Positions 1-64,000 of a DNA stretch of 64,000 nucleotides are shown here, one piece after another (position 1 is the stretch's first letter; each line of letters starts with the position of its first letter). The stretch covers positions 9,906,603 through 9,970,602 of the forward strand of contig OZ026840.1 of the NCBI GenBank assembly GCA_964023205.1, written 5' to 3'. A program made the position numbers and the translations under genes. The notes below the pieces were generated by a model. The model made no database searches and had not been told where the DNA came from. It saw only the letters and a program-made list of their open reading frames with translations. The stretch comes from Lutraria lutraria. Taxonomy: Eukaryota; Mollusca; Bivalvia; Venerida; Mactridae.

Positions 1-1076
1 CATTTTATTAGTGTCGGGTTAGAAATGTCTACAAGTGCATTAAATTGATACATGTACGTATTTACAAACCTTTGCCAGATTTTCATCTAAAGGAAACTCA
101 ATATAAAATAAAGAATGATCAGGGATGCAGTCAGTCTGGACTGAGGGAGTGTTTTCGGTGGGGTATATAATCAATGGGCCGCGGTCGTGATCCAGCTGTT
201 AAATGTGCTGGACTCTTTGATTTCCTTATGTGGAGAAGTTATGTGGAGACGTTGCCAGCTACAATGTAGGATGGTAATTAAGCTAGTACATGTTAGAATG
301 CAGTCTGGGAAAACTGGTTTGGTGAACTGGCCGTCGTTGAATATCGTTCAAAACAGCGTTAAACGCATCGAAACAAAGACCCACTATCCACTATGATATG
401 TACCTAAGTTAGACCATATCATGATGGGGACCAGGAGCGTAGCCAAATTTCACTCAGGGGTAAAAATTGTTGGATTTAGATTGAGGGATCATTAGATATG
501 GCGTCAAATAACAAAGATAAGGCCTTTTCGATTTGGAGAGGAATTTAGTATTTTAAAACTATTCTAGTTGCCATGGCAACCAGCATTTAAAAAGGATAAC
601 TAATTTTTCAGGAATCTGAAAGAGATATACTTTTTACGGGTTATGTTGTAAAGATCTGTAAAATTTGATCACACTTTCACGAGATAACTCTAATTTCTAT
701 GTTACCATAAGTGGGTGGGGTAATTTAACATCTAATTTTGACTTCAAACAGTAAAAATGCTAAAACATATTTCATTTTTTGTACTTTTGTATTATGCAGG
801 GCTGATACTATTCATGTGTTGTAAAATTTATTAGATATTTATAATTTATCTGATGTATTTGTCAAAGTTATCGCATCAGTTAACATGCTATTTGCGTATA
901 ATTTGATAAATGATAGCCTATACTTAAAACGAATTTCTGGAAAAACGGCCGATCCGATTTTGTCCTATTTTTATCCTGATATTGTAGAAAGTCTAAGCTT
1001 TCGAATGAGCCATATTTCATTTCTGTACCATTTTGTCCTGGGTTCGACCAAATTTTGTCATAACTTGACTAGACTA
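1..1076. repeat. Left arm of a >1 kb inverted repeat
   Basis: Reads as the near-exact reverse complement of 13402-14478; for example the first bases CATTTTATTAGTGTCGGG match the reverse complement of the sequence ending at 14478. Short ORFs here (187-396, 885-1100) recur in the mirror arm only because the DNA is duplicated, so I do not call genes. The outer boundary may lie left of base 1. Related scraps occur at 20020-20079. Confidence 0.9.
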
Positions 1077-1328
1077 ACAATTAAATGCACATTGTTTTAA
1101 GGACACTATGATACAAAATGAACAACCGTTTACTTATTATCTTTATTGTTGAGATCATTGTTATATATTGCAAATAAAATTATTAGAAATCAGGTCCTGT
1201 TATCAGTAAATGTAAACATAATCACAGTTAAATCATTGTAATCACTAACTGTATGTATAAAAGGTAACAATATAGCATACAGTATTAGTCGATGAAGTTA
1301 GCATCTTCATGGCACTTGTCAGCATGGT

Positions 1329-1514
1329 AGCGCTCTTGATGTCATTGCCGAGCAAAATTTGTGCTAAAAGACTGTTGACAAACACTACGTATTTTACTTT
1401 CTTCATGATTTCTTTGACGATGTAGGGATAAATAATACTAAGGGACTAATAAATCAATAGCAATTCAGTACATGTATGTATAACGGAAGAAATATTAGAT
1501 TGTATTTGTAGCAA
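1329..1514 (+). repeat. Direct repeat, partner of 17319-17502
   Basis: About 180 bases starting AGCGCTCTTGATGTCATTGC are almost identical to 17319-17502 in the same orientation. In both places the segment lies directly beside a cluster of GCGACATWTAGCGT motifs, so segment and motif cluster belong to one repeat family. No coding potential seen. Confidence 0.9.
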
Positions 1515-1702
1515 CGTTAAATGTCGCATCGACGTTAAATGTCGCATTTGACGTTATATGTCGCAAGACTGACGCTAAATGTCGCAACCAACGCTAAATG
1601 TCGCAAAACCACCTGATGCGATATGTCGCGCCTGTAACGCTAAATGTCGCAACAAATAGCACTGACGCTATATGTCGCAACATCAACGCTAAATGTCGCA
1701 CT
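1511..1702. repeat. Cluster of nine spaced GCGACATWTAGCGT motifs
   Basis: Nine copies of a 14-16 bp motif, read here as ACGCTAAATGTCGC or ACGTTAAATGTCGC variants, are separated by short unlike spacers of 1 to about 12 bases. The motif itself is strongly conserved while spacers are not. This pattern fits repeated protein-binding sites or subterminal transposon repeats better than a simple satellite. More copies lie in the mirror arm (13323-13410) and at 17240-17312. Family unknown. Confidence 0.75.
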
Positions 1703-2878
1703 CATTCTTCAACCTCTATAATGCAGAGTTATCGTTCCCGCTACACCCCTACACACTCGTAAATGTTTAATAAACAATGGTTCCTCCGTTCATGATGTTT
1801 AGTTAATCCCCTCCAAGTTTTTTTTTTACATTTGCTCGTTTGAATTGGGGATTTTATTTTTTATCTTGGCATTTATTATATATCGCCGTCGCCGGTGTGT
1901 ACATGTGTGTATTGTTAGAACGGGGAGTGATGGCCAAGGGGTAGAGTAACGAGGAGTGACTGCCCGTCAAATCCTACCAGTTTATCAACGAACATCATTT
2001 GTTCAAAGTTTGGATGAAATCCTATCGATCTATATACAGAACTCTTACCTGTAAAACAACTTGGTTAAGCTATTAATATGTATACTCTGATTCCAAGCTG
2101 AAAGGACTTACGTCTAACACATACATCGACTTACTTTTCACTCAGTTAAAAGGATTACCACATTAAAGGACATTTCCATTTGTCTTAAAAACACTTTTGT
2201 AAAACTGTAAAGGGCTACGACAGAGAAAGTCAGCCATAAACAAAAAGTAAAGAACGAGTCATTTTATTTTAACTGAACCTCAGAAATTATATTTACATAT
2301 ACGTAACGATATGTGTCTACATTAATGTAAGGTAAAAATGGTCAAAATATGTTCAATATCGTATGATTTGTCACACAAAAAATACCAAAACTGTTCTGCT
2401 GAATGTTACAAAATTACATCTGTAAAAGGTTAATCGAAACTGAAATAAAGAAATCGTTTTTAGTTATTCCTTAACCTACTTTTAATCCTAACGCATTCCT
2501 CCACATTAAAGAGTATTTAAATAGGCCAGAATTGCTTTCTGAGGGTTGTGTGTTCAAACCTCAGAAGGGACAAACTTTTTCGCGAAGGTGTCTAATCTCA
2601 CTTTTGACCATGACGTATTAATTATTCAAAAGAAATTCTCCATTCTATTGGATGATTCAGAGGGAACGCTTCCTTTCATTGGACTTTCTACAAGCGTAGA
2701 ATAATTAAGACCACGCCAACTTATAGCGAGTCTGCAACTGTTTAATATGTTCTTCTTGTGGTTGTAAACTTTGTAAGAAAATATATTCTTATGCGGTCGA
2801 AATAATGTTATATACCGTTCTTGACAAACATTTTACATTTATTGGAATTGATATAAAATAGATATGACTGAATACGTA

Positions 2879-3102
2879 TAAAATTCTAGGCCGCCAGGCC
2901 GCTAACTTCCCGACGCTAGGTCGCCAGGCCGCGAACTTCACGTCGCCAGGCCGCTAGGCCGTCAACTTCACGCCGCCAGGCCGCTAGGCCGCCAATTTCA
3001 CAAACATATAGAATGGACGGCATATGGTATAGACGTCCATGGCATTCGTAATGAGATGTTCAAGATATTAGGATCTTAACAGCCAGGCGGCCTAGAATTT
3101 TA
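2879..3102. repeat. GC-rich 30-bp minisatellite bounded by 17-bp inverted repeats
   Basis: About 3-4 degenerate units of a 30-bp sequence of the type GCCAGGCCGCTAGGCCGCCAACTTCAC occupy 2889-3001. TAAAATTCTAGGCCGCC at 2879 is repeated inverted at 3086-3102, so the block is a small terminal-inverted-repeat unit with a tandem core. GC content stands far above its AT-rich surroundings. A diverged array of the same 30-bp unit occurs at 50118-50261. Confidence 0.75.
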
Positions 3103-4320
3103 CACCCCCAATCGCCAAGAAATGCACCAGAAACACTTTCTATAAGCATTACAAACTATTTTGGACGGAAAAAGTCGCAAAAAATCACTTTATCGTAGGT
3201 ACGCAATTTCGCCGAAATCTTAGTTTTTTCACCGACCCGGAATATTAAAGAAATCAATTTTAACCACGGCGACACTTCTCTATTATTTTAGTTTTCCGGA
3301 ACGCTGGTTTTAGGGGGTTTTTTTTGCCTAGACTACTGATAAATTCATGCAGAAACGTTTCAAGGTACGTAGCCGTGAATTATGTGTATTTAACTCATAC
3401 ATTTCGAAAGCGGCGAAGAAACATGCGTAAATGTTCCGTTTTTTTATTATGTTATTTGCAGTAATGACGAGTTCGATCCTAGTCCGCTGAAATCTTTATG
3501 TGTTGATTTGGTAATGAAATAGCTTATGTGGTCATTCATCACTACCTCTGATTCAAGTAGGGCAGATCTCATTCATTGGAACAATTATTTGCGCTCAGTA
3601 AGCGCCGGTCCCAACTCGCCATACTTTCAAGTGTGTGTTGTCTACTTGCATAAATGTGGCGATCCGAATGTTGTGAGTACCGCCTCAGTACGGATTTGGG
3701 AGCACGAAAACACGCCATAGCACTTTTAGTGTATGAGGAACTTTCGCTGCGTTCGGCCAGCGGTCCGGCTGCGGATTTACCCCAGTACTCACGTTCATCA
3801 TACTTGCACGCACTTAAAACATCAGAGTGAGAAAGGATTCGGTTCGTAAACAGTACATGCAAGTACGGCTTCATACGATAACGTGAAAATCGCAAGACGA
3901 TAGTACGTTGTAAGCACGTGTAACTCACCGCGTGTGCAACGTAAGATCTCGCAACCGCTAATGGCCAGACGGAATTGGAATTTAACATTATTACGTATAT
4001 TTATTTGTGATTAACATGTACTGTCTACGAATTTCTGGATCACCCCTCGCATATTCCACGGTAGATAGGTCAATAACAAGGTCATTGATAGACTAGCTTC
4101 TAATTACACAATCAGTTATTAGATGGCTAATATAACAGCTACTGAATAGATACTTTAATTGATTCCCTGTTTGATACATTTTTTTAAACAAGACGTATAT
4201 GTGCATGTTAAATGCAAAATGTTAAGAATAAGACAGGTGATATAATATGATTAAAGAAATTAATAACTAAAAAAAAACACTTGGCATTTGCAAATATTTG
4301 CGACGCACACCAAAATACAT
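3103..4320. other. Unassigned 1.2 kb interval
   Basis: No recognisable protein or RNA. A 139-codon minus-strand reading frame (3569-3988) overlaps a 64-codon plus-strand one; neither resembles a family I know and composition looks random. GC is locally higher around 3650-3800. I see no splice-framed exon or transposon end. Confidence 0.5.
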
Positions 4321-4603
4321 ATTTCCCACATCTACAATATTTACCTTCCTTGGTTTGAATTGGCCGTCATCTTGAAAGTCAAATTGCTTACGTGTTTAAT
4401 AGAAAAAAGTAGTTACTCAACAACTCAATGTACAGAATATTAAGTTGGAAACCCATAAGCATATCAGATTACGAAAATGTGGTTGTCACTTATGAATAAC
4501 CCATATTTAGTATCACAAAAATATAAATATCTCCTGTCAATGCTTGTCAAATAAGCCTTTCAAGATGGCCGCCAAGGGAGGTAAATATTGTAGATGTGGG
4601 AAG
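4321..4603. mobile_element. MITE-like element, about 285 bp, with long TIRs
   Basis: ATTTCCCACATCTACAATAT at 4321 returns as the reverse complement at 4582-4603, and the match extends inward about 55 bases through the CAAGATGGCCGCCAA segment. The loop has no coding sequence, so this is a non-autonomous inverted-repeat element. The ends are imperfect and no clear target duplication could be assigned, so the superfamily is open. Confidence 0.75.
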
Positions 4604-4869
4604 TATTTGATTTTAGAAATAGAAGAAGCGTTCAGTTGTATTTTTAGTATATTATAAAGACTTCTAACATAATCTGGTAATGGATATTAAAAGGTTAAAA
4701 TGCATTAATATATATTAAATATATAATAAATATAATATAAATAATATAAAAATATTATAAGAACAACAGTGAGTTTTCCATTAACGTATTATTAGTAAAA
4801 TTCAATAAAATTTATGACCTCTTCAAGTAGTTTTATTCGATAAAACTACCTGCCCTGTTATATCATTAG

Positions 4870-4934
4870 GTCTCAAACATCACCTTAAACAAAACCAAAA
4901 ACAAACGCTTTTTGCGTTGGCAAGGCATATTTAT
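4870..4934 (+). repeat. 65-bp direct repeat, copy 1 (distal)
   Basis: GTCTCAAACATCACCTTAAA through GGCATATTTAT is repeated base for base at 5543-5607. Both copies lie beyond the recombinase end of the minus-strand DIRS-type element, which fits the B1-A2-B2 split direct repeats of Ngaro/PAT-type tyrosine-recombinase retroelements; this one would be B2. No matching A1 copy was found at the 5' end, so the assignment is inference. Confidence 0.65.
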
Positions 4935-5542
4935 TTCGGGTATATAACAAGCATTATCATATAACATAAGTTACATTTTTATCTACTACAATGAAAATTA
5001 TACTGACGTATATAACACATCGTTCAACATAAGTTCGCAACAATAAACATCGCAGTGTTCAGCCAAGCTGCCGCTTTAGAACAACTTCATTAGTTGTAAT
5101 CTGCTATATATTTTTTAAACATTGTAAAGCACACCACAGTCAACAACTTTGCTTCATTGTGTAAAAGAGAAAGATACAATTCAAAACAGATGTTTTATGA
5201 AAATTATTGACTGTATACTTGTCAACGGAATACTGGCCGCCCACGAAAAACCCCTTCGCCTTTGGCAAGAGGAAACGTGTATCCGTAAGCATACACGAAA
5301 TATACCGGTGATCGGTACTTTTCTCAGACTATTCCTAGAAATATTGGACTCACGGAATTCTGTCCAGGTGTGTTATTCAAAGAGTATACAAAATAATCAC
5401 CGTGTCTAAATACATGATTGAATTTGAATGTTAACAAGGTGTTACCCGAGCAAAAGCCTTATTAGAAGTGACTACTTTTACATGTCACCTGACCAAACTG
5501 GTTTTGGACACGCTATGTTGAGACAGTATTCCTCCGCTATAT

Positions 5543-5607
5543 GTCTCAAACATCACCTTAAACAAAACCAAAAACAAACGCTTTTTGCGTTGGCAAGGCA
5601 TATTTAT
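5543..5607 (+). repeat. 65-bp direct repeat, copy 2 (proximal)
   Basis: Identical partner of 4870-4934, lying about 160 bases beyond the stop codon of the DIRS tyrosine recombinase (stop at 5769-5771, minus strand). In a split-direct-repeat layout this would be B1, with 4935-5542 as A2. That interval itself shows only short, unrecognised reading frames. Confidence 0.65.
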
Positions 5608-5768
5608 AGATAATTGCAAAGTATAGTGGATGACATTCAAATTCAATCTACATCGTAATAGTCAACATGTATTGGTAATTCAAATAATATGTAATGATAC
5701 AGGATGTTTGTCCGAAAAAAATGAAGTCCTGCATGCACAAAATGTAAATAAAATGCGTATTACTAAAT

Positions 5769-6786
5769 TTACAACCCTAAGTGCTTCGAAATGAAAAGCC
5801 TTTCTTCAATTGAATCTTGGATATAGCCATCTTTTGCTTGATCAGTCTTCCAACGACCGTGTCTATTAATGCATCTTTCCGAAACCCTACCGAAATTAAC
5901 TGCGGCGGAAGCTCCACTGGCTCTAAGAGTATGTGTACCGAGCTTTAAACCAGGGGCAACTAATTTTAGTTTAGCAACTATACTCTTTGGCCCTCGTATA
6001 ACTAAGCTGCTTATTTGCTTTAATCAAATTATATTTTCCCTTTGTTTTCAGTAAAGGTCTAAATAAATATTGATCTGAAGAACCTGCTTGAAACATGTAA
6101 TTGTGTACCTTCTTATATGGACATGCAATAGTATTACTTTTGCTATTAGAACTTCGCTACCCTTTCTGTAAATATCCGTTTTGCTAACCCTTATTTTTAA
6201 AACGACATGATCTTCATAAAAAATAATGTCTTTACAACATAGAGAACTTAATTCGTTAAATCTTAAAAAACCCGCATAACAAAGCAGTAACATAGACAAA
6301 TCTCGCAAATTGACAAGTGACATATTGTCTGCAAACAATGAACACAATTATTTTAACGCATTTGAGTCTATAATATCTTTCTTTAATACGGGTTTTGACC
6401 TAAGTTTTTTTGCAGCGTCTAACAGGTTTTGTACCACAGAATTGTCCGTAGGGTCTGGTAAATCGTGGATGGAATGCATCCACTTGATGGCACAGAAGAG
6501 CACACAACGTTGCTTGATTTATTTTCGTCTAGTAGATAAGTTAAAAATAATGCTACTGTCATGTAATTATTGCTGATAAGTGCTTGGTTTCACAAAATAT
6601 TCTAAAATGTTTGAAATAACCGTTGTATTTCTTAACTGTATTGTCTGCCCTTGAATGTAAAACGTAAGTAGCCATGTGTTCAGGCAGGATATCTTGGTGT
6701 CCAATGCCCGCTTCTGCCAATTTGATGTTCCTACACCTATAAACGAAAAATGTATGTCTTAAGTGTATGAATAAATTTAAAGACAC
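5769..6786 (-). pseudogene. DIRS-type tyrosine recombinase (YR)
   Basis: Site-specific recombinase that DIRS-class retroelements use in place of an integrase to close and insert their circular DNA. Reading on the minus strand, the N-terminal SAM-like domain is visible (HSRADNTVKKYNGYFKHF, near 6660). Next comes the first catalytic region with its arginine (GFLRFNELSSL, near 6260). The C-terminal box follows, HTLRASGASAAVNFG near 5920 and RHGRWKTDQAKDGYIQ near 5850. The H-x-x-R, H/W and tyrosine positions of the family are present, and the frame ends in KHLGL followed by a stop at 5769-5771. Frame breaks between about 6050 and 6350 and near 6560 split the ORF. It follows RT/RNase H on the same strand in the usual DIRS order. 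Confidence 0.88.
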
Positions 6787-6806
6787 ATATGATACAAAAA
6801 TAACTA

Positions 6807-8951
6807 CTAGTGAAAGAAACTAATTCTAAAAGCTATCATGTTAAAAGGCAAAGGCTCTTTTTCGAATATTCCATTATTGCTTCGACCAATACATATACTT
6901 CCCTGTTTAGGCAATATTTTGAAATCTACAATGAAATGTTTTAGCGTAAGGTTGCTTTCGTAAAAAATCGGCCAATAAGCTGCTGATTTCCACAAGGGAA
7001 CTATACATGTTGCCTTTTCTTTTACCAATTTATTCATGCATTCAGACACAAGCCTAGGCGGTGGAACAATCCAGTTATTCTCGCAAAATCAAAAGCATTT
7101 ACACCTTCTGTTCTAGGAACCCACCATCTAGAATTAAATCGTTTATTGTAACAAGAAGAAAACCTGTCTACTGTATGAATTCCCCATAAACTGTCTAAAC
7201 GATTGAATTGACTGTCAGAAATTGACCAGTCGTCACTATCTTTGCACCTACTAAGATGGTCAGCCACCTGATTTTCATGACGTGGGATCCATTCGGGACA
7301 AATTTTGATATTATTTGTTTCACAGAAATCGTTTATACAAGTTGAAATGAAATGCAAAGCGAACTTTTTGCTTCCGTTCAGTAAAAAAGATTTAACGTTT
7401 TTGTTGTCAGAAAAATCTTTACGGATTTATTTTTTAGAATATGAACACTACTTCTGATTATTCTATTTACTGCCTCGATCTCTCGCCATTTAGAACTTAG
7501 CCCTATTTCCTCGGGATTCCATGTACCGATTACCTCATAAACATCTCCGAACATAGTATCATGACAATTGCTATTTAACGAAATATTGAACATTTTGCTA
7601 ATTTTTGTGTCACCTACTTCAGGAGGTACTCTCTTTATCATATAACGCTCACTTCCGGGAGCTGTGCATGGTTATCCCGAATGTTAGCCTCGTCGAACGA
7701 GGAGCTCACTTCCGGGAGCGTATTACTAAACGGCTCATGTACGGCCGTCACACCCACCTCCGGGGGCAATATAGCACTGAACAAGTTCTCTTGGGGAACG
7801 CAGTCTGGTATATTCTTCTGCACATACCCACCGTAACCCACGCCGCTGGCATCACAGAACAGCGTATACTCACAATGACTTGCCTTCGTTCAAATGCAAT
7901 AAGCTATTTTTTCAGAATGATAACTCGTCTTTTGCATTACCTGTAACAATTACTGGGGAATTCCAGCTAGCTCTTGATAAAATACAATTATACATTTCTC
8001 TGGTTTTAATTCTTACCTTATGTTTTAGTACGGAATATAAAGAAATGATCTGACCAACAATGGATGCCTGAGTTCTTACGGGTAATAAACTGAATCTGTC
8101 AAGATAAACAACTTTTAATGCTCAATCTATCGATTTCAATAGTCTTGAAATTCTATCTTCCATAATATAAATGCGATTAATACTGTAATCTAACACGTGT
8201 CTTAACCATGTTACTTTTTGTGAAGGTTCCCACGAACATTTTTCGTCTGCGAATAAAAAAACAAATTCCTGAAATGATGTCCCAATGAAAATACTAGATT
8301 TTTGCGCTTTTTCTAAAACAGCGTGTCCGCCAATTCCGTCTTCTAAAAACATGATGACCTTATGACCCTGTGCTCTTATAAACATGACAACAACTATTAT
8401 AACCTTGGTAAAAATGTGACTTGCAGTGACTATACCAAAAGGCAGGGAATTATACACATAATAGGTAGTTACATCGTTTTTTAACCAACCGAAACCCAAA
8501 AATAATCTGTGTGGAGGAAATATATCAATATGATGGTATGCGCTCTTAAGATCAAAAGTGAACAAAAAGGAACCTGGCTGAAAAATACATTGTGCTAAAA
8601 ATATGTCTTCGAATTTAATATTGAACAGATGCAAATGTGGATTAATATGTCTACAGTCAAGAACAAGTCCAGTTTTCTAGTTCGATTGTTCGCAACGGTT
8701 AAAGGATTTACAACATATGGTATATCTTTAACTTCCGAAATTATTCCTTTCTGTAAGAGGCTTTCAATTTCTCTTTCAACAAACACTGTGTTGTCTCTCG
8801 TGGACTTGTTGTTTTTCAAAACAATTTGGGATGGCAAAGTTTTCAAAGGAAGTCTATACCCCGAATTTATGATATCTACAATATAAGACTCACCTGCAAC
8901 TGAACGCCATTTGTCAATGTGTTGCAACTGAACGCCATTTGTCAATGTGTT
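6807..8951 (-). pseudogene. DIRS-type reverse transcriptase-RNase H
   Basis: Polymerase half of the same element. In order on the minus strand: a lead-in with KWRSVAGESYIVDIINSGY near 8890, RT motif A FTFDLKSAYHHIDI near 8545, motif B LPFGIVTASHIF near 8430, and motif C as FLEDG near 8350, where YLDDG-like is expected. A thumb segment VRTQASIVGQIIS follows near 8060. RNase H begins at FCDASGVGYGGYVQK near 7845, with the catalytic glutamate in KWREIEAVNR near 7480, and closes with WIPRHENQVADHLSR near 7270. The conserved DIRS linker with PPPRLVSEC lies near 7040. Frameshifts near 8640, 7870 and in a T-run near 7412, together with in-frame stops, break it. Inside RNase H sits an insert with four PEV(G/S) repeats. 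The copy is inactive but nearly full length. Confidence 0.9.
8896..8951. repeat. 28-bp tandem duplication at the DIRS/LINE junction
   Basis: GCAACTGAACGCCATTTGTC and the next eight bases occur twice back to back (8896-8923, 8924-8951) exactly where DIRS coding sequence gives way to LINE sequence. It duplicates DIRS codons. It resembles a target duplication but both copies are on the LINE 5' side, and I find no copy beyond the LINE 3' end near 10316. Confidence 0.85.
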
Positions 8952-9928
8952 GCTTTAGCTTTCCTACAAGTGAAACTAGTATTTCAACTCCCCTAACTAT
9001 TACAAGTGGAGTTCCTCAAGGCTCTATTTTGGGTCCACTTTTGTTTCTAATTTATATCAATGACATTGGGTTATTACTAGATAAATCAGGAATAGACTTA
9101 TATGCAGATGACTCTACACTTTATGCTACTGGATCAAATCCAATAGAAATTCAGAATAACTTGCAAAATGATATATATTTCATTGAAAAATGGTGCACTT
9201 TCAACAACATGCTTATAAATCCGGCTAAATCAAAATGTATGCTTATAGGATCGAAACGAAAAATTAAAAATATAAATCTTGACTTGAAAGTAAACAAAAG
9301 AATTATTGATAATGTCACATATAAAATTTTAGGGCTTTATGTAGACAAACATTTACAGTGGAAAGTACACATTGATAAAACATGCTCTAAAATAAGTAGG
9401 AAAATTTCTCTATTGAAAAAGATATCTAGTTATCTCTCTTATGACATGAAGAAATTTGTATAACTCATATATCCTAACCTCTTTTGATTACTGCTGTACA
9501 ATCTGGGGCAAAGCTACTAAAACAAATTTAATAAAAGTGAATGTCTTACAAAAACGATCTGCAAAAAAATTCTGCAGAAACCAGTTAGGACTTCTTCCAA
9601 AAAAGTATTTTTTCAACTCAATTGGCTCTCATTTAATAATAGGTGTAAGTACCACACTGCGATTTTGTTATATAAATGTGTTAATAATCTGACTCCGGAG
9701 TATCTAAATGACATCATCACTTTTTCTAAAAATAACAACTATAATTTAAGATCTGTCACCCATAATGATATCGTGAATACCAAAGTAAATACTGAATATA
9801 AGAAAAAAGCATTCTTATATCATAGCATGGAAGTTTGGAATAGTATACCAATTGAAATAAGATTTGCATGTACATTATCTACTTTTAAACAACAATACAA
9901 GAACTACTTATTTACTCAACAAATATAA
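8952..9928 (+). pseudogene. LINE reverse transcriptase, 3' part (CR1/L2-like)
   Basis: Encodes the last part of a non-LTR retrotransposon RT. Visible are the motif B box SGVPQGSILGPLLFLIYIND (near 9000), motif C as LYADDSTLY (near 9100), and the downstream GLYVDKHLQWKVHI segment. The C-terminal region contains NYNLRS and VWNSIPIEIR, typical of CR1/L2/Jockey-superfamily proteins. The 5' half (endonuclease and RT motifs before B) is absent, as in a normal 5'-truncated insertion. Three frames are used in turn (breaks near 9460 and 9670), so it is not functional. It lies in the opposite orientation inside the DIRS element. Confidence 0.88.
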
Positions 9929-10316
9929 TCATGTATGTGTCTGTCAATTTTAATTATGTGGTTTTTTTTTTTTTTTTTTTTTTTATTGTTTTTTTATATA
10001 GAATTTGTGATTGTGAGAAAATGTTTGTGTTTTGTGTATGTATGAGTGTGTATGTATATATAATTGTCTAAATTGTAATAAACTTTATTCAATAACTTTA
10101 TTCAATAATTCAATAACAATACATCAGTTGTATTTGTTATATTAGATGTGTACAAATTGTTCAGTTTTTAATGATTGCTATTTTTTTTTTTTTTTTTTTT
10201 TCAAGAGGGCCACATTGTAAAAAAGTATTGTTTCATTTTCATTATTGCTAATGTTTCATTGTCTTTATGTGTAACCTTCTGTAAATAAAGTTATTATTAT
10301 TATTATTATTATTATA
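8952..10316 (+). mobile_element. 5'-truncated LINE inserted in the DIRS element
   Basis: Coding remnant (8952-9928) is followed by a non-coding tail with T-runs at 9961-9984 and 10181-10201. It ends with GTAAATAAAG and a (TTA)n tract at 10291-10315, a normal microsatellite-type LINE terminus. DIRS coding sequence stops just before it and DIRS gag-like sequence resumes just after, showing the LINE landed inside the older element. Confidence 0.82.
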
Positions 10317-10321
10317 GCACT

Positions 10322-10677
10322 AAATTAGTATTGTTAAGTGGTTTATAGTTACCGTGTACACATTGTACTGAAGATTTATGTTCATCTTTTGTACTCTCAA
10401 TAATATGAGCAGATTTCAATACAGAAGAATCATTTGTAAACTTTTCATTAAGTAATCTTTTATAAATACTCATCTTATTGTTGGGGCTTTTTCCGGGACA
10501 TTCGTTTTTTCAGTGTCCGACTTTTCCGCACTGGAAACACAGACCTGATCGAGCTGTTTTAGTCTGCACGTGCTCAGACACCCCTGGCGTACTTTGTACA
10601 GGTCGTCTATAAGGTGTAGGTCGAACAGACCTGGATCTTTTTGTCTTCTCTGCCTTTAATATTCTCTTCTCCGACAT
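10322..10677 (-). pseudogene. DIRS gag-like protein with CCHC zinc knuckle
   Basis: An ATG at 10677-10675 preceded by an in-frame TAA opens a lysine/arginine-rich frame (MSEKRILKAEKTKRSRSVR...). It reaches a zinc knuckle CFQCGKVGH, interrupted by a TGA, then KNECPGK near 10500. C-x2-C-x4-H-x4-C knuckles of this kind occur in the first ORF of DIRS-type elements and bind nucleic acid. The reading frame carries on to about 10322, where the LINE begins. I assign it to the element at 5769-8951 from strand, order and spacing. A similar leader and start recur at 48859-48990. Confidence 0.68.
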
Positions 10678-10679
10678 CT

Positions 10680-11755
10680 TACTAACGCTTTACGTTCTTT
10701 TTTCGCAATTGTTAAAACAGAAGGATCGTAATGGAACTAATGAAATCGTGCGATGTCGGTATATTCCGTAGCGCGATCGGCAAATATCGCCGTATACCGG
10801 CTAGTTTCCGAATAGCTATAATTTTTTACAATGAACTTTTACTTTTACTTCAAAACCTGTCATATAGTCCAACATCATGATATTAAGTTTGAATATAATT
10901 CACACCAATTATATAGATTTCTGAAAAAATCCTAAACTACGATTAATCAATCGATATTGGTTTATGTCAGTTCATTTCTATTATCGATAGCAATTTTGTT
11001 CCGTGTATGGAACTAAAAACATGGAAAATAAAAAAACTCTTCAAAACCTGATTATCACTAACACAATTGTATAGATAGATTTTAATTCGTTTCTAACACT
11101 AAAGTATGCATTTAAAGTGATATGTGGCCATAATCAAGATATATTATTAAAATGGGGCGTATTGAAGAGCTTTCCGGCATGTATTAAATCAGTAAATATG
11201 ACAGTAACAATGCTTATTTTAGTACCGATGAATTCGGAAAATTATAGGCTGGGTAATGGGCTACATAATAACTCGAAACATCTGATAACTTAGATAACCA
11301 TCATGCTAGGTTGATGGAATTTAGCACATGAATATCAGAATATGTACATAAATAGATGGCAATATTGAGATTGTGTATGTTAATTCCTAAGCATGAATAT
11401 CCATCAACTGTACAGTTCCTAATTTAGGATTTCTCCTAACAGTCATTGTTGTGTTGCGAGCACTTTCAGTACTTTGATTTTCTTATAGGTTCTATTTTGT
11501 CTGAAGCATAAGCATGTATTAACATAACGATTTCTTCTTTGGCACGAAATTAGTGTACCTATTCACGTATTCAGAACACCTACCGAAAGTAGGGTAGTTA
11601 GTGGCCTTGCGGTGTAACTTTGTTGCCGCGAGAGTATTTTTTGCCTTTTTTCCCTTGCTTGTAGAAAGTGAATCTGATACATTTTTTGACGATTGTGTGC
11701 ATAATATTGTGTACGAATCCATATCATTAGTGGGAGAGTCCATGTCGTTATACCT
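10680..11755. other. Unassigned 1.1 kb interval
   Basis: AT-rich and mostly without long frames. A 74-codon minus-strand frame at 11519-11743 begins MDSPTNDM. Its first 25 bases are similar to segments at about 12803-12828 and 13104-13130, so it looks like part of a short dispersed repeat rather than a gene. Confidence 0.4.
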
Positions 11756-12796
11756 CCATCACACCAGAGCCGCGTTTGCACTACGTCCTGACAGGACGTG
11801 GCAAGAACCTGATTAACGTGATGAGGACGCAGTAGGAACCGGTTCAAGCGTGGTATGGTCTCCGTGGACGCGAAGGACGTGGTTGGACATTTGACATGTC
11901 AAAAATAACGTTGCGGGGACGTGGTCAAATCAGAATGCAGTGTTTACGCAGTAAGAACGTAACAGACGTGACCGAAACCTAGTTGGAACTTCATTGACGC
12001 TTAAGAAGCGTGGTGCGGTCTCACTGTGTTGTTACCACGCTTTTGTTACGTCAATGAAGTTCTCACTACGTCTCAACCAGGTGTATGTAAGACCATAGTA
12101 TGTCCACATCACGTTACAGAAGACAGCACTATGTTGTAATTTTGCTCCGTCACGTCTTTAGTACGTTTGTAACAGGTGACCAGTACGTTTCTGTCAGGTT
12201 CTGAGCATTTGGTATAAATATTGGATTCATACCCCATTCTTTCATTTCCAGTCAAATATATGTTACCAAATGAATGCAATGTGTTATTGTACCAGGACAG
12301 CAAGCCATTTTGGATGCTCAAATTCCCATTTTATTTCTAAATACGAAATAGAAGAAAAAGGAACATGAAGCAGCCTAGATTATGTTGTGTTAGTGCATGG
12401 CTATCAGCAGAAAGAACACTTCTGTTCGGCCATCATGACCAGTTAAAATAAATGGACACATTTTACAGTATACATACGGAGCTAGTGAATGCAATGAGGA
12501 CGTTATTTGGGACCTAGGGAGAGCGCAGTTCAGTCAGCATGGACGTAGCGCGCACGTAATTGGGACATAGTATAAACGCAATAGACCTGGTGACAAAGGG
12601 AAGCTGCACGTGTAATGAACTTATTGTGAGCATAATAGACACAGTGAGAACCTGACAAAGACGTTGTAAGGACGTAGTGAGAACCTGGGTGCATCATTAT
12701 TTTCGAGTTTGACCCCGTCCCCGCCACGTCCATCAAAATTTTCAGGACGTGATGGGAACTTTGTGAGCGTGGTGCGGACGTGCTCTGGTGTGATGG
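11756..12796. mobile_element. 1.04 kb TIR element with ACGT-rich internal repeats
   Basis: CCATCACACCAGAGC at 11756 is mirrored by GCTCTGGTGTGATGG ending at 12796. Inside, many degenerate copies of an AGGACGTGRTGAGAACCT-like word appear on both strands, thickest near both ends, and no transposase is encoded. This is a non-autonomous DNA transposon of unknown superfamily; a clear target duplication was not found. GC content exceeds the flanks. Confidence 0.7.
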
Positions 12797-12828
12797 GGGC
12801 ATTAGTGTGAAAGTTCATATCATTAGTG

Positions 12829-13103
12829 CCCGCCCGGATAGCTCAGTGGTTAGAGCGTTTGTCTGATGACCGAGGTTGTGAGTTCGAGCCCCGGACGAGG
12901 CCCACGCTGCCGTGACACATTTGACTGAAGATATTACATGTTAAATTGTCCTCAACTTCTAAATTTTGTGGGATAGCTTGGCAGAATGTGGTTAGTGCTG
13001 GTTAAGGCCTAAATGAAGTCCAGGAAAGCTATTCAGGATAATTGCCCGCCACGATATGACTGAACTAGTGTTGAAAATGGCGTAAACCCCGATGTAACAA
13101 ACA
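12829..13103 (+). mobile_element. tRNA-derived SINE with intact target duplication
   Basis: The head carries Pol III promoter boxes of a tRNA: box A-like GGATAGCTCAGTGGTTAGAG at 12835-12854 and box B-like GGTTGTGAGTTCGAGCCCC near 12876. A tRNA-unrelated body of about 200 bases follows, ending TGTTGAAAATGGCGTAAACC and a short ATGTAACAAAC tail. The 14-bp flank TCATATCATTAGTG (12815-12828) returns with one change at 13104-13117, a SINE target duplication. The body resembles molluscan/lophotrochozoan SINE tails I have seen, but no family name is claimed. SINEs are moved by LINE enzymes, which are common in the window. Confidence 0.88.
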
Positions 13104-13159
13104 TCATATCGTTAGTGTGAAAGTCCATCACGCCTCGTTCTATATCAACACACACACGT

Positions 13160-14478
13160 GCACACACCAACGACGGCGATATGCAATAAATGCGAAGATA
13201 AAAAATAAAATCCCCAATTCAAACGAGCAAATGTAAGGGAGGGGATTAACTAAACATTATCATTTATTTGTGGGGAGGTGTAGCTGGAACGATAACTCTG
13301 CATTATAGAGGTTGAAAAATGAGTGCGACATTTAGCGTTGATGTTGCGACATATAGCGTCAGTGCTATTTGTTGCGACATTTAGCGTTACAGATGCGACA
13401 TATAGTCTAGTCAAGTTATGACAAAATTTGGTCGAACCCAGGACAAAATGGTACAGAAATGAAATATGGCTCATTCGAAAGCTTAGACTTTCTACAATAT
13501 CAGGATAAAAATAGGACAAAATCGGATCGGCCGTTTTTCCAGAAATTCGTTTTAAGTATAGGCTATCATTTATCAAATTATACGCAAATAGCATGTTAAC
13601 TGATGCGATAACTTTGACAAATACATCAGATAAATTATAAATATCTAATAAATTTTACAACACATGAATAGTATCAGCCCTGCATAATACAAAAGTACAA
13701 AAAATGAAATATGTTTTAGCATTTTTACTGTTTGAAGTCAAAATTAGATGTTAAATTACCCCACCCACTTATGGTAACATAGAAATTAGAGTTATCTCGT
13801 GAAAGTGTGATCAAATTTTACAGATCTTTACAACATAACCCGTAAAAAGTATATCTCTTTCAGATTCCTGAAAAATTAGTTATCCTTTTTAAATGCTGGT
13901 TGCCATGGCAACTAGAATAGTTTTAAAATACTAAATTCCTCTCCAAATCGAAAAGGCCTTATCTTTGTTATTTGACGCCATATCTAATGATCCCTCAATC
14001 TAAATCCAACAATTTTTACCCCTGAGTGAAATTTGGCTACGCTCCTGGTCCCCATCATGATATGGTCTAACTTAGGTACATATCATAGTGGATAGTGGGT
14101 CTTTGTTTCGATGCGTTTAACGCTGTTTTGAACGATATTCAACGACGGCCAGTTCACCAAACCAGTTTTCCCAGACTGCATTCTAACATGTACTAGCTTA
14201 ATTACCATCCTACATTGTAGCTGGCAACGTCTCCACATAACTTCTCCACATAAGGAAATCAAAGAGTCCAGCACATTTAACAGCTGGATCACGACCGCGG
14301 CCCATTGATTATATACCCCACCGAAAACACTCCCTCAGTCCAGACTGACTGCATCCCTGATCATTCTTTATTTTATATTGAGTTTCCTTTAGATGAAAAT
14401 CTGGCAAAGGTTTGTAAATACGTACATGTATCAATTTAATGCACTTGTAGACATTTCTAACCCGACACTAATAAAATG
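13160..14478. repeat. Right arm of the long inverted repeat, with four GCGACATWTAGCGT motifs
   Basis: 13402-14478 is the reverse complement of 1-1076. 13160-13400 is the reverse complement of about 1640-1905, including the pieces ATAACTCTGCATTATAGAGG and CCCCAATTCAAACGAGCAAA. Four motif copies sit at 13323-13410. The left arm contains about 560 extra bases between the two matching blocks, so the arms differ by an insertion or deletion. Confidence 0.88.
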
Positions 14479-14500
14479 TCACCTACTATGATTATTTATC

Positions 14501-15000
14501 AGGCCATACCAATTTAATAACTTGTTCATCGGATTTTCTTTGGACGAAAGCAAGCAAGCGAGCGAAATATTTTTTTTGAAAAAAGAACATTTTTCTTTTC
14601 CGATTTTAGCGAGCGGGCGAAATATTTTTTTTTTAAATTATCTTTAATTCCTTCTTTCAAACAAGAAAGTGGGAATGCGAATAAAAAGTTGTGTTCATTT
14701 ATTTCAATAACTGTTACCGTTTACCCGTAAAAACGTTTTTAATGTCCTTATTCAATAGTTTTCTGATGAAAATTGTTGAAACATCCGTTATAGGAACGAA
14801 AGGAGTCAGAAATTATATCAGCCGAGACAAATGTTGGTACCTTAAGACCAGCATCTATCTGATGAAAAAACATTGTGGGAATGAACAAGCGATAATAAGG
14901 AAGCAAAACATAAAAAATAATAATATTTTTCTAATTTTGATAATAATAATAGGAGTGACAAATCGGATGAACAAGTACTGTAATCAAATTGGTGTGGCCT
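14501..15000. mobile_element. 500-bp MITE-like element with about 37-bp TIRs
   Basis: AGGCCATACCAATTTAATAA...TTGTTCATCGGATTT at the left end (14501-14537) pairs with the reverse complement of the right end (about 14955-15000, AAATCGGATGAACAAG ... CAAATTGGTGTGGCCT). The interior includes AAGCAAGCGAGCGAAATA motifs and T-runs, with no transposase. A 106-codon frame inside spans the right TIR and is not a credible gene. Confidence 0.8.
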
Positions 15001-17238
15001 TAAAATTTTGAATTTAGATACTAGTAACTGAACTAAAATTGGCTAATTTAACGATTGCGTTATTGGTCCTTTGTGGCAGTTTGATGCGTGGGTATATTTA
15101 CAATTATTTCTATAACAAGATGCAATGGAAGTTGTTCTAAATTAAAAATAAACTTCATAAGAAGGAAAGTATCGAAATGATCGATAGTTGAGCTAACTAT
15201 CGGCGATAATTATTGGATCATGACTTTTACTATCGATCCATACTATCGAGAGACTCATGATCACAATGCAGTGATATTTTGATGCACTGGCCCACCCCTA
15301 ATTCCTGCACAAGGGCCTTCTTCAGATCATGGAGATTGCCAAGGGCTGCTGGTCGACTCTGAATAGAAATTAACTCAGCTGTGCAGGTGTAATTGAATTT
15401 GTTGTTCGCTATTGTGAAAAGATGTTTTTCTTGCAGTAAAAATATCGTTATCCTAATACATTCCTATTTACTTATAGGTGTCTTAATAGTTCTAATCTTA
15501 ATTTCAACTTATTATTTCATTTATAAGCACCTCCATGCAAAATTTGAGATGTTTTATTTACCCTAAACCATGGAAAAAGAATTTTAATTGGATCATTGGT
15601 CAGTAAAATTAACGAAACAACGTTCTGTTTGACCCCTTTTTTTATAACGAAACAACGTTCTGTTTGACCCCAGAGAATATTTGTAGATGCAATTGAATGT
15701 ATGTTTGTCATTGTCCGCAACAAATTATTGGTATTGTTGATCAACTGTTGTTGTAATGTCAGGTTTTATTTTGGCATATCAGCTATATATTTGTGTAGAG
15801 GGTCTCTTTAATTTTGCAATACTAGTATCACACGTCAACTTTCAGACTAGAATATCAAGACATTAATAGATGCAGAAAGACGATGTTTCGGATAACAATG
15901 TCAATTTAAAAAAATAACGGAAGTATGAATTTTAAATATTCGTCGGCTCAGGAAGTGTTTATCGTAATGTTTCTTCAATACATAACATTTTATATTCTGT
16001 ACTATCCATTTACTATCCATGATATATCTAACTATTTTAAAAGTTGAAATGTCATACACACTTGGATTCCGTTGGTCTTCCTTAATAGATGAGATATTCG
16101 CTCAGAAATCTGATTTTATCCAGGTTATAAGTTTGAGTAATATTCGTTGATATATATTTAGTCCAAATTGAAAACTACAAAGCATCTGCAGCATGTTAGT
16201 CACCTGCATGCACGAAACAACACTGAACAGTATTGAGCCAATCATCATTTATTTGCTAACATTGGTTATGCTATGAAAACTAATAATTTATAATCTAAAT
16301 TAAATTAATCAGTATTTTTTGTAGACTTAAGCTATTTGAATAGTAAGTTGATATATTTTGTTATTTATTATATATGTTTATTCTTTATTCATTCACATCA
16401 GATGTTTAGTTTTGAAATTAATTACCCACTTGCGCAGAATGCGAATTGTTAAGCTGTCATATGTTTGATAGATCCCAATCTCAGTGATCATCGAAAGGCA
16501 AGTCGTAATCGTTACTTTCTCATTGGTTTACATTTTTGGAAGTTTGCTACATATATTTCCATTTGTATTTTCATAAAAGCACACCTTTTTTCTGCAAGAA
16601 GTCACTCTTCATTGATTAACATGAACAAAAATAGGAAGAAAACATATGCTTATTCTTTGTTTTTCTAGACTAAATAAAAAGTCGGGAGTCCATGATATAA
16701 TATACATATTTACCACATGTTTTGCCACAAAAAGCGTGGTCTCATTTGATAGATCGTTGGATACTAAACCAAACATTCCTCTCTTGAACCGTTCAGTAAA
16801 AAAAACAGGCTCCAAAAGACTTGGGTCGTGATCAACAATCCATTAACGTAAGCGTGGTCTAGTCAACATTAGGTTAGAACTCTTTATTGATAACCGACTA
16901 TCAAAATCATGCCTAAATATAGGTAGATATTCAGCTATATAGAGTGATGACTTAGTAAATCAACTCCTAAGAACATTAAGACGATATTAGGCTGATTTAT
17001 TTGACGTCAATTAATGAAAACGACGCACTAATGTACGAAGTAATACGGGTTTTATACGCAACTATACCGGTTTTCGGATAGTGAAATTATCCGAAAATGA
17101 AAAGCTTATTTATTTTATTAAAACTGGTCAGATTTTGGCCTATTTTATTTTTTATGTATGTTATCATATACATGATCGTTTTATAACAAAATAAATTCTG
17201 TACCATTTAGTCCTACCCCATCCGTTATTTTGACTGGA
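15001..17238. other. Unassigned 2.2 kb AT-rich interval
   Basis: No gene recognised. It includes ATCGATAGT-type palindromic words near 15170-15250, possibly a worn hAT- or mariner-like MITE. There is also a local tandem duplication at 15610-15671. Frames of 60-75 codons at 15517-15744 and 16465-16831 overlap on opposite strands and look random. Confidence 0.4.
15610..15671. repeat. Tandem duplication of a 27-bp segment
   Basis: TAACGAAACAACGTTCTGTT plus TGACCCC occurs at 15610-15636 and again at 15645-15671, separated by TTTTTTTA. A local slippage-type duplication. Confidence 0.85.
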
Positions 17239-17239
17239 C

Positions 17240-17502
17240 TAATATAGCGTCAGGAGGTTTTGCGACATTTAGCGTTGGTTGCGACATTTAGCGTCGATGC
17301 GACATTTAACGTTGCTACAGCGCTCTTGATGTCATTGCCGAGCAAAATTTGTGCTAAAAGACTGTTGACAAACACTACGTATTTTACTTTCTTCATGATT
17401 TCTTTGACGATGTAGGGATAAATAATACTAAGGGACTAATAAATCAATAGCAATTCAGTACATGTATGTATAACGGAAGAAATATTAGATTGCATGTAGC
17501 AA
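17240..17502 (+). repeat. Third copy of the GCGACATWTAGCGT repeat family
   Basis: Three clear motif copies (17262-17312) and one partial copy at 17240 run straight into 184 bases nearly identical to 1329-1514. In the first locus the order of segment and motifs is reversed, as expected if the repeat unit is segment plus motifs in a longer array that was cut at different points. No coding function seen. Confidence 0.82.
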
Positions 17503-17575
17503 ATAAAGTCTAAGTAACGTCAAGTAAAATAAAGTGGGAGTGTTGTTATCGTATAAGCGAAACATATATATAATG

Positions 17576-19554
17576 CGGAAGCCTATGAGGACCATTTTGT
17601 CTTAGGAATTCTGAATTATGACTAACGTCTTTTGTCTTTTGACTTCTGTCTTAGTAATTATGCGTTATGGCATTTGACTTGTGTATATGTGCACGTGTAT
17701 TTGCTTCAACATAGCGAGAGCGGGAGTTCAGGTGAAAATGAAGATTGTTGGTAATGTTAACAGCTTGACATACATTATTTACTAAATGAACATCGTTAAA
17801 CAATATTTGGCTGAAACTTAGAATAGCAGCTCTACATTTACAAGGCTAATATTCTTTGAATTTTCTTTTTTGAAAACCCGCCGATCCTCCGGAAAGATGT
17901 TTTATAAATTTATATGCATATATATTTATCTTATCATTTTAGAGACCTAGGGGTAATGGGAGACACCCAATGTTGAAACTACAGATTGAATGGCTCCATC
18001 AAACGAGAGGAAAATACAGACAAGTGACAGCTCGTAGAGGAGGGGGCACACTAATCTATGAAATCAACAGGGACGACGAGCAAACTGTCTAAACAGTGAC
18101 CAATTATACCAAGATAATCAGGAAGATTGGAAAAATTATATTGGCTGGCAGACATGGAAGTTGAACCGTCCTCATATTATGGAGAAGCCATTGAAAATGG
18201 TAATGATGGAAAAGAATGTTGTCTTCAAGACTATTTGAAAACTATCGGTGTCTATTCATCACAATATTATTTGTACTTGAGAAAAAAAAGCCAGTCAGTG
18301 AAGTGCTGCTGAGTGAAGAGCAACTCAGTAAAGAAAGCTTTTCTGTTCCAAGTATAATCTCATTGACAGTAAATGGTCATTTCTCTACAGGCCATGGATA
18401 TACATGTACATCTTTCTCAAAAGGGGTGCAATCCACATAAGGGTGCCAAAAGTATGAAATGATGTTTAAAGACATATATATCATACTTTTTTAAAACGGG
18501 CATTACACAAAATAAACAAAGAAATAATATATATTTTCTATTATGAATTAGGTCATATATGACATGAAATATGTATTTTGTATTATGAATTATGCCATTT
18601 GTATTATGTCTTCTGTATTATAAATTGTCTTATGTCTTACGACTCCTGTCTGTCATTGTGTTTTTTTGTAATAGCTCAAGTATAATACAAAACAGTACAA
18701 CTGATCAAGCTAGTATTATTTGACCTTGGACAATATGAGGACTATAGCCAAGGACACTATGTCGAGCCCGTAATGTGTCAGTCATGGTGTAAATACAAAC
18801 AAAAATACCATAATATTGCAAAGGTGTCCTTGACCTCAGACATTTGGACATGATACCTGCACATAGCTCACTATTTGTCCAAGTTGTACATTTTATTTTC
18901 AAATTCAGTCTGAAAAAATATGACTAGAGTTCATGGTACGTGATGTTGTGTCTGTACTTTGAGTGTGTCTTTTTAACCAGCAATTTCGTATGTGAATAGA
19001 TAATAATACGTCGTTGGACATGTGGCTTGTTTACAACATACATGCTCATGGTGGTGATCAACTAACAAATTATTTTAAAATTCATCAATGCATGATATTG
19101 TTTCAGATTGGTCGATGTGTAACATGCCCATTTTAAACATGTGACTCGTCAAGCCATAAGGTATCTTCAGGATGAATGACGTCAACGTCAGAAGACGTGC
19201 GTTAAGGTGACGTCAAAATTTTGCGCGTATTCTTTTATAATCTTATATGCTCAGTGAACACATTTTTTAACAAATGATACTGATAGCCAGATTGTCTGAC
19301 AGTAAAATGAAATACGTTTGCGTAACGTATTTATTTATGTTGTCACTGAGGATACATTATGCTTGTTTTCTTGGAGAGTGATTGAGATCTAGTCCGCCTT
19401 TGTTTTGCCATGTTGCAGTTGCTTTTTACCTTTTTATCGCATAAGACATAAGAACTAAGTCATAAGACCTAACTCATAACACAGAATACCTAATTCAGAA
19501 CACAAAACGCATAATTCAGAATTCCTAAGACAAAATGGCCCTAATAGGCTTCCG
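17576..19554. mobile_element. 1.98 kb TIR element of unknown superfamily
   Basis: CGGAAGCCTATGAGGACCAT at 17576, continuing TTTTGTCTTAGGAATTCTGAATTATG, is matched by the reverse complement of 19511-19554 with three mismatches. Next to each TIR are runs of TTATGNNTT-like words (17620-17680, 19440-19510), with another patch at 18585-18650. No transposase domain is readable between them, so the element is non-autonomous or badly worn. Confidence 0.75.
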
Positions 19555-20836
19555 TAATATACATCTTAATTAAGTACACCATATAAATTGTTTTGTTCAT
19601 ATCTTAGTTTAAAAGACCTAATGCAAAAAATACATATTTCATTAAGAATATTCCATTTCTCTTTTTTTTTTTTTTTAATTTTAGTAACAATGTGTGCATA
19701 TTAGGTATAGTTCGATAGAATCTAGGAATCATTCTATTTATAAGTTGACATACAAACATAACACATGGATTAATTAACAGCAGAGCACATGATGTTATTT
19801 GGAATGTTATGATAATATAATACTATAAAGGTAATAAAAATAAAACATTGTATGTGTAAACAATATAGATAAATATAACACTTTGATTAATTTCTACTAA
19901 GGTTAGCATAAAAAAATTTGTTCTTAGTTCAGGAAATTTAGAGCAAATTCGTTCTCTACCATGTTTTAGTTGCAATATATACATAATTATTATTCTGTCG
20001 TTTCTATGAATATTTATTGTCTAGCCAAGTTATGACAAATCCAGGACAAAATGGTACAGAAATGAAATATGGCTCATTATATATAGATGTTCATCATGAT
20101 TTTAATTCAATGTTCCAGACTCGGATTACGTGAATTATTTCAAAACCTGCCCATAACAATCTTCTCAGTGTTTTAATTAATTCTTGTCATAAGGTTCGTC
20201 GGCTTCTAGAAATAGTTTACAGGGTCAAATTAAGAGTACGTGCATGTAATTCCAAGGCATTCTACTAGGCCATTGGGATTAGCCCCCGAAAATTCTTAGA
20301 TGTAGACAGTTGGGGTTTAGGCAATATTTTTATAACATTTTTTGGCTGTAGTTTTTACATTTCTCACTGCATGTGAATACGCGTGCGTACAGTGCGTTAT
20401 AAGGTAAGTATACAGCCCTGGTGCATTATATCTTTCTATCTCGTTAGTTTAAACAATATTTATTCCCAAAGGTAATTGCATGACTGACATACAAGACAAT
20501 TAATACATAGTAAAATGACATATCGGATTGGAAAACAAGTTTACTCTAACTTATGTAAATTCCGTTCCGTATTATTGTATATATCCATTACATTGGTGTA
20601 ATGATACAGTATTTAAAATTAAGCTGTCGATGAAATCATTAGACAAAATGATGCAGATTCAAACAAGAAATAGGAGAAAAAAGGATGGATGCAAAGTAAT
20701 ATTCCTATATTTCGAATAAGGAGTTCAATGGTGCGCTCTGGTGGTCATGGGGACAGGACAGTGTCAACGGATTGTGTTCATGATTTCTCTCTCTAGCAGG
20801 TAGTACTTTTATAATTTAGATATTATAGTAGGCGAC
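19555..20836. other. Unassigned interval with a scrap of the 1-1076 repeat
   Basis: 20020-20079 (CAAGTTATGACAAAT, then CAGGACAAAATGGTACAGAA) matches part of the 13402-14478 arm with an internal deletion of about 10 bases. The rest is AT-rich; a 63-codon frame at 20528-20719 is unrecognised. Confidence 0.5.
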
Positions 20837-21328
20837 TTACACAGATTTGGCAATAGAGGAAAGGATGTCAATAATGAAATGAAAGGGTCGTATTAGATAT
20901 TTTAAGAAATAAAACGTTTTCACGCTAATATATAGCGTTGAAACAGTGTCTTGGGATGATGTTAAGCGGTCATATCCATATAGGAGATTGTTAGTTGTAA
21001 GCGGGCAAGGAATGTTGGTAAAATGTTGGTCACGTAGATGTTGGTAGAGTGGACAGCGTAAGAGAAAGTGATCAACTGTCTCAACAGCTCCGCATGTACA
21101 CAGAGAGGAATCAATTAAGGAGCGTCTATTGAGGTCATAGTTAAGCGAGCAGCAACCTAGTCTAAGGCGTGTGTGAAGGATTTGTTCTTGTTCCGGTGTA
21201 GAAAAATATCGGAGGTTTAAGAAGGTTTCTATTCAGGCTTGTTTTAAAGGCTGCCATCGAGGTAGAATTCCTCGTTTGCAATGGTGAAGCATTCCAGTCT
21301 CGAATTGATGAAGGAAGAAAAGAGGAGT
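20837..21328 (-). pseudogene. LINE RT C-terminal region (minus strand)
   Basis: Carboxyl end of a non-LTR retrotransposon polyprotein. Readable on the minus strand are SSFLPSSIRDWNASP (near 21310), LGCCSLNYDLNRRSL (near 21140), and a zinc-knuckle-like tail SLCTCGAVETVDHFLLRCP (near 21100), ending at a stop at 20837. One frame change near 21165 joins the two parts. C-x-C...H..L-x-C tails of this kind close many LINE ORFs. Its upstream RT core is missing: the sequence switches at about 21328 to an oppositely oriented LINE. The endonuclease half of a similar minus-strand LINE lies at 43808-45535, across the nested insertion. They may be one element, but the lost RT core leaves this open. Confidence 0.82.
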
Positions 21329-21529
21329 TTAAATCCAAATATAATAAAGAAAGAACTATATGAATATGAACCAAAAACAGATTCTATAAAAAGTAATATA
21401 AGAAGTGTAAAATCTGACTATATACTAAACGATATCGATGCAAAACTATGCGAAGGTCTCCTGGATATTGCAGATTGCGAGAATGCAGTGTCGTCTATGA
21501 AAAATGAAAAGAGTCCTGGACTTGCTGGC
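21329..21529 (+). pseudogene. L1/Tx1-like LINE, part before the Maverick insertion
   Basis: Encodes the linker and the start of the RT domain: ...LCEGLLDIADCENAVSSM then KNEKSPGL. The frame is cut by the Maverick end at 21530. Reading resumes 20.5 kb away at 42016 with DGLTCEFYKRFW, which restores the conserved NKSPGxDGL block of L1/Tx1-type enzymes. This shows the LINE is the insertion target. The LINE is 5'-truncated at about 21329, inside another LINE. Confidence 0.88.
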
Positions 21530-21763
21530 AGTAGTAGCAAACGAGGCTTTGTGGAGGTGGGTTAGGTGGGTTATGACCCAAATCCGGGTCATTAGGTCAC
21601 CCCTAACGTCATTGATGTCATTTATCTAGGTCATAGACGGTATATGCTTATGGTTCAAGGTCGAAATCGAATTGTGGTCACCCAAACTAGGCAACCAACT
21701 GCGCATGCTCATAGCTAAAGGTTGATCAAGACCGTGTGAAGGTTAAATATGTTCCATCGTGTA

Positions 21764-21771
21764 TATATAAA
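21764..21771 (+). promoter_or_regulatory. TATA box in the left TIR
   Basis: TATATAAA lies about 50 bases before a consensus splice donor and 228 bases before the ATG at 21992. The same element is conserved in the mirrored position of the right TIR (41776-41783). It probably drives the TIR gene block inward from each end. Confidence 0.65.
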
Positions 21772-21819
21772 GATGACAAATTTGTTCGATCCTCCACACA
21801 TCATCCAATCAGCAAACTG

Positions 21820-21990
21820 GTAAGTGTAATTTTATTTTTATATTTTATTTGTTAGTAATTCTAAACTTTGTCTACACCAGTAAGAATTCATTCCTAAAGA
21901 CATATCTAAGGGAAAACAATTCATGCTAACCTATTAATGTATGTTTAGTAAGTAACTTCCCTTTAAACAGTATTTTACATTTATTTTCAG
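21820..21990 (+). other. Predicted 5'-UTR intron of the left TIR transcript
   Basis: Donor ACTG|GTAAGT at 21820 and acceptor TTATTTTCAG ending at 21990 define a 171-base intron; the next base plus ATG (21992) begins the 91-aa ORF. Both sites are kept in the right arm (41557-41727, minus strand). Spliced leaders in the TIR suggest host Pol II expression. Confidence 0.68.
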
Positions 21991-21991
21991 A

Positions 21992-22267
21992 ATGGCACAA
22001 GCTCAGCTCCAATTTACGGAGGAAACATTACAATATTTTAAAGAAAACGGGATAGAAACTGTACAGTGGTCACCGGTGTTGCGACAAATCCAGTGTCAAA
22101 TCGATAACAAAATTTCGTTAGTGGTAAAGAAGACAGAGCATTCATACCATATTTTATTAAAGAAAGGATCAGCGCAGATAAAACAGCGCAGTATCACACA
22201 GTTTGAATCTCTGTGTGACCTAAAACAAAGTGTGTTAATGCTCAAAGCATTCCTTGATGGCCAGTGA
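21992..22267 (+). CDS. Maverick TIR ORF a, 91-aa protein of unknown function (left copy)
   Basis: Unrecognised small protein starting MAQAQLQFTEETLQYFKEN, without transmembrane segment or metal-binding pattern. It contains mixed charged/hydrophobic segments (VQWSPVLRQIQCQIDNKISL, then HSYHILLKKGSAQIKQ) and a leucine-rich end. The right TIR copy (41280-41555) differs at a single residue (I/L), so the frame is conserved or recently homogenised. The start is chosen as the first ATG after the predicted intron. Its last 14 bases overlap the BIR ORF in another frame, an ATGATGG.. arrangement that suggests coupled translation or leaky scanning from one mRNA. Confidence 0.72.
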   Translation: MAQAQLQFTEETLQYFKENGIETVQWSPVLRQIQCQIDNKISLVVKKTEHSYHILLKKGSAQIKQRSITQFESLCDLKQSVLMLKAFLDGQ

Positions 22268-22589
22268 ACCCATGGACGTTGTTGATAGTGTTACTGATTC
22301 AATTTCACAACAAATTTACAAGTTCTACGAAGATCGACTCTCAACGTTTGACACTTGGTCACCACAGATTACACCCAATAAGGTTCAATTAGCAAAAGCC
22401 GGCTTTTATTATAGCGGTTTCAGTGACAAAGTTGTCTGTTTTTCTTGTGGTGTTAAACTACATCAGTGGCAAAAAACAGACAATCCCTGGGAAGAACACC
22501 TTAAACACTCTGGATATTCCTGTGAAAAGTCTGTAGACTCACATACCCCTATCGGATTTACTACAAATTATCCAATAATCCTTGGTTAG
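22254..22589 (+). CDS. BIR-domain protein, IAP-like (left TIR copy)
   Basis: A 111-aa frame with one baculoviral-IAP-repeat zinc fold. Visible are RLSTFDTW, LAKAGFYYSGFSDKVVCFSC (residues about 46-65), and PWEEHLKHSGYSC. Zinc ligands would be C62, C65, H82 and C90. BIR proteins bind caspases or IAP-binding motifs and block apoptosis; in a virus-like element the likely role is to keep the host cell alive. No RING domain follows. Compared with the right copy, a deletion of about 21-24 bases sits right at the last ligand, shifting the H-to-C spacing from six to seven residues. A frame change then cuts the C-terminus short. Overlaps ORF a by 14 bases. Confidence 0.86.
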   Translation: MMASEPMDVVDSVTDSISQQIYKFYEDRLSTFDTWSPQITPNKVQLAKAGFYYSGFSDKVVCFSCGVKLHQWQKTDNPWEEHLKHSGYSCEKSVDSHTPIGFTTNYPIILG

Positions 22590-22617
22590 ATAACCCACTA
22601 TATAACACTTTTTCAAG

Positions 22618-23019
22618 ATGAATAACTCCACTGCTCATGTAATGATTATGAATTGTTACTTTGATTTTGTGTATGCCAAAGGACTATACGAGTGTCTAGG
22701 AAATATCGTGAAGAAAGAGTGTTACGGGTGTGAAGTAGACCACCAATCACAAATTCAACACTCATGTATTATGAATAATACACGAGAACAAATGTATCAG
22801 TTGTTGTCTGCTGTCAACCAAGATCTTATCCTGCTATCGTGGAAGGAAATCATGGATGATCTCAACATATGTCCTGAACTCCTTGCTGTTCAGAAACTGA
22901 AATTATATGATCAAGACTGGTTAAACACAATGAAAACAGAGCAATGGGAAACTAAAATGAAGAAAATGATTTTGAATATTGTTCATTTAGAGAACAGGTT
23001 ATTTCAAGCAGCTATTTAA
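22618..23019 (+). CDS. Maverick TIR ORF with CxGC...H..HxC motif (left copy)
   Basis: 133-aa protein. A putative zinc site KKECYGCEVDHQSQIQHSC (residues about 33-51) offers Cys, Cys, His, His and Cys ligands. The rest is helical and charged, ending ENRLFQAAI. The same CxGCxxxHxSQxxHxC pattern recurs in proteins of mollusc and cnidarian Maverick-like elements as I recall them, function unknown. The right copy (40504-40833) is clearly related but diverged. It begins just after the BIR frame ends and may originally have been its C-terminal part, since a one-frame shift separates them. Confidence 0.68.
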   Translation: MNNSTAHVMIMNCYFDFVYAKGLYECLGNIVKKECYGCEVDHQSQIQHSCIMNNTREQMYQLLSAVNQDLILLSWKEIMDDLNICPELLAVQKLKLYDQDWLNTMKTEQWETKMKKMILNIVHLENRLFQAAI

Positions 23020-23521
23020 ACTGACACATTATATATATATATATATTGGTGTTTTACATGATTTGTTATTACATAAAACATTTGTATTTCTCATATTTCT
23101 CATTTCTTGTATTGGTTATTGTATTATTAGATGTGCTTTGACAATATTTTAACATATACCTATTCTGTAAATAAATTATATGTATACTATACGCGTGTTT
23201 GTTTTCATTTGCTGTTGTTGTATTTTATCTGATTTCATATCATTACTTATGAACAAACTGGATTAGTATAAATATTTCAAGGTCTATACCATGCCAACTT
23301 ATTTTAATCTGGTCACCTGTTTAAACCACAGTCATAGCCTTGTACACTTCAGTCACTAGAGCATTATTAGCGGGAAACATTAAGGTGAACTGAACAGCTT
23401 ACATATCTGGTCACATTGACCAGCAAATATTAGTTTGAAAATTTAAGTACACAACTTTCATAGTAGTTTGAAGTTTGAATTTGACAATAAAATACAATGC
23501 ATTTACATTTTCATTTTAGTT

Positions 23522-24508
23522 ATGGATAAGCATGAGAAACAGTCAATTCTACAACAGTATTATTACGAAACAAAACACCATAGTGCATTTGCAGGACCAC
23601 AAAAACTTCACCAAATTTTAGAAAAAAAATATCCAAGAATTTTCACATTGTATTTCATCAAAAAAATGTTGAAAAATCAAGACAGTTATTCTCTTTCACA
23701 TGAGCCACGGCATAAATTCAAAACAGCCAGAGTTTTAGTCTCCTTCATTCAACAATTCGATGCTGATTTAACCTCTGTGGAAAACCTGAAAAAATACAAC
23801 GATGGTGTACGCTACCTGTTATTCACAATTGACATATTCACTCGATTTTTGTGGATAAAACCTTTGCTAGATAAAACAGCCAAATCTATTTTACAATCTA
23901 TGAAAGAAATATTTGTAGAGAGAAAACCTTTAAAACTGAGAACAGACAAAGGCTCGGAGTTCAACAACAGATTTTTGAAAAAGTATTTGAAAGAAATCGG
24001 TGTGTATTTTTTTACCACACAAAATATTCCCAAAGCGAACTTTGTTGAACGAGTACAAAAAACAATCAAAGTCAGATTGTACAGAATGATGAGACAAAAT
24101 AGGTCTTATAGATATATTGATGATCTACAAAATATAGTGGATAATTATAACGCTTCACCACATAGAAGTTTAAACAATACACCTCCTAAAGATGTAAACA
24201 AACAAAACGAAGCTGATTTATTTGCTTATATGTACCTAAAAAGACCCAAAAAGAATCAAAAGAAAACCCAGTTTAAATTCAAGAAAAATGACCTAGTGCG
24301 CATTTCACATTTAAAACACGTATTTCGTAGATCCTACCATCAACAGTATACTAGCGAAGTTTTTAAAATAAATAACCGACAATATAATGATGGAATTCCA
24401 ATGTATTCTCTAAAGGATTTAAATAACGAACCCATTTCTGGATTTTTTTACAATTCTGAGCTGCAGAAAGTGGAAAAAGATGAAAATAGTTTATTGACAA
24501 AATTTTGA
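23522..24508 (+). CDS. Maverick retroviral-type integrase
   Basis: DDE strand-transfer enzyme that inserts the linear element DNA. I start at the ATG at 23522 (MDKHEKQSILQQYYYETKHH) because an upstream ATG at 23468 adds only AT-rich residues and TTTTCATTTTAG at 23507-23518 looks like a splice acceptor. The resulting 328-aa protein has an N-terminal helical/zinc-like region (KTKHHSAFAGPQKL-type box) and a core with Asp near 82 (QFDADL), Asp 142 (RTDKGSEF) and Glu 176 (ANFVERVQK), a D,D(33)E spacing. The C-terminal domain is typical of Maverick integrases (KNDLVRISHLKHVFRRSY). The frame is intact with all three acids, unlike most other genes of this copy. A truncated second integrase start lies in the right arm. 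Confidence 0.93.
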   Translation: MDKHEKQSILQQYYYETKHHSAFAGPQKLHQILEKKYPRIFTLYFIKKMLKNQDSYSLSHEPRHKFKTARVLVSFIQQFDADLTSVENLKKYNDGVRYLLFTIDIFTRFLWIKPLLDKTAKSILQSMKEIFVERKPLKLRTDKGSEFNNRFLKKYLKEIGVYFFTTQNIPKANFVERVQKTIKVRLYRMMRQNRSYRYIDDLQNIVDNYNASPHRSLNNTPPKDVNKQNEADLFAYMYLKRPKKNQKKTQFKFKKNDLVRISHLKHVFRRSYHQQYTSEVFKINNRQYNDGIPMYSLKDLNNEPISGFFYNSELQKVEKDENSLLTKF

Positions 24509-24608
24509 AAAAAAGAAAACGAGCTGGGAGATTGGAGTAATTTGTGTCTTGGGATGGATTTCCAGCATCATTTAATTCATGGATTTCAAGCAAAGAAGTT
24601 AAAGAAAC

Positions 24609-25046
24609 ATGATTGTCTATCTACAAAGTGATGAAAGTAATGATTATTTTCCTGAAAATAAACCCTGGCATTTTAAAATACATTTAAAAACACCTCTTAT
24701 TTTTGAGGGAGATTGGAAGGTTGCGTTATTAGAATTCCAAACATCTTAAACATGATACAGTTCCAACCAGACTTTGTTCATTTTTTCCAATATTTGTGGT
24801 GAATGTATATTCAATGGGGAGAAAGTTCCAGTTTTACGACGTGTAACACCAACTAGAAATAACCGATGGGATGTGTGTTTTGATGCACCAATTTATCTAC
24901 CGTTGAAATATTCAGAATTGGTAGAATTCGAAGTTTATATAAAGGACTTGAAGAATAGAGACGCTTCATTCTTACAAGAACCTACATCGATAACACTTCA
25001 GTTTGTTAGAGAAAATGAATTCTGCTCTGTACGTACCAGATCCTAA
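24609..25046 (+). pseudogene. Maverick penton-like minor capsid protein (frameshifted)
   Basis: Starts MIVYLQSDESNDYFPENK at 24609, a start I associate with a conserved Maverick protein often interpreted as the single-jelly-roll penton. A second frame (24774-25046) carries SNICGECIFNGEKVPVLRR, YLPLKYSELVEFEVYIKDL and DASFLQEPTSITLQF. A stop and frame shift near 24750 separate the halves, so this copy is broken. It lies between integrase and the capsid gene, as in other elements. The penton role is inference from family knowledge; the alternative is an unassigned Maverick structural protein. Confidence 0.7.
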
Positions 25047-25185
25047 AAAATGGATAAATTATTTTCAGAAAAAACATCAGATAATTTAAAAATCGATAAC
25101 TTTACTATCAGTTAACTTGTCCCGTTCAAAGTGTGGTGGATAGAGCTAAATCAGAGCCGGACGTATAAATACAGAAACTCCTAGT

Positions 25186-25389
25186 ATGAAAATCATTACC
25201 AAGTCAATCACAAACAAGTCAAGATCAGAGTCAGTTAGTAAACCAAGACATTCGAATAAAAAGAAAAACAAAACGAATAACAACCAAACAAAAACGGGAG
25301 GAAAATCTGGATTAAAAAAGGGGAACAATCTATCTAAAATTGTTAGAAAAATCGTTAAAAAAATCCAAAGAAAAATCAGAGACAGTTGA
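25186..25389 (+). CDS. Small lysine-rich protein, possible core protein
   Basis: 67 codons, extremely basic (runs such as SNKKKNKTNNNQTKTGGKSG and VRKIVKKIQRKIRDS), immediately before the capsid gene. A DNA-condensing or minor virion protein comparable to adenovirus core peptides is possible. Low complexity prevents a family call, and the frame may be the 5' end of a frameshifted longer gene. Confidence 0.45.
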   Translation: MKIITKSITNKSRSESVSKPRHSNKKKNKTNNNQTKTGGKSGLKKGNNLSKIVRKIVKKIQRKIRDS

Positions 25390-25409
25390 AGGACATATTT
25401 GGTTAAACA

Positions 25410-26708
25410 TGTCTGTCTTGACTAGTGAAGCGTTTCATGAGGGGATTCCTGAAGGTTTAATGTTATTCGATCTTCCACCAACACAGGTGGCTGTAAACAA
25501 TGTAACATATCAAGAAATTCGTCCCTCATCTCAAGTGACAGAAGGAAGTCCAATCGAGTTCAGAATTAACACTAACAATTCAATCGAATACATTGATTTG
25601 AAAGGTTCTCAATTGTATGTGAAGCTCAAAGTACTAAAAGCAGATGGAACCAATCTTACTAAAAGCGAAAAAGTTGGACCAGTCAACTTGTTTTTGCAGT
25701 CTTTGTTTTCATCATCGGAAGTGACTCTGCAAAACAAAACGTCTGTGACCTGCAAACAATAACCCTTTATACACCAATCATTAAAACGTTGCTAAATTTA
25801 GATGATGCAACCACAACAACACAATCCTCAACACAGCTATTTTATGCTGATGATCATGACGACCCCGAAGACCCTGATCCTGCTGGTAATAATGGACTAA
25901 CAGTGCGGTCGCAGTACATTGCTGAGTCTAAAGTTTTGGATTTACAAGGACCACTATTCCATGACTTTTTTCAGTTCCCGCGGTACATACTAAACCAGGT
26001 TGATGTGAAATTAAAGTTATACAGATCATCTACATCATTCTCGCTTCTATCAGGGAAGCAAAACCTGCATACAAAATTGATATATTGGACATTATTTTGC
26101 TTGCAAGAAATGTTTCTGTATCTACATCAGTGATTTATGCTCACAATGAAATGTTGCAACATACTAACGCAAAATACATTTACCCAAAAACAGATACGCG
26201 AATACAAAGCATTGCACCTGGAAGCACAACCTTTCACTGGGAAAACGTATTTCAGGGACAAAAACCAGACAAAGTAGTGGTTGGTTTTGTCAAGTCATTG
26301 AGCACGTTTGGCAATTATATAACAAACCCATTTGACTTTTTGAATTGTAACATCACATCTATATGTTTATATGCTGATGGAATGCCAGTGATGGGTAATC
26401 CATTAAAACTAGATTTTAACAATGGTGCATCTATTACTAGAGCATACGCCAATTTGTTTATTTTAACCAACAAATGGAATAAGAATGACGGCTTAAGCAT
26501 TAGAAGAGAGCAATTTGTTAGGGGTTCAACTTTATTTGCATTTGATATGAATCCCTATTTTCACGACTTCATACCGCTTCTTTAAACTGGAAATGTGAAA
26601 CTTGAAGTTCAATTCGGAACACCACTGAATGAAACAATATCCTGTATTGTGTTCAGTGAATCAATTGGTTATTTTGAAATTAGGAAAGATAGAGATGTTA
26701 TTATGTAA
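25410..26708 (+). pseudogene. Maverick major capsid protein (hexon-type, frameshifted)
   Basis: Structural shell protein of double-jelly-roll type in this class. Pieces in order: MSVLTSEAFHEGIPEGLMLF (25410), IEYIDLKGSQLYVKLKVLKA, LFSSSEVTLQNK, then after a frame change near 25745 SQYIAESKVLDLQGPLFHDF. After a second change near 26090 come IYPKTDTRIQSIAPGSTTFH and FDFLNCNITSICLYADGMPV. A stop at 26583 is followed by in-frame GNVKLEVQFGTPL and the end ...ESIGYFEIRKDRDVIM at 26706-26708. Total length about 430 codons fits the family. At least two frame breaks and one stop show it cannot make a normal capsid. Confidence 0.85.
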
Positions 26709-26904
26709 ACATTCTTGATAATTATATTGTGATTAGTGTAAATATTTGTGTGTAAATAGATTTATGTTATTATGTATTCTATGCATCAAATGTATTTTAT
26801 AATTAACCAATAAATTTAAAATGAATAAAATTGTTTTTGTTATTATTTTTCTATAAATCATTTAACTGTTTTAAGGTAAAATCATTTTGTGTTATGGCAC
26901 CATC

Positions 26905-27144
26905 ATGGAAGCATTAAAATTTATTACACCTGCCATTTGTATTGTTGCTGGTAAGTTCATCTTCGGGAAAATCTACAATAGTTTTTGAGATTTTAAAAAA
27001 TAGCAAGGTCATGTTCACAGAACACCCAGTACAGATCATTTATGCTTATGGTGTGTGGCAGAACAAATTTACAGAAATGCAACAAATTATTACAAATATC
27101 GAATTCTTTGATGGATTACCAACAAAAGAGAACTTAGAATCCTG
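26905..27144 (+). pseudogene. Maverick packaging ATPase, 5' part
   Basis: FtsK/HerA-type DNA-packaging ATPase. From an ATG at 26905 (MEALKFITPAICIVAG) a frame shift near 26950 leads to the Walker A/P-loop SSSGKSTIVFEILKN, then VQIIYAYGVWQNKFTEM and FFDGLPTKENLESW. The reading frame ends at 27144, where the Harbinger transposon begins; its other half resumes at 32284. The P-loop residues are intact although the frame before it is broken. Confidence 0.85.
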
Positions 27145-27337
27145 GAGTGCGTTTCATTAAAATTCCTAAGTCAGTATTTTATCCTAAGTCCAATTTTTTT
27201 ACCTAAGTGCGTTTCATCAAAATTCCTAGGAATGCTCTTAAGAGCAAAATAGCACCTAACCCTAGGACAGGTCTAGGGCTGTCCTAAGTGCAAATTTTGT
27301 TCTAAACAAATGCATTTTGGGATAACTTAAAACAACA

Positions 27338-27559
27338 ATGGCCGCGTTAGTCGCAATAATAGGCAACAGGAGGAGGCGAATTATTCGTAGGGAAAGGGTT
27401 TTTAGGGACCATACACAAGATCTTGATGCACTGTCCGACAGGGAGCTGATCGCTAGGTACAGATTCAATCGGGCAGTGATTTGGGAAATTACCAATGAAT
27501 TAAAAGATGACATTATACTGCCATCAAATAGAGGAGGTCATGTAATTCCACCTCACATA
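27338..27559 (+). pseudogene. Harbinger transposase, N-terminal exon only
   Basis: ATG at 27338 opens 74 codons with RERVFRDHTQDLDALSDREL and IARYRFNRAVIWEITNEL, the recognisable N-terminal region of HARBI1-type transposases. It closes at a clean splice donor (CATACAG|GTATCT at 27560). The expected catalytic exons with the DDE triad cannot be found before the tail of the minus-strand gene at 28480 or beyond. The gene is therefore truncated, most likely by internal deletion. Confidence 0.78.
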
Positions 27560-28479
27560 CAGGTATCTGTCCAACATTGTCCGTTAATTTCCGTTTCAAT
27601 AGTCTTTCTGTAGTTTATCAATCTTTCGTGGTGTTTCATGTGTGGTCGTTCGAGCGTAACTGATCTTGACGGCGGAAGTTGACATTTTGTGACGACTATA
27701 GTTTATTATTATTCACATTTTGCTGTGTCTATGGTCTTTTTACGTTGTATTGTCAACACTAATATTAAATGTAACACATTTGATGCAAATGACAAACATT
27801 TAATGATTGTCTAATGTCTTAGTTAAACTTTATATTCGAAATCACGTGAACGCTACAAGTATACGGACATACTGGTTTTCGGCTGTTTATAAAACATGAA
27901 TGAAATATTCCAAAAACTATCTGTTATTTTATATACCCTAAAGGCAATATTGTTCCGTAATTAACTTAATATTCTTAGGATTTAATACATGTAATATTTA
28001 TACTTTCTGTTAACAGCAAATCATTTTCGCATGTAAACAAATCTGAAACCAATGTCGAAGAGTTTGTACTTTTTGCTGTAAAGTTTAAACCAAATATATG
28101 TATAGGTCTTTGTTTAAACCTTGTTTTATTAATGAACATTTATTTCATGTAAATATCAATAAGTTAAATACAACACGGGCCATTTTTGCTAGGCATCTAT
28201 GCGTCCATCACTGTACACGTGATCATGTGCGCAATAAATCATAAATTTGCTTTTTTAAAATTATTGTATAACATAAACACAAACACAAAACCTAGCATAC
28301 ACGAATGAAGCATGTACTGTAACAATGAACTTTAGGACCATTTCAAGTATTGGTAAAAATATGTAGTTTCCACTTCATCAATGAAAATGTGTGTTAAGTA
28401 TGACATGAAATTATGACATAGTAAATGATTTTGTAGTACGCCTACTACAGCTTTATCAAAAATGATTATTGGAACTCAC

Positions 28480-31400
28480 TTGCATATGAATATATTGATG
28501 AAGTCAAATCATTTGGATAATTTATCTTCGAAGTATTGTTTGCAATTCTGAAGAAAAACATGTGAAATTTAATAATAAGTATTATCCTACATCTCATGGA
28601 CAGTTAAATAATTGAATCACTAGTCTTACTTATTTCACAAGTATTATACGTTAGTATTACCTTCATCACTCTTGACAAAATTGGAGCATTTACGCTTCTC
28701 AGGATTTTTTGTTTTATGCCAAGAAGTGCTGGCAATGTTGACTGTGCTGTCTTCATCTCCACTTCCTATTGAAAAGATTTTTTGTCAAAATTATTTAAAT
28801 CAAATTGTTTGTAAGTGGTACATAGACCTCCAGCCCCTCACACAAACATCATAGTAAACAAATACAAGATCAACAGCATAACATACATCACTTCTAGTAG
28901 CATGACGTGTGTAAAATTAACAATATAATGTCAGGGCTTTTTTTCACAGGTAGGGGAAGGGGCCTTTTCTTTAAATTTGGGGAAAAATAACACATAATTT
29001 TTTCCAAAGGGGAAGAAACAACTTGATGTAAATTGAATTTTAGGGGAAAACTGCATGATTTTAAAGAATTTTCCTGAGGGGAAGACGCCTATGAACGGCC
29101 CCTGCTACAGAAGGAAAAAAAGCCTTGAATGTATACATGACATGTATATAATAAGGCCAAGGGGTGACAGGACATTAAGAATTTCCCTTTTCCTGTCATT
29201 AGCATAGTGAATATATGTACATGCAGCTGTATTTATTAATCAGTTTTTAATTTTTTATGACCGGAGGATATACTACTTATTAATAGAAGAATGAATCCAT
29301 AATTTTCTTGGAATTTACGCTTGTCCAACGTCCTGGAACACTTATACCTTAGAAAAATATACTTGAAATAAATCATTAACTAAGAAAAGTAAAGTTTTTG
29401 CTGAACAAAAAAATCTAACATACTTAACATCCATAACTGTAATAAACTGTCATTGGTATTTTTAATTTACTTCAGCATAAAAAGTGCCATTCAAAATCTT
29501 GTAAATATTGTATACACTTAATAACTCTTATTTTTAGTCTTTTCATAGTTCATACTTTGGTAAATAATACAGTGGTCGAAATAGTCCACAGTCAAGAAAT
29601 GGGCATCAAGTGGAAATTGAACTCTTTTAAGTTCCTTCAGGCTTTGATACAACCAGTACATTTATAAGTGATTTTGTTTCATTTTTACTGAAATATTTGG
29701 TAATTTCTCTAATAAAAGCATGTTATTCTTCAAAGAATGTAAATGGATTAATTACAGCATAACTTGTGATTAAATATAATGGATTTAACTTTATTTAGTA
29801 TTTCTTCACTTACCATTCTCCAAAGAAGACACAGAAGCAGGCATGGACGGTCCTGTACAGCTGCATGGATTTTGAGTACTCTCATGAATCCCTTCAAAGA
29901 AAAGTTGTTGAGTGACGTACTACACTTAATTTTGTAGTTAAAGAAAAATAGAAACATTGTGCAATTGATTGTTGAATGAATACTAGAATAAACCATCGAA
30001 ATCAATTTTAGTATGCTGCAACCAATAATTATGAAAATAACTGTCTACATTATTTGAACTGACAGTTAATCCAGTCAAAGAAAGGGACAAAAATTCACTT
30101 TGTTCATAAAGATCTGGTTATTTATTAGAACTTACCAGATTCCAACCCAGCATCTATACCATTCAACATGGTCTTTGGAATGATAGTCAGTGCCTAAAAG
30201 AATAATAAAATATGCATGTAATTGTTATGTCTTATAACAAGGCACATAAGTTTAATAAGTAGCATAATCATTGCATTTGTTTTCAATTAGTAATTATACT
30301 TGGAAATGCATGACAAAAAATATGTTAATGAAAGAGCTGTAATGCAAAAAACAAATATACTGTACTATTCATATATGCATAATTATGTTTTCAACAATGG
30401 AAACATTCATAAACAATGCTTACTGACTTTTCCACTTCGGATAAATCCTTAGGGCCTGGTCCTCCGCCAGTGCCCGCCACAACTTTCCGTCTTTCGCTTT
30501 CTTTAGCTTTTACTGTGGACTGGAAAGATTGCCACTTTTTTGGTCTCTTTTATTGACCGGTTGGTGCGACTTACTGCGTTTACTCTGAAGGAGATCAAAG
30601 ATACTATACCATATTGTCACTGTGTTCTTTTACTAGAGCTACATTTTATATATTCAATTTAAGACAATATATTGAGGAAAACTTCATTTTCATTAAGTGA
30701 CTTAATCATTCTAAAACCATAAACAAATGACATGAAATGTGATGAAGTGATATGATATAATTATGATATGAAAATGATGCATATATTCAGCAGCTGTGGT
30801 GAGCCTCGAAGTCCCCACACACTATGAGAGTCTTGTTAACCATGGGCAACCATCTAGGCCTATATTTCAAATGCAACAGAAGCATAAGAACAAAAATGAT
30901 TTTCTGTTATCAGGCCATTATCGAAGGCAGGAGCTATAAACTTATTCACAACATCACCAAACAGTTGTCATTCCTTGCTGTACTTTTGTTCACTTAAACA
31001 ATTTCATACAAGAAAAGGCATTTTACCTGTGAGTCGACAGCTGATATTCAGTTGCAGAGGTCCGAGAGAGATCAACTGATGATGTATAGTACCACCATGG
31101 TAAAGAATATACTTACAAATTCAAACATATGTACAGTAGTGATATGAAACGGTATGAATTAATATAAAATGATATGAAATGGTATGACTGATATGAAAAG
31201 GAAATGCATACATTCAGCAGCTATGGTGAGCCCCAAGGTCCCTACACACTAGGGGAGCCTTGTTAACTAACCATATCCATTGTTAATGCACAACAAGGTG
31301 AGATGAAAAATGGATAATGGTCGGGGGAAGTCTAAGTAACTAAGTAAATACAAAATTAACATACAATTTGTTCAAAGATAACTAATAAGAAACGCAAATC

Positions 31401-32064
31401 TACACTAGATTAGATTTCAGAGATATAAAGGTTTGTATCATCTACAGTTCTGAGACTTCCCCAACCCAATACGATGATGTGTGAGTGAACCGTCTACCTT
31501 AGCACTATGTTACAAAGCACCATAGCATATGCTTAGGTAGCTAATGGGTTAAGGGCAACATACAGCTGAGTAGAACATGTAAAACAGTGAATGCTTATAC
31601 ATAATTATTGCTCAAAACATTCGTGTATACAAATTGACTTCAATGTGATCTTATTACCATGAAATACATATAGGTAAAAATACACGCACTTACACTTGCT
31701 ATCGTCAACAACTTCGAACGTTAAAATCAATTGACAGACAAATGCACACAAAGGGAAGTAATCACCGTTATAAACAGACCAGCTATTGCACCAACGTCAT
31801 TGCTTACATTTGACATAAATGAAGGTAGCTACGGACACTCAAATTATTAATTTTTTATTGCATTCAGACATATGATACTTATATTTTGCATACGTACCTT
31901 GTCAATACCGCTTCCCAGGTCTTCGCCTTCCTTTCGGCGGTAACGGACAACGACAATTTCCCCGTAAGGATATCCCGATTGTCCGCTACCGCCTGCACCA
32001 AAACTTGCACCTCCTCTTTCTCCCAGTTGTTTTTACGCTTGTAAAGCTGATCTTGTGATTCCAT
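28480..32064 (-). pseudogene. Harbinger Myb/SANT-like DNA-binding protein, multi-exon
   Basis: Second protein of Harbinger elements; it binds the ends and takes the transposase to the nucleus. Six exons can be read on the minus strand by GT-AG borders: 31898-32064 (MESQDQLYKRKNNWEKEEVQ, the Myb/SANT-MADF start), 30424-30584, 30136-30193 (ALTIIPKTMLNGIDAGLES), 29814-29891, 28661-28765 and 28480-28547. Exon 2 carries the VNAVSRTNRSIKE block. After a one-base shift it reads KKWQSFQSTVKAKESERRK and TGGGPGPKDLS, as in NAIF1-like proteins. That shift breaks the ORF. Later exons are low-complexity Ser/Thr-rich, and the last boundaries are weaker. The start is the ATG at 32064; an in-frame upstream ATG at 32154 is less likely. 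Confidence 0.72.
30775..31270. repeat. Diverged direct duplication in the Harbinger intron
   Basis: CATATTCAGCAGCTGTGGTG near 30781 and the next 55 bases recur near 31207 (CATACATTCAGCAGCTATGG) with about 15% differences, including CACACTA and TTGTTAAC words. Lies between exons 1 and 2 of the Myb/SANT gene. Confidence 0.7.
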
Positions 32065-32283
32065 TGTTGCAGTTATAATGTAGCAGACGACTGACAGCGC
32101 GAACGCGTAAGAATACCGGATGTTGACACTTAGCGGTGCCATTTTTATCTCCATTTGAAGAGTAGCTCGTAAGTCAAAATTTAACTTAAGAACGGTTGTT
32201 GAAACGCACCTAGGACGAATCCTAGGATGATCCTAGGAACGTTCCTAAGTCAGTTATCCTAAGAATTTTAATGAAACGCACTC

Positions 32284-32685
32284 CTGGTCTTTAGATAGTA
32301 AACATCGCATTTTAATTTTAGATGATTTGATGAGTGTTGCATTGGATTTATTTACAAAACATAGTCACCACATGAATTTTTCAGTGTTTTTTATTGTACA
32401 AAATTTATTTTCTGGGGGGAAATATTTTAGATGTATTTCACTACAAGCACATTACTTTATTTTGTTTAAAAACAGACGAGATGAACAGCAAATACACACA
32501 TTTGCAAGACAATATTATTGTTTCCTTCGAACATACGTTATTTCATGGATGCTTACAAGAAAGCAACGCAAGAAAAATATTCATATTTGCTCATAGATAT
32601 AAGCCCACATAGCAACCCAGAGTATTCATTACGAAGTCATATTTTACCAGGACAAGTTGTCAATATATTTATTCCTAAAAAATGA
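32284..32685 (+). pseudogene. Maverick packaging ATPase, 3' part
   Basis: Continuation after the Harbinger. Walker B appears as RILILDDLM (about 32303-32329), followed by FFIVQNLFSGGKYFR, the glutamine/arginine sensor-like region, and a frame ending VVNIFIPKK at TGA 32683-32685. Frame changes occur near 32470 and 32600. The terminal TGA overlaps the ATG of the next gene (ATGA at 32682), a compact viral arrangement. Confidence 0.82.
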
Positions 32686-32968
32686 GTACAAGAAAGAAAA
32701 AGAGTTTGTTATACTGTTACTCTCAACCACAAGAAATCAACAAATTGCATTAATCAAAAGTATTACAAATCGTCAAATGCAAGCACTTGTGCAGATTGTG
32801 TATAACGTCATTCATGGATTTCGAGCTCTACCTGAACAGGATAAAAAGAAGTTGCAACGACATAAAACAACTATTCGACAATTTATCATCAAACGTGTAT
32901 CCACAAAAAGAAGAAAGGAATTACTTACAAAATATTTAAAATATTTTCCCATGGTAAAAGAATTATAA
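32682..32968 (+). pseudogene. Conserved small basic Maverick protein
   Basis: Starts MSTRKKK at 32682 overlapping the ATPase stop. After a one-base slip in an A-run near 32700 it continues STTRNQQIALIKSITNRQMQ and KKLQRHKTTIRQFIIKRVST. It is about 95 codons, very basic and helical. Proteins with the same Q-I-A-L..I-T..Q..AL pattern precede the coiled-coil and polymerase genes in other Maverick-like elements as I recall them; role unknown, perhaps virion DNA binding. The stop overlaps the next ATG (TAATG at 32966). Confidence 0.68.
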
Positions 32969-33333
32969 TGGCCGAAGAAATGACATTAGTATCTAAACAC
33001 AAGTATGAACAGTTATTACAAGAATTGAAACAATTAAAGACTGAACAAATATCGACAGAAAAAAACCCAGAAAATTATAAACAAACCAAGGAAAACGTTG
33101 AAAAAAATATAGAAAATAGTGAAAAAACTCTGCATTATGTGGAAAAAAATATCAATGAAAAAACACAGAAAAACCTCGGCTTTTTGTTGAAAAAAGTTTT
33201 GATAAATTATTTTCGTCTAAGCAATCACAGGCAAACAAAACATTGCAAGGTCAGTCTGATAAATTTGAACATCAAAACCCTCATATTTCAGTCAACGTTT
33301 TCGGATTTGAAGATAAAGAAATCTTTCCCATGA
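32968..33333 (+). pseudogene. Coiled-coil Maverick protein, frameshifted
   Basis: MAEEMTLVSKHKYEQLLQEL begins a Glu/Lys-rich coiled coil (residues about 1-70) with repeated ENxEK units. Near 33165 the better reading moves to another frame (KPRLFVEKSFDKLFSSKQSQ), which runs without a stop into the polymerase frame at 33243. The gene therefore either once ended near there or was fused to polB. No homology-based function; typical neighbour of polB in these elements. Confidence 0.6.
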
Positions 33334-36300
33334 GAATAACAAAACAGAAAGGGCGGTTTTATCATGTGAACTTGTTATTTTTACAAACTGGTAACAATAC
33401 ACACTATTGCTTGATACAAAATTTGAACACGTTTTTGCATAGAACAAAATCATCACATCGCTCTAATTTTTACTGTCCCTATTGTTTACATGGATTTATA
33501 AGACAAGATTTGATGGACAATCACATTGATTACTGTTCTACCAACGGACCACAGAAAATAGAACTGCCACAACCTGGCCAAAATATTTTACAATTTAAAG
33601 ATTATGAAAAGACATTACGTGTACCATTCATTATTTATGCTGACTTTGAGTGTTTAAATACACCTATTGAACAAGGAAACCATGTGGCTAAACAAGACCC
33701 AATCGCATTTGCATACAAAGTGGTATGTGAAGATCCGCAGTATACCCAACCAATTGTTACATATGTTGGTGAAGATGCTAGTGAACACTTTTTACAATGT
33801 ATGATACAAGATCAGCAACATATTCAATCCATATTAAAAAACATTCAACCTATGAATTTAACTGAACAGGAACAGCAACAATTTGATTCAAGTCCTCAAT
33901 GTTGCATTTGTGGCAACCCATTTTCAATCTACGATAAACAATACGGAGCAATAGCACGTCACCACAATCATCTTACGGGGAAATTTATTGGAGCAGCACA
34001 CAATGTATGCAACATTAACTGTAAACAAGCAGAGTTCATTCCTGTTGTGTTTCACAATTTGAGAGGGTATGATTCGCACCTCATCATGCAATCCGTTGGA
34101 TTATTCAAAGACAGAAACATTAAATGTATTGCCAACAACATGGAAAAATATATTTCCTTCTCACTAGGACCATTGAAATTTATCGATTCATTACAATTCA
34201 TGAATTCTAGTTTAGAGAGGTTAGTAGAAAATTTAAAGCTGGGTGGTGATCATTGTTTTAAGATGTTTTATGAAGACTTTCCAAACAGAGAACATGTAAA
34301 GTTATTATTAAGAAAAGGTGTGTTCCCCTACCAATATATCGATTCAATGGAACGGTTGCGGGAAACCAAATTACCGCCACGAGAAGCGTTTTATTCCGAC
34401 CTCACCAAACAAACCATATCTGAAGAAGATTATCACCATGCAAGCAATGTGTTTGAAACATTAGATATGAAAACACTTCAAGACTACATGGTTACTTATG
34501 TTAAAACAGATGTATGTTTATTGGCATGTGTTTTTGAAGAATTTAGAAATCTATGTCTTTCCAAATACAATCTAGATTGTGATCACTATGTGGGAGCTCC
34601 TAGTATGGCGTGGAGTAGTTGTCTTAAAATGACGGGTATGAAATTGGAATTGTTGACAGATATAGACATGGTGTTATTCGTTGAACGTGGTGTGAGAGGT
34701 GGGGTGTCACAGGTCTCCAACCGACTAAAAACGGCTAAACAACCCATATTTGAAACATTATGATGTCAGTAAACCAACGTCATAACTTATGCTATGAAGA
34801 CGCCAACAATCTATATGGATGGGCGATGAGTCAATACCTTCCACATTCTGATTTTCGATGGCTGAGTGAACGTGAAATAAATCAGTTGAATATCCACTCA
34901 GTCTCAGAAAACAGCGATACTGGGTACATTCTAGAAGTGTCGCTTGAATATCCAGCTTATCTACATGATGTTACCAACGATTACCCCCTCTGCCCAGAAA
35001 AAATGCATATAGCAGATGATGATTTATCTCCATATTCCAAAACGTTATGGAAACACTTGCACGGAACTACACATATGCAAGAATTCCACCCTAGTCGTTC
35101 AAAAGTCCAAAAACTTATATTATCATTAAATGATAAAGACAATTATATCGTACATTATCGTACGTTAAAACTCTATCTCCAACTGGGCATGAAAATCAAA
35201 AATATTCATAGAATTCTACAGTTCCATCAAGAGCCTTACCTCAAATCATACATTGATTTCAACAACATGCTAAGACAGAGTTCGAGAAAGACTTCTACAA
35301 GCTGATGAATAACGCTATATTCGGTTAGTATCTTTACGTACAACTTTTATTTCACAGAGTAATTAAAGTAAAAATCGATAGTAATTAAATTGCTTTTATT
35401 ACTCTCAAACACATTTGTAATGCGTGATTTTAAGTTTATCTCACAAATAATTTACTATAAAAAGTTATTCCTTAGACACTAAATAATGTTAACCATAATG
35501 CGTTATTGGTATTTATAAAATATATTAATTTCATGTATGAAATAAAGATAATTGAGTATGTATGATTTTCATCTGCGATTTTCTTTAAAAGTTATTGACC
35601 AGAAATGTAATATCTGTATATCATTGTAAATAATGTTTTCAAGTTGTTCTCTTAGACTCTTTACTCATAATAAACATTTGTGTATTTCTGGGAAGACGTT
35701 GCAAAATTGTCGAAAATATGTTGATGTCAAACTGGCTCACACCGAGAAGAAATTGAGGAAATATGCAGCAAAACCCACGTTCCAACGTATGAAAATATTT
35801 AGCGAAGATCTTGTGGGAGTGGAATGTAACTTCACCAAAGTCAACTTCGTACAACCTGTGTACTGTGGCATGGTGATTTTAGATTTAGCGAAGTATCTTA
35901 TGTACAATTATTACTACAACCAGCTTAAACCAAAATACGGAGACAACTTAACTTTATTAGCAACTGACACTGAGTTTCACGTAGAAACACATGATGTGTA
36001 TAGAGACATGTTGCAGAATATACAACTCTATGACACATCCAATTACCCAACAGATCACCCATTGTTTAGCAATGATAGAAAAAAGAAAATTGGAGTTTTC
36101 AAAGATGAGTTGGGTGGAGTCCCCATGAAAGAGTTTGTAGCATTACGACCCAAAATGTATAGCTATATTTATGATAAAAACGATAGAGAAATAAATGAAA
36201 AACGGTGCAAAGGTATTTCCCGTGCGGTGGTGAGGAAGGAGTTAATGCATGAACATTATAGAAACACATTACTCAACAGTTCCAAATCAAAACACGCCAT

Positions 36301-36448
36301 GTTTGGATTACGGAGTGATCATCATATCATGTACTGTGATAAACTAACAAAAACATCGCTTAGTGCGTTTGACGATAAACGATACTGGTTAGAGGATGGA
36401 ATATCTAGTTTAGCATATAGACGTTACTTAATACCATGTCTCTATTAG
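33243..36448 (+). pseudogene. Maverick protein-primed DNA polymerase B
   Basis: Family B replicase that copies the element from a protein primer. An N-terminal zinc-finger-like CPYCLHGFIRQ..H....C lies near 33475. The exonuclease motifs are YADFEC (33636), FHNLRGYDSH (34050) and YVKTDVCLL (34498). Palm motif A reads DANNLYGWAM near 34783 and motif B FYKLMNNAIFG near 35297. Motif C reads ATDTEF near 35960, where family members normally have YTDTDS. The C-terminus LEDGISSLAYRRYL ends at 36448. Breaks: frame changes near 34755 and 34780, another near 35280, and a foreign insertion of about 367 bases directly after motif B. With motif C altered as well, the enzyme is dead. Confidence 0.92.
35325..35691. 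other. 367-bp insertion inside polB
   Basis: PolB codons run to TTCGG at 35324 and resume GAAGACGTTGCAAAAT at 35692. The intervening AT-rich DNA has several stops. GT-AG borders do not fit (the end reads TTTCTGGG), so it is not a standard intron. Short GG repeats flank it. No TIRs seen; it may be a MITE relic or filler DNA. Confidence 0.72.
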
Positions 36449-39071
36449 GTGTAGATTCAATGTAAATAGTGCAAATCATTTTGTATGTGCCTATTACAAT
36501 ATGTTTACCTTGTACATCATCTCATATTTCATAATTAGTTTCTTGTTTACAACAAATTTCTTTCAACCGCAGTTTTTAAACATGTGTGGATTAAGTTATA
36601 TGCATTTGTACACCAATGTAAATAATGTTATGTATATCTTTGTATAAAATGTTTTCACACTTTTGATGTTAACTATTCCTTTTATGATAAGTGGTTTGTA
36701 CCTGTTCATAACAGTTGTTGTGTAATGTTAAACTATGATTTGTTCGGAAATAAGTGTTTTTGTTTAAACACAATGTGTAATTTGTGTTGATAGTAAATAC
36801 AAGTAGTTTTAGAAACAAAACATGTATTTGTTTTATGATGTGTATATACCATTGAACATGCACTCCATTCATTCCTTTGTAACACTACACAAGTTCCACC
36901 AAACTGATTTTATATGACGTAGTTATATTAAAGACAACTAGCCTTCATGGTATGCACAGATATCAATGTTTACTGTCGTTACAATATTGCAAGATTAAGT
37001 TCAGTATTAAAGAACAATATCCATCAATATACAATATACTAATCAGCGAATTACCGTGAAAATTTTACCATAAGCTCTAATCGCTAGTGATGTTTGTATA
37101 GTACTGCTGGTTAAAGATAAACCCTGTGTTGCAGTAGGGTGATAAAGTTTACAATTGAGTTCAAGTTATACGTAATCGGTTATAGTGCGCCCAGGGGTGG
37201 TATTCACGAAGAATCTTAAGATTTACCTTAAGAAATTCCTTATCTTTACATATTCACCTTAACCAAGGATAAGGAATTTTGTATCCTTAAAATTGTCCTC
37301 AGCATAAGTTAAGGATTTCCTTATCTAAGGATATTCTTAACATTAAGGAAATCTAAAAATAGACCGGAAATCGAAATACATTCGTTTTCGTCAACAAATC
37401 GTTGTAAATATGAATCCCTCATTTTCAATCAATGACTCATTGCTTCTCGTGAAAGTCATGATTAGACAATATATAAATGATTTGAACATGACAAATAATG
37501 TTTATACAAAGCATAAATTCATAAACATATAGAATTTTACTATATTAACAGGAGCGGAGCAGTTTAATATAATGTGTAGGCCAAATTTTAGGAGATCTTT
37601 AATTGGCACATGCCCCTCAGAAATGTTTTACCAGGTATTTTACACTGTCCTGTAAACAGAGTGTGTAGGCCGCGGCCTACAAGGCCTATCGTATGCTACA
37701 TTCCTGATTAAGCTGAATCCATTAGAAACGATCGAGCCTCAGTCAATAGGTCAAAAAGACAAACGCTCGTGTCATAAATGTTATATTTGAATTTCAATAA
37801 AAAAAGTACTTTACAATGCATAGGACAAATATCAGCACGTTTCTAGCGGGAATATAAATGACATTGGACTGTGTTTATTTGTATGTTTAGAATTAATACA
37901 CTTAACAAAATGTCTAAGTTATCATTTATACATGTACATTAATTTGGATGGGATTCATGAAGGAAAATAAACATTTAATCAAATAAACATAAGCGATGAT
38001 TTTAGTATTAACGTACCAACGTATATGACATACAAATTGAATGCTTTTCCGTATTTTAGATACGTAATACTATAAAACAAATGTACATTGTACTTAGTAG
38101 AAGGTTACTATATAACTAATAAGCAATTTTGTTAAGTATATATAAAGATGAAATAACCTCATCAAGTGTACTTCCACAATCAGTTATCTTTCACATGTTA
38201 ACCTGGTGACTGTTGATTGGGGCGGGTAACAGTTTGGTGGTTTTCATATTTTCATCATAGCAATTATTTCATTGATAGATATTAGTAAAATTTTCTAACA
38301 TAATCTAAATAGTTTGACCAGTATTTATGTAGTTTTCCTCTTGAAATCAAATAAACATGGACTTTTCTATCTCTAAGGCTTTACACATAGAATATTAAGT
38401 TAAAACTTCATCTTTTAAACATCCATTTCATTAATGATATATGGATTGTATTATAGACATAATGATAATATCTTGAACTTATAAGGAGTTTATTGCAATC
38501 TGAGAAAGACTTTAAGTTAAAACATTGTCAATTTTTGTATTCAAAAGCTTTACATTTAGAGAGCATGTTTTAGAGAATTTATGTATTCCAAATTAGATTC
38601 ATGTGTCCATTGTACCAAATATTTTTGCGGGACAATTCTTAATCATTAAATACTGCCTCCACGTTATATTAGCTTTGTTAGAATAATTTCTTACTACTAA
38701 GACAGTTAAAATATTTTGTTAAATGCATGTCGGGTTAATTTCATTGTAACGCATCATGCAATATTTTGTTACATTTGTATTGGAATTATCTTTACAGCTT
38801 TAGTATTAAAATGTGTCTTAACTATATTATACATATGTGTAATTAAATATCATAGCATACCTTTTAATAATTGTGTACAAAATAGCGCGAAATAAAGGGT
38901 TTGTCCAACAACTGTTCCCTTATTAGACTATCCTTGAAAAGGTATTGGGTCGTCAAAAGTTGCAAACATTGAAGTTAATAACTACTTCTAGCTGTGAATA
39001 TACATTTAACAACCAAAGTGCATGTTTTCATCAACACATAATGCAATAACTGTTCGTATCATTTTTATCAG
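36449..39071. other. 2.6 kb Maverick interval without recognised genes
   Basis: AT-rich, no frame of note on either strand. At 37192-37215 GGGGTGGTATTCACGAAGAATC followed by several CTTAAG/CCTTAT words resembles one end of a Harbinger/ISL2EU-like MITE, but no opposite end was found. This is where a protease or other accessory gene could be expected; I see none. Confidence 0.45.
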
Positions 39072-39097
39072 GTTTACCCAAAACTACTTTCATCATT

Positions 39098-39535
39098 ATG
39101 ATCATCATAAGTAGTTGCACCATCATGATCATCTCCATTACTGTCATACTTTGTATTATTCGTTATCGAAGAAACCATCATCATTCTGTAAGATATAATG
39201 AATTTGAACTTAGAAAATCAACGATAAATGTAGATTCATCTTCATCTGAGGTTTTATATGTAGTTGGGGAATCTGAGAGTGTCGTTGTGGGGGGGTATCT
39301 AGAGTTAAACCAAGCTATAAAATTGAATAATACCGTCATATTTTCAGATATCCCGACTATCAACCTAATTATCCGTACCATCATTTCATGTACATTTTAC
39401 GAATTCTCTGCGGACTTAGTAATCATCTTAATCATCCTTATCATCATTTCACGGACATTCCACTGTTCATCGATGGAAGACACTAAAACTCTAGCAGTTT
39501 TGAATTTATGTCTTGGCTCTTGTGACAGAGAATAA
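39098..39535 (+). CDS. Possible single-pass membrane protein, terminal exon
   Basis: The frame has a strong hydrophobic stretch (about residues 1-22, IIISSCTIMIISITVILCII) followed by a basic stop-transfer RYRRNHHH and a Ser-rich cytoplasmic-looking tail with EVLYVVGESESVVVGGYLEL. CATTTTTATCAG at 39061-39072 before it could be a splice acceptor, giving a reading LPKTTFIIM. An extracellular part is not visible upstream. The last third overlaps an antisense integrase relic and is probably not coding. Could be chance; unrecognised. Confidence 0.3.
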   Translation: MIIISSCTIMIISITVILCIIRYRRNHHHSVRYNEFELRKSTINVDSSSSEVLYVVGESESVVVGGYLELNQAIKLNNTVIFSDIPTINLIIRTIISCTFYEFSADLVIILIILIIISRTFHCSSMEDTKTLAVLNLCLGSCDRE

Positions 39536-39700
39536 CTGTCTTGATTTTTTCAACCATTTTTTGATAAAATACAATGTGAAAATTCCTGGATATTTTTTAT
39601 GTAAAATTGTGTAAAGTTTTTGTGGACCTGCGAATGCACTGTGGTGGTTTGTTTTATAGTAAAACTGATGCAGAATTAACTCTTTCACTTGTTTATCCAT
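39490..39700 (-). pseudogene. Truncated second integrase N-terminus in the right Maverick arm
   Basis: MDKQVKELILHQFYYKTNHH (39700 downward) closely resembles the start of the left-side integrase, and similarity continues through HSAFAGPQKL, LYFIKKWLKK and, after a frame shift, PRHKFKTARVLVS. It then stops abruptly and unrelated sequence follows. It has no catalytic core. It shows that the inverted arms once shared, or still share in diverged form, more than 2 kb including integrase sequence. Confidence 0.85.
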
Positions 39701-40503
39701 AACTAAAATGAAAACAAAATTGTAATCTATTTTATTACCTACTAAACATTATCTTATTATGTTTGGGTGGTATGATAACTTATGTCAGTTGATTAAGGTC
39801 AACATTATTTCCCGCTCAGAAGAGACCTGTATAATATTGGTGTACTTGAAATGTCAAACGATTTGATGGTTAGTGTGTCCTAATACTTAAACTGTTTAGG
39901 TCACCCTTCAATACTACATCTTACTGACCGCGTTAAAGTGTATGATGATGTTTGCTTATGGACACAAATGTATGGAATGTTTACATTGTGTATCATGTGT
40001 ATAATCATGTATCTAAATAAAATTAAGACTCCTGGGGTCAGTGGAGAGTCATACGTAGTATAAACGTAAAAAACTCTGTTCTGATATAATATTCTAATCC
40101 AAGGTTTGAATCATCAGGTTAATATGTAAACACATTAACCTTGGTCATAGAGTGTAAATACTTTGTAAGAATGCGTTGACGGGTTCAAGTGAAATGATAC
40201 TTTAGTACTTCATGTTGTATTGGTTCAGTAACACTGGTTATAGGTGAGTTGGTTATCGTTTAACAAAAGACTTTAAACTCGAACAAACACGTTATATATA
40301 AGACAAAACATCAAATGAAAACAAACACATGCATAAGTTGTTATAGGATTTATTCATACAATTGGTTGAGGAAAGTAAAAACTATTACAAGAATATAACT
40401 ACTGACAACATACATTTTCAGCAGTAAGCAATGTAAGAATTATATATATAATACAAATGTTTATGTACAGAAACATCTAAAGCATCAGTGTATATGTATC
40501 AGT

Positions 40504-40833
40504 TTAAATAGCTGATTGAAACAACCTGTTTTCTAGATAAAAAATAGACAGAATCATCTTTTTCATTTTAGCTCGCCACTGCTCTGTTTTCATGGTGTTT
40601 AACCAGTCTTTGTCATATATTTTCAGTTTCTGTAGAGCCAAAAGTTCATCCATGATTTCGGCCCAACTTAACAAAATATCATCCTCACTGATTGTAGACA
40701 ACATCTGGTCAAAGTACATTTCGATGTGTTCTTTCGTGTCAAACATAACACAGGAGTGTTGAACTTGTGAGGGGTGGTCAACTTCACACCCGTAACACTC
40801 TTTCTTCACAATATTTCCTAGACCCTCATACAT
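40504..40833 (-). CDS. Maverick TIR ORF with CxGC...H..HxC motif (right copy)
   Basis: 109 aa beginning MYEGLGNIVKKECYGCEVDH. Compared with the left copy it reads HPSQVQHSC and lacks about 20 N-terminal residues, with indels in the middle (DTKEHIEMYFDQMLSTISED) and a similar end ENRLFQSAI. The zinc-type ligands are all kept in both copies although the rest has diverged, which argues for a functional motif. Confidence 0.66.
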   Translation of the reverse strand: MYEGLGNIVKKECYGCEVDHPSQVQHSCVMFDTKEHIEMYFDQMLSTISEDDILLSWAEIMDELLALQKLKIYDKDWLNTMKTEQWRAKMKKMILSIFYLENRLFQSAI

Positions 40834-40882
40834 AGCTTTACCATATACAAAATCAAAATCATGACGTGAGCTGTGGAATCAT

Positions 40883-41293
40883 TCATTTTGAAAACGTGTT
40901 ATATAGTGAGTTATTTGACCAAGGATTTTCACCAAATTTAAAACTTGGATAATTTGTAGTAAATCCAATGGGAGTATGTGTAGACGCTGGTTTATCACTC
41001 GAGTATCCATCTGTTTTCAAAAATATACAGTTGTTTGAGTGTTTAAGGTGTTCTTCCCAACACTTGTCAGTTTTCTGCCACTCATGTAGTTTAATACCAC
41101 AAGAAAAACAAACAACTTTGTCACCGAAACCTGTGTAATAGAAACCGGCTTTGGCCAATTGAACTTTAGTTGGGACTATTTGTGTTGACCATGTGTCAAA
41201 CGTTGGGAGTCGATCTTCGTAGAACTTGTAAATTTGTTGTGAAATAGAATCAGTAACACTATCAACAACGTCCATGGGTTCACTGGCCATCAA
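40883..41293 (-). CDS. BIR-domain protein, IAP-like (right TIR copy)
   Basis: 136 aa, the more complete of the two BIR genes. One BIR spans about residues 24-92: RLPTFDTW, LAKAGFYYTGFGDKVVCFSC, then CWEEHLKHSNNC. The zinc pattern C62-x2-C65-x16-H82-x6-C89 matches the canonical CX2CX16HX6-8C of the domain. No RING, CARD or second BIR. A Ser/Asn-rich tail ends SLYNTFSK. As an inhibitor-of-apoptosis relative it may protect the host cell during element replication or virion production; that role is inference. It overlaps ORF a by 14 bases and is read inward from the right terminus. Confidence 0.9.
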   Translation of the reverse strand: MMASEPMDVVDSVTDSISQQIYKFYEDRLPTFDTWSTQIVPTKVQLAKAGFYYTGFGDKVVCFSCGIKLHEWQKTDKCWEEHLKHSNNCIFLKTDGYSSDKPASTHTPIGFTTNYPSFKFGENPWSNNSLYNTFSK

Positions 41294-41555
41294 GGAATGC
41301 TTTGAGCATTAACACACTTTGTTTTAGGTCACACAGAGATTCAAACTGTGTGATACTGCGCTGTTTTATCTGCGCTGATCCTTTCTTTAATAAAATATGG
41401 TATGAATGCTCTGTCTTCTTTACCACTAACGAAAGTTTGTTATCGATTTGACACTGGATTTGTCGCAACACCGGTGACCACTGTACAGTTTCTATCCCGT
41501 TTTCTTTAAAATATTGTAATGTTTCCTCCGTAAATTGGAGCTGAGCTTGTGCCAT
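41280..41555 (-). CDS. Maverick TIR ORF a, 91-aa protein (right copy)
   Basis: Same length and sequence as the left copy except leucine for isoleucine in DNKLSLVV. The ATG at 41555-41553 follows the predicted intron acceptor directly. Unknown function; conservation of the full frame in both arms is the only evidence that it is a gene. Confidence 0.72.
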   Translation of the reverse strand: MAQAQLQFTEETLQYFKENGIETVQWSPVLRQIQCQIDNKLSLVVKKTEHSYHILLKKGSAQIKQRSITQFESLCDLKQSVLMLKAFLDGQ

Positions 41556-41556
41556 T

Positions 41557-41783
41557 CTGAAAATAAATGTAAAATACTGTTTAAAGGGAAGTTACTTACT
41601 AAACATACATTAATAGGTTAGCATGAATTGTTTTCCCTTAGATATGTCTTTAGGAATGAATTCTTACTGGTGTAGACAAAGTTTAGAATTACTAACAAAT
41701 AAAATATAAAAATAAAATTACACTTACCAGTTTGCTGATTGGATGATGTGTGGAGGATCGAACAAATTTGTCATCTTTATATA
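41557..41783 (-). promoter_or_regulatory. TATA box and 5'-UTR intron, right TIR
   Basis: Read on the minus strand, TATATAAA (41776-41783) precedes donor GTAAGT (41722-41727). The intron ends at acceptor TTTTCAG (41557), one base before the ATG of ORF a. Mirrors 21764-21990, so each end of the Maverick carries its own copy of this promoter-leader unit. Confidence 0.65.
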
Positions 41784-42015
41784 TACACGATGGAACATAT
41801 TTAACCTTCACACGGTCTTGATCAATCTTGAGCTATGAGCATGCGCAGTTGGTTGCCTAGTTTGGGTGACCACAATTCGATTTCGACCTTGAACCATAAG
41901 CATATACCGTCTATGACCTAGATAAATGACATCAATGACGTTAGGGGGTGACCTAATGACCCGGATTTGGGTCATAACCCACCTAACCCACCTCCACAAA
42001 GCCTCATTTGCTACT

Positions 42016-43706
42016 GCTGATGGCTTAACTTGTGAATTTTATAAAAGGTTTTGGCATATTATTGGAAAACTAGTTACCGCCTCTTTAAACGAAGGATACT
42101 TGAAAACCGAGCTTTCACCCTCACAAAAATTAGATGCTCTATCTCTGTTACATAAAAAAGGTGATCCACACGAGCTAGAAAACTGGCGTCCTATAAATTA
42201 TTAAACAATGATTACAATTCTTTGGCAAAGGTTCTATCTAACAGAATGCAAAAAGTCATTCATAAAATAGTTAGTACAGATCAACAAGGGTATATTAAAA
42301 ACAGATTCATTGATTTCAATATAAGACAAATACAAGACGTAATAGATTTCGCAGAAGATCAACAATTAAGTGGTGCTATTTTTTTTTTTTTTTTAAAAAG
42401 CGTTTGACACCGTCGAATGTTCAGTGTTCTTCAACGTTTTGGTTTTAAAGAAACGTTTATAAACTGGATTAAATCATTATATACCAATATAAGAAGTTGT
42501 GTCTTAAAATAATGGTTGGCAGTCACAATGCTTTAACCCACAACGTGGTTATAAGACAATGATGTCCAATCTCGGCTTTAATTTTTATACTTGTTGCTGA
42601 AATAATGGCATTGCAAATACGAAACTAAGATTTAATATCAGGCATAAAAGTTAAAAATAACAAAAGTGTAAAAATTACTCAATTAGCAGACGACACAGCC
42701 TTATTTGTAAAGTTTGAACTAGAAGTCAATCTTACACTGAATATTATAGAAACTTTTGGACAATTCTCGGGTTTAAAACTTAATAAAAATAAAACAGAAG
42801 GCATGTGGATAGGTGCAACAAAAATAGCAACGAAATTCCTGGAGGAATACATTGGTCAAAAAGTCCAGTAAAAGCACTTGGTGTATATTTCAGTACAAAT
42901 AATAAAGAAGAATGCAATAAACTTAATTGGGACTCCAAACTAGAATCATGTAAAACATCCATAGAAAACTGGAAGAAAAGAAAACTTACTTACTTAGGAA
43001 AAATACAAGTCATTAAATCTCTTTTGTTACCCAAATTTACATATCTGTTCCACTCACTTATTGTTCCAAGCAATGACTGAAAGTTTGTTTTTCAGATTTT
43101 TATGGAATGATAAGACAGATAAAATTAAAAGAACAACATTGATAGGTGATAAACTTTCCGGAGGCCTGGAAATGATAGATATCAAATCATATATAGACTC
43201 TTTAAAATTTAAATGGATCAACCCTCTGCGAAAACAATAATACATCAAAATGGAAACTCATACCAAATTTTTATTTTGAACGCTACGGACAAAACTTCCT
43301 GCTATTCTATATGAACATAGAAGACAAAAAAATCTATAGACTTGAAATTGCCATTATTTTACGAAGAAATCGTGAAAGTTTGGCTTAAAATAAAGAATAA
43401 TCATTATAAGGAACCCACAACATTTGAACTACTGTGAAATGAAATACATCTTATTATCCTATGATTTTCGTTTCAACATAGGACAATAAAAGGTGTATTC
43501 TACACATCGTACGATGGTATTTCTTTTATCCTAACAGTTTTGAGTGAAATGTACGTATTTATATGTATGTGTTTAGTTAAAAGTTTCATATTATAATACC
43601 ATTTCATATTATCATACTATTTTATAAACTGTATAATTTCGTGTATGTAATTTATTTGTAAATAGAAAAAAAATTAACGAAACAGCATGGTTTCACAAAA
43701 AAAAAA
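42016..43706 (+). pseudogene. L1/Tx1-like LINE, part after the Maverick insertion
   Basis: Resumes the LINE cut at 21529: DGLTCEFYKRFWHIIGKLVT, KKGDPHELENWRPIN, DQQGYIKNRFIDFNIRQIQD and the motif A region KKAFDTVE. Downstream are QLADDTALFVK (motif C, near 42685), the NKTEGMWIGA block and KRKLTYLGKIQVIKSLLLPK. Many frame shifts, one at a T-run near 42390 right at motif A. The 3' end has a short A-run at 43697-43708 that may be the poly(A) tail. Dead copy; older than the Maverick. Confidence 0.88.
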
Positions 43707-43707
43707 A

Positions 43708-43808
43708 AGAATCAGGAAGATACAACAATATACTAAGAGAAAATCGCATCTGTAAATAATGTTCTATTAACCAAGTTGAATCTGAATATCACTTTTTCAT
43801 GTGTTGTA
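43708..43808 (+). pseudogene. LINE C-terminal zinc-knuckle scrap
   Basis: About 33 codons reading YNNILRENRIC, one interrupted position, then SINQVESEYHFFMCC, the R.C..C....VE.E.HF...C tail of LINE ORF2 proteins. It has no flanking RT sequence and is wedged between the A-run of the previous LINE and an oppositely oriented LINE, so it marks a rearranged junction. Confidence 0.65.
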
Positions 43809-45535
43809 ACATTTGCGAGTTTCCAAGAGCTAGGGAATTCGGACATGGATAAGAGATGGCTGAAATAGGCAGCTAGTGGATTTGACAATTCTTCTGCACC
43901 TTCACGAATAAGTCGAGAGCTTACCAGATCAGGACCACAAGCTTTTGACGGATTGATAAGTGAAATGGCATCAAGAACATCCTGGGCAGAAATAACAATG
44001 TCTGAGATGGTTGAACTAGTCGCGGAAAGACCTTCTGGCAGAGGATGGTTGTTGTTGTCGATCGTTGATTGTTTGCAAAAAAAACTGATTAAGGAGCTCG
44101 GTTTTGTCTTCGTCTGTTGCAGCTTCAAGGCCATTGTCAAATAGTGTTGGGATTGTTTGATAGGTATGTTTGTTTGACAGGGTTTTAACCACTTCTTAGC
44201 TGTTATCTCTGAAGAATTAATTTGACTTATAAGTTTATTTTAATATGTTCGTTTTGTTTTTCTAATGTGGTGAGTGACTTCGTTACGTTTTTGTCTAAAT
44301 TTAGCCCAGGCAAGTTCAGTATTCAATTGTTTTGCTTGTTTATGTAGTTTATTACGTTTTCTATTTTCTATATGTTTGCGTATAGAATTGTCAAGCCAAG
44401 GAGTGTCATTTGGGCGAATGGTGACGAGTTTGTTAGGAATCGTTTGAGAGGCTGCAGATAGTATAGTATCCGTTATGCTTTTAGTGACATCGTTTAAAGG
44501 GGCATATCCTACAACTGAAAAACATTCTGTGAAAGTGTAAAAATGTGTTAGATGTATATGTAAAACAATATATAATGGATAATTGCAAGAAGAACTTGGG
44601 TCATAAAATGACTAGTTTAGGTACTAGCCGCAAAAATCATAGCTATGAATAATAAATCACTTCCACCCAAAAATTGTACAACAAATTCCAAAGAGTTTCC
44701 GACCTTTTATGGAAACTAATATTTTTGTGATTTTATTTTTAATTGGATGAATTTTTGGCTGAAACTTTCTTCGTCGGCTTTTTTCTTTACAAGCTTCTAA
44801 TTTATCATCATTTTGCCTTGATTCTAGATGCACCAAGTTGTAGGGTGTGCCCCTTTAAGGAATCCGAAGCAAAGATTTGTTCCAATTTGAAGTCTTCAGC
44901 CTTTCTCGATACGCAGAGAAGTCGCCTTTATCGCAAAGCCAGATGCGTCTTTTAAAAGAACTTTGTTTTGGTTTGAGAACTACTACGACAGGGCAATGAA
45001 AACGCACAACGTCTGGAATAAAAGGATCTGAAACGAAACTAGAAAGGACTTGGTTTTTGTTTTTGACAAATAGATCGATAAGGGAATTAGAGTTTTCTGT
45101 ACAATGTGTAGGCGACGCGATGAGTTGTTCTGCATTATACGAAGTCATTAGATTAATTATTTTATTTGAGGGTGAATTTAAGGTGTTCATGTTGAAGTCC
45201 CCTGTCAGAATGATGTTATCACAAGTTTGGCTGAATGCATTATCTATACTTTGTTCTAGATGAGTCCAGTAGTCATTATTTGAATTTGGAGGTCGGTAGA
45301 TTCCACCTATAATTATTTTCCGCTGATTAACTATACGTTCGACCCATAGAGCCTTCCATTCCTTTCAAAGAAAGATCCTGATGCTCGATAAGGTGTAGAC
45401 CCTCCTTAACATAAATTGCAACTCCCCCACCAACACGACCATCCCGATCACACCTAATCTGAGGTTGGAAATTTGGTATGTGATACTGATATCATGATGA
45501 AGCCAAGTTTCAGTTAAGTTAACATCTTATATACT
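43808..45535 (-). pseudogene. LINE endonuclease-to-RT-start region (minus strand)
   Basis: From high to low coordinates: LTETWLHHDIS (near 45510), DGRVGGGVAIYVKEGL (near 45430), GGIYRPPNSNNDYW and IILTGDFNMNTL (near 45200), which are landmarks of the apurinic-type endonuclease. Next come SLIDLFVKNK, the linker NDTPWLDNSIRKHIENRKRN (near 44410), and RT entry INPSKACGPDLVSSRLIREG and PSSWKLANVT, stopping at 43808. Several frame shifts. The ORF is also cut by a TTAA MITE (44498-44854). CR1/L2/Nimb-like by feel. Its C-terminal counterpart may be 20837-21328, on the other side of the nest. Confidence 0.85.
44498..44854. mobile_element. 357-bp TTAA-flanked MITE inside the LINE
   Basis: AAGGGGCATATCCTACAACT (44498) and its inverted partner GTTGTAGGGTGTGCCCCT (to 44854) form TIRs of about 22 bases, with TTAA on both sides (44494-44497, 44855-44858). 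TTAA duplications are typical of piggyBac-type elements. LINE codons continue on both sides, so the MITE inserted after the LINE. Confidence 0.85.
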
Positions 45536-45599
45536 TTATTGTCCATGATGCATTCATCTATCTTAACTTGGTCTTCCTTTGAGATGAGATATTCGTTCA

Positions 45600-46330
45600 G
45601 TGATCTATCTTTTATTGTTCGCAGATGATGCTGTTGTATTCTCGGAAACAGAAGCGGGGTTACAGTTTCATTTGTCTATTAATACAGTTTACAGTATATG
45701 AATATGGTAGTAAATGGAATTTGACCGTAAACATTAAAAACAAAACAAAAAAATAATATTTAAAAAAGGTGGTAGAATTAAAAGGAATTATCGATGGAGG
45801 TATAACACTAACGATATAGATATTGTAAAAAGTTTCAACTACTTTGGCATCGTTCTGTCAAATGGTCGATCATATACACAGGCAACAAAGACTTTATCAG
45901 CCAAATTTCATGGGCAATGCACAGACTGTTCGGTTGTACCAATAAACTCGACCGACGAAAAAATTGAGTACACCGGAAGTTCATTGAGGTCACCAACGAC
46001 AAATTCACTCGCTGAATTATTATTTACGCAGAAGTTGGTAGACATCCTCTGATTATATGTAGACAAATACGCATTATCGATTTTTTAAAAATATTCCACG
46101 ATAAAATTTCACATTGTGTAATCAACACTGTTATTAGAAATAATGAAACGATTCGCAGGGGAACATGAGTGTATAAAGTTGTAGATCTACAAATCAAACT
46201 GGATTTTCAAAAGTGTGATATTGCCCGGAATCAATAAATATTAAAACATTCGTCAATAATGTTTAAATAACGAATTAAAAACCTATATCATTATGTAAAT
46301 AGTTTGCGTACCTACTAGTGCGAATATGTC
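45600..46330 (+). pseudogene. Worn LINE RT fragment (YADD box onward)
   Basis: Plus-strand pieces LLFADDAVVFSETEAGLQFH (45625), a tract resembling W-LTVN--KTK, RWRYNTNDIDIVKSFNYFGI (about 45795) and VLSNGRSYTQATKTLSAKFH identify RT motif C and the following thumb. Several frames are used. No endonuclease or 3' tail is recognisable. Confidence 0.7.
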
Positions 46331-46715
46331 AAATGATGAAGTACAAGGAACTCAACTTGTCACTGATTCGAAACAGCAAAATAAAATAAAAAACATTGTA
46401 AAATAGGAAATACAGACACGTAATGTCAAACATGGGACAAGTGAAACTGATCGTTATTTGAGTATTCCTAGGATTAAAGGTTGTGTAATTATTGTACTTT
46501 ACTAAATGTAGAAGATATTTTTTTCATTTTGTTTTTATTTGCCCTTTGTGAAGTCAACTTAACTAAATATAATGGTATATATTCCTAGATTCTAACAAAC
46601 TAGACCTAACCTAAATTGTAACTATCATTAAATGAAAAAATGAGAAGTTCTTAATAAATTATGTATTTTTCCATTAACTAAGAAATGAACAAAATAGTCA
46701 GACTCCATGATACCG

Positions 46716-47306
46716 GGGGCCCCATGATACCGGTGTAAACACGAATCTCGCGATATTTTCATTATAATGCCATCTAGCAGACTGAATGTTTACAGGTAAC
46801 TTTTCGGAAATTTTATCAATTCAATGCGTACAAAAAAATTCGTCTATTTTGCTAACATATAACAAACTCTGATGTTCATTTATTTTACCTCCATTTCGCT
46901 CTATTTGCAGTCAGTTACTAACTAAATCCTACCCTTACTCTCCATTTTATATATTTGTCTCTTTTGCAATGAAATATTACACAAATCTGACAGTTAATGA
47001 CGTCATCAACAAATGATAAACAAATGTAATCAATTTCGGCGGGAAAAATCGAATGATGCAATAAATATTTAGTCATTTGTTTACGTGTACACCGGTTGCA
47101 TGGAGTTGTCTCCCGCGACGATCTTTCAAACATGTACTGATATTGACACTTAAAACATTGACATTTCGATAGTCAGAAAGTTTTCACCGATCATGAAGTA
47201 AATATAAGATGTAAATGAATGAGTATGTTTAATTTTTTGTGTATATTAGTAGCAATTTCTTCATTTAAATGACATTTTCTATTAGTACACCGGTACCGTG
47301 GGGACC
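46716..47306. mobile_element. 590-bp inverted-repeat element
   Basis: GGGGCCCCATGATACCGGTGTA near 46717 is matched by the reverse complement of TACACCGGTACCGTGGGGAC ending near 47306, 18 of about 22 bases. The interior is non-coding. The contrast with AT-rich flanks and the matching ends suggests a MITE; target duplication unclear. Confidence 0.55.
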
Positions 47307-47859
47307 CATCCTACATAAGATGTATTGTATGATTCGCTTATATGATAAAAACATTCTCAATATATTTTACTTGACGTTGCTTTTACTTAATTTACATACA
47401 TATACTGAATTGTCATTACATTTATTGAACACGCATGTACTTACGATTATATGTATATATATGCTCAAGTCTTAATTAAGTTTTATGTTCTGTTCTATTC
47501 TGTTATCTCAGTGAAATGAAATTAACATAACATGTATTTATATTTAAACCACTTAAGTTTTTCCGTGTATTTCAGTATCAGATAAATACTATATCATACT
47601 GAACAAGAACTGTAAAATCTGCTGAAAATACCTGAATAAGGCGTTTGCATTCACCGAGTAAGATACAATGATAAAATTAAGCATGGGTAAATTTCGGAAT
47701 GTTAACACAATCAATACATGTGTTTATTTTTACTGCTATTGTTGTGATATGCAGGTACGCACGCTTCATTTATTTCAATCCATCATACTGTACACGCTGC
47801 GAACAAGCTGAAAAAGTAACAACGGTTCTGATTGGTTAGATAAGTACGTCAACGGCCAA

Positions 47860-48060
47860 TGATATTTTACATGACCCTGGGTCGTGCAAGTTAATCCTGA
47901 ACCATGCTAATTATCGTTTTACGCGCGGAAGGGTCAAAAGTAAACTTTCAGCATGATGCAGGATTTTTTGCAAGACCCTGCATCATGCTAAATGTTTTCA
48001 GCATTATGATGAAAACAATAAGCATCATGCAGGGTCGTGCATTTATTACCCTTATCGTAG
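47860..48060. repeat. Multi-arm palindrome cluster (GCATGATGCAGG family)
   Basis: AGCATGATGCAGG (47950), CCTGCATCATGCT (47978) and GCATCATGCAGGGTCGTGCA (48022) can pair in more than one way. A further CCTGGGTCGTGCA stands at 47876. A cruciform-forming stretch with alternative pairings, possibly a folded MITE or nested palindromic insertions. Confidence 0.65.
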
Positions 48061-48137
48061 GTCATATGCAGCAGGAGTTTACATGTTTGCAGAGTTTGTA
48101 AGCGAAATATTGCAACAATGCTTACCAGCAGTCTCAT

Positions 48138-48222
48138 CTAATTGGTCAGTCGAACCTGTCAATCACAGACTGGTGTAAGGTCAATTTTGATTGACAGGTC
48201 CAATCAACCAATCAGATCGATC
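48138..48222. repeat. Imperfect hairpin of about 85 bp
   Basis: CTAATTGGT ... CCTGTCAATCA in the first half is mirrored by TGATTGACAGG ... AACCAATCAG in the second, with a loop around GACTGGTGTAAGG. Likely a tiny inverted-repeat element. Confidence 0.65.
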
Positions 48223-48858
48223 GCAGAACTGATAAGCCGAACGACTGGCCGCCGTCTTGGCCGTCTGACCTCGGTCAATACATGTGATTAGTTGTGTAAT
48301 TATAACCTGGTACCAATAAACACATGCGTCTCAGTTATAAGATTAAATAATGTTTATGATATTGCTACGGAACTTTTAAATCCAACACGCGGTATCCGGA
48401 TAGAATGATGGGTGATATTAATTAAGTCCATTTCGTTTTTAAGTCCTCTGAAACAAAATTAATGCAAAAAAATGTCAAAGCTTGATTCGATTTTGTGATC
48501 GACAGTACGAACATCCAAACATTAGTATGCTACAACATTCAAAAGCTAAACATCCTCATGTCTATTCTAAGGCATAAACTATGTGACTTATTTTTCAAAC
48601 ATAACTTATTTATATCTTTTCTATCAAATTTAATAGAAAGCGACCCGTTAATTTGACTTAAATCATTCACTGACCTAAAATCAGCCAAAAATTCAAATTC
48701 AAGGGCAGATAACCCAAAAGCAAGTTCGTCAACCCCCATTTTTTTCGCTTAAAATATTTCTGTTATCATAGGCAATGATCGTGCGAAGTTTAAAAAAAAC
48801 ATGAAAGAGTTACAGTCTGAGATTATCACATATCATTTCAGAGGAAATAAATATATGA

Positions 48859-48990
48859 TCATGCATCGTGTAAGTCGAGCATATCAGGGTCGTCTGAAAT
48901 GATGTGATGATCATAGACTAGTTTCGTTTTGCATTTACAAAACGCACCACTCATACTCTTTTCCGACATCTTGAAATTAACTAACGCTTT
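48859..48990 (-). pseudogene. Possible 5' relic of a second DIRS-type element
   Basis: Reading minus strand, TAAAGCGTTAG, an 8-base insert and AAGATGTCGGAAAAGAG parallel the leader and start codon of the DIRS gag-like ORF at 10677 (AAAGCGTTAGTAAGATGTCG). The frame MSEKSMSGAFCKCKTKLVYD runs 36 codons to a stop at 48859. Similarity after the first residues is weak, so this is suggestive only. Confidence 0.35.
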
Positions 48991-49568
48991 ACTGTCAGTA
49001 TGCTCTTTTTATATGGATGTTTTGAGCTCGAATACCACGACCCTATATATTTAATCGATTTGTGTATTTCTTTCAACGTATTGTTTATAATGTTATTATT
49101 ATCATATTACAGTTAGAGCTCTCAGCTTTTGGAATATGTAATCATAATGAAAAATGGTGAATGGTATATATGTTTAGAATACTTCATACTTCATAGATGA
49201 AACGCATTTTCTATTTTAATGTAAATTGTATGATTCAATAATGATCGCTATTACATGTACATTATAAAATGCATCCTAATATATTTAAGACAATAACAAT
49301 TCATTAATATCAGTAATACCCTAATAATGAGCTTCCAGCGGCCTAACTATGATGTAATGATTTTTTTCCCTTCCAACATTGTTTCTATTCTATGTTTCGA
49401 AAAATGTGATGTTTATAGTGCCTCTATGAAAATACCTATGGCTCAATTGATTTATTTACATATTTCATGAAAATAAATGCATAACGGAAAATAAAAATAT
49501 CCATGAGCTGGTATAAATTTTATGTTCATAACTTAATTATGAGTACACATTTTAACTTTAAAGCAATA

Positions 49569-50117
49569 GAATCATATCATTTTATCGATTCGTAAGTGTT
49601 TAGCCCGATTTCTTGTGCATTTTATGTGTAGAACTATATTAGATCGCTATGTGACCGCTTCACTGCCAAATTAAAAAAAATCGACAGCAATCGTAAGTTT
49701 TCTTCTAATGAACATTAAAGAAACAGAATCGTATTATTTTTTTGCATTCTTAAGTGTTTAGCATGATTTCTTGTGCAGTCCATCTGTAGAAATACATTAG
49801 GCTGCCAACTTCACCAGATGAAAAAAACTATGAAAAATCGTAAATTTTCTGTTGATTAACGTTAAAACAACATAATCGTTTTATTTTATGCATTCTTAGT
49901 GTTTAGCATGATTTGTTGTGCAATTTATCTGTAGAAATATATTAGGCTGCTGGGCTGCCAACTTCACAAATTTTAGATAAAAACAAATACTATGATAATT
50001 CGTAAAATTTCTGTCAATGAACGTTGAAGAAACAAATCATATTATTTTATGCATTCTGAAATGTTTATCATGATTTCTAGTGCAAGCTATCTGTAGAAAA
50101 TTATTAGAAATGTATTA
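49569..50117. repeat. Tandem array, four diverged units of 145-163 bp
   Basis: The phrase AATCRTATTATTTTATGCATTCTTAAGTGTTTAGCATGATTTCTTGTGCA-type recurs starting near 49569, 49727, 49872 and 50035. Each unit also contains TCTGTAGAAATATATTAGGCTGC and a TCGTAA.TTTTCT block. The last units end in GGCTGC words that run straight into the 30-bp minisatellite. Satellite-like cores of about 160 bp occur in bivalve Helitron-like pearl/HINE elements (established knowledge); membership is not shown. Confidence 0.75.
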
Positions 50118-50261
50118 GGCTGCTGGGCTGCTTGGCTGCCAACTTCACGCTACTAGGCTGCCAAGCTGCCAACTTCACGCTACTGGGCTGCTAAGCTGCC
50201 AACTTCACGCTACTGGGCTCCTGGGCTGCCAACTTTACGCTACTGGGCTGCTGGGCTTTTT
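50118..50261. repeat. 30-bp minisatellite CACGCTACTGGGCTGCTAAG...
   Basis: About 4-5 units of roughly 30 bp ending GCTGCCAACTTCACGCTACT. The unit aligns with the GC-rich array at 2889-3001 (GGCCGCCAACTTCACGCCGC-type), differing mainly by C-to-T and G-to-A changes, as expected for a methylation-decayed version of the same repeat. Confidence 0.75.
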
Positions 50262-50649
50262 TCTCTCTTGTGTTTAATAAAGTACGATCAGGTTTAAAAC
50301 AAGTTCAAGTACAGTTGTGTACCCGTCGATATATCACCATGTTTGTGTACCTCACAGACGTTTTTGTTTTAACAATTCATTATTGATCAGATGTCCAATT
50401 TAAGTAAATCCATTATTGTTTAAGACACCATCAGGTTCTTTTTTCACAAAGGACCATGCCTACGTACACTATAACCTGGAATACTTTTTCCTCAAAGTAT
50501 TGCTTATTTATGTTATCCATTGATATACATGTATACCTACCTATTTCACAAGTTGCACATTCACTTTTTGTCACAGCTAGCATAATTTTTTTACAATCTT
50601 GTATAACTGGTTGAGTACTAAATGTGATTTTTGAAAACAAAAAATTACA

Positions 50650-51060
50650 CATAATATCTGTTAATACTCAAGGTTTAAGAGACCGATCGAAACGCGCTAT
50701 ACTTCAACTTTGGCTTATTATCAAAACACTGACATAGACCTCTTGCAAGATGATACATTCATTCGGAGAATGTAATAGCAAAGGATGCTCAATTTTGATA
50801 AATAAAAAACTATAAAACTATAAATTATCAAGTACAATTAGTGATCCAGATGGTAGATATGTTCATCTTAACATCGATACTAATAATAATGAATATTCGT
50901 TGATAAATATATATGCACCCAACGACAAAAAGTCAAGGGATACATTTTTGGGCACATAACTTCCCTCCTTGATGAACATTCAACAGGAATCAATATGGTA
51001 GGTGGTGATTTCAATGAAACATTAAATAAAACAGACATCATAAAACACAAATGTCATATT
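50650..51060 (+). pseudogene. L1/Tx1-like LINE endonuclease fragment
   Basis: Plus-strand pieces ISVNTQGLRDRSKRAILQLW, CNSKGCSILINKK, SDPDGRYVHLNID, YSLINIYAPNDKKSRDTF and (shifted) GGDFNETLNKTD follow the order of L1/Tx1 endonuclease domains. Several frames. May be the 5' part of the LINE whose RT appears at 53225 and 55745. Confidence 0.75.
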
Positions 51061-51069
51061 CAACGGTGA

Positions 51070-53099
51070 AACTTGGTATTTAAGGTAGGGGGATCGTAAT
51101 GGACAAGTTTTCAAACTTCTATTTTTTACCATTTTTGGACTTGATTTTTATCAAAAATCAAGTCATTTGTAATCGGTGACCAAACTTTTGTCGCTGGACT
51201 CCATAATAGCTTGGTTAAAAGAATGCCACATAAAGGAAATAGTACGCAACAAAATGGTGTGATGTGATTATATAGAAATATCTGGAATCTTTCCCCAATT
51301 AAGTGTGTCGGATCTAAATATATTTCAAATCATTTTATTGTAACTACATGGAAAGAGTCATGTATCTAAATAAGTGCTTGTCGGTAGATACATGATATAT
51401 TCAAATGCGTAGAATCCACTGTCCAATAAAATATCTTGCCGTAAAAGTAGTTCTACTTTCGGTTTTCGTTCGATATTTTAGAAACATCTCTAGGGACGTA
51501 TTCATGCATTCGCAACAATCTACCATCGATGTACATGTATGTGTTTTGCGCCTTTTTAACATTTCTTAATATTACAGGGCGAATTATCATCTAATCGTAT
51601 TTCCGTGATATTCACACCAACTAGTGTTAGTTTGATGACGGAATCGCTATTTATAGACTCACTCCCCGCAGTGGTTAGTAGCAAAGCGTAACCGATGTGA
51701 GGAGTTTGATTTATAGAATGAGTTCATGCCAGGTAAACTTCGGAGGTTGAATATTTAAACTGCGGCTTACGAATAACAATTCGAGTCGCTAAATACGAAC
51801 GTAAATTACTGGATACGTGCTTTTAAAAAAATACAGTTTAAGAGTTCTTTTTACGCAAGATTATTTAGAATTACATAATCACGTCTGAATTTCATGCAAC
51901 ATCGGGTTAACTATAGGTCATATAGGTCTTACTCTACTGTGTCAGGACCTTTTTAATTTGAGTGACCCTGATTGTATTCAATGCGACGATGTTCTGTTGT
52001 GATAAAATCAGAAGAATCAATGTTGGTATTTACTGTTGGTCACTAGTTTGTGTACAATAAAGAGTTTTTAATGCAATTAAATTGTCTTCAATTAATGTGC
52101 TAAACATTAAACTTTCCAATATCTTTTTTCATTTTAAAATTTTAGCAAAGGGACTAGTAAAGCACTAGCGTATGTCATTCACCTACATGCATATGACCTG
52201 CATTACAATATGAATGAAAAATCGGTCCGTAAGTGTAAATGTTGATTATAATCTACAAACATGTACATATTTATTTGCAAAGTATTATAAACTTTTACCG
52301 TCCCGAAAAAAAAATATAATGATTTTATAACAGTCACCCCTGACCTCAAAATTCCGAAAAACTGAGTCAGGGATAGGGTTGGAAAAATAATAATAAAGTA
52401 CTCAATTTTCAGATTCTTTTCTTGTGAATGGTTTCAAATCATTCTACATACATTAAGTAAATAACAAAAATAATCCACACAACATCAAAATCCTTTAGCA
52501 TGGATATATATGTAATAATGTGACGAGGAGGTATGAAAATACAAACAATTTCCTGCATTTCGGGAAACTGTTTGTTCAAAACTTACAATTTTTTTTTCTT
52601 AAAAAAGAAGGGCAAATGAAATAACATACACTATTTTTATCTACTATAAACTATCTGGAATAAAATATCAAAAGAAGAAAATCTTTTACCGTCTATAGCT
52701 AAAGAAGTACAAATTCGGAATTTCCAATGCTAAAAATAGAACCGGGTCAATATTCATCACACAAAAGATATTTTGTTATAAACCGTATGGTACACATTGG
52801 AGCCCAGCGTACTTCAACATTGCGTTTCATTGAATAATTAGTGTTGTTGACAAAAGCACAAGCATAGAAATGGTATAACGTACTTTTTTTAAATAAACAT
52901 ATTTTGTTAATAATATACAATTAATATGGTTGTTTTGACATTTATAATCCTTCCGCGGAACTATACTTTTAGCGTATGTATAATTATCCTAATGTGGATA
53001 GTAATCAGTTCTATGTATTATCAAATAATGCATTAAATTTGCGACATGAATCAGAATATTATGCTCAATGGTTTTAAATCAACTTTTCATATAATAAAA
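51070..53099. other. Unassigned 2 kb interval
   Basis: AT-rich with no frame over 60 codons. A perfect short hairpin, GACTTGATTTT-TATC-AAAATCAAGTC type, lies at 51139-51165. Nothing else recognised. Confidence 0.45.
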
Positions 53100-53213
53100 C
53101 AGTTGTTGACTAGTGAGCCAATACATATGATGTGATATTCACCAGCAGAATACCATATTGACATTCTGCCGGTGAATATCACATTATATTTAATGGCTCA
53201 CTAGTCAATAACT
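53100..53213. repeat. 114-bp near-perfect hairpin
   Basis: CAGTTGTTGACTAGTGAGCC at 53101 followed by the rest of a 52-base arm (to AGCAGAAT, 53152) is the reverse complement of 53163-53213 with only a few mismatches; the loop is about 10 bases. A foldback element or folded inverted duplication. Confidence 0.85.
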
Positions 53214-53224
53214 GTATAATATAC

Positions 53225-53368
53225 ATCATCTAAGAATGATACAGATATACATAATATTTACCTTGATAATATACCTTTGAACCATACTCTTAATAAAGCT
53301 GTAATGGACCGACAACACTAAATGAATGTACACATGCTGTTTTCAATATGAAGAAAAACAAAAGTCCC
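53225..53368 (+). pseudogene. L1/Tx1-like LINE, RT entry before a TIR-element insertion
   Basis: Reads DNIPLNHTLN, LNECTHAVFNMKKNKSPG and stops at 53368, where a TIR element begins. The conserved block continues at 55745 with LDGLTLEFYQKCW. Same position of the enzyme as the Maverick target at 21529. Confidence 0.82.
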
Positions 53369-55744
53369 GGTGTAACGTTTTCAAGCTCCCCCTTTTCAAG
53401 TTACCCCCGGTAACTTAAAAATGTTTTCAAAGTACCGGCCCCGGTAACATCAACACGTTTTCAAACATTTTAATAATCCCTCCCCGGTAACTTGAAATAA
53501 ATATATAATAGGTAAGCATGAAGAAATGGCGGATATGGCCATGGCAGCAAAGAAAGAAACTCCATCAGTCAAACACAGCAATGGAGTTTAATCCATTGAC
53601 ATACGAAGGAGCGATCAGGAGCAGACATGGACGTCACCCGTAAATTATCCACCCCGGTTGCACTATTTGGCTATGTAGCCATGTAATCGCACCGCTAATG
53701 CGATATAAAAGCCGGCACCGCAATTGCCATAAAAGCACCGCTAATGCGATATAAATGCAAACGCACCGCCTGGTGCGTTAAGACCCCGGTGAGGCACCGC
53801 TAGTGCCATATAATTGCAAGCTATCGCCGCACGGCGAATAATAATACTATATGGTACCCGCTGTACCTAATTCTACTACCAGTGCAACATTATGTATTAA
53901 CAACATCCTAACGAAAAATGTGAGCTAATTACAGACCGCCTAGGATGCTAATCCATCGAACCTATCTCTAACCGCTCATTTAACCCAAATAATAAGTTTT
54001 GGAGGCAAGCCTATAATCACAGCCCGACAGTATAGCACAGGTACGGTAAACCATGATCATAGGTATGCCATAATTTTATATCTTTAATAAAACTATTCCC
54101 CTATTTGCAGAAAAAACAACCCTTGTACTTGTAACCCTGGTAGCTCCTGGCCCTAACAGTACTGCTGTCACGACAAATTAACAATGAATACTAAAATCGT
54201 TTCAAATAATTTAAAATACAATTAATGAATAATTATTTCCTTGAACATCCCCTATATATATAGTTATAGTCTTTCTAATATTGTGGTTATTGAACCCAAG
54301 TCATTTCACAAAAAAAACATTTAATGTCACTGGTTTACATTAACATTATTGAAGTAGGCATCCAGTCACGGAATGTACACAGTTTTCAACAAGTCACAGT
54401 ATATGATCTCTACGCCACACGTCGATGGTTTATGATGAACATGGATTACTTCTGTTATCCTGCAACCATTATATCTCTGAACAGCTCCATTCTGCGACGG
54501 TTGGCGTTGTTCATTTATCTGTTTGAAATTCAGTTGATGACAACTCACAATATGTCCATGTCATCTGAAGTTGTTTGTCAACCCATATGTCGCTGGGGAT
54601 GCCGATTCACCCGTATGATAACGAAAAACTGCAATATATAACAATCACCGCAGCAGAATATGTTTCATAGTACATGAACTAATTACTAGTAATAACTAGA
54701 TATGTATCCATAGGACACTGATGCCCCCGCCATTTCACACTGGACACCGAAATGAGTGTTGTGTGGCAAATATGTGAATACAACATAGAGCAGGTTGCTT
54801 GGGAATGCTGCCCATAGTGGGAGGTAAAGATCACCTAAGGGATGTAAACACACGACTACATGTACATTCACTATTTCAATCTAAGGAATGAATGTAAATA
54901 TATAAGTGTCCACTGTGACCTTGACCTTTGAGTAAGCGACACAGTTTTGGGGCATGACATGTCGTCTTAATATGATGAACATTTGTGCCAATTTATTTTA
55001 AAATATCATCATACATGACAAAGTTATAAGCCGGACACGAACATACACTTTCACTATATCCATAATAACATGCACAAACTTTTAACGTCCACTGTGACCT
55101 TGACCTTTGAGCAAGTGACGCAGTTGATGCGCAGGACACCTGGTCTTGATATGATGAACATTTGTGCCAGTTTATTTCAATAATTATATGAAGGAATGGA
55201 ATCCTATTAGGGTCATGGACAGTATGTACCTTTATTCAATTAATAAACAAAAATGCAAGATCTGACCTTTGCAATCTCACACGTACTTAGGTTTAGAAAA
55301 CCTACAATAGTTAATTGTTTTTATCAATTTTTTGGCAAAATAATTCAAGATTGCATTGGTATTTGCCCAATAACGCTAATGGGATTCCATAATGAAGGAA
55401 TGAACTTGTCAGTATATGACGTCATTTGATTTCGTCATTAGGACTACGTGTATAGTCTCGTATCCTGCTCGGTGCCCGTCCATCATGGCTGAGAATTTAA
55501 CTGACATAAAAATTATGTACTTTAAACACGCTTGAATACAAGCAATTTCAAACGCTGACTTATCGCTACACTCCTAAATAATCCTGAAAACTTCCTTTAA
55601 TTTGCAAATGCAAAATCCAATCAGTCTGTAATGGTGATCGAACTCACTTTATGTGTTTGTAAGGGGGTTATCTCAAAACGTTTTTAAGTTACCGGGGGAG
55701 GGGGGGGGGTAACCTGAAATGGGGAGAGCTTAAAGCGTTACACC
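53369..55744. mobile_element. 2.38 kb TIR element splitting the LINE
   Basis: Left end GGTGTAACGTTTTCAAGCTC and right end (reverse complement) GGTGTAACGCTTTAAGCTCT share about 40 bases including C-rich GTTACCCCC. Subterminal CCCGGTAAC..GTTTTCAAA words repeat near the left end. The interior includes a GC-richer patch of GCACCGCTAATGCGATATAA repeats (53690-53830) and two copies of a 130-bp repeat (54903-55215). A 105-codon frame at 54324-54641 is unrecognised. No transposase visible. Removing it rejoins KNKSPG with LDGL, so it is a true insertion. Confidence 0.8.
54903..55215. repeat. Two tandem-spaced copies of a TGTGACCTTGACCTTTGA repeat
   Basis: CCACTGTGACCTTGACCTTT opens each copy (54910, 55088), followed by GATATGATGAACATTTGTGC and CA.TTTATTT words. 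Copies are about 130 bp and about 85% alike. This core is common in marine invertebrate genomes in my recollection; not a gene. Confidence 0.75.
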
Positions 55745-56951
55745 AGTCTTGATGGTCTCACCCTGGAATTTTATCAAAAATGTTGGACAGAAATATCATG
55801 CATGCTGATCAAATCTTTTGAACAATCATTTAATAATCAAGAGTTATCAAGAAGTCAAAAACAAAGTATAATCTCACTAATTTACAAAAAAAGAGACCCG
55901 GAAAATCTTGAAAATTGGCGACCATTGTCACTCCTTTATACTGATTACAAGATCCTTGCTGCACGGTTACAAAACACACTACCAAAAATAATATCCACGG
56001 ATCAGCAAGGGTTTATAAAAAGCCGTTTTATCGGCAACAACATCAGACAGATACAATGCATTTTTTATTATGCAGAATCTTTTGATATTGAAGGTGTAGT
56101 CTTATTTATTTCTAGATTCTAAAAAGCATTCGATAAGTTGAATGTGATTTCATATTGAGCACATTATGTAACTTTGCCTTTAATATCAGCTTCATTAATT
56201 GGGTTAAAACTCTCTATAAAAACAATTGCTCATCAGTAATTAATAACGGTTGGATTTCTGACTGTTTTACGTTTCTCGTGGACTGCGACAAGGTTGTACA
56301 GTATCGGCCCTTCTATTTACGATAGTTGCAGAAATTCTCTCGTCTAAAATATGTAATACTACCGAACTAAAAGGAATATCAATTAAATTAAATACTGACC
56401 ATACTAAAACAGTTTAAAATTACATACTGACCATACTAAAACAGTTTAAAATTACATACTGACCATACTAAAACAGTTTAAAATTACATACTGACCATAC
56501 TAAAACAGTTTAAAATTACATACTGACCATACTAAAGCAGTTTAAAATTACATACTGACCATACTAAAACAGTTTAAAATTACATACTGACCATACTAAA
56601 GCAGTTTAAAATTACATACTGACCATACTAAAACAGTTTAAAATTACATACTGACCATACTAAAGCAGTTTAAAATTACATACTGACCATACTAAAACAG
56701 TTTAAAATTACACACTGACCATACTAAAACAGTTTAAAATTACATACTGACCATACTAAAACAGTTTAAAATTACATACTGACCATACTAAAACAGTTTA
56801 AAATTACATACTGACCATACTAAAACAGTTTAAAATTACATACTGACCATACTAAATTACACAACTTGCAGATAATACATCCTTGTTCCTGACAAACGAA
56901 CACGATATTCCAAAAGCAATTAAAATAGTAGACGAAAATATGCGACCTTTC
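55745..56951 (+). pseudogene. L1/Tx1-like LINE RT after the TIR element, with minisatellite
   Basis: LDGLTLEFYQKCWTEISCML, then KKRDPENLENWRPLSLLYTD, STDQQGFIKSRFIGNNIRQI and, after shifts, motif B-like sequence near 56285. The stretch TELKGISIKLNT is followed by a 460-base minisatellite (56391-56850), then KITQLADNTSLFLTNE (motif C, here QLADN for QLADD). Frames shift near 56110 and 56280. Confidence 0.85.
56391..56850. repeat. 32-bp minisatellite, about 14 units
   Basis: Unit CATACTGACCATACTAAAAC plus AGTTTAAAATTA repeats with a strict 32-base period. Units are almost identical; the main variant is AAAAC against AAAGC, which alternates for three cycles in the middle (a 64-base higher-order pattern). 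One unit has CACACTGACC. There are no unique spacers. Confidence 0.95.
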
Positions 56952-57714
56952 CTTGACGTCATGGGTCAAAAATCGAATTTTCTCCGATTGTTCTGAAATT
57001 TTACACACTGATAGTATAGTATAGCATGTTCTTCGATTTTTGTTCGTTTTATTTTTTCTGTTTTTTTACCCGTTTCTTAGCAACGCCACGATGAATGTCA
57101 GGGGTGTAAAATCGACGTTTTACACGAAAAATTGGTTCAAACATACCGCTTTTGTAATTTTACATACACCAACTTCAAGCTCTCTATCTGCGGAATAAGC
57201 TCATATAAGTTTAATAGGGTTGTGTCGTCATTATTTTCCTGTTGGAACGTTAAGCGCTGAAAATACGTCCGTTTTTTCATCCGTAATTTTGACCCCCAAC
57301 TATATTTCAGTGTACTTTTGGTAAACGGAAGTAGATTCAATCAACTAATGAATCACATGTTGAATTTGTAGAGATTTTAACAAGCAATTAAAAATTGTAA
57401 AATAATATGTCATCGCGCATTGTCTTAACCTGTTATTCAATATTCTTTTAAACGTGTCACAGGCTATACATGTAGTGGTACTTATTCATATGTGTAAGTA
57501 ATTAATAATGTTTTTTCTTCTTCCATTCTCTCTCACTAATATATATATTTTGATTGCATAAATGTAATTAGCTGTATATATATATATCACTGTAAAGGTG
57601 GAATCTAAGAGTATATAATGTTTGTCTATGTATGAAATTTTAATATCAATATTACATGTTGTATAATACCATAATTTCAGTAACCATCTAGGTTGTAAAT
57701 ATATAATTATCTTA
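56952..57714. other. Unassigned interval downstream of LINE remnants
   Basis: AT-rich. Contains a palindromic-looking TGTAAAATCGACGTTTTACA at 57104-57123. No gene seen. Confidence 0.4.
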
Positions 57715-57845
57715 GATTAAATTGACAGTGACTTGTAGGCCCATTGGGCCGGGTGCTGTAATCTTGTAAATAATATTTATGTATGTATATATTCTGTAAT
57801 ATTGCATATGTCACTTAAATAAATACTTTACTTACTTACTTACAT
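57715..57845 (+). mobile_element. LINE 3' end with ACTT tail
   Basis: GTAGGCCCATTGGGCCGGGT then TCTTGTAAATAATATTTATG and a (CTTA)n tail at 57829-57843. It looks like the 3' UTR of a LINE, with the terminal short tandem repeat typical of this class. Which LINE it belongs to cannot be said. Confidence 0.55.
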
Positions 57846-57854
57846 ATATAAGAT

Positions 57855-58030
57855 ACTCAACGTACAATTAGTAGAAACATCGGAATACCATTTTTGCACA
57901 GAACAATCGATAACTGTTTTCTTGAATAATTGGATAAAATGATTAATTTGGACACTATGGGGGTTTTCAAAAACATATGTAAATCCATACTCGTCTAATA
58001 ATGTTTTCACATTAGTTACCCAATTGTTGG
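57855..58030 (-). pseudogene. LINE C-terminal fragment (minus strand)
   Basis: Minus strand reads NNWVTNVKTLLDEYGFTYVF, ENPHSVQINHFIQLFKKTVI and DCSVQKWYSDVST. It is similar in layout to the N-W...L...G...VW..Q.V..-F---FK-R--D-F-Q-W region near the end of several LINE polyproteins. Short and without neighbours; moderate confidence. Confidence 0.55.
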
Positions 58031-58459
58031 ATCCATTTAAGTGTCGATTGATTTATCAATCGTACACAGTGCTTCCAAAACGACACTCAAAACAGAACAA
58101 CACGAAAAAAACAGAACAAAACGAAAAAAAAATTAATAAACTATAAATCGACAGTCGTACAAAAATCTCTCAGAACTACTTTCGTCAAAAAACGCTCAAC
58201 TAGTTTTTCAAAATAAAAAAATTGAAATAGTTTCAATCATTTGTTTATATATTCAAAATACCAAATTATGCAGTTTTATCTCGTAATTATTACGGTATCT
58301 TACGTTATTTCGTGTGTTTATGGTGCACTACTTAATTATAAATTCTTCCGCGCTGTTTTCGAGTCACGTGACCACACACTGAGGTGGCTATCGGCCATTA
58401 CCTACGAACTTAGACAAGAAGATTACCGTCGACATTTCGTCAGTTATTTCGTCAATATA

Positions 58460-58984
58460 TGAGAGTAAGTATAATCCCGGTGAAAATGGATATATAGAAT
58501 TAAGTTCGCCGTCGTGTACGTCTTTATTGATGTTCTATTTACTGTCATTGTACCGAAAAGAACGTTCCCCATCCCAACCCAAACTATTGGCAGTTAGTTC
58601 GTCATAGCCACTGGGTTACATGTTCAGTTCATTGGGATAGTTTTCGGCCTCTAATTCTGTTCCTCACTAAATTTGTAAAACTAAAAAGTCGAGATTGATT
58701 GGACCTTGTAAATTTCATATTTGCAAAGCGAATTTATGAGAATAGACGATTATACAGTTATTGTACTTACCTACAATAGAAGTGGTTTTAGTCGTATCTT
58801 CCCCACGGATCCTGGAGTTTCACTCGACAGAGGTCACGATGTAGACAGATAAGACATTCAACAACAGAAAATAGGTAATTCTTCAAATAGCGCAAAGGAA
58901 ACGGAACTGCTTCTTTCCGGATGTTATTCATCTACCTGCGGCTGACCACGATTATCGCTGTCATCACACTTGGACGCTACCACA
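58460..58984 (-). repeat. 3' LTR of the gypsy element
   Basis: On the minus strand the tract GAACGGGGGGGAG (58985-58997) is a polypurine tract, and TGTGGTAGCGTCCAAGTG begins directly after it, a normal LTR start. AATAAAG (58521-58527) would be the poly(A) signal. The far end is set at TGAGAG (58460, i.e. ...CTCTCA) because of the TG/CA rule and the short distance after AATAAA; it cannot be checked against the 5' LTR, so this boundary is tentative. Confidence 0.6.
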
Positions 58985-58997
58985 CTCCCCCCCGTTC
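58985..58997 (-). promoter_or_regulatory. Polypurine tract
   Basis: GAACGGGGGGGAG on the minus strand, immediately before the LTR start, is the expected plus-strand DNA primer. It lies about 65 bases after the TatD ORF stop, which places that ORF inside the element. Confidence 0.72.
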
Positions 58998-59061
58998 TAT
59001 AAACAGCGTCCCGGGGTCCATGTCTTCCTCCTCCCCCCTCGGTCCACGTAACACAGGCTCA

Positions 59062-61116
59062 CTAAACAACATCCGCAAAAAGCCTGTGGCCATTGCGGCG
59101 GGTGACGGCTAAAATTTCCCCCGTGGGCACCCCCCTAATCTCTGCCACTGCTTTCGCTACATCATCCACAAATGCTGGTGTGTTGAAGGTGGCCGACCTA
59201 TCCGTCCTCAGGTACGGCGCGTCTGTCTCAATCAACAGACGGTCTGCAGGGATTCGCTTCACTGCCGCCCTCTGAAACCTGTCGAAGGTCTTGACCAGGC
59301 CGGATATGCTGAAGTAGCAGCTCGGGAACGTGGTCATCCAGGCCAAAGCTTGATCCACCCCGCCAGTAAAGCAGTGTAATTGCATTCGCTGGCGTGGAGA
59401 GACCCACTCCTTCATAATCTGAAGCCCCCTAAAGTAAACCTCACTCTCGTACCCTCCATCCCGACTCTCCCGGAAGTGTAGAACTACAGGCCGGATGGGA
59501 CAAGCCAACTCAAGAAGAGCTTTGAACATGGCTTCTTGTACCTGCCACTGTGCGCGAGGCCTCGTATAATCAAGGCCAATCTCCCCCAAAGCCACCACGC
59601 CTTCCTTTCTCAACTCGTTTCTGACCAAGTTGACTGCAAACTCTGTATCCCCAATAGCATTGCTGGGGTGTATCCATACCGCGGAGCCGAACCCTCTCTC
59701 CTGCGGATACCTCTGTGGGAAGGTCGCTTGGTCACAAAAAACCATGACGCCTCCATCCACGTGCACAGGGACCTTTGGCGTAGCCCCCCGGTGAAACTTG
59801 CACAACTCTTGTACCGACAGGCCCGCTCTATCCAATTTGTTCTGGCTCCTGTCGAGGTGGAAATGGCTGTCGAAAGCCAACAATACCGGGACTTCTACCG
59901 CTGCCCTTGTTGCTTGACCCGTAACACCAGCGCTTCCCGATTCTGATGTCCCTGGTCCCATTCCAATATCGTCAGTCGATTGACTACCCGCACCCCCGGG
60001 ACGGTCTTCCGAGCTGTCATATCCCACTTCATCCACCACTTCCAAGTCCTCCTCGGCCTGGATGTTCACAGCACTCTCTAGCTGGAACCTCTCCCTGTAT
60101 TCCTTCTGACCATAAGGCCGAAGCAAGCTGAGCAGAGCCAACTGTACCCTCCAGTGGAACAGAAGTACTCTGCTAGTCACGCTTGACAAACGCAAATTTC
60201 TTGGGACGTTCCAATGAAATCGTCTCCCCACCCTCTCGATCCAAGGCCTATCCAGATCATGGACCACTGCATTTTCAGGAATCCCCAGTCTCCTACGATG
60301 GACCAGCTCCATCCCATCATTCACCGTATTAGCCCCTACCAATCTCAGCAGAAACAATAAGGCTTGTAGTCTCTCCTCGTCTCGTTGAGGAGCCTCCAAC
60401 AAACTATACCTATGGAAAAGTCTAGGTAGGTGAGCCGACTCTGCATGCCGGTGCAAATTCCTTCGCCTCGCTCTACAAGCTGGCACTGGGCAAATCTGCA
60501 TGCCTCTCCTCCCTACTGGCTGCCACCTCGACCTATCTCTCTCCCTCTGACCCCGGGCTTCCTCCCTGGGTTCCTCACCCCTATCCTCTCTAGGCCTGTG
60601 TAACAAGGGAGACCTCGACCTGTACCGCCCTTCCGCGTCCCCCCTACGTTCCTCAGGTCTGGACCGATCCACTTCACTCACCGGTGAAAATGCTGCTGCC
60701 CTGGCTGCTCGAACACTCGCTTCCACTCTCCTCGCCACCTCTTCTAGTGTCTCTCCAGCATCAAACTCTGGAGGGGCCGAACCCTCACCTTTCTGCTCCT
60801 CCTCCGTCCCAACTTCCATTGGGGTGGGTATCTTTTCCTCATCCGAAATCTCAATTACCTCGGATTCCACAACCTCCTTCTTGACCTCCTCACCCTCAGG
60901 TTCCTCCTTAATCCCAGGCAAAGCCGGGAACTCTGCACGATCCAGCCTAATCGGCCTCTGCCGTCCCACCCTAGCCACTAGAGTTCGAGCCGGACCTCTA
61001 GTTCTCATCCCAGATATGGTCATTCCGGGTCGCCTCTTCTTCACTGGTGCCCTCACAACTCGCGCCATGAAATCGTCTCCACACACCAGCTCACCGAATT
61101 TCCGGATATCTTTCAC
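59062..61116 (-). CDS. Gypsy ORF3: zinc finger plus TatD-like nuclease
   Basis: 684 open codons. The N-terminal 200 residues are charged and disordered: a SUMO-interaction-like VIEISDEE at 87-94, then Arg/Glu/Ser-rich with GRYRSRSPLL. A C2H2-type finger lies at C209, C214, H224 and H229 (CPVPACRARRRNLHRHAESAH). A helical middle follows (245-350). Residues about 412-684 form a TatD domain, a TIM-barrel metal-dependent DNase/exonuclease family. Its ligands are all present: H418 and H420 (FDSHFHLD), E512 (GEIGLDY), H547 (VLHFRE), H581 (LHCFTGG) and D632 (IETDAPYL). The first ATG in frame is residue 17; an upstream segment (61113-61307) in another frame looks like its true start. It could trim cDNA ends or act on host nucleic acid; the role is unknown. 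Such a domain is not a usual gypsy component. Confidence 0.9.
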   Translation of the reverse strand: MKDIRKFGELVCGDDFMARVVRAPVKKRRPGMTISGMRTRGPARTLVARVGRQRPIRLDRAEFPALPGIKEEPEGEEVKKEVVESEVIEISDEEKIPTPMEVGTEEEQKGEGSAPPEFDAGETLEEVARRVEASVRAARAAAFSPVSEVDRSRPEERRGDAEGRYRSRSPLLHRPREDRGEEPREEARGQRERDRSRWQPVGRRGMQICPVPACRARRRNLHRHAESAHLPRLFHRYSLLEAPQRDEERLQALLFLLRLVGANTVNDGMELVHRRRLGIPENAVVHDLDRPWIERVGRRFHWNVPRNLRLSSVTSRVLLFHWRVQLALLSLLRPYGQKEYRERFQLESAVNIQAEEDLEVVDEVGYDSSEDRPGGAGSQSTDDIGMGPGTSESGSAGVTGQATRAAVEVPVLLAFDSHFHLDRSQNKLDRAGLSVQELCKFHRGATPKVPVHVDGGVMVFCDQATFPQRYPQERGFGSAVWIHPSNAIGDTEFAVNLVRNELRKEGVVALGEIGLDYTRPRAQWQVQEAMFKALLELACPIRPVVLHFRESRDGGYESEVYFRGLQIMKEWVSPRQRMQLHCFTGGVDQALAWMTTFPSCYFSISGLVKTFDRFQRAAVKRIPADRLLIETDAPYLRTDRSATFNTPAFVDDVAKAVAEIRGVPTGEILAVTRRNGHRLFADVV

Positions 61117-61307
61117 AAAAGATATCTTGTTCGGCTCCTAGCCAGCCTTAACTGTTCCTCCACTAAAGGCTCTATCCTCTTATGATCGGCCGGCCTCATC
61201 GTTCCCAACTCCACGATCAGGTCCCTTCCGGAAGACCACAGTCGACCACACTTGTTGGCCTCCTCTACTTCCGCATATATGTCCCGGTTATCTACCCTGG
61301 ACGCCAT
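61113..61307 (-). CDS. N-terminal segment of gypsy ORF3 (different frame)
   Basis: ATG at 61307 opens MASRVDNRDIYAEVEEANKC and runs 65 codons (…PLVEEQLRLARSRTRYLL) to a stop inside the start of the TatD frame. The two frames overlap by a few bases near 61113-61130, so a single frameshift, genetic or programmed, would join them into a protein of about 745 residues. The ATG lies one base after a strong splice acceptor (TTTTTATGTATTTCAG at 61309-61324), suggesting a spliced subgenomic mRNA as used for env-like ORFs. Confidence 0.65.
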   Translation of the reverse strand: MASRVDNRDIYAEVEEANKCGRLWSSGRDLIVELGTMRPADHKRIEPLVEEQLRLARSRTRYLL

Positions 61308-61308
61308 C

Positions 61309-61324
61309 CTGAAATACATAAAAA
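61309..61324 (-). promoter_or_regulatory. Splice acceptor before gypsy ORF3
   Basis: TTTTTATGTATTTCAG, a pyrimidine-rich stretch ending in CAG, stands one base before the ORF3 ATG and about 50 bases after the pol stop at 61360. Its donor should lie upstream of gag, outside the window. Prediction from sequence form only. Confidence 0.55.
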
Positions 61325-61359
61325 TGACCTATTAAATCCCATGCATATAACTTACTGTT

Positions 61360-64000
61360 TTATTTGCCTGCCTCACACCTTGGACATAAATATATATCCA
61401 TACTCTCTGAATCTTCCTCAGTTACTCCCACACAATTACCATGAAACCACTCATCGCATTGGTCACATTCTATCATAAAGCTGCCATCATCCTTCCCCCG
61501 GCATATACAATATCTCTCATCCTTCCCAGTCGGACTGGACTCTCCACAATTTAGCCTTGCTCTAATTTGTGTCAGCCAAGCGGGTGTTTGCTCCAACTTG
61601 CACAACTTAATTCGGTCATGATTTACATTCATTTGTTTTGTTCTTAACCTCACTTGAAATAAATACGGGGAAATTTCCTGACAATGATGCCTGGTCCTAT
61701 CCACTGTGGCAATAGCTTCTTAGTGGTACCCTTCTTACCCGCTTTATTCAATACAAAAACATAATCCCCCTGAGCAAATGAGGCCTTTCTTAACCGCAAA
61801 TCATAATCTCGTTTCATATGGGCCTGATAAGACCTCAACTGTTTGCGGGCCATTTCATGGGCTTCAATCATGTCCCTTTCAAGCCTTCCCACATAATCCT
61901 CTGCACATTCAGCTTTGTTGCTACCACCTGGCACTGGATAAACTAGGTCGGCCGGTGTATGAACCTCCCTACCCAACATAAGTCGGTTTGGGGTAAAGCC
62001 TGTACTCCGTGAAACCGAAGACCGCATGGCTGCCGCTACCTGCGGGAGACACACATCCCAGGTATTCTGCTTGTTACCCACAAAGCAACGAACTGCATCC
62101 ATCAACGTGCGATTGTATCGTTCTACCTGACCGTTCGTGCTAGGCCGGTAAGCTGTTGTCCTGGTCTTGTGAATGTGCAACACTTTACACAGTTCTGTAA
62201 ACAACGCACTCTCAAAATTTGCCCCCTGTCCGTCATAATCTCCACAGGCACTCCCAGCCTGCTGAACACATGTGTAACTACTGCTTCCGCTGTGTCCTCG
62301 GCAGTTTGGGATTTTAAAGGGATGCACTCAGCCCACTTAGTGAATTGATCCACTACCATAAGGATGTGACGGTTACCCCGCTCCGTCACTGGCAATGGAC
62401 CTAGGAAGTCAATGTGGACTCTCCATAGGCAGTCCTGAGTGGTAGTTGACCATCTCCCCCTTACTCTTCCTAACTGGGTTCTTACTCACGCTACACCGTG
62501 GACATACCTCCTGATATCACTGGACATTCTATGCCAGAAATATTTTTGCTTGATCCTGGCAATTGTTCTATCCTCACCTTGATGCCCCGCCATTGGTAGA
62601 TCATGGCTCAAGGCCATAATTTCCCTTCTCATACTAGTGGGCACTAATAGCTGCCTCCTGTTGGAGTTAGGATCCCACCTCCAGATTACACCGTCTGACA
62701 TGGAGAAACACTCCCTATTTACCCAATAGTACTTACAGGAGGCGTTCGCCAGAAAAAGACTACCCTCAGGTGGTTCTTTCCTGTGCATCAGCCACTCCCT
62801 TAGGACCCTGAATTCGTCTTCCTTATCCTGCTGAACCAGCCACTCTCCTGTCTCCTCCTGTACTCCCTGTACCTTAGGGCCCTCGGCTCCTTTCTTGGTG
62901 GCAGCTAAAGGGACCACATCATCTACACATTCAATAAACGAACCCCAGCTTTTCTCAGTTCGAGTGCACTTACTACACCCTCCACATGGTAAATCCTGTA
63001 ATTCCACCCCATGTTTAAAATGGTCAAGGTACTCTCCTGGCATTCTCGACAATGCGTCCGCGTTGCCATGCTTCTTGCCAGGCCTATGCCTTATTTCCAT
63101 GTCATATTGGCTAAGCTCCTCTAACCACCTTGCCATCTGACCCTGTGGCTCTTTGAAGTGCAAAAGCCAGATCAAGCTACTATGGTCAGTTCGCAAAGTA
63201 AACCTACGGCCAAGAAGGTAATGCCTGAATTGCCTGGTAAATCGTACCACCGCCAACAACTCCTTTCTTGTGGTGCAATATCTCCTTTGTTCCTTAGTCA
63301 AAGCATAAGAACCATAGCTGATCACTCGAGTGGTACCATTCTGCACCTGGCTCAGGACACCTCCCACTGCCCTATCCGATGCGTCCGTATCCAATATGAA
63401 TGGATCTTCCCGATTGGGTAAACCCAGGATTGGTGCCTCTACCAAGGCCAGCTTTAAATCTTCGAAGGCTGCTGCCTGTGTTTCACACCATTCAAACTCT
63501 TTAACTGCATCATACAGTGGCCTCGCTTTTTCAGCGTACTTCTCGATGAACATCCGATGGTAGTTTACCAACCCCAAAAACCTCTCAATGTCCTTGGCTG
63601 ACTTAGGTTCTGGCCAATTTGCTACCACATCCACATCATTTGGGCTCAGGCCCAATCCGTCTGGCCCTACGGTCCTCCCCAAAAAATCTACTGTGTGCTG
63701 AAACAGCTCACACTTTTTGGGTTTCAGCTTGAGCTGGTACCGCCGGAATCTTCCAAATACTTCACGCAGTGTCTCAAGGTGCTTGACAAAGGTCTCAGCC
63801 ATGGCCATAATGTCATCCAAAAAAGCAAGCACTGAGTTCCAGTTCAAACCATGTAACACTAGGTTAATCGCCCTGGCGAATGTAGCCGGCGCATTGCACA
63901 ACCCGAATGCCATTCTAACAAATTCGAACAGCCCATATTTGGTAGTAAAGGCCGTCTTTTTCCTGTCTTCCTCTTTGATTCTTACTTGCCAATATGCCGA
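61360..64000 (-). pseudogene. Ty3/gypsy pol: RT, RNase H, integrase with C-terminal PHD finger (partial)
   Basis: Enters at the window edge inside RT. FGLCNAPATFARAINLVLHG and the YLDDI-type FLDDI (near 63820) are RT motifs B and C. RNase H follows with Asp in ILDTDASD, Glu in TTRKELLAVV and Asp in LRTDHSSL, ending HGNADALSRMP. Integrase has the HHCC start (HDLPMAGHQG, then CPRC in a shifted frame). Its core has Asp in VVDQFTKWAE, Asp in IMTDRG and Glu in NGQVERYNRTL, then [11 protein letters not shown]. It is closed by a PHD finger [22 protein letters not shown] and CPRC (C4HC3, near 61520-61365). Frameshifts near 62500, 62405, 62220 and 61690 inactivate this copy. PHD fingers read histone tails, so it may guide integration; that is inference. 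Confidence 0.92.

Follow-up and report, generated by a model that had tools for sequence, protein, structure and literature searches.

As commonly described, LTR retroelements consist of gag-pol with at most an env gene or a chromatin-reading domain. The elements that we describe here from the genome of Lutraria lutraria resemble Ty3/gypsy elements (Metaviridae) in the AP-RT-RH-INT order, the LTRs starting with TG, the polypurine tract, the 4-bp target duplications and a tRNA-Ser(CGA) primer site, but they add a PHD finger on the integrase, an HhH domain in gag (families A and B, see below) and a TatD gene downstream of pol. PHD fingers and chromodomains are both chromatin-reader-type domains, and the elements thus share with chromoviruses such a domain at the integrase C-terminus. 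However, theirs is a PHD finger where chromoviruses have a chromodomain, and Pfam scans of the family A and family B pol ORFs gave no chromodomain at E≤0.1. With errantiviruses, the env-bearing gypsy elements, they share a third ORF downstream of pol, whose ATG here follows an acceptor-like site, whereas this ORF3 encodes a TatD-type protein and no envelope protein. Retroviruses and errantiviruses express env by way of a spliced subgenomic mRNA. With regard to TATDN2 and the TatD/YcfH nucleases, ORF3 has the same TatD barrel with six metal ligands, and its nearest solved structures are bacterial TatD enzymes. On the other hand, ORF3 forms a branch of its own and has its own zinc-finger/helical domain; some TATDN2-type proteins carry CCHC knuckles instead according to Pfam annotation.

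Nuclease activities, including 3'-5' exonuclease, are described for TatD and TATDN1/2/3 in the accessible parts of an article (PMC12709183). Among the matches listed in a search of the open-licence literature, which does not include Repbase and gives no proof of absence, we found none that locates TatD within a retrotransposon. In their accessible parts, one article concerns an unrelated TATDN2 retrocopy (PMC5408686), an article on Troyka elements (PMC12440569) has no occurrence of PHD or ORF3, and one on bivalve transposons (PMC10294476) has no occurrence of PHD or nuclease. Our analysis showed that a lineage of Ty3/gypsy elements whose integrase bears a PHD finger carries ORF3 as a third gene after pol in the Lutraria lutraria genome.

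The window, that is, the whole stretch of 64,000 nucleotides that was analysed (C9:9906603-9970602), contains in its last 5.2 kb on the minus strand a reverse transcriptase, RNase H, integrase, PHD finger, ORF3, polypurine tract and LTR. These are the 3' part of a Ty3/gypsy element of 10,025 bp (C9:9965361-9975385). Reverse transcriptase, RNase H and the integrase zinc-binding domain (62486..64000; Pfam RVT_1, RT_RNaseH and Integrase_H2C2) run past the window. The following integrase part (61650..62327) is frame-broken and matches rve_3 only at E=0.0056, below the cut-off of that profile, while the same part is open in a copy on C3 (rve, E=1.5e-11). The PHD finger at the integrase C-terminus lies at 61375..61509 (PF00628, E=2.8e-12). 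At the other end, the polypurine tract GGGGGGGAG (58985..58993, read directly, with equivalents in families B and C) is followed by the 3' LTR of 226 bp, TGTGGTAG...GTACAATA (58759..58984), and by the 3' copy of the target-site duplication, ACTG on the element strand (58755..58758). The earlier note on this DNA had placed the TatD ORF inside the element, as it lies on the same strand between integrase/PHD and the tract with the LTR start, and had proposed to extend the contig and compare both LTRs. The 5' LTR indeed lies just beyond the window (C9:9975160-9975385), 7.4 kb upstream of the noted ORF; it is identical to the 3' LTR at 225/226 sites and directly preceded by the same ACTG (locus L031), so that the LTR pair and the ACTG/ACTG duplication enclose the ORF. 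A tandem array with a 32-bp unit was also seen at 56353-56896, between the element and an RT-like piece recognized by eye (55802-56122).

The ORF itself (59062..61116, minus strand, 684 codons) is present and bears TatD as noted, but ORF calling and genome comparison identified it as only the part of ORF3 downstream of a frame break, since the GTG at 61116 is merely the first start codon after a stop and the homologous ATG lies at 61307. The 5' part from this ATG (61117..61307) is in another frame in the window copy, with the break roughly between 61,110 and 61,160, while in the protein P0001 and in the C3 copy, where ORF3 runs uninterrupted for 755 codons, it belongs to a single open frame. 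Because both ORF3 and the integrase are frame-broken, the window copy is a recent but damaged one.

A search of the genome (728.5 Mb) with the family A LTR, to which the window element belongs, gave 21 matches, which we grouped by eye into 14 loci. Six of them are LTR pairs, every one enclosing an ORF3 match, five are single LTRs adjoining ORF3 or pieces of it, and the remaining three, on C12, C16 and C11:0.56 Mb, have no ORF3 match. No family A element with paired LTRs but without ORF3 was seen in this search, and in none of the six pairs does the 5' LTR leave ORF3 outside the element. The LTRs are nearly or fully identical in the copies on C3 (227/227, TAAC/TAAC), C1 (223/224, ACCT/ACCT) and C11 (223/224). 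Exact 4-bp target duplications were present in three of the four family A pairs checked and in four of all six LTR-paired elements examined from families A, B and C; they were not found at the C11 copy or the family B copy. In a further family A copy (L039, C10:19939001-19961595), the LTRs are 22.6 kb apart and the extra DNA has ORFs of 282 and 143 aa, which, to judge by a resemblance, perhaps derive from a Polinton-like element. That the TatD ORF is a gene carried by the element seems to us nearly certain.

The ORF3 query gave 73 matches in the genome, and we read four element families, in all of which the TatD ORF3 comes after integrase-PHD. The TatD parts of families B, C and D are 34-42% identical to that of family A: family B has 41-42% identity, an ORF3 of 763 codons and LTRs identical at 230/230 sites; family C has 34%, 741 codons and LTRs identical at 258/258 sites with ATCT/ATCT; and family D has 35-36%, 696 codons and integrase-PHD directly upstream. 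One family D locus (L049, C9:23674500-23684400) contains two integrase-PHD-TatD units in direct repeat, 5,560 bp apart, with 99.7% identity across the 4,341 bp that were read. ORF3/TatD lies within 6 kb downstream in 29/32 PHD-bearing integrase loci vs 4/110 loci without PHD coverage. We judged these four loci to be truncated members of the same families, and the three PHD loci without ORF3/TatD are partial or stop-bearing matches (C4:43674542 has eight stops). In an integrase tree of 23 rows, the nine PHD-bearing rows fall on one side of a 100/99 branch. Seen from ORF3, 33 of the 50 merged ORF3/TatD loci are at most 6 kb downstream of a related integrase, so TatD is not, as the earlier note had allowed, only ever a lone host gene; the other 17 lack a related integrase upstream and include three non-autonomous copies and many fragments.

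The 1295-aa ORF of the C3 copy contains protease (36-124), RT (362-521), RH (608-710), INT (864-1035) and PHD (1247-1291). The gag N-terminus of families A and B is an HhH domain (HHH_3, E=3.3e-9 and 3.7e-9; L033:3746-5632 and L045:287-1681), which seems unusual for gag, and the start of gag in family C resembles this stretch by eye. Shortly after the LTR, families A and B have the primer site TGGCGCTGCGAGCA, which by eye complements the 3' end of tRNA-Ser(CGA) plus CCA, with a match over 14 nt; at this position family C has a different sequence, which was not matched to a tRNA.

The noted ORF matches Pfam TatD_DNase (PF01026) over profile positions 1-252 of 253 with its residues 415-680 (59077..59874, E=2.5e-40), and this is its only Pfam match at E≤1. 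All six TatD metal ligands are present in the window (H418, H420, E512, H547, H581 and D632), which bears out the earlier claim that the C-terminal part keeps every ligand. In an alignment of 70 rows (the window and 69 proteins), 69 rows have letters at all six columns, and 67 of these 69 keep H, H, E, H, H and D, the two exceptions changing the Asp. By eye, an ORF3-like copy on C8 (L139, C8:28128400-28130900) is changed at the fourth and sixth ligand positions and is possibly no longer catalytic. In the AlphaFold2 model, the TatD barrel (about residues 410-680) stands apart from a zinc-finger/helical domain (about residues 201-345); pLDDT is mostly >90 in these two and <50 in much of the remaining protein, and the N-terminal part is poorly modelled. 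The barrel model matched 1j6o (E=3.8e-15), TATDN3 (1.6e-13) and TATDN1 (1.7e-12) in Foldseek. The middle domain (residues 201-345, 60082..60516; pLDDT 93.7, pTM 0.88) is predicted as a zinc finger (C209, C214, H224 and H229) with a helical bundle and had no Foldseek match at E≤0.001. Its four zinc-finger residues are at least 90% conserved, and the zinc-finger pattern occurs in 51/56 N-terminal parts of at least 250 residues each. The closest outside relative of the ORF3 N-terminal part, P0001, ends before TatD. We regard it as very probable that the TatD of ORF3 is an active nuclease.

An acceptor-like site lies upstream of the ORF3 ATG, at a distance of 1 nt in family A, 2 nt in B and D and 7 nt in C. 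In the window it is tttttatgtatttcag/g (61308..61330), identical in the C3 copy L002 and similar in the other three families. By our splice score, which is rough and uses assumed site frequencies, this site ranks 1/424, 13/580, 5/277 and 8/281 among the AGs of families A to D (Fisher p=2.9e-5), and an equally good site stands before other ATGs in 0/100, 5/146, 0/71 and 1/76 cases. Donor-like sequences are found at the LTR ends of families A (AGGTAAGTA, a pattern match in the C3 copy that was also read in the window near the end of the 3' LTR, within 58759..58984) and B (AGGGTGAGTA), while a pattern search for GTRAGT found no donor in the LTR and leader of family C. These sites suggest that ORF3 is likely made in the env style from a spliced subgenomic mRNA.

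The family A TatD barrel was shown to be under purifying selection, with a dN/dS of 0.04-0.22 for family A copies against the C3 copy. Since pol of the autonomous family A copies gave 0.13-0.43 (gag, 0.41-0.52), TatD in this family is constrained about equally to pol or more. In families B and C the constraint is weaker or less well measured (B, 0.43-0.47 for two pairs; C, 0.24-0.50 where the pairs are diverged, and 1.53 in a single near-identical pair, on six changes). Three non-autonomous copies (L035, L041 and L043) share with family A, at the DNA level, the LTR, the leader, gag (75-76% identity), a piece around the integrase zinc-binding domain and the stretch before ORF3, and their DNA is without the protease-RT-RNase H stretch and without the C-terminal integrase-PHD stretch; the first ORF of L035 matched gag and integrase zinc-binding profiles and neither protease nor RT. 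They keep ORF3 with 98%, 94% and 85-94% protein identity, respectively, and among themselves TatD has a dN/dS of 0.14-0.22 and the first ORF, measured from L035, 0.56-0.62. Their dS to family A is 0.78-0.87 in gag vs 0.04-0.19 in ORF3, for which reason ORF3 of these copies was probably exchanged by recombination, and this may account for part of its conservation there.

Reverse transcription can leave 3' ends unfinished and give rise to RNA-DNA hybrids and damaged bases, so an action of ORF3 on the element's own intermediates would be the most economical reading. Splicing would yield a subgenomic mRNA for ORF3, in the manner of env in retroviruses and errantiviruses, and the zinc-finger domain would bring the TatD barrel to nucleic acid. 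The barrel would then work as a metal-dependent 3'-5' exonuclease or endonuclease on replication intermediates, with frayed or damaged 3' cDNA ends and residual RNA in RNA-DNA hybrids as substrates, and clear them before or during integration. The whole chain in a loose sense, an element-borne, spliced and active nuclease on own intermediates, seems to us evenly balanced between true and false. The step that the nuclease acts on the element's own intermediates is, taken by itself, a reasonable possibility that falls a little short of this.

The earlier note had put forward the processing of cDNA ends, the removal of competing DNA and action against host sensing as possible functions. Another possibility is thus that ORF3 serves counter-defence or competition, destroying host RNA or DNA signals or the intermediates of other elements and not its own. 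The accessory position downstream of pol and the retention of ORF3 in non-autonomous copies without the protease-RT-RNase H stretch would suit such a factor, as would a SUMO-interaction-like motif that precedes the zinc finger in families A, B and some of their relatives (8/56 N-terminal parts vs 4.0 expected from shuffles). However, the excess of this motif is small and we saw no sign of any target besides the element, and we regard such a role as rather unlikely. It is less likely still that ORF3 is a non-catalytic passenger, a replacement of structural or env-like kind with a TatD fold that binds without cutting. The loss of Asp in two of the 69 scorable rows and the C8 copy (C8:28129736) with two ligand positions changed by eye would fit a passenger, but the intact ligands in all other scorable rows and the low dN/dS of the family A barrel argue against it.

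In a tree of 122 rows, a 99/95 branch separates 75 rows, six of them from this genome, from the TATDN2-type and bacterial rows, so ORF3 does not group with TATDN2. The other 69 rows of the ORF3 branch are known from protein sequences alone; one of them, P0049, is from a sea urchin. The named proteins closest to ORF3 come from Dreissena and Ruditapes, and the best-scoring rows outside the branch are spider proteins with the annotation TATDN2. Family B groups with Ruditapes P0006 and family A with two Dreissena proteins, which indicates that the families are older than the split of these species or moved between them. The donor of the ORF3 TatD was not found in this tree with its TATDN2-type and bacterial rows. 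Separate capture of TatD from the host by every family, to which the differences at more than half of the residues between their TatD parts might point, is very improbable, because own families and relatives stand together on one side of the 99/95 branch away from the TATDN2-type and bacterial rows and the zinc-finger pattern is common to most N-terminal parts. A host gene standing by chance beside a gypsy copy, as one might think from the window alone without a 5' LTR or from the 17 loci without a related integrase, has practically no probability left, being ruled out by the six family A LTR pairs around ORF3 and the target duplications in families A and C, and opposed by the repetition after integrase-PHD in four families and by the host TATDN2-like gene, which is a separate locus, in pieces on C13 and split into exons.

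The ORF3 branch also contains TatD proteins from bacterial symbiont bins (P0013 and P0061 of Thiodiazotropha; P0019 and P0024 of Sedimenticola), the latter two with the ORF3 zinc-finger pattern; these proteins may come from host DNA in the bins.

Finally, our results describe a virus-like jumping-gene lineage with a TatD-type nuclease gene where retroviruses keep the envelope gene. The lineage was shown in one genome, and related proteins from a sea urchin and from further bivalves suggest a wider spread. Tentatively, and with more doubt than for action on own intermediates alone, we propose an old gypsy lineage that would make its own nucleic-acid trimming or repair nuclease from a spliced mRNA for a role in replication or counter-defence that is not known for LTR retroelements, with derivatives without protease and RT keeping ORF3 under strong selection. 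Our results suggest that transposon ORFs may lie behind the bivalve proteins that bear the annotation TATDN2 or TatD hydrolase and behind some TatD proteins of symbiont bins. If true, the presence of a conserved nuclease gene in the position of env would point to an unrecognised step in LTR retroelement replication or host conflict, and the TatD family, of whose roles in animals little is yet known, would gain a setting with strong selection.
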